Shown here: piece by piece, positions 1 to 64,000 of the stretch
Position numbering within the stretch: position 1 is the first letter of the stretch
Layout: every line of letters starts with the position of its first letter
Origin: Sycon ciliatum
Lineage: Eukaryota > Porifera > Calcarea > Leucosolenida > Sycettidae
DNA length: 64,000 nucleotides
NCBI RefSeq assembly: GCF_964019385.1
Contig: NC_088647.1
Span: forward strand, 17,960,728 to 18,024,727
Direction: 5' to 3'
The notes under the pieces: model-generated
What the model saw: the letters and a program-made list of their open reading frames with translations, nothing else
What the model was told of the DNA's origin: nothing
The model's database searches: none
Position numbers and translations under genes: made by a program

Positions 1-230
1 ATCGGAACTTCAGCCATCAAGGCAGCTTAGGCTACACTCATTTTCGGAGAGGTAGATTTCAAAAGTCGCCTCAGAAGTCCACGGCAGTTTAGTGGCCACT
101 GAGTGGAACGCAGATTCTGTCGAATGTGTGTTGTGGAGGTCACAGCGGAAGCAGGCCTTGTTGAACGTGGGCTTCCTTTATGATTATGCTTCTAAGTTCT
201 AGCCCTGCCTGGATGCAACTACTTCTTCCG

Positions 231-321
231 CGTTGGTCCTGCATCGATGTGTTGGTCCTGCATTGATGTGTTGGTCCTGAATCGGTGCTATTGTTTCTTT
301 TGTGTTGGTCCTGCATGGATG
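231..321. repeat. 19-bp minisatellite
   Basis: Three adjoining units of about 19 bp (consensus TGTTGGTCCTGCATCGATG) and a fourth after a 15-bp gap. It lies just downstream of the stop codon of the minus-strand MADF gene, so it would fall in that gene's 3' UTR or the flank. Confidence 0.7.
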
Positions 322-421
322 CAACTGCTTTTTCCGCACTGACACACATGGACATATGTTACATAATGTAGAGCTGAGTTTAAACCATTACACTGTAGCC
401 TGGTTCTAAGCGTCTGTCTAT

Positions 422-3400
422 CTAACTGTGCTCCGATGCAACAAATTCTCTCTTTTGCTCAGGAGAGACTTCAGCCTGCTCCTCAGGTTTTCTCTTCCTG
501 CCTCGCTGTGCTTCATCCAGTTCAGTTGCAGAGGCAGGTGCGGGATGGACCTCCTTGGCACTCACGACAGTGGCTGCGTGATTCTCTTTGTTGACGTTCA
601 AGGCGGCGGATGCGGTGTAATTCTCCTTGACGTTCACATCAGTGTGTACATTATTTTTCTCCTCGACATTCATAGCCGTGGGTGCATTATTCTCCTTGTT
701 GTCATTCAAGGTGGCGGATTGACAGTTCTCCCCCTTGTTCTTCATGCCAGTGGGCAGGCTATTGTCCTCCTTCGCATTCACGGCAGTTGGTGCGTTATTC
801 TCCGCTTTGCTGTTCACAGCAGCAGGTGGGTTGTTTTCCTTTTGTACATTGCAGACTGCACCTGCAGGGAGGAGAATACAATAGTAGCATTTAAACAAGA
901 GCAACATCATAACGGTATACACAAAAACAAAACAAAAAACAAAAAAACGGTAACTTTTACAGCCCTGCGCGAGCACGGCAATTCGAGAATGCTCTCTTCA
1001 AGCATGGCAGGAGATGTTGTTGTTTATTTTACTTCGCAGATTCAAACGGGCAGGTTGCCCAATAACAAGAAAGCGAAGATGATCGACTTATGTCTAGCAG
1101 GGCTATACATTCGGCGTGCATAAGTGCTTCTACGGCCGGCCCAGGACACAGCAATGTATCTGCACAAATTTTCGCACGCAAATGCAAACATGGCTATGGA
1201 TTGGCATTGAAGGGCGGCATAAATAGAAAGGAACTGAAAATTGAAGTGGGTGTTGCATAGATTGATTCAAGCCTGGGCTCTTTATCACTCACCTTCAGTT
1301 ACCTTGGGACAGGCAGTAGAGTTGGACATGGCACCCGTATACAGCGCCTCACAATCATTCTCATCATCATCGCTGTAGTCGGTATGCGCCTCTGAGTCTT
1401 CAGTGCCGGATCCAGTTTCCCCGTAAGTACACCCTACACAAAGCAGCAAACTACATCCATCACTCATAGCTGTATGGCGCGAGTCAGCATGTATAGTGTA
1501 GTTCTACAAATTTCCGGCTGCATTTTAAATTTCAGCCTGTGAGGCGCTTGCCCACATACATACTGTCGCACTGTGTCATGCGAGTAAAAAATTCAGCCGC
1601 AACTAAATTTAGGCCTCACAGCGTCAAGCCGAAAATAGATACGGGCCGAATATAAATTTTGTTGATGTACAGGACACGTAGCATTGGGGTTGCAGTTTGC
1701 AACAGCATAGCGGAACAAAAATGCATCAAGGTCAAAGAAGCTACAGCCACAACTAGTACAAGTGTGCGGTTTGCACAGCGGCGCGAACGGAAGTGCATGT
1801 ACACAAGCTGTGGGTGTATCCTACGTACCACAGGTCTCAGCACAGTGGGTAGGGAGGTCATGCATTCAGAAGGCACCCTGTGAATGGTGTATCTGGTAGG
1901 CTGTGTTTACATGAGAAATTTCAACCCGGGTCGAGTTCAGCCCGGGTTGAAAGTCTGTACGATAGACAAAAGAGGTGAGCGTTTACATGAAGACAGTTGA
2001 CCCGGGTCAAATACTGATATGCCGCCAAAAGTCCACTTCTACAGTCCTGTATGGTCACGTGAATCCGTTCGCGCGAAATTTGCATCTGCAGTGCTGTTCA
2101 AACCTGGCGCGAGATACGCACAGAAGTACGTTTGTACGATTTTCTTGACCCGGGTTGATTTCAACCCTCCCCTTGGGGGGAGGGTTGAAATCAACCCGGG
2201 GCGAAATTTCAACCCGGGTTAAGCGCAATGCGTCATGTAAACGCGCCATTCATTTTGTGCACATGGCGGGTTGAAATCCGACCCGGGTTGAACGCTTCAT
2301 GTAAACACAGCCTTACAGGTATGCACCAAGTACACAGTTAGGCTGTGTTTACAAGAGAATAAACCCGGGTCGAGTTCAGGGCAAGGGGAGGGTTGAAATC
2401 CACTCGGGGCGAAATTTCAAACCGGGTCAGGCGCAATGCGTCATGTAAACTCGTGCGTCAGTCAAGTGTCAAGTCAGGTCGGCGGGAGAAGTGCGAACTC
2501 CAGTGTAGGGTGCAACCAACTTCCTAAATTGAATAATATTCATTGCTCTAGCATATCTCTATAAGTTCAAAGCTGCCCTCAGGAAATTTACAGCTGACTA
2601 TGCTTATGCAATCAACGGAATTCCGCCACCTTGCAGTTGATTTTCCCCATTTCTCTCCTCATCAATCCCTACTTCTCTTTGTACATACATCTACATCTAC
2701 TGTTCTTTCAATCAAATGAACCCCTCGATAGGCACATTGCCTTTGGGTCATTTCATAATAATAATAATAATAATAATATCACTACATCCATTGCCTCCAT
2801 CCACTGTGACCCACCTTCATTGGCATCGTGAAAGTCAAAAGCACCTGGACTAAACTTGACGTAATCTTTGAGCCACATAATGGCTTCCAAATTTTTATTC
2901 GGCTGTGTCAAGAACCCAAACCGACTCCTTTTACTCATCCACCTTTCGAGGGACAAACAAAGAAAGAAAACAATTCACAGTTTGTTGTGTCCTGATCCCC
3001 ATGCATACAAGCATCCAGCAAGCACCAGTACATTGGGGAAAAAAGCCCTGCACAAGAGCATGCACAGTGTGATCATGCTAGTCGTACAGAAGTAGGTATA
3101 TTACTACTATGTACAGTACACATGAGTACCTATCTAACAAGAGTACATATATAACGCAGTTCGCGCTACACTCGGTTAGCCTGAGTTTCCCGCATCCGTA
3201 GGAATGCCACCACCCTCATAGGCAAAGAAAGGTAGACAAGAAAGAAAAAAAAGATGACGTGGTGTGTGTATGTGGGTGTGTGTATGTGTGTATTTCCAAG
3301 TCCACCCATAGTTCGGGGATTTCAGGGGGTGTCGGCCGTTGGGTGGTTCAATAGCCAATTGAGTCATCTTTCCAAGGTTCCTTTTGAATCTCTCTCCCCT

Positions 3401-3463
3401 CTTCCGCGGCGAGAGCCACGTGACCAGGTTTGGCAGTGAGCAAGTACAGCACAGCACAGTACA

Positions 3464-3539
<76 letters not shown>

Positions 3540-6500
3540 GTGCGTGCACAAGTGCTAGCCAAAAACGTCATTTCTAAAAATAGGTGGCATAAATAGTAGA
3601 CCAGGATGGCAATGTTGTGTTTGTGGAAAAGAGGAAGGACACCGTGGCTGTTACAAGTTTTGAGTATGGACTAACCGGCCACCAATGTAACCCAATCAAC
3701 GAAGGCGAGCATGAGCTCCATCCCATGGCAACAAAGATCACCGAATGTTACTGGACCACCCAAGTTGGGTGGTCTGTTGCTTCGCGCTAGTGTGTGTATG
3801 TCCAGCAGTCTTACAAGAAGCAAGCAGCACTCTTTGTTGCCGTGGGACGTAGCTTGGGCTCATCTTCGTTGTGCGTTTCAGGCTTCCTCTCATTGGACCT
3901 TCCTAACCTGAGCCTCCAAGCTGGAAGGTTGTTGGTTTGCGCTTTATAGACGTGTTGGAGCTAGGTGTCAGGTCTTTGAATGTCTCAGTACTCCGTGTCA
4001 GTTTTGTGCTTTGTTGTCATACACTCTAGCCGTACATGATCTGGTTACATCGGTGGATGGGTTACTCATGACGCATAACATTTTGTTCTTTCTTTTACGC
4101 TAAAGAGTGGAGGTTAATTATTGAGCCCAGCAAAGTGTTGAGCAGTTCTGAATCCCAGCCCAAGTCTCTAAAGTCTCTAGCGTAGCAGCACTTTAAAAAG
4201 ACAATATGAGTGTGCGCTTGAGTGTGTGTAAGGGACGGGAGAGAAGAGGGGTGGGGAGGGAGGGAGGGGGAAAAGCCCGAGATGTGTGGAGATATTCTGC
4301 TCCAGCGGCAGCAAAACAAGGAAAGAAACTTACTTTTGATACTCTTTTCCGATTACATACCCTGGGAAGCAATTGCGGATAAAAGAATATCTACAGCAAT
4401 GAACACATACAGTCATGCAGAGGCCAGACATGTGTAAGAGTAATCACAACATGCTGTTTATCACACATACTGGTATGACGGGTGTTTAATACTGAACAGT
4501 GCCGGATTCATGTGACTCTCAATAAGGTCCAAGGTGGGCACACAATGTACATGTACCGTAAAGTCCGGAGCAAACGCCCACTTCGCAGCAAACGCCCACC
4601 CCAGCGGGTCCATACTATTTTCGTCTTTTTCAGGTGAATATAGTTGTAAACAACTGGCGTGGTCGAATGCGTACGAGAACGACTGTAATGCCTACAAACT
4701 GCCTATGTCCTACCAGGAGGCTGTGCAAAAGCGATTGTCATTATCTTCCTGCAAAGAAATAACTTCTGTCGAGATTTCCTTTCATTCGATAAATGTGTCG
4801 TCTTTGTGGTAGTTCGTTCTCCATGTGGTACGAGTAATGCCGTAGAAATTTGTGCAGTGCCACGATGTCGCGCTGTCAGGAACAGTAATTGTTCTGATGA
4901 AGCGTCAGTCAACGACTTGACTGGTCCCAATATTGCATTTGCAAGTCGAACAGGGTATGTCACAGAAGCTACACCTACAAAGTCGCTGCTAACTTGTTGA
5001 AAACAAGAAAAACACCTGCCTTTAGGCGTTGTGTGATCTCGAAATGATGGCTTGAAACACCGTCAGAAGTGTATTTGGTTCCTTCAATACTCTGTTCTTC
5101 GCTACCTTGTTATTCGGAAGAAAACCCGTTCGGATTTGCGAAATAAAACAACCATCATTATAAAATCACTACGAGCTAGCTCGTGGCTAGCGCCCAAAGA
5201 GATTTCGAAACCAGGAAAGTGGACATAGTTTACCGTAGCAAAGTGCTCTTCCCGTTACGGTGTGAGATGCACTTTCGTACAGTAGGGGTGACAGTGCATG
5301 GGGTCAGTGTGTACAGGCCAGCAGATCTTGCAAAAATGGGGTGGGCGTTTGCAGCGGACTTTACGGCATATAGCCCCCTCCCCGGTGGTACCACACTAGA
5401 AATGATAATATTACTGTTGATACTGCAGGGCTGAAACGATCAACCAATATCATTAACGATCGATATATTGGTTTTATCGAATCTTGTCGGCTCTATCGAA
5501 CACCAGTTTATGAAGAAATTCCATGTTGCCTTTGCTACGTTAGAAATGTTTGGCCCTGCTTTGTTGACATCTGTACATATCTGGCTGGTTTTATCAACAT
5601 GAACTACTCAAGTAGAAAATTTCATGTTGTTTCTTTGTAGAGCGAAGAATCTTGTCATCACCCTCTGGCAACTGCTCTCATCTCCGACTTCTCCCACAAA
5701 TGAACCGAAAAGGCAAAGTCTTCTTTCCCGATCTCTTTCAAAGCCTAAGATCAATTTTACTGCGCTTGAAAGTACATGATTGCACTCATATCCACTATCA
5801 GATGGAGAGCAAGGGCTAGAATACTGTCACTGATATACATGCATAAAAAATAGTGGTGAAACGAATATTCGAACATCAGTGCCTGTACATACATGCACGC
5901 CGAACACGGCACAGTGCAGTGCGTACAGCCTGCCTGTGACTTTGTACTGTATGCATGCACATGTATGTCCATACTGGACTGCCAATGGTGCACATAACAT
6001 GTATGAACTTCGAAGTAGCCTTATGTGGCAGAACATTTTATGTGGCACTACCGTTTGTCATACCTAATAATAATGACAGTATCCATCAAATGACTGGGAG
6101 GAGGGCATGTGATGTCATCTCTGTTACCAAAAGAATATTCGTTCATTCGTTCGTTAAGCCGAAGAATATTCGGCTAGTCGGTTTTGACATTCGTTTCACC
6201 ACTAATAAATAATCGTTAGCACTCGTTTCAAACACTAACGATTATCGATTGCACTCTTAACGATCAATATGCGAGTTATCGGTATAATTGTTTCAGCCCT
6301 AGTTGATAGTATAAACACTAACATTGGCACTAACATTAACACTAGCAGCATTAGACCATGAGATACTCGCCGGCACGCCCCCCCCCCCCCTTTCCCGGTT
6401 GCAGCCTCGTTCAATATTCCCGGAACTTAACTGAGAAGATTGCGGCGCACGAGGTTGAGATCTTATCAGTGACTACTGTGATGACTGTAGTGTGTGTTGA

Positions 6501-7215
6501 ATGAAGTACAGTGCTGGACAGAGAAATCCAACATCATGAATAAAGTAGCGCCGCGTTCGAGTGCACAGACGCTAGACCAGTATGTGTAGTAGTGATAGGT
6601 TTTTCATTTGACCCGACGAGACCGCACGACGCTTGCAGATCACAGCACGAACAGTTCACCATAATGTGAGTTAGTTGAGTGTTTACACCTTGCGCCGGTA
6701 TCTTCTCTATAAAATAGCATTATTCAGCTTAACCCCTTCATTCAACAACTGCTTCTCCTCTGATGAGTTCCCCGTCAACTTTATGGAACGAAACAAGACT
6801 TGTCAGGAGTAATACTACTTGCTTTCGTGGAGTGTGGCTGGTGAACTGTTCGTGCTGTGGTCTGCAAGCGTCGTGTGGTCTCGTCGGGTCAAATGAAAAA
6901 CCTATTACTACCATTTGACGGACCTATTGAAGATGGCAACAAAGAATTTAGTACTCGAAGTATGTGTAGTGCTAGGGCTGCGTAGCGCCCAGCGCTATTC
7001 TATTCATGAAGTTGGATTTCTTTGGCCAGCACTGCAAATCATGTGACCTACCTTCGCTTGGCCACTGCTAGGTCAATGCCCAACTTCTTGGTCACCTCGT
7101 TCCAGGCAGCCGCCTTCCGCGTTGCGTTGCGATAGCCCGGATTAGACCAATCGTATATTTCTTTGTAGTCGCGAACGCAGTTCATCAAGAGCACATCTGA
7201 ATCGTAGGTTGTCAT
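422..7215 (-). CDS. MADF-domain protein with acidic linker and 12-residue repeats (4 exons)
   Basis: Exons on the minus strand: 7052-7215, 2815-2942, 1293-1433 and 422-861. All junctions are GT-AG, their phases (2, 1, 1) match, and the total is 873 nt, giving 290 aa plus a TAG stop. Exon 1 reads like the start of a MADF (Adf-1, Myb/SANT-like) domain: VLLMNCVRDYKEIYDW, a Tyr/Arg-rich stretch, AAAWNEVTKKLGI, then AKRR. The Trp expected next comes from exon 2 (WMSKRSRF). MADF domains bind DNA in invertebrate transcription factors. Exon 3 is acidic (DYSDDDENDCEA). Exon 4 carries nine 12-residue repeats and ends in a possible bipartite nuclear signal (GRKRKP...EQKR). The likely role is a nuclear DNA-binding regulator; the target is unknown. 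Exons 1, 3 and 4 have good signals. Exon 2 is the least certain, since its acceptor (GAAAG) sits a little way from the pyrimidine tract, and the MADF C-terminal half is weak. A further 5' exon is possible. Confidence 0.68.
518..841 (-). repeat. 36-bp coding repeat, nine copies
   Basis: This array inside exon 4 of the MADF gene encodes nine tandem 12-residue units, such as KENNPPAAVNSK and KENNAPTAMNVE. The consensus is roughly K-E-N-N-x-P-T-A-V-N-x-K. Units have diverged at many positions yet all keep the frame and length, which argues for selection on the protein. The sequence is hydrophilic and probably disordered. Confidence 0.8.
1004..1078 (-). mobile_element. LINE/SINE 3'-end fragment with hairpin, AATAAA and (AAC)n tail
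   Basis: Read on the minus strand this has a GGGCAACCTGCCC hairpin, then AATCTGCGAAGTAAAATAAA, then a short (CAA)n tail. The same block recurs at 63881-63940 with a much longer (CAA)n tail, and in part at 43475-43512. It lies in intron 3 of the MADF gene. Confidence 0.65.
1898..2313. mobile_element. MITE with AGGCTGTGTTTACATGA inverted ends
   Basis: A 416-bp element with perfect 17-bp terminal inverted repeats, AGGCTGTGTTTACATGA at the left and its complement at the right. The interior is built of repeated CAACCCGGGT motifs in both orientations. It has no coding capacity. It lies in intron 2 of the MADF gene. Superfamily not assigned; no clear target duplication. Confidence 0.75.
2340..2451. 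mobile_element. Deleted second copy of the GGCTGTGTTTACA MITE
   Basis: Starts AGGCTGTGTTTACA 26 bp after the previous copy and shares its AACCCGGGTCGAGTTCAG and GCGCAATGCGTCATGTAAAC segments, but lacks most of the interior and the last bases of the right end. Confidence 0.6.
3465..3544. repeat. (TG)n microsatellite
   Basis: About 80 bp of nearly pure TG in intron 1 of the MADF gene. Confidence 0.95.
3660..4100. mobile_element. Diverged copy of the long-inverted-repeat MITE family
   Basis: The right half (3885-4085) matches, with divergence, the right arm of the element at 50096-50714: the CCTGAGCCTCCAAG, AATGTCTCAGTACT and GTCAGTTTTGTGC blocks are shared. The left half holds weak complements of the same blocks (GTATGGACTAACC, CACCAATGTAAC). 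Boundaries are approximate. Confidence 0.5.
4556..5366. mobile_element. MITE/DNA transposon with CCGTAAAGTCCG ends
   Basis: An 811-bp element. The left end CCGTAAAGTCCGGAGCAAAC and the right-end complement CCGTAAAGTCCGCTGCAAAC match at 18 of 20 positions, and both continue into CGCCCAC. I see no transposase frame. Intron 1 of the MADF gene. Confidence 0.7.
5426..6301. mobile_element. hAT-like MITE (outer element)
   Basis: The left end is CAGGGCTGAAACGAT and the right-end complement TAGGGCTGAAACAATT, a hAT-type terminus. Eight-base flanks GTTGATAC (5416-5423) and GTTGATAG (6302-6309) could be the target duplication, if 2 bp at the left are accounted for. It contains repeated AACGAT/ATCGTT motifs and a second element nested within it. 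Confidence 0.65.
5851..6204. mobile_element. hAT-like MITE nested inside another
   Basis: Perfect 16-bp terminal inverted repeats, TAGTGGTGAAACGAAT, enclose 354 bp. The 8-bp flanks ATAAAAAA and ATAAATAA match at 7 of 8 positions, as expected for hAT insertion. It interrupts the outer hAT-like element and is therefore younger. Confidence 0.72.
6509..7034. mobile_element. Fold-back MITE with CAGTGCTGG ends
   Basis: The arms are long and nearly complementary. Outer blocks are CAGTGCTGGACAGAGAAATC on the left and the complement of CAGTGCTGGCCAAAGAAATC on the right. An inner block around 6598-6660 (TTTTTCATTTGACCCGACGA and onward) is repeated inverted at 6835-6905. The element ends 16 bp from the donor site of MADF exon 1. 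Confidence 0.75.
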
Positions 7216-8358
7216 CTTTCTTCTCCCAAATTCTCGTTCCTTGCCTCCAGGGTACTACTTCCGTGAAATTATTATTATGTAGCAGGATACTTTTAACCGC
7301 TGGGATTATGTGGTCACAGATTATTACCTTGTACGTGTATGAGTTTGTACAGTCAGTCTACTTTAATCCAGTATGGTATCTTTTCCAGAATTGGCCTTTC
7401 CAAACTCGTCACACTATTAGTATTAGAAGTCTGAACTACTTCACCTGACTCAAAAACAAAGGTACTAGTACGAGTACAAGCTGCCAAAAAAAGCCTCTCT
7501 GTGGGTAGCAGACACAGATCGTTGGCTAGTGTGTAGTCGTGACTTTGCCTCCCTACCCTCTAGAGCTCTACAGTAGTAGCAAGTGCTGTAGGGCCAGCTC
7601 CAGACTCTATCAGTATCAGTGCAGCGCAGCAGAATACTTCTGGCGCACACCACCACTGATCACAAGATGAAAGCAGAAGCCAGCTAGCTGAGCACTGTGC
7701 CAGGATTTTGGCTGCAAAAGCTGGTCAGTGCATGCAACTGCAAGACCACAAACAAAAACCTCGTGCACATTTTGGATTTTTAGAAAGCGGGCAGGGCCAC
7801 TTGGCGGGGGAATTGGACCATGTGGACTACCGGTACGCCGTTACCGTACACTACAACATAACAGGTAGGTTTTTGACACACATACTGAAAAACCATTATT
7901 TTGTTGCTGCGCGGAGAAGCATTCACCCCGTTGTAAAGTAAGACTGAGTCCAGCCTTTCCACGACTGCATGCTCACGAGCGCCAGCTAGCTTGAACTGCC
8001 TTCTTCCTCTTCCAGTTCCACTGGGCTTTCTGTCACTTCCTCTTCGGACTTCAGTCTTCACAATTGACGTGACGAACCCGTACCGTACACACATTGTACA
8101 CACCGTACCGCGGTACGCGGTACGCCATGCAGCTGGAGCATGGAGGCTCGCAGCGAGCGCGCGCGCCGCGCCGCCCGGCGCCATGTCTACACTTTGTAGT
8201 TGCGCAAAATTTTATGTTTTTTGAGGTGAACAAATTTCGTTCAGGATTTTCAAGCTCGTTGTTTCCGGAAACACAAAAATATTTTCAGTGTGGTCCTACA
8301 AATTTGTCTGTTTGGTTGAGCGAAAGACTAATCTACTTCAGTCGGCAAAGGAACAGGC
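7216..8358. promoter_or_regulatory. Divergent intergenic interval (MADF gene / API5)
   Basis: The start codons of the minus-strand MADF gene (7215) and plus-strand API5 (8359) face away from each other across 1,143 bp. A block at about 8096-8190 is rich in CpG and in GGTACCG-type palindromes, ending in a run of GCGCGC. No TATA box is evident near API5. No coding exon was recognised here. A shared promoter is an inference. Confidence 0.45.
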
Positions 8359-10652
8359 ATGGCGGACGTAGAAGTGCTGTACAAGTCTTATGGTGTGTTG
8401 GCAGACGCCGGGGAAAACGTAGCTCAGGTGAGTTCGTCACTGAGGCTTCTTGCTAGCGTTTTTGAATAATTATTTTGTTTTCGAATTATTATTAGTCTCT
8501 CCTCGAAACTTTTGTTATGTGCATGGATACGCGTGAGCTACTTGTGGCGGATCTATGGTGTGTAGGATAATATACCTTCCGGTATGTTGCGGATACTTTC
8601 TCCGGCGCACGGGCACGGAGTTTTATTCTTTGTCTTATATTCCCACCTTCTTCAGTGATGATTTTTACGAAGTATTTTGTACTGAGCCCATGCCTTCTGG
8701 GCAGAATGGAGCCAAGCAATTATCAGTCGTGGTTCTGAGTTTCGCCTTCATGCGATCATCAGAGAAGAATAAAGTGAAAAGGCCTGCACATTTAATCAAG
8801 ACCCTGAAATGGGATGCCACTGTCACAATATGTGATGCTGTTCTGAAAGCGTGATGTTCATGTTGAGGCATGCTGCAGTTTATCACTCAAGTATTAAAAA
8901 AGGTCACTAGGCCACCTAGAATTAATTTGTTGTTTCGGGTCACTCCACTCATCCGTACCAGGGTCGGTCGGTCAGGGATATTTTTTATTTCGTTAACTGC
9001 CATGTGGATACATACAATTGACAATGTGGAATGTTCATTATCGAAAATCCAAGCTTTTGTCCATCAAGCCTGTCGATCAAATCTGAAGTGACTGTAGATC
9101 ATAGTAGATTTAGCGCAGCCATTGTCCCATCAGGTCCATGTCCACTCCAGGACCAGATCTTGGCCTCGCTGGCAAACGAGCGAGCAACTCTCACCAAAAC
9201 TTCTGGCAATAAGCGACAAGGTGGCAGAGCTGATGCTGTTTCAGGACCAATTGCGGATCGGAGATAAAAGAAGACGTCGTCCCTGACCGCTAGCGCTGCA
9301 TCCTGTTAGTTGGCTGCTTCCGAGGTTGATGTCTGGACTGCTGAAAATCAATGTGCATGTATGTGTATGTACACTGCCATGTAACAATTGTACATTTGCA
9401 TGCACAATAAAAAAAAACATTTTGCGGGAGAAATAAGACGGTCGGTCGGGTGATCCGAAACAACGAATTAATTCTGGGTGGCCTTTTTAATATGTAAAAA
9501 AAAGCGGTTGGGTAGCTTTGACGCTAATCCGGAAGAGTGCGCTAACTGCGGTAAACAAACACAGCGAGCTTTGCACGAGAGCAGGTAGCTAATCAGAAAG
9601 AGTACTCAACCAAGCCGAGGCGAGGGAGCGAAATACTCAATCTCTGGACAGCTAGCTGTTTCCACCACCTTGCTAGGTCTCATCAGCCGGGATCTCAGAG
9701 TACCTGGCTGAACTGGTCGCAACCAAATTTCCTAAGAGTTAGCCGTAGGGACCTTTGGCGATATTTGTAAGGAAGCCGGTTGCTGGCAGCGTTCGAGCCA
9801 GCCCTCTTCTCTCCGACTTGACGCTGTCCTGACTGATAAAAATGCACTGGTTTTACGTGCTTTTTTATGTTTGATTTTCCACGAAATTTATGGTTTCATC
9901 TGACCGTTTTTGATCGTGTGCTCGTTGGAAATGTCTTGGAGAGAGAATTACAACCAGGCCCAACTTATCAAGGGAATACGTTTGTTCTGTGCCATACCGA
10001 ATACAAAGAGATATAATACTGACAAGAAAGACACACTTCAGGCTCTTGAGCAGCTCGAAAGTTTTCACTGAAGTGTGTCCTTCTTATCATCGTCATATTA
10101 TTGCATTCTTGTCTCCAAGGAAACTGTTCGCAACGAGACATGATGACATTCTGTTTTGCTTTGCTTGAACGTGCGCAGCATACAGCCGAGTATGAGGCAC
10201 TCATCACTGGTACGAAAGGAAGCACCGGCTCTAAGCGCCTGGCAGCCGACTTCATCACCAAGTTCTTTGCACACTTTCCTGACATCGCCGACCGTGCCAT
10301 CGAGGCTCAGCTAGATCTGTGTGAAGACGAAGACCAGCAGGTGAATTTAATATGCTTGCACAGCTGGCAGTAGCAAATGCTGCCGACATGGTCAATTCAA
10401 TGCCCTTCTTGAGTCTTGGGTGCGCAAAGTCAATAGGATGTGTGTGTGTGTGTGTGTGCGTGCGTGCGTGCGTGTGTGCACATCAGTATGCCTGTTACTT
10501 GTTTCCACCTGCTATGTTATCTAGTGTGTTTGTAGCACCTCGTGCCCTTAGAGTTTTGACGGGCACACATGCTTTTGACTATCGCCGCCCTTTTAATAAG
10601 TGAATACGGTCTGTGGTAATCGGTGCTTGAATGCGTACGTGCATACATGTGC

Positions 10653-10708
<56 letters not shown>

Positions 10709-11651
10709 GCATGTATGTGCACTTGTCATTTAACTGCAGGTGCGCCAAGCTGCCATCAAGGCCCTGCCATTACTGTGCCGTGAAGGCATGGATAACTCTC
10801 AGATTGGCGATGTTCTGGCTCAGCTGCTGCAATCTGGTAGGCCATATATCATCATGATGTCCCACGATTCCAGCGCAGTTCAGACCGAGTGGTGAAATTT
10901 CTATACATACAGCTGCTGTGGCCAGGCGTTGCGCGTTCCATCTGATTGTATAATTAGCCACGTTGTGAAAATCACGACCTCAGCTGGCTTCAGCCTTGGT
11001 CACTCGAGCATTCTCAGTCAACTGACCGCCTCAACAGAGGGAGACAGACCGGGTAAAGTGTGCTGCGCCATCTCTGGCGTGCATGCCTGTGGCTGTCTCT
11101 CATCAAGTATGGTCTCCGCCCCGCCGCAGTCACCTCTGTTCAGCGTGCCGTCGAAACCTCTGCTTCGATCTGGCGCTTTTTCGACGCGGCTTTGCCGGTG
11201 GCCGTGAAATCCCGGCACACACAGGTGCCGAGGAGAGTGAATATGCGCTGGCTGTGATGTGCTATATGCTACGCAGGAGTGCCGTGTACCTGTCTGTAAT
11301 TGAATTGTTGTGTCCCCATTATGATGATGCCAGTGTTAGTAGTTTGGCTGATAGTTACTATCCAGTATGTTTGGGTGCTGCACTTCTTGTGCCAATTGCA
11401 ACTATGCCGTTCCTGAGCTGTTGCTGTGGGCGGGGGGAGAAGTACGCTGTTTTCACTGTGCTAGAAGAATGGCTTCTTCGTAAGATTCACCTAACGTGTG
11501 CCGATGTGTTACGTACTGCTCCTCGTGATGTCAATGACAATAGCTGCGCAGCATCCGCACATAATGTAGCTTTTCCTCTTCTTTTTTTTTCTTTCTTTTT
11601 TTCCGCTCACATCGGAACCATGCTGTGATCTAGTGTGATGTGAGCGTGTTG

Positions 11652-11733
<82 letters not shown>

Positions 11734-12879
11734 TGTGCTGTGCTATGCTGTGCTGTCGTTGCTTGATTCTGGTAGACTCGGCCTTGGAGACGAAGATTGT
11801 GCGAAATGCTCTCATTTCCCTGTTGAAGAAAGACACGAAAGGTGAGCTATAGGTGGCCCCCGTTTGCCAGTGGCTGTCATTTTTTTTGGCAAACTGCCGG
11901 AAAAGTGATCAATGCGCAGGGCCCAGAGGTTACACGTAATGAGAGAGAGTCCAACGTGATCTGTTGTGATTTTTTAAAGTTTCATGCCAAACAATCGCCA
12001 GGGGAATACTTCGAAGTAGCTCAATGGTTAGAGCATCATTGGCCCCAAGCGAATGCTCCTGCTTCGAATCCTGGTGGTGACGACCATTTTTTTCTTCAGA
12101 CTTTTTCCCTTTTGGACACCCTCACTTGATTACTACCCAGAGCAATATGGTTGCAATATGGTTATTGCTATTCATTCACAAGTCTTGACACTAAACAGTT
12201 GGTGGTGGAGATTTAAACAGGGTCACACTACAAGCTGACGCTTTTGTGGGGAAGCTTTTGTGGTGCAGCTGCGACCGGCTGTGATCTTGTCTTTTCGTGC
12301 CAGTGCTAAACATAGCATTTGATAATCATATTGTTCGTGATGGCGTGTAATTTGATGTCTGCTTGATTCTCCACCACCAACCATTTAGTGTCAAGACTCA
12401 ATAGAGAGGTTCTGCTACACGGAACTACGTACCAAACTCCGTGTCAACTGCAGGGAAGTTTGACACGGAATTTTCGTACGTTGCACCGGTTCTGCTGTTC
12501 GTGCATGCTCGTAGCATGCATGAACACCCCGCCACATGTACAGTATGTACTCTGTACGCTCACTTTTCACACGGAGTCCAGTCCGTGTGAAGCGTGCTTC
12601 ACACGGAAAACGGTATGAAAAAATCCGTATCAAACTAAATCCCGTACCGCGGCGAAGTTTCCATACGTACTTTGGCACGTTTTACCGTGTGGCAGAATCT
12701 CACTATTATCCCCCAGGGTTTAACCCCAGTTGTCTGGTGCTTGCTTTGGCCTTATACTTGTAGTCATACTTGGTAGCAGATTCTATTGGACCCTTCTCTC
12801 TCTTCCGTATGTGTATACCGGTATCTGTCTGTTTGTCTGTCTGTCTGTCTCTCTATCCTCCATGGCTCTCGCTGCCACT

Positions 12880-12974
<95 letters not shown>

Positions 12975-14665
12975 CTCTCCCCCCATCTTTCTCTGTTGTT
13001 CTGCAGCTGGATTAGCTGGCCTGTTTCTCCAGATCGTCTCGACTGAAGTTCTAGCCAAAGACAGAGCTGTAGCGTTCTTGGGCACGGTACTCGTCGACCT
13101 TGTTCCGGAGTTAGTCAACCCGCACCCGGAGATCGAGGAGTACATTCTTTCTGAGGCGAAGGACGTGAGTGTAATAATTTGGCTAGGGGGCTAGGGAAAC
13201 TGTTCTTGAGATTCAGCAGTGCTGAAGTGAGTAGCGTGTGAAAAGCTATTATTGTACAGGCAAGTTCGGTGCATAGCACTAAGTAGAAACTAAAGTTTAT
13301 GAGTCGAGAACTCGGCTGGTTGGATGTGCGTTACCCAAGTCCAATTACTGCTGGTACCATGCTGTGCAATGTACATGATTGTACTGTATACATCGTTCTT
13401 GATTCCTGTGAGGACGAGATCAGCTATGCCAACGGTTACCCGCCTAAATGTGCTGGCAGTCGGGCAAGAACAGTCAGCGGGCGAAAAGAGAGAGGTGGTT
13501 TAACCCTTTGGAGCCGGCACAGTCAAATATCGACGGTATACCGTCGATGGACTAAAACATTCGTAACTCACTCGAAACTTGACGGATTTCCACGATCTAA
13601 ATATCTAGGAAGAAGCCGGAGAGCTCAGCTTTCTAATGCAACAATCGCCGAACAGCTACAATGTTGCGTTGCAGAGATATCGCGCTCGACATTTCAGTCA
13701 CGGCAAAAGTCGAACTTTTCTCAGTCACTGGCCTTGAGTGAGGGGTTTCCCCTTGGATGACATGCTGATTCACCCAAGCACGCTTCCTCGATCCTGCATG
13801 CACCTGGCCAGCATAAAACAAAACTCAGTGCAAAAAAATTGAGCGTTCCGCAATGAATGAGAGTGAAATGGCTGGCGGCGAGGAAATTTGCTCGTATATC
13901 CAGCTCTGTGGACTGTTCGAGGCGCCGTGGCGTTGGATATGTGACTGCTGTGGTGTTGAATTTGAGCTCTAGTTACTCTGCTCGCGAAGAGCTTTCCAGG
14001 AAGCCCAAGATTATAGAAATCCAAAAACGAACACCAAAGTTATGGCCAAAATAAGGTAAAGAATATGTAGCAGTTGCAGTTGCATACAATTATCAGGATT
14101 ATTTGGGGCTCCAAAGGGTTAATGTGATTCTGGGCCAGTGCATGGTTGTGTTCGATACATTGCACTTGGCAATGGTGCTGTGCTTCGTGAGTGTATGCAG
14201 TCATGCTTGTGCTGAGCAGGCGCTGTACAGACTGCTTGTCTTAGGAGACCAGTCATCTCACTCAGGGCCTATACATGACACATGGCACCGTGACAAGCAT
14301 GTTTGATCTGTGCAGAAGGACTACGGTAAACCGGGAAACTTTTGTGGTGTGCAACTTTGGCGTTTTGAAAAAAACGCCCCTGTTAACGACGGGAAATTTT
14401 AGCGATTTGGTCTTTTCAGGTGGTACTAGTACATGTACTTCCGTTCAAATTCTTCAGTTTTCAGCGATTCAAATTCGCGTTTTGGCGGTGATCGCGAAAC
14501 TCGCGAAAATTATCCGCTCGCGAAAGTTTCCCGGTTTACAGTACCCGGCTGAACGAAGGTTTTTTCTTTGCACCAGGGGATATACGTAGTCAGTGAGTGA
14601 ACCCTGGCTTGAGTGTATTTGTTTTTGCATTTCTCTGTGTGTGTGCGGGAGTGCGTGTGCGTGCG

Positions 14666-14703
<38 letters not shown>

Positions 14704-17700
14704 TGTGTGTAAATGTGTGTATGTAGGCACTTAAACACGTGACTGGCACCCAGTTCAGTTCTGTCATGCTGGTACTCCGCAAGCTGAAGTGCACGTCTGC
14801 ACAGGCCGGCATCCAGAAGTTGGCAGAGGTCCTTGCTACAGTTGGTGGCTTCAGCGCAGCCGATGAGGTCAGTACTGGTTCCAGGGGTTTGTGTGTGTGT
14901 GTGTGGGGGGGGGGGGGGGGAGGGTAGTAAATTCGAAGAACTCCTTGGTGTTTGCATGGCGATCTTTTAGCCGTGCTGTATTACTTATGCCTTCTGTTCG
15001 TGAGGTCCCTGAATCTCTTCTCACCAACAATCCAAGCCTTACTAGCATGTTGTTTATTCTCGGCACGGCCTGTGATGAAAATCTCTCGGCTATTGACACT
15101 GTGTGCTGCGTGGTCGGGGATCGCCAGGCATCCAGGCAGGCTTTTGACTGCTTGGGTTTTGGCCAGTACCCACGCCACTGCGTGCAGCAGTGGGTGATTA
15201 GCCTCGTCCTTATCCTGAGGCCAGCAACTAGATTTTCTGATCTTTTTTTTTCTTTTCTTTTTTTAAAAAATATTCCTAGTGAATGATGACCTGTCTGGCT
15301 GTGTAGGGAGGGCCACAGCTGGGATTTAGGAAGTGTTCGCAAGGAATTCATCAGTTTGAAGATGGTTCACGGGGCAGGATTTTAGTACTGACTGTTTAGG
15401 GTTTAGGTTTGCTTGACTCATTTTAAACGAGCTCAGTTCGTGTTCTGTAGACTCTTTCGGATCCTTGAGCGTCTTTGTTTGAGTGTCTGCCAGGGTAGTG
15501 GCCTTGGTTCCCGCTATTGTCCAGCGAAAGCGTGGGGATTTGTTTTAGTGTTGATTGTGTGCATGGCGTCGTTGTTTTGTGTTTGTGTAGCCAACAGAAG
15601 GTGAGGCAATGCTGCGGGCGGTAGCGTGCGCGTCAGAAGCAGCACACCTCTGCAAGGTGAGTGTGCATGAGCTCACGGCTGTTGTGAATAAGTGCCGGCG
15701 CATCCTCACCACACTCGTCCACCAATGCTTATCCTGTAGGCCTTGCCTGTTGTTTGGTATATGTGCCGAATAGCTTGTAGCTGAAGAAGTTTCCTTGGAG
15801 ACAAAAAAAAGCTATAACAAAACCACTTCAGAATGTTGTTGAAGAGCCTGAAGTTTGTGCTACTACTAAGTGTTGTAGCTGAAGAGGCTGCTATAAAGCG
15901 GCCTTCCGATTATAGTGTATACCAGATACATGAAGGATGGTTTTCCCGGCCATTTTAACTGACCCGTGCGTGGCCAATTTCCTCTCGCCATTCCTTGTTT
16001 GTACATGTGTTCACCCTCCCTTACGTTGACTCGTGTTTTCTGTGTTGGCAGCGAGGAGCGGCGCCAAAGGTTTTCATTGACTACTTGGTCAAAGTAGCGT
16101 TGCCCAGTTTGGGCAGCCTGCCGGAAGACGTGCAACTGATGGCTGCCAAGGGCCTTGCCTTGTTAGTGCACCCACTGGTCATGAAACAGGAAGACATTCA
16201 AGCATTGTGCGAGCCAGCACTGGAGGGGCTCATGGTATGTATACATGTAATGCTCTCTCCCTTCCTGTTGTTTTCGTGTAGCGCTGGGGCTGCTGAAGTT
16301 TATGCTTGTATTGGAGAGTGTTGGTGGTGATAATGTGCTGCCATTTTGAGATGGTGTGTTGCCATATTGAAAGCTTAATAGCTGTATTGCTATAATGATC
16401 CATTTATCGTTCTTCATTGGTTTAAAAGCACTATGACTTTTTAAAGGAGGTAGCGGATGATGCCTTGATTGCAGAGTTAGTTTACAGATGTTGTGTTGGG
16501 GAGCAGAAAGATTGCTGAAGGCTGTACCCTGGTCGGGCCCTGCGTGTCAGTGTGTGTCGAGCAGTTGTCTATCGATGACCGGACAGATGTTTAGGAAGGG
16601 CGAGCAATGCTGCCAGTCGAGGGATTCAACTCACCCTGACGTCTGAAATCAGTGATGTGAAATACCAGTGACGTTTCCCTTCTCTCTTTGATAAGAGCTC
16701 TGACTAGTATCAAGGTTGTAGACCAAACCATGTAACATAACAACAAAGGTTTCACTGTACGTTGGCTAAATTTTGAGGTTGATTGTATACCCTCGTGATG
16801 CTCCAATCCTTGAAATTTGAGCGAATTCGTGGAGAAAATGGTTTTTGACCTTCAATAAATTTCGTGATAAGCCTGAGCTACCTTATTGTGTCTACCAAGT
16901 CGTTTACCTTTTGTTGTGTGTAATTTCACTGAAGGCTTAGTAGAGGGAATCTATATGTACTGTACTGCACTATACATCTAGTTTGCTCTTTTCTCAAATG
17001 TTGCAGTGTGACGTGTTATGATGATTGAGATTTGAGAGCATGGCTTTGTCTTCTTCTGTTGTTTTCACACTGGCCATCGTCATGTGCAGTCCCTTTTACC
17101 CGAAGCACCACAGCCGACCGAATCCGACGAAGCTCCTGCTACTCCGGAGATCAACTATCGCGTCGCTGAGTCCGTCCTGTACGCGTTCCACCAGCTGGCA
17201 AAGAAGGTGAGAGTGATCACCGGGGCCGGGTCAGATGTTTGAGCTGGCTTGCCATAGAAGTGCTCCGGGGACAGTTGTTTGAATACTTTGTGAAATGCGG
17301 TGCATGTAGTTGTATACGAGTACCAACCCATGTACTCCGGTCTTGCACGCCGCTAAGCGAGGTTACTAGTCACTGCTGCTGCCCCGGTAATTCCTACTTG
17401 AGGTTTAGGGGACGGCATTGGTTTTTATAACAGTCCAGTAAGCCACGCTTTGCGCTCAGCACTCAAGATCCCCGTCCCCCTTCACTTTTGTTCTGGCCAT
17501 AACCCTGAGTCAGTATGCATGTGAGTTGTGAGCAGTGCCCGCTCTGAACACGCCCGGATACTGGGAGTTCTTCTGTACTGGCCAGTGTTCTTGGCAGTTC
17601 TGTAGAGAAGAACCACCATTTCCGCATCTAGAGTGATATTTGACAACATGCTGGAGAAGCATGGGTCCTTGTTTTGAAATGTGTTTTTGAACTGTGTTTG

Positions 17701-19553
17701 TTTGTGCTTGTGTTCCGCACGCTCGTGTGTGTATGTGTGTTAGTGCCCAGAGTTTATGCATTCGGATGAGGAGGCAACCACGAGGCTACGCCTGCTCAAA
17801 GTGCGGTAAGCCTGTCTTCTCGTAGTGACCTGTGCGCCTATTGCGTAGCCTGAGCTCTTGCTTCTGGTTTATGCCGCATTGTTCCCAGCGTCACCTTGAC
17901 TGTGTACGGTTGCAAACTTCTTGCTGGTGGCGAGTGTGCAGCCTGTAGTCGATTGTCATTTGCTTTGCTCGCGGATTGCAGTTCTTAGAATTGTCCTTTT
18001 CTTTGTTTGCAGATTGCAGTTCTTAGGACTGTGTTGCCAGTCTGCGCTGAAGGATCTGAAGGCAAGTCAAGCCACAGAGGTAGGGCATACACCAATGTAC
18101 TCCATCCATGTTGCTCTTCCATAAGTAGCTATTGCTGTCCTCTTTTCTTTGGTGTGTGCTGGGTCTGTTAGGGTAGAGGCACCAGGTGTGTCTGCCCGGG
18201 GTTTGAGCCGTGTTATCACGTACCGTTGCTGTTGTTGTTAGTTGCTGCTGCTGTCGTTGTCGGCGGTTATGGTGGTGACTTTATTATAATTATATTGCAA
18301 AGCAAACGGTGTGTATGCCCGGTAATCCTGACAGCTATTTGCCGTGTGTGTGTGTGTTCCCCTTTGATATCATTACAGGCAGCTGTGACGATCAAAGCTA
18401 TCCAGAATATCTCTCTGCTGATCAAGGTGAGTGACGCTGGTGTGTTGCAGTGTATTAAATGTCAACTACTAATTTGTGCAGCACTTACAACTAGGGGGCC
18501 ATCCGTAAATACCGATATTTATTTAGAAACGAAAACTATCATTTCTCCCCTTCCCTGAGAAACGAACACATACAAACGGTACATAGTATCGAAATATTTT
18601 TCTGGACATGCCCACATAATTATACAAACTGTGCATCGATATTTTTCGAGAAACGAACAGGCGCTCAACCCCTCTCTCTCCCCCCCCCCCCCCCCCTAAA
18701 TGTAGTCTCGTTTCTAAATAAATATCTTGACTAGTTTGAGGGAAATAAATATCTATATTTACGGATGGCCCCTATTAGTAAAGCAGGTCATGCATTTCAG
18801 AATCACGATAGAATGTGCATGGATTGCATGTGATTCAGCCGAATGTAACCAGCCATCGTGTGTAGAAGACATTCAACCCCCCCCCCCCCCCCCCGAACAT
18901 GCACACACAATGCCCGGTCCCTACGTCGTGCACAATTCACAAGAACATTCTGTTGCTTGTCTTCAGGGAGAATTGTGTGCTTGCTATACACATCTCATTG
19001 TTATTGAATACCCAAGCAAAACTTAATTTCCATGAGGGACTGTCCGGGGTTACGGTTTACCAACCGCATCAGGCGAAGACTTTTCGTTTTGAAAAATGGA
19101 CAGTTGGTAACCTTGGACAGCGTAACGAAAGAATGAATACAGACCGGTGAAGGAATATGATTGCATGGCTAACGAGCAAACGCAACCTTACTAGAGGAAC
19201 AACTGCATATTCTCTTAGGTTTGCATGATTGTGTTTGTGGGTGTGCACGGTGATCTGAGCTGTAGCCTCGGGGACATGTGATAGGGCGTGGTGTTGTAGA
19301 GAGCACTAGTATCGGCTTTCTCCTGTCGAGACTTGCTTTTCCCTCTGTAGTTGTGTTCATGTCTGTTTATGTTCCGGATGTGTGTGCAGACTTTCTTGAA
19401 GGCCCCACCAAGCTATCAAACCTCTTTCACATTGTCGTTCGCAAAGGTATGCCTTTCTTCCCACGGCCTAATCTCTCTCTCTCTCTCTCTCACTCACTCT
19501 CTCTCTCACTCTCTCTCTCTCACTCTCTCTCTCACTCTCTCTCTCTCTCTCTC

Positions 19554-19628
<75 letters not shown>

Positions 19629-21342
19629 TGAGTGCAGGGTGTTTGCTGGTTGCCTGTAGTTGTTAACTTTTGTAACTGCTGTTGTGTTGTGCTGTTCAGC
19701 CTGTGACTGCGCCTGCAGCGTATAGCACCGTGACCTCCCCGACATCAGATACCACTGCACAGTAAGTAATACGAAGTATGCTAATAGTGGCATGTGTATT
19801 ATCTGATGTACTGTTACTGTCTGCGGCTCTGTTGTCTTGTCTGCATACATGCTCGTTGTACGTGAACTGTTTGATGTGTTCACTATGCAATGTCTCAGAG
19901 TACTCATCCATGTACTGTAATCTAGCGCATATAAGGGGTCGTCCATAAATATCGAACTTTTTTCACAAAACGAAATGATTTCGTTATGGGGTGGGGTTGA
20001 CCAATTTCATTTCGGAAAACATTGATACAATGTGCATGCCCATAGCAGCAGTTACACACTTGCAACTTTTGTTGTATTATGCATGCATATGTTAAACTTT
20101 TTTTTACGTTCTGAGGGGGAGGGAGGGAGGGGTTGGGTCTAAACTAAAATAATTCGTTTTGTGAAAACGTTCGATAATTACGGACGGCCCCTAAGACCAT
20201 GGTGTTCTATTCGAATATAAGACCACCTCCGGTTACGAGACCATGGTCTCCTAAGTGAATGAAAATCACGAAACGAAACGAGGATCATCATAGTTCCATT
20301 GTACTGACATTCACCAGTAATATGCGTGCTTGCTCATGCACATGCCGATGCGATATTTGTCTCTCGCATATATTTAAAGACCATGGTCTTATGATCGAAT
20401 GAAAATGCACTTGTGAAAGGACTGAAAACAGCGACTTTTCGATTATAAGACCATGGTCCTATATGCGTGAGATTACGCTACACGTATGTGTGTTATTTGC
20501 TGCGCTATGGGATTGTGGTAGTGATGATTCATTCAATGCCTACAATTTTTCTCTTTACGTTGTTTGCAACTACTTTTCTGGCACGGCTGTGTTAGTGGTC
20601 TGGGTGGTAGAAGCCAGTGATAGACACCTCAGCTCAGTGTTCCGGCACAATGCCGTTGCCCTGGAGCTCATGACCAGTCCTACGCATTGCTTGTCTCCTG
20701 AGCGGTGGTTTTCACGTATTCATTATTGTTGTTGGGGTGGTGCCGTTGAGTGTCCCCACACGGAGAAGTGACTGCTGTGCTAGTCAGTGCTCACCATGGC
20801 TCTTGCCCGCAGCCCATTCGTCACGTCCGTGTTGTGAAGTGTGTGGAGTCTTCGTTTGGTACTGGGCGAGTGTTATACCATGGTGCCACTGCTGTCACTG
20901 CGTTGGTCGAGTTGCAGGGTCTATCTCCACGACGTTGCATGGCACCACGATGCTTGGCGGTACGGCGCGCCTTAACTGTGTGGGCCCTATCTGTGTTTCG
21001 CCTCATGCCTGGCTTCTCAATGATGTCATCCCATCTGTAATGACGTAATGGTGTCCTGCTGTCTGCCACTCTTCTTGCCCTCGCTCCAGAAAACGACCAG
21101 CACCGGCAACAGCAGGAGCTGATGTGCCCAAACGGCCCATGACCGGTAAGGAGTTGCGTGAGCAGTACAGCACAGCCGCCCCTGGGGGCCGTCCACAGCA
21201 ACAACAGAAGCAGCCGCCGCAGCAAGGAGGACGTTCCTACACTAACCGCGGCGGTGGCCGGGGACAGTTTCGCGGCCGCGGTCAGGGGCGCGGAAGCTTT
21301 CGGCCACGCACCAACAACGACTGGAAGGGTCCCAACTTTTGA
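8359..21342 (+). CDS. API5: Apoptosis inhibitor 5 (API5/AAC-11), 15 coding exons
   Basis: Exons: 8359-8427, 10179-10340, 10740-10836, 11776-11841, 13007-13164, 14727-14867, 15591-15656, 16052-16234, 17090-17206, 17744-17805, 18013-18079, 18379-18426, 19390-19446, 19700-19761, 21090-21342. All introns are GT-AG and the phases match throughout, giving 1,608 nt and 535 aa, close to the usual length of the family. The protein starts MADVEVLYKSYGVLADAGE and contains the family hallmark QLDLCEDED, then KALPLLCREG, LISLLKKDTKG and YAFHQLAKK. API5 is a nuclear protein of HEAT- and ARM-like helical repeats that restrains apoptosis and binds Acinus and FGF2 in vertebrates. The last exon holds KRP-type basic motifs, a Gln/Pro-rich stretch and an RGG-rich tail (FRGRGQGRGSFR). 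I chose the ATG because it begins the conserved N-terminus. The 3' UTR end is not clear. Confidence 0.95.
8894..9490. mobile_element. MITE with TA target in API5 intron 1
   Basis: TA dinucleotides flank TTAAAAAAGG at the left and its near-complement CCTTTTTAA at the right. The ends share the inverted blocks AGAATTAATTTGTTGTTTCGG and GGTCGGTCGG. TA duplication suggests a Tc1/mariner-like origin. Non-coding, 597 bp. Confidence 0.7.
10657..10703. repeat. (TG)n microsatellite before API5 exon 3
   Basis: A TG run ending about 37 bp before the exon 3 boundary at 10740. A second short tract lies at 10441-10480. Confidence 0.9.
11656..11730. repeat. (TG)n microsatellite before API5 exon 4
   Basis: A run of about 75 bp ending 45 bp before the acceptor of API5 exon 4. 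Confidence 0.95.
12009..12093 (+). mobile_element. tRNA-derived SINE head or tRNA relic
   Basis: Contains an A-box-like TAGCTCAATGG at 12017-12027 and a B-box-like GCTTCGAATCC at 12061-12071, spaced as in a tRNA, and is followed by a T7 run that could stop RNA polymerase III. The T stem and anticodon stem are mispaired, so it is not a functional tRNA gene. Intron 4 of API5. Confidence 0.55.
12181..12398. mobile_element. 218-bp MITE with 31-bp inverted ends
   Basis: The left end, AGTCTTGACACTAAACAGTT then GGTGGTGGAGA, and the complement of the right end differ at only two of 31 positions. Intron 4 of API5. A second, weaker inverted pair with TTCTGCTACACGG-like ends follows at about 12408-12702. 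Confidence 0.65.
12888..12971. repeat. (CT)n tract forming the API5 exon 5 pyrimidine tract
   Basis: About 84 bp of CT, continuing as CCTCTCTCTCCCCCC and ending close to the acceptor CTGCAG at 13001-13006. The microsatellite therefore supplies most of the polypyrimidine tract of this splice site. Confidence 0.9.
13504..14118. mobile_element. piggyBac-like MITE
   Basis: TTAA at 13500-13503 and 14119-14122 flank a 615-bp element whose ends are perfect 12-bp inverted repeats, CCCTTTGGAGCC and GGCTCCAAAGGG. A TTAA duplication with CCC...GGG ends is typical of piggyBac. It includes an ACGGTATACCGT palindrome near the left end. No transposase frame. Intron 5 of API5. Confidence 0.82.
14674..14710. 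repeat. (CG)n-(TG)n alternating tract
   Basis: GCGCGCGCGCG runs straight into TG repeats, ending just upstream of the API5 exon 6 acceptor at 14726. An alternating purine-pyrimidine stretch with Z-DNA-forming character. Confidence 0.85.
18495..18772. mobile_element. Harbinger-like MITE, API5 intron 12
   Basis: The ends are GGGGCCATCCGTAAATA and its perfect complement, with TAG and TAT as flanking triplets. The interior contains long AAATAAATATC-type AT blocks and a C15 run. Same end family as the element at 19935. Confidence 0.68.
19471..19625. repeat. (CT)n tract with CACT interruptions
   Basis: About 155 bp of CTCTCT with periodic CACT units, starting 25 bp after the donor of API5 exon 13. 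Confidence 0.9.
19935..20191. mobile_element. Harbinger-like MITE with TAA duplication, API5 intron 14
   Basis: TAA at 19932-19934 and 20192-20194 flank ends GGGGTCGTCCATAAATATCG and, inverted, GGGGCCGTCCGTAATTATCG. Three-base TWA duplications are usual for PIF/Harbinger. A second matched block (TTTTCACAAAACGAA) lies inside the ends. Confidence 0.72.
20193..20463. repeat. Four dispersed AAGACCATGGTCTT-type palindromes
   Basis: Variants of the palindrome AGACCATGGTCT start at about 20195, 20240, 20379 and 20447. The last two are preceded or followed by TCGA(T/A)TATAAG-like flanks. This may be a decayed inverted-repeat element directly abutting the Harbinger-like MITE. Confidence 0.5.
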
Positions 21343-23378
<2,036 letters not shown>

Positions 23379-24659
23379 TTACTGTGCCGTGTGGTCCGGT
23401 AGTTGATTTGACGACGGCGGCGGCGCGGGTATGTGCCTGCTCGGTCTCGCCGACATGCATTCGTCGGTGAACGACCACATGTCCTGCCTCCATGGTATCA
23501 CCATAGTGCTTCTCTCGGACGAGTGCAGCACCTCGGCGCGCACGCTCGCCCCGGACCCGACGGGGACGCTCTCGACGCCGCGGCAGTTCGTGTTCATCAC
23601 CGACATCTCGTAGCCGATCAGGTAGAGGAAGTTCGTCTCCATGTATGGGCAGACCGTCTGCATGCTGCTGTTGTCGGCCAGGATGTAGATGACCTCCTTG
23701 CGGCATGGGCCGCGGTAAACATTTCTGATCTTCAGCGTGTAGAGCACTCCCAGCTCTGTCTGCTCCACATTCTGCACCACGGCACGGAACACTGTGTGAA
23801 AGAACAGAGGCAGGTAGAGAACAGAACAGACTGTTGGTCATTGTCCGTCGGCATGGCTATGTATTTGGAAGAAATTGAATGTCTCGGATCAAAGCAAATA
23901 ATGAGGCTTTTCTACCACCCCACCCTGCACCCTGCATTTGCATAGGACCTTGTGTTCAGCTTGATTATGTGGGATGGCCTTGGGGGGCATCAACATCTGC
24001 ATTCACCATCCTGCAGCTATTTAGGCATTGTGGCCAGTATACATGAGATGAGTATCACTGGTACATGTAAGCGAGGTCAGCCAAGCAGCACTGCTGTGCA
24101 TGTCACCTCAGCTGGCCTGCTAGAGCAAAGGCAATGCTAGTGATAGTGTGTGTACAGTAGTGCATTATAGTAGTGTGTATGTCTCTGTGCCTATGGTGCT
24201 TACGGGCTCTACGGCTGTGGAGTTGGATGAAGCGGCATGCAGCTTGGCTTGCCGTTGTCTGCACAGCACATCGATCTCTCTTCTTTGCATGGATCACTAC
24301 AATGCAAATCACACACAGAAACAGATAATAATAGACCAGGATAGCAGGGTGAGCTGAGGTGAAGGACATCTGTATGATCCCATTTTCAGGCCCCACTGTC
24401 AGTGCTTTGTCGTTCAAGCCCTGAGGCATAATCCTGGGGTGTTGACTAGAGTTAATTATGCCTCTCACTAGGCGCATCCACAGACAATCGAGTGCTAGAG
24501 TCCTGTGGTTTGTGGCTGTTTACAGTGGCCAATATTAGGACACCTTTCATGTGTCAGTTGGGATTTATGTGCAACAAGGAATTAAGCCATCAGATCACGC
24601 GTCAGTCACGGCCACATTTCTTTGGTGTGTGTGTGTGTCACTGTGTGGGTGTGTGTGTC

Positions 24660-24729
<70 letters not shown>

Positions 24730-24731
24730 AC

Positions 24732-24773
<42 letters not shown>

Positions 24774-27700
24774 TGTGTATGTACACATGTAGCATTAGCA
24801 GTCGTGTATCATGTTTCCCTCTGTGGACAACACTCATAGAATTATCCAGAGCATGACCACAGAAGGGTTGAGCTGGCCGATGTTACTCTGTATGGCTACA
24901 CTCAATCTGCGGACAGCATGCTGTTATGCTGCTGCTATATGGCTACACTCTGCAGTTGGACCTGCCTTGTAGTGCATGTTGTATCAGTTACAGTTGTATG
25001 CATGCTGCAACCCTACACCGGTATCTGTGTGGATGGATCAAAGTGTTTGTGTTTTGGTCTGTGGCGGCGGTACTGATGGTACCCAGCGTGTATGTGATTG
25101 TTCAATTGGCACATCAGATGGTGGCATACACAGGTGCTAGGCTGGACATGGTTTTGGGAGCAGATAAGATTGGAAGTTCATGTACGTGTCCAGAGGTGCA
25201 GTGCGTGTGGCATTGTGATAGTGAATGTACTGAATGGACACAATCCCAGCACTGTGAGCACTCCAGTCTAGACGGAGGAGCCTAAATGGCAGCTTGTCAG
25301 TGTCACTCAGTGCAGCAGTGCGAATAGCGGCGTTTCACACCTGTTTTGACACACGCAACTCAACACCTGTGCCATGCCTCATAATGTGATGGTTTCCGTG
25401 TCGATTTGCGTGTTTCTGTGCAACCGGATTCTTTCGACATTTCCACCCTATCTTGACCGCCAGCAGCTTGTGTACCTGGGAAGACATATGTGATTAACTG
25501 TGTCTGATCCTTATCGGTGAACTTCGAATAAGTGTTTACTTGTCCTATGTAACACCACTACAGTATTATCTCCAGCATTTCCCCCGTTGATAGGTATTCT
25601 CTGCGCGTATACATGTGTTTCTCTTCTGTCGGTACTCCTGTCATGTAGCAGATCATGATAAGCCCATTTTGCTCCTTTGAGCAGGATGTGTGCATGCGCG
25701 CTGTGCAGAGTTTGCATTGGAGAGGTCCATGCGACTCCTCTGCAAACTTTGCAGCAAAGCACAGTGCAAATAGTGAGCTGAACCGGACAACGGACTGCTC
25801 ACCTTCTTTAGCGCCCGGCACGCACTCCGCCCGGCACTGGTCCAGGCTGGTGAAGTCGTGGTCCCGTGTGCAGCGCGCACTCTGCCAGTGCATGACGCAG
25901 CGGTTGTCGACGGCGCTGTACGTGTAGCGCACCTCGCTGGTGTTCTTGCCGGAGTTGCGCTGGCTTGGGCACGAGGCCGGGCGACTGCAGCCGGGGTGCG
26001 TGCGCATGACGGCTGCCTTGGTGGCCGGCTGGGGAGTGGACGCTCTCTCCGTGCAGCGGCACGCGTACATGAACTTGCAGCAGGCGTTGAGCAGGGTGCG
26101 TTCCAGGCAGCGCTGTCGTACACAGTCGGCCGGCATGTCCGGGTCGAGTGGCGGTCTGCAGGGAGTGCGTCGACACAGCTGCCGACCGTCGGGACTGCAC
26201 TGGCACTGTCGGCACATCGGCGCGGCCTTGCGGAACGGTCCGCCTTGACTCAGATGCTCTGCACTGCAGTTGCCCTCCACTGTACACACATACACACAGA
26301 CACACACACACAGCAAACAGAGAAGAGATTACAGCTAAGCATTTGTGTCAGAGTGGAAGGCCGAGGCACGCTCATAAATGTTTCCAAAAGACATGTTTTT
26401 ATAAGACATGTAGTGCAATCATGACATTGTATCAAGTAATTATAATACTTGAAGCAGTCTGATTCAAACAGGGCACTGCGAATGGTGGGGAATGCCTCTC
26501 TGGGTGTCGCACTATACAGGGGAAGATATCTGTGGTCTAAAACTAGTTGAAGGCATGCAACCACTTTTGCACCTTAATCATAGTTAATGACAGGAGCAAG
26601 CAAGACGTATTTGCATTACAAGCTACTCTATCACTAATAAAGTTATTGTTAGTTTTCCTCCTTGACAATTACTTCCGCTCTCAAGTGCATCGTGTTATTT
26701 AGCCTTGTCTACACACGTTTTGTTGTCCTCAGGAGTAACCGAAATTACTTATATTGTCAACCAGGAGAACTGGGGATGTTCTGATCATTAGAGAACAGTG
26801 TTTGTGCACTTGGATCATGATGATCATTCGTGTGTGGTAGCATGCTCAGTATGTTGAACATCTTGACACACTGTACTGGTGCATATGGAGTGGGTAAGCA
26901 GTAGATCTACAAGTACATGCCGTGAAAAGACTTCTATCAAAGCGGGCAGTTGGAACTCTGTGAAGCTCTCTGGTGGGTTTATGGCGGTGCATGTACATGT
27001 ATGATCGTTCAATCCAACACCAACGAGGCTCTTCTGCCCACCACTCCTTCCGCTACGAAGATCACAGTCATCGCGTATTTTAAAAGTAATGCAAAGCCAC
27101 GATTAGAATACCTAGGCCAACTAAATCCAGGTGCTAAGCGCGTAGATTTGATATCCGCAAAAGTGATCCGAGACAAATGACGCTCCACGCCAGTATAATT
27201 ATGACCATGGCATAGTGATGACCTCTGCTGGTTGGGTTCACAGTCCGGAAGGCTGAGGCCGTGAGGGCTAAGCAGGAGTGATTGCCTGTGCGGGCCGGCC
27301 TCTACATCGTAGATCTACCCTGGAGAGTAGGCAAGCAGCATATTCCATGCTTCCATTTCGGGATCATGGGCTCTCAGCGACCTTACAGTGACCAATGAGT
27401 CGTCCTGACACTGGTTGTAGAGACGCTTAGTAACTGTCACCGTTCGCCGCATTTGCCTATGAAAGGCAGCACTCGTGACGCCTTATCGCCTTTCCAGATG
27501 TGTTGGCCCCCGACCTGCATGCGCCTAATGATACTATTGGTCGTGCAGATCAAACCGGCAACGAGGATCTGCTTTCGGGAAGCTCTGATCACGTATCCTT
27601 CTCAAGGTACCCAGGACCAGGCAGAAGCAATGCTTCGACCTGCGTAATCTCATCAAACCTGGCAGCTGTGTGAAAGGCGGAGCGCGCACACACACACGCG

Positions 27701-30700
27701 CAGCTTAGCAATGCGACTCACTGCAGATGATCCAGGGGTTGCGCTACAGGAGACGTCCCAGGGCTGGTGATTTCCATAACAATCTGGGCTACAGCGGGGC
27801 CCAATCAGAAATTATACAGGCCTTTATTGCAGTTGATCCTAGTACTAGTTCAATGGGTATTCCATTATTCGTATCACTCAACCATCCTTTCAGACCTGAA
27901 AGTGGCAGTGATTTCAATAATGGCATGTCACTCCCGCCAACAATGCCATCTCCACGCCGCACAATAATACTAGCACTTATGACAAGAAGCTGTTTTCCAT
28001 GCCAGGATTGCACATGCAGAGCTTTGCCCTGTGGCTATGCCCGCCATTGCCATTGGTGTTCAAATTTAGCTCACTATTACAGTAGAATCCAGGCCAGTAG
28101 CGGCTGTACGATTCCGGAGAGAGAACATATTCCACGGGTGATATCTCGAGTCTTGGTCAAATCTTCATCTGCATTGTTGGCGATGGCCGTGAGTGGCCCT
28201 ACATGGCCGCTCATTCCTGCTGGCCATTATCTTCAGGCCATGACAAGATCCTCTTAGCACCCTGCCAAGCGGCGCGTGTAAACCCCTCCCCGCAGAGTTC
28301 AGAGCTGGCATTATTATTTTTGAAGTCAGTAGTCATCTGTAGCCAATATTAGTACAATGTAGATAGTCAGTAGTCATCCGTAGACATCTACACTACAGTG
28401 CACTGTAGATCTACATGTAGTAGATCTACTACTAGTACTAGTACATAGGACAGGTTCGCGTTGACCTTCTGTCCGCACTCCCGGCGATCCCGTCTACACA
28501 GTTTCAGTCTAGTCGGAGCAAGCACCAGCCGCCTTGGCGGATAATGCTCGAAAAATTGGCAGATTCTGCTCGAAAAGCAGTGGAATAATTGGCAGATCCA
28601 TACGAACCTTATGGCAGGCACTTCCTGGAACTCTGCTCCATTTCTTTATGCACATACCAAACATGCATGAAACATACCAGAAAAAGTACCGAATTCTGCC
28701 CATTATTCTGCCGGCAATTATCCACCAAGGGCTAGCAAACACTGCGCTGGGGACTCGAGAGAATGGGAAGGGCAGATTTTCATGTTCAATGGGCAGACAT
28801 TGAAGTGCACTTCATCACGAGTCGACTCTCGCTCTCATGCACCACCCTAATGCAAAAGCGCTGATAAACCTTTTCTTCCTCTTCTTTGTTGTTGTATTGG
28901 TGTCATCATGCCCCTGACCCTCACCCTTATTCCAATCCAGTCTACTCTTTCAGGAGTTGAATCACTCCCGAATTACCCCATTTTGGAAGCAGCTAGCGCG
29001 CCTGACAAATAGAGAAAGGCCCGGGGCACGATGCTCGCAGCCTGCGGCAGGGCCACACGCAGGGCAACACCTGATCTACCCCGTACCCGTCCAGTTTGCA
29101 TAACTTCACTTACACGCATACAATGTACATCTTTACATGTGTGTGTAGTGCAACGATCTATTATTGTACTCGTGCATGTACTTGGTGTATGTGTCGGTGT
29201 AGATGTAATTGGCAGAATTCAGTCATTTTTTCAGAGGAGACAGAGGATGAGTAAAAGAGGCCATTGTTGAAGCGCTCCAGCTCAACATCACGTTTGCGGT
29301 TCTGTTTACTGGCCGACAACAATACGCTGTCAAGGACCAATCCGTTGTAATTTACATAAGGGTGTCACGTGCCTGAACGAGAATACACCAAAAGAGTCAG
29401 CAAGGCAGTAAACCATGTAAACTGAACCAGGAAGAAATGCGATTCGAAAGCACTTGTGCTGCGGGTTGCACGAGCGACACCATTTCGGTGGAGTTTTTCT
29501 TCGTGCTCTTCCTCGTTCCTGCAGCGACTCTCCAATCTTAGGACGAGGGCTGGAACGCCAGCAATGTGTCCATTGACCAAATGTGGACGGGCTCAGGATG
29601 CTACAATGACGCGATTGCCCTGGGCCACCGCAGATTCGGGCGCACGAGAAAAGATGCACTTTTCCATGGAGCACTAGTGGACGTCACCAACTTCTTTGTT
29701 TCGATTCAATACACACACGAAATGCAGGGCTTGTGTACACTGACACAGACACTGACATAATCATTGGGTCGACCGCGAAACGTGCTACTCGTGGGACACG
29801 CACTAACGAAACAGCTATCACAACTCAGTCAAGTTCATACGCAGGTTTTACATGACTACGTGCATGTACATGTACATGTACATGTATGTGCATGTGCAAC
29901 CCCAATGTAACAATGCAACTTGCAATATGTATTGCAGCCGATTTGTAGTAGATTTGTAGTACAGCCACTCGCCATACAGTGCACAGTATTGTGAATTTGT
30001 GATGTTCTTGTTCTAGTAGTAGTAACCTTTTGGCAGGGGTTTGTGGGCTCACATACATGTAGAGGCCGCTACTGGAGCGCAGTACCAATGTATTGCGGAA
30101 TGTACCCGAAGTTAAAGATAGTACCGCTACAATTCTATTGCCCCCCCCCCCCTCCTGCTTGGTCCGAAGGCGTTAAAATGTGCTTTCAGGCAGACAGCCT
30201 AACACTATTAGTACATGTATTTGCTATCTTGGAACACAGCTCAGCTGTACAGCTGTAGTATGTTCTTCAACTCGTACTGCTAGCCTCCCTTTTGGAATAG
30301 CCAGCCATATTTCACCGATAATTGAATATGAGTCCGGTCACTGTGTTGCAAGCATTCGACTGCTCGTGCCTGTCTGGTGTAGGGTGGTTTCGTCCAGGGT
30401 CATGTCGTCACACACACACCTGCGCCGGAAAGGCGGTAGATTGAAATCGGCAACGCTGCAGGAGCTCATGCCGCCTCTGAACCACTCACTGTAGGCTGTA
30501 GCAGCAGCAGCAGCCATAGCTGCATAACATAGCGCCACCCATTACTGTTTAACTTGGAGCACTTGAGCCACGCCGAACAGCGATAGGCATCTAACTCTTA
30601 GCACCTTCATCAGCCTCACAGTGTGACATTGTTTCTAGCCTGTACTACATGCAGTGAGTAAGAGTTGCTTGGAATCAAGTTAGAGTGCTCCAGCACTAGT

Positions 30701-33663
30701 ACCAGTGACAGTAGAACTTAGCAACAAGTGGAAGAGTCACCGAGCAAGGATCCTTCACTAGCTCACTCTCTTGAGATGAGATCGCATCGCAGACAACTCG
30801 CGGGTGAACGTGCAAGATGGTTAATGCGATAAAACAGCAAACAACTCGTCCGACCGCGATTAAATTGTGATAGCTTCCGAGATCAGTAAATACAGTATTG
30901 CGCCAAAGCATGGCCCGCGGTCCTACTTTGCCTACGTTACGTCGTTACCTATCATTACAGCCATACATGTAGGTGGCCACATTAAAAAAAAGAAGAGCGA
31001 ATGCCATTGTGTTGTCACCTGTAAAGTACTCCGGTGACTGTACTGAAAGGTAGGTGTCGACATTTCCGGGACTTGAGGTAGACACACTGAAGAACCGTCA
31101 CCAGATCCTCTAATCCTGAGCTGCTGCAGCAGCAGTAGCAGTAGCAGCACAGTATTCATGTGACTTCAAACAGTCTTGTACTGAACGCTCTGGTATCACA
31201 CTGGCAATAGAGTCACTCGCTGAACGCTCTGGCATCACACTGGCAATAGAGTCACTCGCTTAACTCCACACTCAAGTTCCAGGTATACAAGTCATAGTGG
31301 CATCAAGTATTATCAGTTCTCCATGTTTGAAGTGGCCGGACATTTGGCGGGCAATGGTGCAAGTGTGAGAGAGGAGCTTGTACTAGCGGGTACAGACACA
31401 GATATCTCAACAGCAGCAGCAGCAGCACTCTACGATAGTCCCAATGTCAATGCAATTCCCCAGTACGTACTGGGAATGCTGCGGGTGATCCGGGCAGGCA
31501 CTCTTATCCCTGTCACACCTGCACGACAGTTCACTGGCCGTCTCACCACCGGATGAGTGGCATTCGCAGCGGTTTCACTCTATCAGCGACACCATCATCG
31601 GACGACGTCCTGGACCCTGAGCGGAGAGTGGCGGAGAGGAGTTGCGGCCCCGAGATTCGAGGAGGCACTTCAGCGATCTCAGTTTGACAAGTGACACACA
31701 ATGCGAGTTCACGGTCTCACCCTGGATTGCCTCGTGCTCGTGGTCTCTGCAAGCCAATCATTAGGCCATATTTTCGTGGTGGGACACTAACCACATTAAG
31801 CCCCATTACACCGTCCAGCATGATACATTCCTGACATCTGTTTCCGAAATGAAATTCTTAGACGGGCCGTATCTCTGCGTTCTGGCTATCCGGTTTGCAG
31901 AATAATGAAATTGATAGAAACCTAGAGACGTGAGAAGGAAGCCTATGTCGCGAACACGAGGTTTGTTACTCAAGTGCCTCTCCTCCTCAGGTCTTTCCCC
32001 CTTTCTCTAGCCTCAGCTTGACGCTACGCTGGAAGGCGCATTCTCTGGTGCTTCGATTTCATTCAACTGGCCCTTCGCATTCATTCCATTACTACCTCCC
32101 GGGACCGGCTGGATAGGCAGGCTTGAGCTGCCTTACCAAGTTAAAAGACAAGGCGCTATGACCACCTGCTATCTCGCCTCACTGATGGTCGCATTACGTT
32201 TGTTTTATCTTTTCCTGTCTCAGCCTCTCACACATTGCTCGTTCCGATTTGGCCCAGCAGGTGCATGGCTCATAGCGTTTCTCTCGCCACAAATCGACAA
32301 AATTGGCCACAATCTGTCGGGAAATCTATTGTAATTGTCGGTGCATGCCTCGCCAACGTTTGATCCCCAGCCAGACATACTTTGCTCTCCTATATATAGT
32401 GGCCCACCCGATGAAGCGACTGGGTCCGATAGAATACGCGTATACGGCATGCATTCACTGCTTTGTCACGCACTCCAAGTCCTAAAGACCTGAACTGTCC
32501 CTTGAGTACGGATGCTGTTTCCTCGCCCCCCCCCCCAAACACTAATGATAGCACTCCAACAATAATACTATTATTTATGAAACAAACACAATGTTATTAA
32601 AGCCCGGATGTTGAGCCAATAGTATTCAAGTAAAGAGACCGGGCCAATATGTTACGAGTTATGACAAACAGTCCACCAAGGTAACGAGATAATACTAGTA
32701 TACAGTCGGATAGTCAGTTTTGCGCCTTGTTGTCGCGCTATCTGGCTGTATTATGATCTCGTTACCTTGGTGGACTGTTTGTCATAACTCGTAACGTATT
32801 GGTTCTTTCTCTTCACAATGTTATTGTGTTTTGTTTGAGACTATTTTTCGACCTCAATATCCGCCTATCGAACGTTAACATAAGCAAGCGTGCCTCATTA
32901 TTATTTCGCTCTGATCTGATTATGGCGCATAACTCGGATCAGTAGGGTAGTTCAACCATGCACATCTGCATCTACTCATAAACACAAACATACTCCCAGA
33001 CGCATTCTCCTCCTCCCTTCTTTTTCCCCTATAACCATCCATTTTTTCACTTCCCTCCATAATTCGCTGCCTTGTTATTGAGCATCTCTGCTCGTTTGGT
33101 TCTGCGAATTCAAATAAAACACAACAAACAAAATGCTACTGTCCCTTACCTGTGTGGCATCTTTTAATTCGCTTCTCTCCTGCCGACGGGTAGCAGACGA
33201 GGTCCCGGTCGCACGGTCGTCGCTTACCCTGGCAGCGCTGCCCGTCGAACTTGACACAGATTCTGCAGCAGCCGCACCGGTCCAGCTCCAGACGACCGTG
33301 GCACTTCTCCGGTGCGCGGCGCGCCGATCCTCCCGGACACTTGGTCGTGTTGCATGGTGAACAGTCGGCAGGGTAGGCATGGGAGTGTCCGGTGGCAGCT
33401 GCTGAGCTGGTGGTCAGACGTCCCGCCAGCGCGGAGTAATTATCCGCTTGCTGATCTGACTGCTCGGCTGATACCCACTCTCCACCCTCGTCCAACACCC
33501 AATCTCGCGCCATCCGTCCATCCTCATGTGACTCTTCACTGCCTTCCAGTATCGATCTCGCATAGCAGAGCGTTGGAAGCAGTAGAAGGTGTAATGCCGC
33601 CATCATCAACAGAACACTTCGTACACCTTGCACGCGTCCATTTCGTGGCGCCATTGTATTCAT
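23379..33663 (-). CDS. Secreted IGFBP / VWC-like / Kunitz / NTR-like multidomain protein (3 exons)
   Basis: Exons on the minus strand: 33150-33663, 25803-26279 and 23379-23791. Both introns are phase 1 with good GT-AG signals, and the total is 1,404 nt (467 aa). Exon 1 begins MNTMAPRNG, has a hydrophobic signal core (VLLMMAALHLLLLPTLC), then an IGFBP-type cysteine module ending in CGCCRICVKFDGQRC. Exon 2 has a VWC-like module (CRQCQCSPDGRQLC) and a Kunitz-like module (YTYSAVDNRCVMHW through CRAEC). Exon 3 reads like the core of an NTR/TIMP-like domain (LYTLKIRNVYRGPC, YLIGYEMS). Such modules act outside the cell in growth-factor binding and protease inhibition; WFIKKN and papilin proteins combine some of them. 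The expected N-terminal cysteines of the NTR module are not visible, so a small exon between 23792 and 25802 may be missing here. The Kunitz P1 region is atypical, so inhibitory activity is uncertain. Confidence 0.75.
24626..24778. repeat. (TG)n minisatellite with TCACTGTG spacers
   Basis: GTGTGT runs of variable length are separated by five to six TCACTGTG units. Intron 2 of the secreted-protein gene. Confidence 0.9.
31182..31259. repeat. Tandem 39-bp duplication
   Basis: Two adjoining 39-bp units starting TGAACGCTCTGG, which differ at one base (T to C at the thirteenth position). Confidence 0.9.
32599..32814. mobile_element. Long-inverted-repeat MITE with 11-bp target duplication
   Basis: ACAATGTTATT occurs at 32588-32598 and 32815-32825 and flanks the element exactly. 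Inside, GTTACGAGTTATGACAAAC and the following 25 bp recur inverted at about 32751-32796. The left end (AAAGCCCGGATGTTGAGCC) resembles that of the copies at 50096 and 51492 (TGAAACTCGGGTATTGAGCC). Long inverted arms with an 11-bp duplication suggest a Mutator-like origin. Confidence 0.75.
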
Positions 33664-38282
<4,619 letters not shown>

Positions 38283-41200
38283 GGGACATGTCTTTAACCG
38301 CATGGTTGCCACACTGCTAAGTGGCTATGAATGCGATCTCGTCTCTACCCTCGTCTCTCTCTCTCTCTGTGCCTGTGTTACGTAACAGAATACAGCGCGT
38401 GTGACCAATGTACCACAATGTACTACTTACAAGACTGTACTACTACTAGTTTTGTGAAGCGCTATCATTTCCAAGGCTAATCACTTGGCAACCTACGTAC
38501 ATGTACAACAGTAGATAGTGGAAGCACACAATCTGCAGTGGTACATGTACATGTATGCAATGGATCTTCTAGCTGAACCTTTGCTGGTGTGTCGTCGTTT
38601 GGAGAACCAAGCTCTTGCTTGATGCACTTGACAGCCGGCCTGAATGTCAGGATATTGGGTTTCAAGATGAAAATGGTTAAAATAACGTAACGGATATACA
38701 CGTATGTACATGTACATGACATTGAACATGTACATAGTCATGGCTTCTATACACGGAGAAACGAATGGACATACCTCTTCCTTCCAGCACCGATACAGAA
38801 CAAAGTTGGCACAACGTCCGCGGCTGGTTCAAGTGCTAATAAATCGCAGCAGTATTGATCGCCTCTTCACTGCACTCACAGGTCAGCAGCGCGGATTGGC
38901 ATAGACGTGGCATGTGATTCTTATTCTACATCTTCCTTCCGCCGGCACGCATGCACAGTACAAAACAAGTTTCATCGTGTGCGTCGCATCATCCTATCTG
39001 CTCGTGTAAAAGACCAGTACCGCTTCCCATGACCACATTGGGACTGGGGTGGTATCACCGTTCTATTCGCACTCCAGAAGAAGGTTTCAGTGCAGCGCCG
39101 CAGAGCCGATGTCAATTGCCGTCGTGACGTAGAGATGGCTGGATTCGTTTTGCGCCTGAAGTACATTGCACCGACTCGTTTCCCACCCGATTATCACCCT
39201 CTCTCCACCGGGGACAGAGTTGAGCGTGGATCTCACCCTTTTGACGTTGCCACCCTCTGGCATTGTCCTCCTACATACATATAGCAGGCACTGCTCACAC
39301 CGGGCGTGTGCTATGTCTGGATCATCCCTAGCACACGTTCCGAATTGTCTACACAGCGGCCTATGTACCGATATTCAGCAAAGAGGGACTGTGAGTCCAT
39401 GATTCAGGCACAAAGTTGAAACCACACGGTTTTCCCTCGCCGCTGGTGATAGGAGCGAAGCGATGCCGGATGGGATAGGCCTGCTGACACCTGATACGAA
39501 TTTCACAGGACGCTTCGTTACAGCCAAACAGAACACACCTAATGTAGTCTATTGTATATTGTACATGTACAGACGAACACTGCTGAACCAGTTTAGATAA
39601 ACAAACGATGTTCGCATTTAATGGGCAAGGGCAATATGCAAGATTGGTAGCACCAACTTCAACAGGACAATTGTGAAAAATCAATGGAACGTTTCCTAAG
39701 GAAGAGCATGCCACTCAGAAAATGGCGCAAATGTGCTGTGTGTTGTTGTACTGCATGCGCCCTTCGTTTTTAAGGAAGTTCTGTCGCTATGTCGATCGCT
39801 AAACGCAGGACTTGCTGCGTGCTCATACACTCTGTAGCAGTGTGGGTGGATTTGTTGGTCGAATCACACCCTCACACATTCGTGAGTACTGAATCGATCA
39901 CTATGCTTAGCAGGAGAATATTATTTTGTGCTAAAAACGAATTTAAAATACTGAAGTATACAGACCAGGAAAGACATTTTTGGAAGTTTTTGACACAAGC
40001 CCAACTGCTTGAACATGGATAAGGGGATTAGGAACTGTCCGATACGAAGTTCTGTTCGTGACGCAGTCATCTTTCCTGATCTCTCCAGGAACCGGTCATG
40101 ATGTGTTTCTGCAGCTGCAGGATCCATTTTGCGGAAAAAAGCATACATTATTTGGAACACCATGGATCATTCTGATTCGGAAGCGCGAAGGTGAGGTTTA
40201 AGCCCCGTGATTGCTACAAGGCCAGAATAGTTTCCGTTTCCAAGCGGGGTTTCAGCATGCACTCATCAACTCTGCGCTGTGAACGTGGCAGCATTGCGCA
40301 GAGCTACTGGTTCACACCCCAACTATCTTTTGATGCTACAGTATGGTGCCTCTGTTGATTCGGGATTTGGCCGATTTGAGGTTTTGTTCGCAGTACAGTG
40401 TAATGTACTTGTACATTACACATCCAGGCTAATGACTGGTAGAAGGAAACGGAAGGTACTCAAAAAAAGTATTCTTAAAGTTAAAGGCACTACACGCACG
40501 CGCGGATGTTTCACTATATAAAATGTAGTTCATTGTGATACGAACTGTACACCGTACATACATACATTTACTTACGTAGAACATAAGTGGTCATATTGGA
40601 ATATTGCGTACAATGGATCTCAGCAAATCAAATCCGACGCGACTGCTACCAACGACGCTGTTCAAAGAGCCACAGAAACACGAGAGTGGGTTCTTTGTTT
40701 ACTCGTACCTCGTCAGTAAAGAGAAACCAACGCTTCCGCAAGATCTTCTTCTGGTTGTGGTGAGTGTCGACTGCTGGATGTGCTGTTTCAAGTACTCGGT
40801 GCACAGCATTCCGGCCTCCACGTTTGAAAGGCTGTGATGTGGTTCGATGACTCGGCGAGCGCGAAGCCTTTGACGGCGCGCAAAGAAGCGGCGAATGTTA
40901 AACAACATACAGTGGATTTGCTCTGGGCTGCACGCTTGGTTTGTTGTGTATTGCACAATCGAAATACAACATGACAATGGCCATGGTCTACCATACACTG
41001 ATTAATACCATGAATATTTCCAGGAGGTTAGGTCCATGTGGCGCACTCGCAGTACAGTGTGTTGTTTTGGTCGAGCATTGGTCCGGTGCACGTCGGACCT
41101 GCTGTACATACTCTTAAACCCCCGCCGGCCGTCAATGTCCATCATCAGTGCCTGCTTCATGATCGTAGCACGTAGACAAAGCGCTAAACCAAACACGTAT

Positions 41201-43470
41201 GGGTGGAAGAACAGTCAACTGATGTACACAAAGGCACACAATGAAAACCTTGGGCAAATTCCGTTGTCACTCAGAGTTTCATGGCTGACCCAATCATCAG
41301 ACAAACAGATGTAGTCATGCAGCGGTAAATCTATCTTCTCGACTTGTCCACGGTACGATGTACTAAATTTCCTGCATGCCTAGGCTATGGCAGTGTCAGG
41401 GTGCGGAGACCGTTACTTCCCCTGGTGTTCTGCATCGTTCTCGATTGCTCCTGCAAGCGGTGCTACTGTCAGCCTCACTGCTTGATACAAGAATGAAGTT
41501 GTTTCAAAAAGCGTTTTCAGTACGCGTCCCGTGTCCTCTAGACCCACGTGTTCATGCGTAAAGGAGATCAGTACTTGTAGAGGAGATCGTTGTTATGTCT
41601 CCGACCATCTGTGTTGAGGTTTAAAACCAGCAGAGATTGAATCATCCATGTACCTGCTGGCTCCTGAATACCCCAGCATTTGCTCTACTGCCATCCAGCC
41701 GTATTGATAGTGAGGGTTGACCGCAGCGCCGCGAGGATGTAGGATTCGCTTCCGACCAGACCTGGGCCACCTCTATCTCCTGCTCACTTTGCCTCCATTG
41801 TCTTGTCGCCTACATTCTCCTCATTCTTTCTACTTCGAAGTAGCTGTTAGCTACACGCGAATTCCAATAGAATGCAGCATGAACCCCGAGACTGGCTTCA
41901 GCAACGCTATTCGCTAATGTGTTGGCTCATGTGGTGGCACAGCCCTGGTCGGCTAGCTTGTGCCAACCATGGCGTCGATGCATTGCTCTCCTGTGCACGC
42001 ACATGCACGGGGTCTTTGCTCTCTGTTCCAGCAACCAGTAATGAAACCGTTTGGAGGACGTGCCTATCCACACTTGCCGTCTGGGCAATGACATCACAAC
42101 AGTGTATACCGACACGCGGACTATTCCTACTCATGCATCAGACGTGCAGGGGAAATTGTCCAGCGCGCTAAACAGCCTGCTTTTAAAAAAGGAGTGCGGA
42201 ATTGACGCCTACGTCATTCGAGACTATACCACCACAGCCTCACAGTCACAGGCCACAGTGCTTCGGGCTGGTCATCGCAGCATTTACTGGCCATATGCTG
42301 CTCCGAATCACATCACGTTCATACAACCCTGAGATTCGCACTTGCGTCCTGAGACTCGTGAGTGCAAGTCACAGTGTATTGTCTATAGGGCAACAATCGT
42401 CCTATCAACTCCAGCCCCTGGATTGGTCGGCACCAAACTAGGCATGTAACAATAGGCTGTTCAGGCTTGTGTGGATTGCATTTAGCCCTGACAGCAGTTG
42501 AGACGGTGATAATTCGTGTTGAACACGCCCGTGTGTCTGATCACCAGTACTCGGTCCGTAGAACGAGCCGCCAGAGCAAACAACCTGTCAAGGCCGTGTC
42601 AAGGTGTTCAGAAGACTAAACTGACCGTCGCGCTTCGCGCTTGTGCAGTCTCAGAACGACGGAAACGCTACGCAGGCTGAAATACCCGTAGAGGTGCATT
42701 TTCCGAGCGACAATGCCGAGACTTTTGCGAATCAAACACCAACATTCTGTAGGCCAGTTACGCGTACATGATCTCTTTTTGGCGAACACGTAACCAGTCG
42801 TTACTCAAGTACCCAAACAGTCATTACTTGAAGTCTACAACAGCAATATCAACAGGACCCAAAATACCGGTATAGTGTGTGTAGTTGTTGGAATAGCCAA
42901 GACGTGCTAACCATCATAAAATGGTGGCTCGCTCCATTTTCGCAGCCACAGAACTCCCTTCAAAGTTAAAATTCTGTACTGAAAATTTGAGGGGTCCCGG
43001 CATTGGAACTAGTCTTCGATAAAAGGCTGTTGATACATACATGTACATGTAGGTTTAGCAAAACTTGGTGCGTTCACGGTCTCTATGAATACCCGTGTAA
43101 TCATTTCAACGGAGCAAGAACGCACCAGTTTTTCCCATTGTTTTCAAGGAAAGGGCTCTGTGTCTCCGACTATCGTTGAATTATTGATCCAAGAAAAACG
43201 CATACACCATGGGCTGGATGTTGCCGGAACGACTCGTAGTCGTACCTATTCCGAATGAGATTGCTGCTAGTCCCAGCATAAGCCGCTTGGCAAAAAGAAG
43301 AATACGTCATGAAGAAGCTAACGTTACCACTACCGGCACATGTACAGTGCTGGTCCATGAAATCCGATCGACTGAGTCAAGTACGTGCCGGGGCGCCGTG
43401 CAGCCCTATACCTGCGAATCTTCACTGGTTGAGGACGCAAAGCTGACTCACTCAATTGGATTTGGTTGGT
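38283..43470. other. Gene-poor interval
   Basis: I recognised no gene, RNA or bounded element in this stretch except a possible exon at 40613-40759. Palindromic ACATGTACATGT motifs recur (about 38540, 38705 and 43041). Confidence 0.4.
40613..40759 (+). CDS. Possible first coding exon, unknown protein
   Basis: ATG opens 49 codons (MDLSKSNPTRLLPTTLF ... LPQDLLLVV) that end exactly at a GTGAGTG donor in phase 0. The composition looks coding. I could not find the next exon or recognise a family, so this may be chance. Confidence 0.28.
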
Positions 43471-43474
43471 TGGT

Positions 43475-43943
43475 TGGTTGGTATATTTTATTTTACTTCG
43501 CCAGAATGAACAGGCATTGCTGCCTTCTTGCCTGGACAAGTGGATTGTCCAAGCTCTCACAAAAAGACGAAGAAAGGAAAGAAATATTACATGAGAGTGT
43601 GAAGCATGCAATCTTATATATTAAAAAAAAAAAATTAAAAAAAAAAAAAAAATTCCATGAGAGTGTGACGCATGCATGATGAGAGAGGAGAGATAGATTC
43701 GAGATAGAGATAGATAGAGAGAGAGAGAGATATAGATAGATAGAGAGAGAGAGATAGAGAGAGAGACTGCTTTATTGCCTGGACAAGTGAACTGTCCAAG
43801 CTCTTACAAAATGACCAACAACAACAGCAACGACAACAACAACAGCGACAGCGACAACAACAACAGCAACGACAACAACAACAGCGACAGCGACAACAAC
43901 AACAGACCAACAACAACAGCAACACCACAGCAGCAGCAACAAC

Positions 43944-44040
<97 letters not shown>

Positions 44041-44097
44041 AGACGGCTTTACTACCTGGACAGGGAATTGTACAAGCTGTCACAATTTGACCAACAG
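43475..44097 (-). mobile_element. Three LINE/SINE 3'-end modules set in CAA and GA tracts
   Basis: On the minus strand a module of about 50 bp recurs at about 43512-43566, 43764-43813 and 44042-44097. It contains a TGGACA...TGTCCA hairpin. In the middle copy it runs into GGCAATAAAGCAG and then (TC)n, and is preceded by (TTG)n. In the copy at 43512 the hairpin runs on into GGCAGCAATGCC and CGAAGTAAAATAAA, which links it to the tails at 1004 and 63881. The third copy is degraded. Confidence 0.6.
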
Positions 44098-44176
44098 CAA
44101 CAGCAACAACAACAACGACAGCAGCAGCAGCAGCAACAACAACAAGACCAACAACAAGAACAAGAACAAGAACAAG

Positions 44177-44251
<75 letters not shown>

Positions 44252-44281
44252 AATAACAACAGAAAGAGAGATAGATAGATA

Positions 44282-44366
<85 letters not shown>

Positions 44367-44400
44367 TGTGTGTGTGTGTCAGAGACACAGAGAGAGAGAG
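43682..44400. repeat. Compound (GA)n / (CAA)n microsatellite cluster
   Basis: Alternating tracts: GA/GATA at 43682-43768, CAA/CAG at 43815-43948, GA at 43949-44042, CAA at 44090-44252, GATA/GA at 44260-44400. Poly-Gln, poly-Asn and Leu-Ser frames here are artefacts. Confidence 0.95.
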
Positions 44401-44473
44401 GGGGGGGGGGGGGGGAGGAGAGATATGCGGATTGTTAAAATGGATTTCGACATGAAGTTAGGTACACAGAATG

Positions 44474-47281
44474 TTAATATGGGTAGAGGCTGGGCAAGTC
44501 GAGAGCCGTGGCTAGAGCTTTAAATGTCTGCCAATCACCTTCCGTACGGACTGCAACTGGGAGAGCTTTCCACAGAATGCTGCTAACAAACTGAATTGAA
44601 CGATGTCCAGCAGGACCAGGGAGGAACGGAACTCTCAGCAGGCTTGACACTTGACCCCGTGTCGTCCTCAGCTGAGGTGTGGCAGGGTCGTTGATCGGCA
44701 CGAACAGATTCTTTAACAGGGGACTTGTCTTGTCATTTAAACATTTGAAAACGAAGATGGCAAGCTTCTGGAAGAGAAGCTGTGGCAAGCTTGGTACACC
44801 CAGTAGCTCCAGAAGGGGGGCAGTCGGGACCAGAGTCCTTTGCTGCAGGGTCGCTCTGACACCGGATTTTGACAGGCGGTGGAGTTTATCCAGGAGCTGC
44901 TTGGAAAGACTGGAGAAGAAACAGTTGGATCCATAGGACAGATGAGCCTGTATCATGCTGACATACCAGACTTGGCGTGCTCTTAGGCTCAGGGACCTGC
45001 CGTGTCGCCATAGCTGTCCAATTACTGGCCCGATCTTGCGTGTTACATGGCTGATATGTGGCTGCCAGGAGAGGTCATTGTCGATTACAACACCCAGGTA
45101 TTTCGCAGATGTTGTTGCTTCCAGGGGTTGTCCTCGACAACGTACATGTTCTTGAACATCAGCACCGCCTCTTGGCTTTACAAACAGAACTTGGGTTTTC
45201 TGGGCATTCAGAAGTAGGCCGATGTCATCTAGCCACTTGGCGAGGTTGGTCACTGCAGACGACAGAGACTCGCAGACTTGCTTGGGACACGCGTTGGAGC
45301 AATCGAGAGCGATGTCATCAGCGAATTCCTGATCTGCCACATCCGGAGGCATCGTTGACTTGACGTCAGCAGTGTAAATTACGAACAGGAGTGGGCCTAA
45401 GACACTGCCCTGCGGAACACCGCGAGAGCAAGGAACAGTCCCTGACAACTGATCCTGCAATTTGATCTGCTGTGTCCGGCCAGACAGGTAACTGCAGAAC
45501 CAGTTGAGTGCAGTTCCCGAGATACCTAGCTTAAACAGTTCAGTAATGAGTCGCTCATGCCTGACGCGGTCAAAGGCCTTTGACATGTCGACAAACACGA
45601 TGCCGGTATACTTGCGCTCTGCCCGTGCCATTTGCCATCGATCAACAGCATACGTTAAGGCATCTTCTGTGGAGTGAAGCTTTCGGTAGGCGAACTGAGT
45701 AGGCGGAAGAAGTTGCTTGGAGTCCAAGTACTGCGTGATCTGATTTTTTACAAATGCTTCTGTGATGCGGGAGATAACTGGGAGCAGTGACACAGGGCGG
45801 TAGTTCTTTGGCAAAGTTGGGTCTCCACTCTTGAAGAGCGGACTGACGTGGGACAACTTGAAGGACAGGGGGAACTCACCGGAGGACAGGGATATATTAA
45901 TGATGCGTGTAAGTGTGGGGGCAATGGTTGGATAACACTTTTGCAGGATGATGCTTGGAACTTGGTCACTGCCTGTTGCCTTGAAAGGGTTGACAGATTT
46001 CAAACTGCTTGCCACATCCTCGACTGTCACTACACTGAAGTCGGTAAAGGCCCCTTCCGCCATTGGACCAGAGGGAGAACAGAGCTGAGGAGGACGCTGG
46101 GGATCATGGACAACGTCACCAAACAGCTTGCTAAGATCCGATATGGGTACTTGAGCAGTGTGCGATTGTTTCTTCCGGCCAACCACAGTATTGATGACTG
46201 ACCAAAGTTTACGTTGGTCAGAAGTCTGGCACTGCTGGATGAAATACGTGTTCTTCAGGCTCCTGTCCAGCTTCCTGGCCTTGGCACGAGCAGTGCGGTG
46301 TTGACTGCGGAGATCATCATTGCAGCGGTTCTTCATGAGCAGTCGATGGAGTCTGTCTCGCTCCCGTACGCAGGCCACAAGTTCATCTGTTACCCACGGG
46401 CAGGGACGTCTATCCCGATTTCGCCTCATCCGCACGGGTGCATGCTTATCCAATGTTGACACTATGGAGGCGATGAAAGATGATGCAAGGGTGTTGACAT
46501 CATCTATGGCGAGCAGAGAGGCCTGCTCTACACTGAGATCGCTGTTGAAGGTGTCCCAGTTTATCTTATGGATGCGGCGTGTAGGTCTGTAGCTGGAAGT
46601 ACGGCCTGGTGCAAACCCTGCCACAGAGAGATTCCCAAGTACTGCAAAGTGGTCACTAATGTCTAGGTAGGCTATCTCACAAGGTCCCGTCAGCGGGCAA
46701 GTTGATAGGAAGAGATCAATGATTGACTCAGTAAGGGTGGTGGCACGTGTTGGTGAAGACACATAATTGGTCATACCAAATTTGTTAAACAAGTCAGTTA
46801 CTCGTATGGCCATGGGTGACTGGTTCATTTTCATATCAACGTTGAAATCACCCAGCATGACAGTTGCCAGAACCTTCTTTCCTGGTGCATGAACTGATGC
46901 GTCTAGGTTGGACTCCAGGGAGGTCCAGAATGCTACAGGTTTGTCTGGTGGACGATAACAGCATCCAACCAGCACTATGCCACCGGAAACGCTAACTTCT
47001 ATCCACAGCAGCTCTAAGTCAGTCTCCAAGTCAGTGCGTCTTCGCGCAAGAACAGATTCATGGCAGTATATCCCAACACCACCACCACGTTGCTGCAATC
47101 TATCCTTCCGATGTAGCTTGAAATGTGGGATAGTAAGTTCACTGTCCAAGATATCTGGAGTGAGCCAAGTCTCAGCCATACCAAAGACATGAATGCCTCT
47201 GTTTGACAAGAACTTTTGCACTTCGGCTGTCTTGCGCCTGATACTACATACATTCAAGAAGGCAGTGTGCAGCATGGTCAT
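44474..47281 (-). CDS. LINE ORF2: AP endonuclease and reverse transcriptase, 935 aa
   Basis: The N-terminal endonuclease has FLNVCSI, the catalytic Glu in MAETWL, YRPP, LGDFNVD and the final ISDH. The reverse transcriptase follows at about residues 450-740: NYRPVSLLPVISR, VDMSKAFDRV, GVPQGSVLGPLLF, FADD at about residue 650 and YLGVVID. The product cuts the target and copies the element RNA there. The start codon ATG at 47281-47279 shares its A with the ORF1 stop (TGATG), so translation by re-initiation is likely. The C-terminal part has no zinc finger. The motif order fits the CR1/L2/Jockey group; the exact clade needs a tree. Confidence 0.93.
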   Translation of the reverse strand: MTMLHTAFLNVCSIRRKTAEVQKFLSNRGIHVFGMAETWLTPDILDSELTIPHFKLHRKDRLQQRGGGVGIYCHESVLARRRTDLETDLELLWIEVSVSGGIVLVGCCYRPPDKPVAFWTSLESNLDASVHAPGKKVLATVMLGDFNVDMKMNQSPMAIRVTDLFNKFGMTNYVSSPTRATTLTESIIDLFLSTCPLTGPCEIAYLDISDHFAVLGNLSVAGFAPGRTSSYRPTRRIHKINWDTFNSDLSVEQASLLAIDDVNTLASSFIASIVSTLDKHAPVRMRRNRDRRPCPWVTDELVACVRERDRLHRLLMKNRCNDDLRSQHRTARAKARKLDRSLKNTYFIQQCQTSDQRKLWSVINTVVGRKKQSHTAQVPISDLSKLFGDVVHDPQRPPQLCSPSGPMAEGAFTDFSVVTVEDVASSLKSVNPFKATGSDQVPSIILQKCYPTIAPTLTRIINISLSSGEFPLSFKLSHVSPLFKSGDPTLPKNYRPVSLLPVISRITEAFVKNQITQYLDSKQLLPPTQFAYRKLHSTEDALTYAVDRWQMARAERKYTGIVFVDMSKAFDRVRHERLITELFKLGISGTALNWFCSYLSGRTQQIKLQDQLSGTVPCSRGVPQGSVLGPLLFVIYTADVKSTMPPDVADQEFADDIALDCSNACPKQVCESLSSAVTNLAKWLDDIGLLLNAQKTQVLFVKPRGGADVQEHVRCRGQPLEATTSAKYLGVVIDNDLSWQPHISHVTRKIGPVIGQLWRHGRSLSLRARQVWYVSMIQAHLSYGSNCFFSSLSKQLLDKLHRLSKSGVRATLQQRTLVPTAPLLELLGVPSLPQLLFQKLAIFVFKCLNDKTSPLLKNLFVPINDPATPQLRTTRGQVSSLLRVPFLPGPAGHRSIQFVSSILWKALPVAVRTEGDWQTFKALATALDLPSLYPY

Positions 47282-48345
47282 CAGCAGGCATGGTTGATTT
47301 CAGAGCCATCGCTGACTGAGGGCGCGTGCACATTTGTTTCCACTTCCGAAAGGGATGCAGAGTTTGCTTGCGTGTCGTCACATGCTGTGGTTTCTGTGGT
47401 ATCATCACTGACATCAGAGGCAGAGTACTTGTCGAAATTCCACTGTCTGGAATAGAGTGGTCTGGGCCAGAAGCGACGATCCAACAGCGTCTTGCTGCAC
47501 GATGCGTGGACTACCAGTCTCGCAGACGACGACTTCTGCTTCTGAAAAACTTTACAGTCGAGAATTTTAATAGGGGGAGTCTTCAACTCCGACGAGCGAC
47601 ACTCCACGAAGCGTGCTAGCTGCTCCGGTGAGGCATCGCGCAGCAGATTGCCAACAAACACAACACTTTTCTTGACAGGTTTCCTGGCTGTCACCAAACG
47701 CCAGGCAGCATTTTCACTGTCGTCATCGACGTCTGGCAAATTGGCCTCACTGACTGCACTGGCTGCATTAGCTGAAGTTTGAATGTTGGTCTTAGTCTTG
47801 GAGTTCGTACTAGTAGTTTGAACGTTCGACGTGACACCCACGCGTTGGTGATGATCCAGGTCACTGAGGTCATGTCCTGGTACGGTAGGTCCGCTCCCGA
47901 CTGGAATGTGACACGTGGCCGCAGCATCCTGCTGGGCCGGACCAGATGAAGTCAGTTGTAGATCTACTACGGTATTCGGGTTGGTTTCGGACTCAACGGT
48001 TGGGCAGTTAGTAGCATGGCGCCTCTTTCTCTGCGACTTGCTCTGAGCCTGAGAATCTCCAACCGTAATGGCGGAACTTCCTGAACTTGGAATGTTCGGT
48101 GCGCTTGATCTGGATAGCTCCTGAACGGTCCTAGATAGCTGGTCGATATGGCTTATCAGCCTTTTCTCACGGTCTGCAGCAGCACTTCTTTCGGCATCAA
48201 GCATATCCATTATCACCGCCAGAGCGTTGTGGAAATCGCGGCAGCAGTTCGACGTGGGGAAACGATCATCTGGGACATCGCATGGCTGTTCGTGCTCATC
48301 GCTCTCTACTGCGGCCATGGTCGTGGAATCCCTGTTTGCAGACAT
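47281..48345 (-). CDS. LINE ORF1: coiled coil and RRM-like RNA-binding protein, 354 aa
   Basis: The N-terminus has a short heptad-like helix (about residues 45-80, DREKRLISHIDQL). A Ser/Thr-rich linker follows, then a C-terminal RRM-like domain (SVVFVGNLLRDASPEQLARF ... LLDRRFWPRPLYSRQW), the layout of ORF1 proteins in CR1/Jockey-like LINEs. It should bind the element RNA and multimerise. No CCHC knuckle is seen. It overlaps ORF2 by one base. Confidence 0.85.
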   Translation of the reverse strand: MSANRDSTTMAAVESDEHEQPCDVPDDRFPTSNCCRDFHNALAVIMDMLDAERSAAADREKRLISHIDQLSRTVQELSRSSAPNIPSSGSSAITVGDSQAQSKSQRKRRHATNCPTVESETNPNTVVDLQLTSSGPAQQDAAATCHIPVGSGPTVPGHDLSDLDHHQRVGVTSNVQTTSTNSKTKTNIQTSANAASAVSEANLPDVDDDSENAAWRLVTARKPVKKSVVFVGNLLRDASPEQLARFVECRSSELKTPPIKILDCKVFQKQKSSSARLVVHASCSKTLLDRRFWPRPLYSRQWNFDKYSASDVSDDTTETTACDDTQANSASLSEVETNVHAPSVSDGSEINHAC

Positions 48346-48454
48346 GCTTGCAACAAAAAATCCGGGTCAGAGACCCCAAAAGTAACCTAAAAACGATACA
48401 AAAACGGGAGCTGAAAAACATGCATCCTACTCTATTTCAATCGGGTTTTCATTG

Positions 48455-48500
48455 AGCGGCACTGTGGATTCGAACCCATACTACCATAGAGCAAAGTACT
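48455..48500 (-). other. tRNA-like fragment
   Basis: The minus strand contains GGGTTCGAATCC, a good B box, near the 5' end of the LINE, followed by ACAGTGCC. No full cloverleaf could be drawn. Probably a SINE or tRNA relic. Confidence 0.35.
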
Positions 48501-49498
48501 ATAATAATAATATTATTATTAAAGTATCGGAAGAGGCCCCAGACTTTCCTTTTCATGGCGTACAGCACAATGGTAAACTTCGTTCGATGCCGGCTGGCTT
48601 ACGCACTGGCTTAGGCACTTCTGCAGTCTGCCATCGCAAGTTTATGTAGCCATCGGCAGCGGGCACTACCATCCGAAGCCAGTTCAGCAGTGCTAGCTGT
48701 TTGCCGGTGTTATACAGGTTGACCCTGATGCTCCTATTCCCACTATTTCCTCCCTACCTTCACCAGCAACTACATTGCACTACCTGATCATCACCTCATC
48801 GACTGTTTACAAGTATATCGCAAGCTGCCTCTGAACAAATCCCCCGGAGCTGATAGGATCACCAATGAGATTCTCAGGAAACTGAGGTACTCAATTGCCC
48901 GCCCACTCTCCATTCTCCCTCTCCTCTGCCACATTCCCGTCACGATGGAAGTCAGCCACTGTCATTCCAGTGTACAAAAATAAAGGCGACAAGAACAACC
49001 CGTCTAATTACCGACCAATCTCCCTCTTGTCCTGTGTCTCCAAACTGCTGGAGAGTATAGTGTACGACCGCTTGTATGACCATCTACCCCCTCTTCTTCA
49101 CCCCTCACAATCTGGCTTCCGTCGTAAGGACAACATATCCCTGCAATTGTCCCGCATAATCCAATACCTCTGCTTTCTAAAACTACCCAGCGGCAGGTCT
49201 CCTGCATCTGTTTCTTTGACTTCTCCAAGGTCTATGACACCGTGTGGCACAAGGGCCTCATCGCCAAACTTTGTGCTCACGGTGTCTCCGGCTCCCTACT
49301 CGCCCGGATAACTAGTTATCTCTCCGACCGAAATCAGCGCGTTACTTAATGGAACTTTATCCGACCCCGAATCTGTGACGCCCGGAGTACCCCAAGGCTC
49401 CATTTTGGGTCCCCTGCTCTTCCTCACATACGTCATTCAATTCCCAATATTTATTTGTTTGCAGACGATACCACTGTCCGTGCTTCCTCCAAATAGCA

Positions 49499-49694
49499 AG
49501 CGTGCGTTTAAATCAATGGCGTCTAGCCTCATTCTATCATCCATATGCTCCTGTAGTAGCTCACACTGTACCCCATCGTAACCCCATCCCCTGCAAAGTG
49601 TTGGTTTCCTTACTTGCTAGACTGATTTTATATGATTCTGGACTGATTTGAATCATATGGGCCATCGTGGAAATAAAGAACAATAATAAAATCT
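49499..49694 (+). mobile_element. Short 3'-end insertion inside the broken LINE
   Basis: About 196 bp with no reverse-transcriptase similarity separates two adjoining parts of the LINE frame. It ends GAAATAAAGAACAATAATAAAA, so it looks like the 5'-truncated 3' end of another retroelement. Confidence 0.5.
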
Positions 49695-50095
49695 CACGCC
49701 ACCCTGTACCCCAAAGTTCAGACCTGCATCAACAACATTGTCCACTGGATGAGCACTTGGTACCTCAAGCCAAATGTGACCAAAACCGAGCTCCTCCTTT
49801 TTCCTCAGCCCACAGATACAGTGCCCATCTTCCACCTTCCCGACGACCCCGGTCACCCTATTTCTGTAGCGCCCCATCATAAACACCTTGGCATTGTCAT
49901 AGATTCCGCCCTCTCCTGGTCTCACCATGCTGACCATGTGTCCTCACGCGTATGTCGATCTGTCGGCATAATGACAAGTCACTTCTCCCACTTGCCCCAC
50001 AATTGCCGGATTTATTTTTATAAATCATACACCCTCCCCATCTTCACGTACGGCTTCCCTGCTTGGTCCACCATTAACAAAACCCAAATCGCTAA

Positions 50096-50714
50096 TTTGA
50101 AACTCGGGTATTGAGCCAATAATAAAAGTAGAAAGGAAAAGGACATATGGAAACGAGTTAAGAGTAACTCTCCACCACTGTAACTAGATACTATACACAG
50201 TCAGAAAGTGCAACAACTAGGCACAAAACTGACAAGAGTACTGAGACATTCGACGTCCTGACACCTAGCTTCAACACATCTCCGTAGCGCTAACCGACAG
50301 CCTTCCAACTTGGAAGGTTGAAGGTTATGGAAAGACCAAAGAGGGGAAGGCAAGCGCAACGAAAACGAGCACAAGCTACAGTCCCAACGGAACAAAGAAT
50401 GTCGATTGTCACTGGACGATGACGAGACCAGTAGGCGATTTGACAAAGCGGTCTAACTACAATTCGAAGCAGCAAAGCAGCACACCATCCAACTTGGGTG
50501 GGTCAAAAATATCAAAGATAAGTTAAGAAGGGGGAAGCCTTGCGAGAACGAATTGTACAAGCCGAAATCAGGACGTCAGGACGTTGAATGTCTCAGTACT
50601 CTGTCAGTTTTGTGCCTAGTTGTTGCACTTTCTGACTGTATATAGCATCTAGTTACAGTGGTGGAGAGTTACTCTTAACTCGTTTCCATACATGTATGTC
50701 CTTTTCCTTTCTAC
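50096..50714. mobile_element. Long-inverted-repeat MITE inserted in the LINE
   Basis: About 620 bp. The arms match as inverted repeats for about 130 bp (50126-50250 against 50580-50710), including CGAGTTAAGAGTAACTCTCC and GCACAAAACTGACA. The LINE sequence CAAATCGCTAA is duplicated on both sides (50085-50095 and 50715-50725), so insertion made a duplication of about 11 bp. No transposase. Mutator-like origin is likely. Confidence 0.8.
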
Positions 50715-51491
50715 CAAATCGCTAAATTAGAAATTCTTCATCGCCGTATACTGCGCATAATATTTCGTACTGATCGATACATCTCAAATCCAGACTTGTA
50801 TGCTGCTGCATCAACTACCACGTTGCAACGCTACCTTGATGCTTCCAAGTGCACCTGGTTCATTCCATTTTTCTTGACCAGCACCCTGCTCATTTGCAGT
50901 CACTTAATTGGTTTACGTCGGGTGGCACCACCCGATGCCGCGTTCGTCTCCCCGTAGCTAGGTCTACCCTATTCGCAAATCCCCCTTTCTGTTCCTCCTA
51001 CTCCACGTGGCTCCAACTGCCTCCCAGTGTTTTAGGCAAGCTTCAGATATGCCCAAATTCTGTACCCTCGTCAGACAGCACTTCAGTATCTTCCAGTAAA
51101 CATAATCACAGCCACACCACTTCCGCTGCATAGCTCGCTGGGCATCCCATTGCTTTGTAACTTGTTAATCCCTACCCCTTTTGTGTACGTGCTTTTCTTT
51201 TCTTTTTTTTTCTCTTCTTCCGTGGTTGGTCTCACCCTCTCCTCAATTCAATATGGCTGTCTTGACATGCTACGAGGTGCAGAAATAAAAAAAATAAAAA
51301 TACTCTTAGTAACAATGTAATGTCTTTTCACTAAAAGACTTTTGAAGTACATACTAGTACTTCAAGTACATGCAACTTTCACCCCACCCCGGAGTGTATA
51401 ACTTCAGGGTTATGCACTCTTGGTTACACAAATATCGTCTTTGAGGCTTTGTCCTACATGTACATGTACAATGTACATGTATAATATTATT

Positions 51492-51629
51492 TGAAACTCG
51501 GGTATTGAGCCAATAATAAAAGTAGAAAGTGCCTAGTTGTTGCACTTTCTGACTGTATTTATGGTATCTAGTTGCAGTGGGGGAGAGTTACTCTTAACTC
51601 GTATCCATATGTCCTTTTCTCTTCTACAT
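51492..51629. mobile_element. Internally deleted copy of the same MITE
   Basis: Perfect 11-bp duplications ATAATATTATT (51481-51491, 51630-51640) flank 138 bp. The left end of the family (TGAAACTCGGGTATTGAGCC) is joined directly to the right arm (TGCCTAGTTGTTGCACTTTC). Confidence 0.82.
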
Positions 51630-51793
51630 ATAATATTATTATTCAAGATTCCCAACTAGGAAATGGTAAAGAGCAGCATGACGTGCGGATAAACAAGACA
51701 CTTCAAGTCTTGCTGCTGGGATGGCACTGCAGGACGCAGAGCACTGTGTGATGATGAGGCCATGGAGGTTCGGCAGGCCTACGCAGCCATTAA

Positions 51794-52270
51794 CCCCTTG
51801 AGCGCGGGGCTGTTTGTCACTGCACCACGTAAGAAAAATGGTCTTTTTTGAAAATTTTCAAACCTTGGCTATGTCAAGTCGTGAAATCTTTGGGAGCCAC
51901 AACCACAGGCAGTAGTAGGTAGGACCCAGACCAGCACTCGACAACAAGAACAAAAGCGAAAATCGGCCAAGGCACGCCAGGCCGAGCGGCATACTCAGGT
52001 CGATTTTTGAGAAATTGCACCAATTGCGTGGTATGCGCGCGTAAAAAAGGAGAAAAAAAGAACTGTACTGATCGCTGTACATTGACAGCTGGGAACTGAA
52101 CCCGGCACCTCTCGTACACAAGGCATAGACACTACCAATCGGCTAACAGACCTGAAGACTGAAGATACGGGCCGTTAGTTTGTATATAAACGCATGACGT
52201 ACTAGTACGTCATCCGTGGGGCACTGTGTGGGTGTTATGACGTACTAGTACGTCATCCGCCCTCAAGGGG
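51794..52270. mobile_element. piggyBac-like MITE with tRNA-like core
   Basis: TTAA at 51790-51793 and 52271-52274 flank ends CCCCTTGAGCGCGG and, inverted, CCCCTTGAGGGCGG. The 477-bp interior has a tRNA-like sequence at 52085-52153 and two copies of the palindrome TGACGTACTAGTACGTCA near the right end. Confidence 0.8.
52085..52153 (-). other. tRNA-like sequence within a MITE
   Basis: On the minus strand, A-box-like TTAGCCGATTGGTAG (complement of about 52132-52146) and B-box-like GGGTTCAGTTCCC (52091-52103) have tRNA spacing. It could act as an internal RNA polymerase III promoter. A whole tRNA fold was not confirmed. Confidence 0.5.
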
Positions 52271-52514
52271 TTAAAGCATACCTACCTACATGTACATGTA
52301 TAATTCAAGCGGTAGTTTGGAGGCAGTGAACGTGGTTTCGCAATCTATACCTTCGCATGCAAAGACACAAACCCTCGCAATCAAGTAGACACTTCCTTTC
52401 ATAATAAATGAAGACTGGAACGAACAAAGCCATTGAAATATTATTATAGAGATGTGCTTCCGTCAGAAAGTATACATCGATAAACCCATACCAAGCTAAG
52501 GCGGCTCAGTACAA

Positions 52515-52670
52515 ACGTGTGCCTCCACGATATAATATATCAAGCCGTAGTTTGGAGGCGGTGAAAGTGATTGTGTGGATTTGCGTCTTTGTATACGAAG
52601 GTATAGATTGCGACACTATTTTCACCGTCTCCAAACTACTCCTTGAATTGTATATCGTGGAGGCACACGT
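52515..52670. mobile_element. 156-bp fold-back element
   Basis: ACGTGTGCCTCCACGATATA at the left is repeated exactly, inverted, at 52651-52670. The next block (GTAGTTTGGAG, GGTGAAA) is inverted too. A half copy of the inner part occurs at about 52312-52365. Confidence 0.7.
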
Positions 52671-52875
52671 TTTACTGAGCAGTCAGCGAGTGCGACAAAG
52701 TGGCACAAAACTGACAAGAAGACTAAGTAGTGAGACATTCAACGACCTGACACCTACATGTAGTCCCAACACTCCTCCGAGGCGTAAACCAAGAACCTTC
52801 CAAGTTACTTGGAAGGCTCAGGTAAGGAAAGGTCCAAGAGGGGAAGGAATCTCTACGCTTCTTACATGTGCTGGT

Positions 52876-54230
52876 GAGAATATCTCTTTGCGGAAAAAGT
52901 GGCAACGTATGCGCCATAGAGCAATGGGCTTCCACTCATTCTCACATGTATCGACCCGCAGCACTTCTCTTGCACTCAGTCAGTGGAGCCACAGGAGCGA
53001 CGTCACCGTCCTGCTCCCTAGCTCTGATGATTGTTTTTTTTGGGGGGGGGGGGGGGTATTATTATGGTATAGCGGTGGGCAGTTTGATGCGTGGGTGTGT
53101 GACTGCACTGTATGGGTACAGGGCGTTTCACGAATTGTCTACGCACGCTGAGACGGACGTGATGTACCACACAGCGTTGGCCCTCGGCCTCCCCGTTCCA
53201 GGTCCACAGGCACCTTTTTCTTGCAGTGCCCCTTGCGAACGATCTATGGCATCAATTTCAACACTTTAGTTTCTTTGGAATCATTGTCTTGGAATGTACA
53301 TGTACACGACTTTGAATTAATCATTTAGACCAGTCAGCTCACTGACACCTGCCAGGTTGATACATGTACATTCACCACGGACATGTACATGGTAAAATAT
53401 GTCCTAGGTTTTCCTTCAGAGTAAACGCATTGTTGTCTATGCACGTCAATGAAATTAGAAGTGCATTCATCCAGCAATCGCTTCTTCGCCAGGTAAAGAT
53501 GACAGGAACAGGGCGCATAGCACGAACACGGTATTGCATACGTGTAGTTCGTATCCGATAATACAAAAAAAACACAAAGAAAGAATTGGTCCCGGGCTAA
53601 CATTGTTAGCAGATCGAGTTCTGGAATAGTTCTCAAACGCTCTGGGGAAAAGCTTATTCATTGAATACAAATTGACGCAATGCCAAAGTAGAGTATAGCT
53701 TCGGTGACCATCTCTAACTTTAACTTCAACTCGATCGCTGCTGCCGGGGCGTTTGTTTCTACTCGTGAAGCTTTCAGTTGAACTTGAAGCCGCATTACGC
53801 CTTGCTTGTTGTCTTTCAAATGTATACACGATCATTACGTCTTGCTTGTTGTCTTTCAAATGTATACACGATCATAACGCCTTGCTGGTCGGTGTTCAAA
53901 TGTATACACGATCATTACGCCTTGCTGGTCGTCTATCAAATGTATACACGATCATTACGCCTTGCTTGTTCGCTAGACTTCATTTATAATCCGATCAGTT
54001 CAGCCTGTAACTCTGAGCTCCACTGATGAGACTTAACAAGGTCGAAACAGTTACATGTACAATGATTATGTAGCTGTCCAGAGATTGAGTAGATGCAGGC
54101 AATCACTAGACACTCGGGGCCACGCCTCTGGCCGTCCCAGGTCGCCAGGAGAGATGTTTAACCATGATTAAAATTACATCCGTGTACTTTCAGAAACCCT
54201 GCGTGGTAATTCAATCAACCTACAATGTAG
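52876..54230. repeat. Left arm of a 4.15-kb inverted repeat
   Basis: Matches 55640-57027 in inverse orientation over the whole length, from GAGAATATCTCTTTGCGG at the outer end to the AGAAACCCTGCGTGGTAATTC region at the inner end. Both arms contain a homopolymer G/C run and a frame starting MKDNKQDVMIVYTFER, so they are true duplicates that have since diverged. Confidence 0.85.
53789..53975. repeat. 40-bp minisatellite, 4-5 copies
   Basis: Units of the type ATTACGCCTTGCTTGTTGTC then TTTCAAATGTATACACGATC. About three units are present in the other arm at 55880-56015, so copy number changed after the arms separated. Confidence 0.85.
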
Positions 54231-55639
54231 GTCGAGGTCGATTTAAGCAAAATATTGCGCACACAAGTACATGTACGTGCATTGTGGTAACAGTCCCCAG
54301 GTAGACCTCACCTGGGTTCAGGTTCTGATTCATAAGCTGTGTGAATACCACTGCCATAGTCTACTGTGTGAATACTATACATAATCTACTAAAGCATTTC
54401 GTACTCCCAACTGCACATACATGTAGTTTTGTCTGCGAAATGCGCTCTCTGAAAGTATACTGAAGAGGCCAATGATGGCCTTTCAGTACATACCAAGCCG
54501 CTGCCAACAGTGGGAGGTGGTTGAGTGGGTGGGACATACCAAGTGTTAGTTCCACAGACCAATAATGTTATTATTCTCTCTGCAGCACTGCTGGGTATGT
54601 GTGCCAGGGGAGCAGAATTATAGAAAATGAGAGCGCATTTGAATGAGGTGTTGAGAGTAGGAGTCAATGAGTTTGTGAATGTGCGTGTGTGTGTGTGGGG
54701 GGGGGGGGGGGGAAGGGGGGGGGGGTGCGTGTGTGCAAGTGTATGTAATGTGTATCTGTGAGTGTGTGTATGTGTATGTGTGTGTGGGTGCTATTTGAAG
54801 TTGTTGTTGTGGATGCAAGAAACCGAGCGCGATAGTGTAGTGGAAGGAGGAGGAAGGGAAGGAAGAAAGTAAGCAGCCACATACGGCCGTTGGAAATTCT
54901 CCGTAAATAGACTAAACGATAAACCACCATTGCCCTATTTTTCAGCATACATTGGTTTCCTTTTTCTTTTTCTTTTTCAGTAATGCAGCAATTCAACCTC
55001 CTCTGATGCATCGATTAGCCCTTTCTCAAAGGTGCTCGACTGCTCGCCCTTTTTTCGCCTTTTTGGCCCTTTTTGGAAAAGCCCGTTTCTTTCGCCCTTT
55101 ATTGGGTTTTTTTGGTGAATATCGCCTTTTTTTTTAGCTTTTTTTAGCTGAAAAGTGCTAAAATCTGTTTGCTCATGCATGCGATCACAGTTTCCGAGTG
55201 CTCGATGGGCCTTGGGCCCTTGGCTTGGCACAAAGCTTTTTTGGAGGCAATATGTTAATGAAGCTTGTACCCGGTGTACACAATGCTGCAAAAAGTGGGA
55301 TTTTTGAACTTCATTTTCCTGTTTTGCCTTTCGTGAACCCATAAATGGAAGAGTGCATATTCATTTCTCAGCTTGGGTTCATATCTGAACATGTATCATA
55401 GCTAGGCTTCACTGAAAAAAGAGCTCTTTTTGCCTGTTTTCACTGAAAAAAAGAGCACTTTTCAGCATATTTTGAGGGACGCGAAAAGCACTAAGTGCGA
55501 ATTAAAAGAGCACCTTTGGGAAAGGGCTAGCATCGATGAGGTATCGATTACTGAAACAGAAGCCAGGACAAATTATGTCAGCACTCAGAACGAACCTCTT
55601 GCTGTTATGGGAACTGTGTGTGATCGTGTTTCAATCCAC
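54231..55639. other. Spacer of the large inverted repeat
   Basis: About 1.4 kb between the arms. It has a G-rich/TG tract at 54685-54785 and a T/C-rich stretch at 55048-55140 with repeated GCCCTTTTT-type words. Frames at 54977-55342 (minus) and 55430-55648 (plus) match nothing I recognise. Confidence 0.5.
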
Positions 55640-57027
55640 CTAGGTTGATGGAATTACCGCACAGGGTTTCTGAAAGTACACGGATATAATTTAATCATCT
55701 CTTCTAGCGACCTGGGACGGCCAGAGGCGTGGCCCCGAGTGTCTAGTGATTGCCTGCATCTACTCAATCTCTGGACAGCTATATGACACATGTTGCTGTT
55801 TCGACCTTGTTAGGTCTCATCAGCGGAGCTCAGAGTGTGTGGCTGAAATGATCAGATTATCAAGTTAATGAAGTCTGGTGAACAAGCAAGGCGTAATGAT
55901 CGTGTATACAATTGAACGACGACAAGCAAGGCGTGATGATCGTGTGTATACAGTTTGAAAGACAACAAGCAAGACGTAATGATCGTGTATACATTTGAAA
56001 GACGACACGCAAGGCGTAATGCGGCTTCAAGTTCAACTGAAAGCTTCACGAGTAGAAACAAGCGCCCAGCAGCGATCGAGTTAAAGTTAAAGTTAGTGAT
56101 GGTCACCGAAGCTATTCTACTTCGGCATTGCGTCAATTTGTATTCAATCAATGAGCTTTTCCCCAGAGCGTTTAAGCACTACCCCAGAATTCGATCTGCT
56201 AACAATGTTACCCCGGGACCAATTCTTTGTTTTTGTATTATCGGTTACGAGAAACACGTATGCAATACCGTATTCGTGCTATGCGCCCTGTTCCTGTCGC
56301 CTTACCTGGCGAAGAAACGATTGCTGGATGAATGCACTTCTAATTTCATTGAATTTCAATGTCGTTGACGCGCATGGAGAACAATGCGTATTCACCGTGG
56401 ACGGTCCCGTACAATGATTAAAACTGCACCCCGTTTACTCTGAAGGAAAACCTAGGACTTATTTATTATGTATGTACTGTATCAGCCTGGCAGGTGTCAG
56501 TGAGCTGACTGGTCTAAATTCCAAGTCATGCACATGTACATTCCAAGACAATGATTCCAAAGAAAACAATGATTTGAAATTGATGCCATAGATCGTTCGC
56601 AAGGGGGCATTGCAAAACAAGGTGTCTGCGGACCTGGAGCGGGGAGGGCCAACGCTGTGTGACACATCACGCCCATGTCAGAGTGCGTAGATGTGAAACG
56701 CTCGGTTACTAAGTAAGTTAACCCATACATTGCAGTCACACACCCACACATCAAACTGCCTACCCCCCCCCCCCCCCCCCCCCTCCGCACACCCCAACAA
56801 AATATCATCATCAGGGAGCAAGACGAAAGTGGTGACGTCGCTCCTGGGGTTCCGCTGATTAATAATTCACGTTGCTGGCTGGACACTGTATCCTGAGAAT
56901 ATCTCTTACTTGCCTTAGTGTTAGTTGAGTGCAAGATAAGTGCTGCGGGTCGATATATGTGAGAATGAGTGGAACCTCATTGCCTTTGGCGCATACCTTT
57001 CCACTTTTGCCGCAAAGAGATATTCTC
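55640..57027. repeat. Right arm of the 4.15-kb inverted repeat
   Basis: Inverted partner of 52876-54230, with scattered small indels and a C19 run at about 56764-56782 mirroring the G run at about 53042. Confidence 0.85.
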
Positions 57028-57056
57028 AAATAGTACCTGCACCCTATGACCTTATC

Positions 57057-57138
<82 letters not shown>

Positions 57139-57426
57139 GTGACCAAGCCGCTTTTACGGGCAACAATATTATGAATATAAAACGCAAGGTATTGTAAGAG
57201 CAATTTTCTGAAAATAATGTTAAAACACGAAATATAACAATGCATTATCACACCGTAGCCACTTTTATGGGCAAATTCCAATACAAGGCAATAAGAAAAC
57301 GAGGATGAAGTTAACCTTTTAACCCAAAGAAAAGACAAAAGATGTCAACAATCGAACTACAAATATAAAAAACAAACATCAGGTCATAAAAACTACTTTA
57401 AAACATAACCAAATGACAGCAAAGCG

Positions 57427-57457
<31 letters not shown>

Positions 57458-60400
57458 GAGAAAAGCCTCTTTTACGGGCAAAGCAAATGTATATCATTAC
57501 AATATGTAAAGTGAACAGGGGAAATCAACACAAAACCAACCGGAAAATGATGAAACACAAAAGCAGTCAAGGAAGTAAATCAATACAAAAACAAGCAATG
57601 AACACAGAATCATCATCATCATTTGAACAGCCTCTTCTACGGGCAAGCAAAAACGCAATACATCAAAATTCAAATAGAATGAAAAAAGAGAGGAAAATGA
57701 ACACAAAGTGCACTGGAACTCAATATAAAAAGGAACGCAAAGTGCAGTTGAACACAATGAGCATGGGGCATGGGGCCACCAATCGGAGAAGACCGGCTCA
57801 TAATGGAAAATAAAAGAACAAACATAAGACACCCGTACACATCAACGTGCTCTAAGGGTATGGCAGCTCGTTAAAAAGCTGTGGCGCTGGCGCTTGTATG
57901 ATGCCCGCGAACCACGTATGCAGGTAATACACCAGCGGAGCAAACACAGCGACAATACAGATCGAAGTTGTCCCATGACTACAGAATAACGTAACTCGGG
58001 ATTTTTCTCAACAACAAGCGATACCAAATTTTTCAAAAAACGAGACCCCTCTGGCCCACACATGCCTGAAGTTGAAAAAACTAACGGTGTAAATGATGCT
58101 CTCTCTACAATATTTACACGGGCACAATATTCTCTCTTTTTGGCCTGTTCATGGGTCTTCAGCTGACGCAGGACGTCTGTACGCGACAGCAGGCTTGCCT
58201 TCGGGTGTGTTACCCGTACATCAAAAAAGGCATCCTGCTGCCGGGTCCAGAAGCCCCGCGCCCTGATATCCAGACGCGCCTCCAAAGACCGGTTCGCAGT
58301 TCGATGTGGTAGTGTTTCTCCTTCGAACGGCTTGAGAAGAGGCTCCTTCTCCACATCTGGTAGTATTTCCCGAATAGCTTCTGACAGAATGTCCCGGATC
58401 TCGTTATGTCTTGCAATTGGGTAACCACCCGCCGGGCAACTCATGGCATGATCTATTGTCATGTCTTGCCCACAAATACAGGAACTGGACACTCCCTCCA
58501 ATGACAAACCATATCGAATACAAACAGCATCACGAAAATCCGATTTGTTCAGGATTGAACTGGGCGTTATGAAAGACGGCATGGAGGATAACCAATTTGA
58601 AACACCCTTCTCACCAGCCGTTTCCAACAAAAGCTGTTGCGCCGGCGGTAGCATGGGGCGCAACTGTGCCACTCTTTCATCCTGTTTCTTTTGCCGCTGC
58701 TGACGTGACTGACGTGCCCGCTGGCGAACATCCCCGATGGCATCAAGGGTAACATCTGCGCCCGAGCCTCCGGCTGCGTCATCCAGGCTAGTGATCCCCG
58801 GCCGTGGTACAGGATGTAGGCGGAAATCATCGGGTAGAGATGACGATAAAATCAACCCGGGAGAATGGCCCCGAACGTTGTGAGGCTGTTCCGCGCCCGC
58901 AACGGTCAGAGGCTGTGTGGAGGACTGGTATGGAGCAGCAGGTGCCTCTTCTGGAGGCGTTAATGTATCTGGCGGTACAATCAGGCGCACGAACGGCTCA
59001 GTGATCTTTGTTGAGGCCGCATACTCCACAGGCGCCAGGGAAGGCAGAATCGGCACAGGAAGACCACCACATCTCGTTGGCAGAGACAGAAGCTCCCGCT
59101 GTGAGCTATTGGGGTCGAACTCATGGCCCAGGAGAGCTGGCAAAAGCTCCGAATCGATAACCTGGCCAGGTACCTGAAGAACCTCAGGGCTGTGCTGTGT
59201 GGCACGGAGATGGTATTGCCACCGGCCAGCCAGACCCTTGGTTAACACCACGTATGCCGCGTGTGGCTGGGTCCTCGCCAGTCCAGCCAGAGACTTGAGT
59301 TCTTGTGCCCAGGAACGCGACTTTGCGAATATACATTCTTCGGTATACCTGGCCGATCCCAGCACACCGCCCAAGTATCGGGCTCCTTCGGCTGATATAG
59401 TCACCCCGGTACCGTCAAACACCTCTCTCGCTCGATCGAGGTGCTCTGGCTTCGTAACGAGGATGGTCTTGGCTGCATTGGCGTGGTAACCATATCCGCG
59501 GCCAGCCTGTTCCAGAGTATCCCAGTACTGTCGGAGCTGCAGGAGTCTATCCGCCGCCGCATCGTCATCTGCATACCAGGACTGGACGACCGACGGGCAA
59601 GCCGCTGCCAGGTGCTTCACCAGAGGTGCTGTGGCAACAGCATACACTGCCATTGCCAATGGGTCCCCTTGGCATGTCCCTTCCTGTGACAATATCTCAC
59701 CGCCACCAGCAACGAAAAGGCGAATTGGCGAGCTGTAGGTGTTGGCAAACACTTTGCCTAGAGCAGGGCAAATGCGGGGAACGTTATGGAGTGCGGCCTG
59801 ACGATTAAGCGAGTTGAATGCATTTGATGCGTCGACCAACAATACTCCTTCCGTATTTGGTCCAGCGAACATGGACGTCATTGCGTGAACTGAGGCTTCG
59901 CAGGCTGATGGAACACCAACACATGTCTGGTGGGGGGCAGTTACGCGGAGGACGTCGTGTTCCGTGATCCTCGCAATAGCTCTGCAGATCAGTCTCCTAT
60001 GCACCTCACCGACCGCGATTGGGCGCACACCTGGTTGTTTGTCGAGTGGAATCAGGCGAGCCGATGTAAACCCCAACATTGATTCTGGCTCCACGGTCAC
60101 CGTGCACAGACATTGTGCGGCAGCAGCCAATGCAGAGCAGAGAGTATCTGAAGCCTTCTTAAAACACGTCAGCATTCTACACCATGCATCAGAATCCAGG
60201 CCGGACGGGCCCGACGATCCGTGCATCCCCCGGCTTAATTTACGAATCAGCTCCGGTGTGATTCTCTGGAACAAGATGTTGTTGGCTTCGGCCGGATCAC
60301 CAGGAAGGAGGACATCTTCGGAAGGCTGAGTCGCGATGGGGTGCTTCTCCAGCAATACCTCACGAACTGTAGCACCTGTGGACGGATTCCCAATTTCATC

Positions 60401-61124
60401 CATTCCCAGAACCCTTCCAGAGGATGCCGGGTCCAGATACCTGATGGCTGAATGGATGCGTCCCGAGAACACCAGCCTGCTGAACTTGACGTCATCCAGT
60501 TCCTCTGGGCGGTCCGGTGCCGTAGGGACACGCCTGGGAAGATGAGCCTGAATGCAGGCACACTCCTCGACTAGTTCCTTGATGGCTCCTCGTTGCCATA
60601 GACCCATACGGCGGCGCAGATGATCCGCCTGATTGCATTGCAGTCTCGAGTCGTGTGGCTGCTGTAGCAGGAGGTGGCAGGCAACTGATACAGCTCTCCA
60701 GGCCACACATCGTATATCTGAGCCATCAGCAAAACAATTAATGAGCCAAGACAATTCCCCAACAAATAGAATGCCAGCCGAGCCATGAGGAACAATGAAT
60801 AGGTTGCGCCTCCACGTGACCACTACCTCATATGCTGCCTTCACCGACTGCACGAAATGGTCCCTTACACTTGCATCCTCCAAGCGCGATGTTGCATTCA
60901 CTGGGCGTTGACTGTCAGCAAGACCAGCCAAGAACAATGTATCACCTCCAGGAGATTCATGCTCTGCCCCGACCGCAGAGATATTGGCAGGAGGTGGTGA
61001 TGTCACATCTATTCCGTGAGGACGATCAGGGGTCGCACTTCGATTGACCGTGGCAAGGTGTGGGGAGCACTCATCACCCTCCTCGCCATTCTCACCAGAG
61101 CCGGAGGCTCTAGAGCCGGAGGCA

Positions 61125-61129
<5 letters not shown>
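57057..61129 (-). mobile_element. Apparently intact LINE with C-terminal restriction-like endonuclease
   Basis: A single long ORF followed by about 700 bp of 3' UTR built of four repeated end modules and closed by (ATG)n. An (ATG)n tract also adjoins the 5' end. A 5' UTR as such is not visible; the ORF opens in or right after the microsatellite. Type: R2/CRE-like layout, with endonuclease after reverse transcriptase. Confidence 0.82.
57135..57650 (-). repeat. Four repeated 3'-UTR end modules
   Basis: On the minus strand TTGCCCGTAAAAGAGGCT-like blocks occur at about 57625-57645, 57460-57480, 57255-57275 and 57148-57168. Three are followed within a few bases by ATGATG runs; the fourth, at 57255, has the decayed form GATAATG. 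Spacing is about 105-205 bp. Confidence 0.75.
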
Positions 61130-61187
<58 letters not shown>

Positions 61188-61252
61188 TTCCACTCCTTCA
61201 TCTTGGGAAATTGTGTTTTGTTTGCCCAAAGAAGTGGCTTAATCATCATCAA
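57842..61252 (-). CDS. LINE protein: reverse transcriptase plus restriction-like endonuclease, up to 1,136 aa
   Basis: The open frame includes a run of about 20 Met codons from the (ATG)n tract. The true start is probably the last of these at 61129-61127 (MNASGSRAS), giving about 1,095 aa. RT motifs are GVRPIAVGEVHRR, LLVDASNAFNSLNR, GTCQGDPLAM and YADDD (about residue 558 of the long frame). A CxC...HxxxxC knuckle (CICGQ...DHAMSC) lies near residue 923. Beyond it LDIRARGFW and AFFDVRV (about residues 990-1005) fit a PD-(D/E)xK-type nuclease. The protein should nick a target and prime reverse transcription there. Similar proteins are common in cnidarian and other invertebrate genomes. The N-terminus has no clear zinc finger, unlike R2. 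Confidence 0.88.
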
Positions 61253-61270
61253 AAAAAAAAAAAAAAAAAA

Positions 61271-61306
<36 letters not shown>
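61130..61306. repeat. (CAT)n tracts and an A-run upstream of the LINE
   Basis: (CAT)n at 61127-61187, unique sequence to 61242, an A24-type run to 61274 and (TCA)n to 61306. The two trinucleotide tracts are in the same register and may have been one target. Confidence 0.9.
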
Positions 61307-61309
<3 letters not shown>

Positions 61310-62595
61310 TCTCTATTATCTCAACCCTCCCCCCCCATCAAGAGTCCTCCATTCTATATCCATTGACAATGTTGTTCAGAGCAACGAAACATCTGCATGC
61401 AGACTGGGTGGCAAATCTTCCTAACCGGCGGGAGATCTCCTGATTTCTTTGATGTTTTCGAAACATCTCCCCATCTCTCGACCAGAAAACCTGCCTATAT
61501 CATAATCCACACGAGGTTTGTGACAAGATTTGCTGACCGTGCATGTACATGTACATGTAAGGTTGGGCACGTGTTGGTGTGACTGGCACTGCTTTCCTAC
61601 CTGTATGCATGGTCACATGCGCTCACATAGCACGTCCATGTTTTAACCACTCCATATTGAGGGCCGCTAGGGTTTATCGGGTGTTAGCGGCCGTCGTGAG
61701 TTCCCTTCGGGAACGGATACGATAATTTACTTTTTTTTATAGTGAGGGCAGTTGACCTCCCTTCTACTTGTACATGCATACAGTTTGTAGTAACCCAATC
61801 TGGAGGGAGATGCTAGTAACAAAACAAAAACGTTGATACTGTATCCATAACACATGCAGTGTAGAAATTGAAGTTGGTAGGCCTGTGCATGTCTTGTAAG
61901 AGCTAATAACCTTGTTCCTTTGTACCACTCTTTGTCTATTTGTCAAAGAACTTTGAAGATCCATTGCAGCCATTAATTCTCAGTTTCAGCCCTTCCATTA
62001 GGCGAAGATTGTCGGCAGGGAGCCTTCTTTTCCATCACGCAAGTACCTCGAGGCTACAGAGATCAGAAATCGACGACCAAAAGTGAACAGTGACAAGGGT
62101 TGGTGCCTATCGGCATACTAGTACATCAGACTTCCCAGCACGTGGCTGATCGTGCTGTTATCACAATGAGCGCGAGATCTCGGATTTGACACCTCGAATG
62201 GATAGCGACGTCTGACTTGAGATCCAACTTGAGAATAGTGACTCACTCCACACTTGACTCGTATACACACACACATACACACATACCATTGGACCATTGG
62301 ACGCCCATCGCCGGAGGCGATGATAGCGATGCTACAGCAGAAGCCATAGCAACTTGTGCTGGGATTGCACCATTCAACAGCTTGCAAGGCTGAAGAATTG
62401 ACCGCCACTATTCAGCCTGGTCTACACCACACAGCTATGAAGTGGCTTTTCTGGCCAGTGAATCCCTACTTTTTGGTCTTTTTCATTTTTTTCACGCACA
62501 CACATCACACCACATACTCCGGCATGCACTGGCTGTTGGTAACCACCCAGGAGAATGAAAGAAAAGTCAGGAGGAGTCTGAGAAAGAGAAGAAAG
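61310..62595. other. Interval without recognised gene
   Basis: No coding or bounded element seen. It includes an ACATGT run at 61543-61558. Confidence 0.4.
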
Positions 62596-62603
62596 ACGTG
62601 TGT

Positions 62604-62685
62604 GACCATAATTGTCGGGAATCGAACCCGCAACCTATCGATTGGAAATCGCTGCACATACCACTGCACCATATGGGACACACAC
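62604..62685 (-). mobile_element. tRNA-derived SINE head
   Basis: On the minus strand an A box (TGGTGCAGTGGTATG, complement of 62657-62671) and a B box (GGTTCGATTCC, complement of 62618-62628) have tRNA spacing. The T arm pairs well (CGGG / CCCG) and CCATA/TATGG may be part of an acceptor stem. The anticodon stem is imperfect, so it is more likely a SINE than a live tRNA. Confidence 0.6.
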
Positions 62686-62718
62686 ATACACACGTACACA
62701 CATACCTCTCTCTCTTTT

Positions 62719-62757
<39 letters not shown>

Positions 62758-62830
62758 AACAGACCTGTCCTGTCCTGTCCTGTAGAGTCACTGCCGCAAA
62801 AGGGTCACGTGATCCCATCACTGGAAACTT

Positions 62831-62834
<4 letters not shown>

Positions 62835-62902
<68 letters not shown>
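62835..62902. repeat. (GA)n microsatellite
   Basis: About 68 bp of GA at the 3' end of the zinc-finger LINE fragment. CT/CA tracts at 62705-62756 lie nearby. Confidence 0.95.
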
Positions 62903-62905
<3 letters not shown>

Positions 62906-62909
62906 ACGA

Positions 62910-63715
62910 CGCCCGATGACGCTCCAAGTGCACGGGTAGTCGCATCCGCTTGCCGCATATGCACACGTGCTGGAAGGCTGAGCGCTCCTCTGCTGTTGGT
63001 CTATGCGCCACCCTTGAACAGCGATGCCTGCCCCGTCCCCGGCCAACGCGAAAGCAGCGACCACACCTGTCACAATGCGCGGCACAACATCCCTCCGCCG
63101 GTGCCGACGTTCCAGGTGGCACTGTGGCATCCACCGTTGAGGCACACACATGCCGGACCAAGCCACCGCGGCTTGTCAGCCACCGCCCACACCGCCCGCA
63201 CTGAATGGCGCCCCGCTGCTCAGCCACAGGCCGCGCACGCTCCTCCAGACACTTATGCCGAGCCATGTTTCCTTTCCGTGCAAAATCCCGTCCGCATACC
63301 GTACATACCACTCGGGGCGGAGGCTCAGGCGCATTGTCAGGCTCTTGGTAGGTGCTGCGCCACTCCGCGCGGGACTCACATGCAACATCACACCATGATT
63401 CCTCCACGCCACGGGCACGTAGATCCCGGATAGCACAGTCCTTGAAGGCTTCCATCTGCGGCGTGGGCCATGTGCTGGGCGACGCTGCAAGAAGGAGCCA
63501 AGCAGTACCTGTTTCGGGATGCGGTTGTCCGGCATCCGCGCCACATGCCCCAACCACTCCAACCGCCGATGTGCAATCTTGTCTTTAATCGTCTCGGAGT
63601 CTCCCCAGCGCACCAGCAGCTCTTCGTTGGTGATGTGTTCGTCCCACATCCGGCTTCGAGAGACCCCGAGGATGGATCGTATGCACCTCATGCTGAAGGT
63701 TGAGAGCTTCTGCAG
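62910..63715 (-). pseudogene. 3' end of a LINE: C-terminal RT part and four zinc fingers, frameshifted
   Basis: The first frame (to about 63460) reads MRCIRSILGVSRSRMWDEHI, RRLEWLGHVARMPDNRIPK and PAHGPRRRW, the C-terminal segment of the LINE proteins often annotated as craniofacial development protein 2-like. It continues in another frame as KDCAIRDLRARGVEESW, so one indel breaks it. Four zinc-finger-like units follow: CTVCGRDFARKGNMARHKC, CGRCGRWLTSRGGLVRHVC, CDRCGRCFRVGRGRGRHRC and a CICG...HRASC unit. The 5' end is truncated inside a (CAA)n tract. Confidence 0.8.
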
Positions 63716-63716
63716 G

Positions 63717-64000
<284 letters not shown>

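Follow-up and report, generated by a model that had tools for sequence, protein, structure and literature searches.

Kibi and Koshi are LINEs of the Tx1 clade with microsatellite targets and an apurinic-type endonuclease, and the R1 clade contains SART1 and TRAS1. These two silkworm lineages occupy one telomeric repeat and enter it in opposite directions, as far as PMC7265360 and PMC4700185 are accessible. Among LINEs with a restriction-like endonuclease (RLE), the accessible text of Kojima and Jurka (2015, PMC4640811) ascribes microsatellite targets to some families of the HERO clade, and that of PMC3774820 describes TAA repeats upstream of Dong together with self-cleavage at the 5' junction. 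Here we describe RLE LINE families of the calcareous sponge Sycon ciliatum, most of whose scored insertions adjoin (ATG)n microsatellites.

A pile-up of inserts in one (ATG)n tract

A preliminary description of the window, by which we mean the whole stretch of 64,000 nucleotides that was analysed, placed a single endonuclease-bearing LINE at 57057-61306, bounded by (ATG)n on both sides, with an ORF that opens in the 5' tract. The interval is not a single element but a pile-up of inserts in one (ATG)n tract, and we read it as four inserts. The limits first proposed were ruled out by where family homology starts and ends in other loci. Matches to the LINE that we call family A begin upstream of window position 61127 and in most copies stop at 57609, immediately after the (ATG)4 that follows the first 3' motif; the rest of the interval belongs to other families. 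The count of ATGATGATGATG was 56, compared with a mean of 0.00 in 100 shuffles.

On the 5' side of the pile-up lies an outer (ATG)n tract of 11 units on the minus strand (61274-61307; 11.3 copies, 100% matches). Adjacent to it, on the plus strand, is the fragmentary 3' end of a LINE with the opposite orientation, family E (61188-61274), which was found as an inverted repeat and carries the motif GCCCAAAGAAGTGGCT at 61224-61239 (+), followed by an A24 run. This inverted end motif was considered as a terminal repeat of the element itself and rejected, since it belongs to another family.

The features that follow all lie on the minus strand. An (ATG)20 tract (61126-61187; 20.7 copies, 100% matches; 20 in-frame Met) marks the 5' truncation junction of a family-A LINE with reverse transcriptase and restriction-like nuclease (61126-57611), delimited by comparison with other loci. 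The truncated ORF (57842-61126) encodes 1094 aa after the Met run and lacks approximately 147 N-terminal residues of the complete ORF. As had been reported, an open frame does run through the tract, with 1136 codons at 57842-61252, and the element is indeed an endonuclease-bearing LINE: a reverse transcriptase domain with a YADD box lies at 59369-60031 (Pfam RVT_1, E 2e-9), and alignment places a CCHC-like knuckle and a C-terminal restriction-like endonuclease (RHNE, ARLD, FFDVR, K-x3-Y) at 58060-58480, with limits that are approximate and drawn by eye. The window ORF opens inside the tract because this copy has lost its 5' UTR and the N-terminal residues. The tract at which this ORF opens is thus a truncation junction, and complete copies start approximately 760 bp further upstream.

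Family A ends at 57611-57644 with the motif GCCCGTAGAAGAGGCT (57629-57644) and an (ATG)4 tail. Beyond it lies a 3'-end fragment of family B (57427-57610; motif at 57464-57479), whose (ATG)10 tail occupies 57427-57457 (10.3 copies, 100% matches). The last insert is a 3'-end fragment of family C (57057-57426), with an internal motif at 57257-57272, an end motif at 57146-57161 and an (ATG)27 tail at 57057-57138 (27.3 copies, 100% matches). The 3' ends of both families consist of the motif GCCC..AAG.GGCT followed by (ATG)n. Family B is found separately in other loci and family C in many places.

Several other features of the window were recorded. A foldback element at 52875-57028, with arms of about 1.35 kb that match at 85-98% in collinear pieces and with termini TGAGAATATCTCTTTGCGG, stops 28 bases short of the (TCA)27 tract. 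A LINE with an apurinic-type endonuclease and reverse transcriptase lies at 44477-48366 on the minus strand (RVT_1, E 7e-37; Exo_endo_phos_2, E 2e-7); its second, upstream ORF has no Pfam match, and (AG)n and (CAA)n arrays are located just downstream of this LINE, at 43.6-44.4 kb. A perfect (GTT)55 microsatellite lies at 63716-63880. Finally, an IGFBP-like ORF at 33139-33729 (minus strand) scored E 3.8e-6, just below the Pfam cut-off.

Complete family-A elements and their protein

At least 119 matches were found in the host assembly (538 Mb), and 30 of them were taken as loci; these counts are lower bounds. Six further loci brought the set to 36, with L027 lying inside L036. Complete family-A copies were identified in L003, L004, L006, L007 and L008. 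They are 98-99% identical to one another and consist of a 5' UTR of approximately 317 bp followed by one uninterrupted ORF of 1236-1244 aa, intact in all five, which opens at the element's own ATG. The N terminus of the protein is a cysteine-rich stretch, MPCCRCQTGRACTRCSCVKAGRVCSDCY, which is among the residues missing from the window copy. Similar stretches are present in family H (L002, L031) and in an opposite-strand family (the first of two in L007), and in all three families the N terminus opens with MPCC.

Like the RLE LINEs (the R2 group in a wide sense), family A has a single ORF with a LINE reverse transcriptase. In the protein alignment, RHNE, ARLD, F/YFDVR and K-x3-Y line up in five rows, which on sequence grounds points to a C-terminal nuclease of the PD-(D/E)XK type. 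These residues were compared with the accessible text of PMC5678591 and correspond to RH, D, D and K-Y; of the published KX2KY motif, the second K is missing here. The knuckle has C, C, H and C in order in 5/5 covering rows, with the spacing CX1CX7HX3C versus the published CX2-3CX7-8HX4C. Pfam detected no nuclease domain in the family-A protein, and a structure model had a mean pLDDT of 31, which makes it unusable as fold evidence. Single-sequence searches of the PDB gave no R2 protein or other convincing match, and the window protein matched nothing there up to E 1. When a seven-row profile was used, the R2 protein 9nl2 was the better of two matches at a whole-sequence E of 0.027, a value that is weak alone; by part, the RT stretch scored E 0.6 and the RHN stretch E 240, in collinear order. 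Searches for relatives in viral contigs and in phages found none.

A scan for HDV-type ribozymes of the sort expected at the 5' end of R4 clade elements and Dong, which divergent ribozymes could escape, found none at E≤1 in L001, L004, L006, L007 and L008. Its two matches were to a microRNA model in L008 and, far below cut-off, to a hammerhead model in the flank of L001. Additionally, a related family in L006, L017 and L025 is 93-96% identical to family A over up to the first 840 bases and about 68% identical beyond, as if the two had exchanged 5' ends.

Junctions, tails and the opposite-strand lineage

To score 5' junctions, one natural copy (L006) was taken as the reference and aligned to all 36 loci, plus-strand pieces of at least 90% identity were kept, and a tract was searched within approximately 15 bases of each 5' boundary. 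This gave 47 rows, of which 42 were scored; the other 5 fell on an assembly gap, a locus edge or a duplicate place. Since a short stretch is missing from the reference at the window row, its 20-unit tract was assigned manually. An (ATG)≥4 tract on the sense strand was present at 32/42 junctions and (CAT)≥4 at 0/42. As background we took eight arbitrarily chosen stretches of 8 kb plus the part of the window that lies outside the locus, 123,600 bases in all, and neither (ATG)≥4 nor (CAT)≥4 occurred there. Neither tract was present at the remaining 10 junctions (L010, L013, L014, L016, L019, L021 twice, the second piece of L022, L023 and L028), several of which look like internal breaks; an interrupted (GAT)5 tract is found 14 bases away from one of the two L021 rows. 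Rows with a complete 5' end had a tract in 9/10 cases, L010 being the exception; among the 9, L006 and L025 are 5' parts of the related family and L036 is cut by the locus edge. The preliminary description had proposed targeting of ATG/CAT microsatellites and had named non-microsatellite 5' flanks in other copies as the observation that would speak against it. Such flanks occur in 10 of the 42 rows, and the proposal holds for the other 32, in a single orientation.

These 42 rows are not all independent, since they include the L031 duplication described below, the related-family rows of L006, L017 and L025, and truncation points common to L002/L005 and to L018/L022. The same applies to the tracts, as 20 of the 32 lie directly behind the 3' end of another insert, 19 of them in the same direction and the window's own behind the inverted family-E fragment. 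Among the 12 that are not behind a recognised 3' end, those of L007, L011 and L012 adjoin an opposite-strand family, and those of L009, L026, L031 (two rows) and L032 come after a repeat ending in CGGCAACGCA. This repeat is present at no fewer than 40 places in the genome, which include candidate empty sites. In five of the fetched loci (GAT)n comes next, and in four of these (L009, L026, L031, L032) a family-A insertion lies behind. The L030 insertion seems to be in an intron of a kinase-like gene, its flanks having been read by eye. With the repeat at both ends of most copies and in a fixed orientation, as in microsatellite-specific LINEs, we consider (ATG)n targeting in fixed orientation to be well supported.

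Identical 5' truncation points were observed in L018 and L022 (reference position 1345), which adjoin different neighbours, and in L002 and L005 (reference position 297). They could reflect re-transposed truncated copies, recombination or duplication. A local duplication of 148 bp of family A, its (TGA)n junction and flank is located at L031:388-760 (reverse-complemented locus).

At the 3' side, the end motif was followed by (ATG)≥3 in 28/29 cases for family A, 9/9 for B, 24/25 for C and 4/5 for F, family F being counted separately from A. The family-A tails range from 3 to 22 units. The common 3' end was reached by 31/45 rows, and these rows have 25 different 5' starts, three of which are locus edges or a gap; a constant 3' end with variable 5' starts is the signature that target-primed reverse transcription predicts. 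In L015, L020, L023 and L026 the tail is only (ATG)4-6 before other sequence follows, so that entry outside long tracts may occur. In L033, six or more truncated copies of families A, B and C follow one another head to tail, separated by (ATG)n. When four 3' ends were folded, an identical small hairpin appeared in 4/4, none of them better than its own shuffles, and since its stem is invariant there is no covariation.

The motif GCCCAAAGAAGTGGCT also occurs on the opposite strand in L002, L004, L006, L008 and L033, and in L004 and L008 the family-E 3' motif is joined to RLE-coding sequence. Nine matches to related opposite-strand RLE LINEs were found in the fetched loci. In the element's own sense, (CAT)n or (TCA)n lies at or no more than 22 bases from the visible 5' boundary in 5/5 cases (L004, L009, L011 twice, L012), a count from which L007, L008 and L034 were left out; the L007 element has an (ATC)17 tract at its start. 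On the 3' side, (TCA/ATC)n follows in 6/6 visible cases, preceded by an A-run in L004, L008 and L034. Because the loci were chosen for family A and the tracts are common to both lineages, an inverted neighbour must show CAT. The observation itself is that every E-like piece is inverted; such pieces are not a free sample of the lineage.

Probable target-primed insertion and comparison with known systems

The loci display flanking tracts, a fixed orientation, a constant 3' and variable 5' end, arrays and a start codon of the element's own. We consider it very probable that the single-ORF LINEs described here, with a restriction-like endonuclease at the C terminus, use target-primed reverse transcription to insert into (ATG)n. 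In the order of events that we infer, the nuclease would nick the strand that carries (CAT)n, and the RNA, through the (AUG)n tail that follows its conserved 3' motif, would pair with the freed repeat; cDNA synthesis would then proceed toward the 5' end, often stopping early. Nicking, annealing and synthesis in this way would leave ATG on the sense strand and the repeat usually on both sides. Subsequent insertions, by this family or its relatives, would then land in the (ATG)n tails of earlier inserts, and because each insert brings its own tail as a landing site, head-to-tail arrays like that of the window would form. We further suggest, tentatively and with some doubt, that (ATG)n/(CAT)n may be a shared, self-renewing habitat, which families A, B, C, F and H enter with ATG as sense and family E and its relatives with CAT. 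Each insertion would provide, in its new tail, a site for the next one, and the elements would in this way multiply their own target and partition it between the strands.

The tracts might instead grow from the short (ATG)n tail of the element, with unequal recombination or gene conversion between tails building the arrays and putting tracts at 5' ends, and no targeted insertion. The tail is indeed intrinsic, with (ATG)≥3 at all but one of 29 family-A 3' ends and a shortest tail of 3 units; furthermore, 20/32 tracts adjoin neighbouring inserts and breakpoints are common to L018/L022 and to L002/L005. However, 12 tracts are not behind a recognised 3' end, complete 5' ends have a tract in 9/10 rows, and the CGGCAACGCA repeat, with its at least 40 places, is followed by (GAT)n in five loci, in four of them with a family-A insertion behind, which makes tail growth an unlikely origin of the pattern. 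We give far less weight to an ordinary, non-specific LINE that lies beside microsatellites by chance: the genome is rich in repeats and 10/42 junctions lack a tract, yet 32/42 have one, in one orientation, versus 0 tracts in 123.6 kb.

It had also been proposed that the microsatellite target supplies the start codon. The (ATG)20 tract of the window does read in frame, and in L002 an (ATG)19 tract does so with family H. Nevertheless, the five complete copies have their own ATG, the MPCC start is common to three families, and the tract is in frame in 7/19 truncated rows where 6.3 are expected by chance, two of the 7 being the L031 duplication. The same family-H 5' end is out of frame in L031. 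On these grounds a target-supplied start codon is rejected as most improbable, and the (ATG)20 run at the front of the window ORF is an accident of truncation.

With targeted insertion by target-primed reverse transcription as the preferred reading, we regard the window families as a new set of RLE LINE families that target (ATG)n and are of a kind already known, and do not claim absence from print: literature titles and abstract openings, a scope that has Repbase and closed-access papers outside it, yielded no (ATG)n-specific LINE. With this set the microsatellite-specific LINEs gain a trinucleotide target. It also makes available numerous natural junctions at a single repeat, whose tracts are shared by several sister families and a lineage on the opposite strand. 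Such comparative material can be used to study how a repeat is read, and its strand chosen, by a restriction-like endonuclease and an N-terminal cysteine-rich domain, and to ask whether a LINE can spread its own target. The (ATG)n microsatellites of this genome may be read as retrotransposon footprints. The most interesting point is the shared, possibly self-seeded and strand-divided use of one repeat.

Kibi and Koshi, which the preliminary description had named as parallels, resemble these families in having a microsatellite target and differ in their Tx1 clade and apurinic-type endonuclease. HERO families share reverse transcriptase and RLE with family A and some of them are said to target microsatellites, and the accessible text of PMC4640811 names no (ATG)n target for HERO; we treat a HERO placement as a lead only. 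Togen likewise has a microsatellite target in that text, but its elements are from fish and the repeat is the dinucleotide (TG)n. Dong, of the R4 clade, is also an RLE LINE, and its 5' junction likewise has a trinucleotide repeat in the accessible text of PMC3774820, so that the families here work in a similar way, but its target is (TAA)n; R4 clade elements and Dong are recognised by a (TAA)n or rDNA target, and the tracts here are (ATG)n. SART1 and TRAS1, as described in the accessible parts of PMC7265360 and PMC4700185, also use one repeat in opposite directions, with the repeat as both target and flank, and differ in having two ORFs, a telomeric repeat and an apurinic-type endonuclease. 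They are a precedent for two lineages that share one repeat and enter it in opposite directions.
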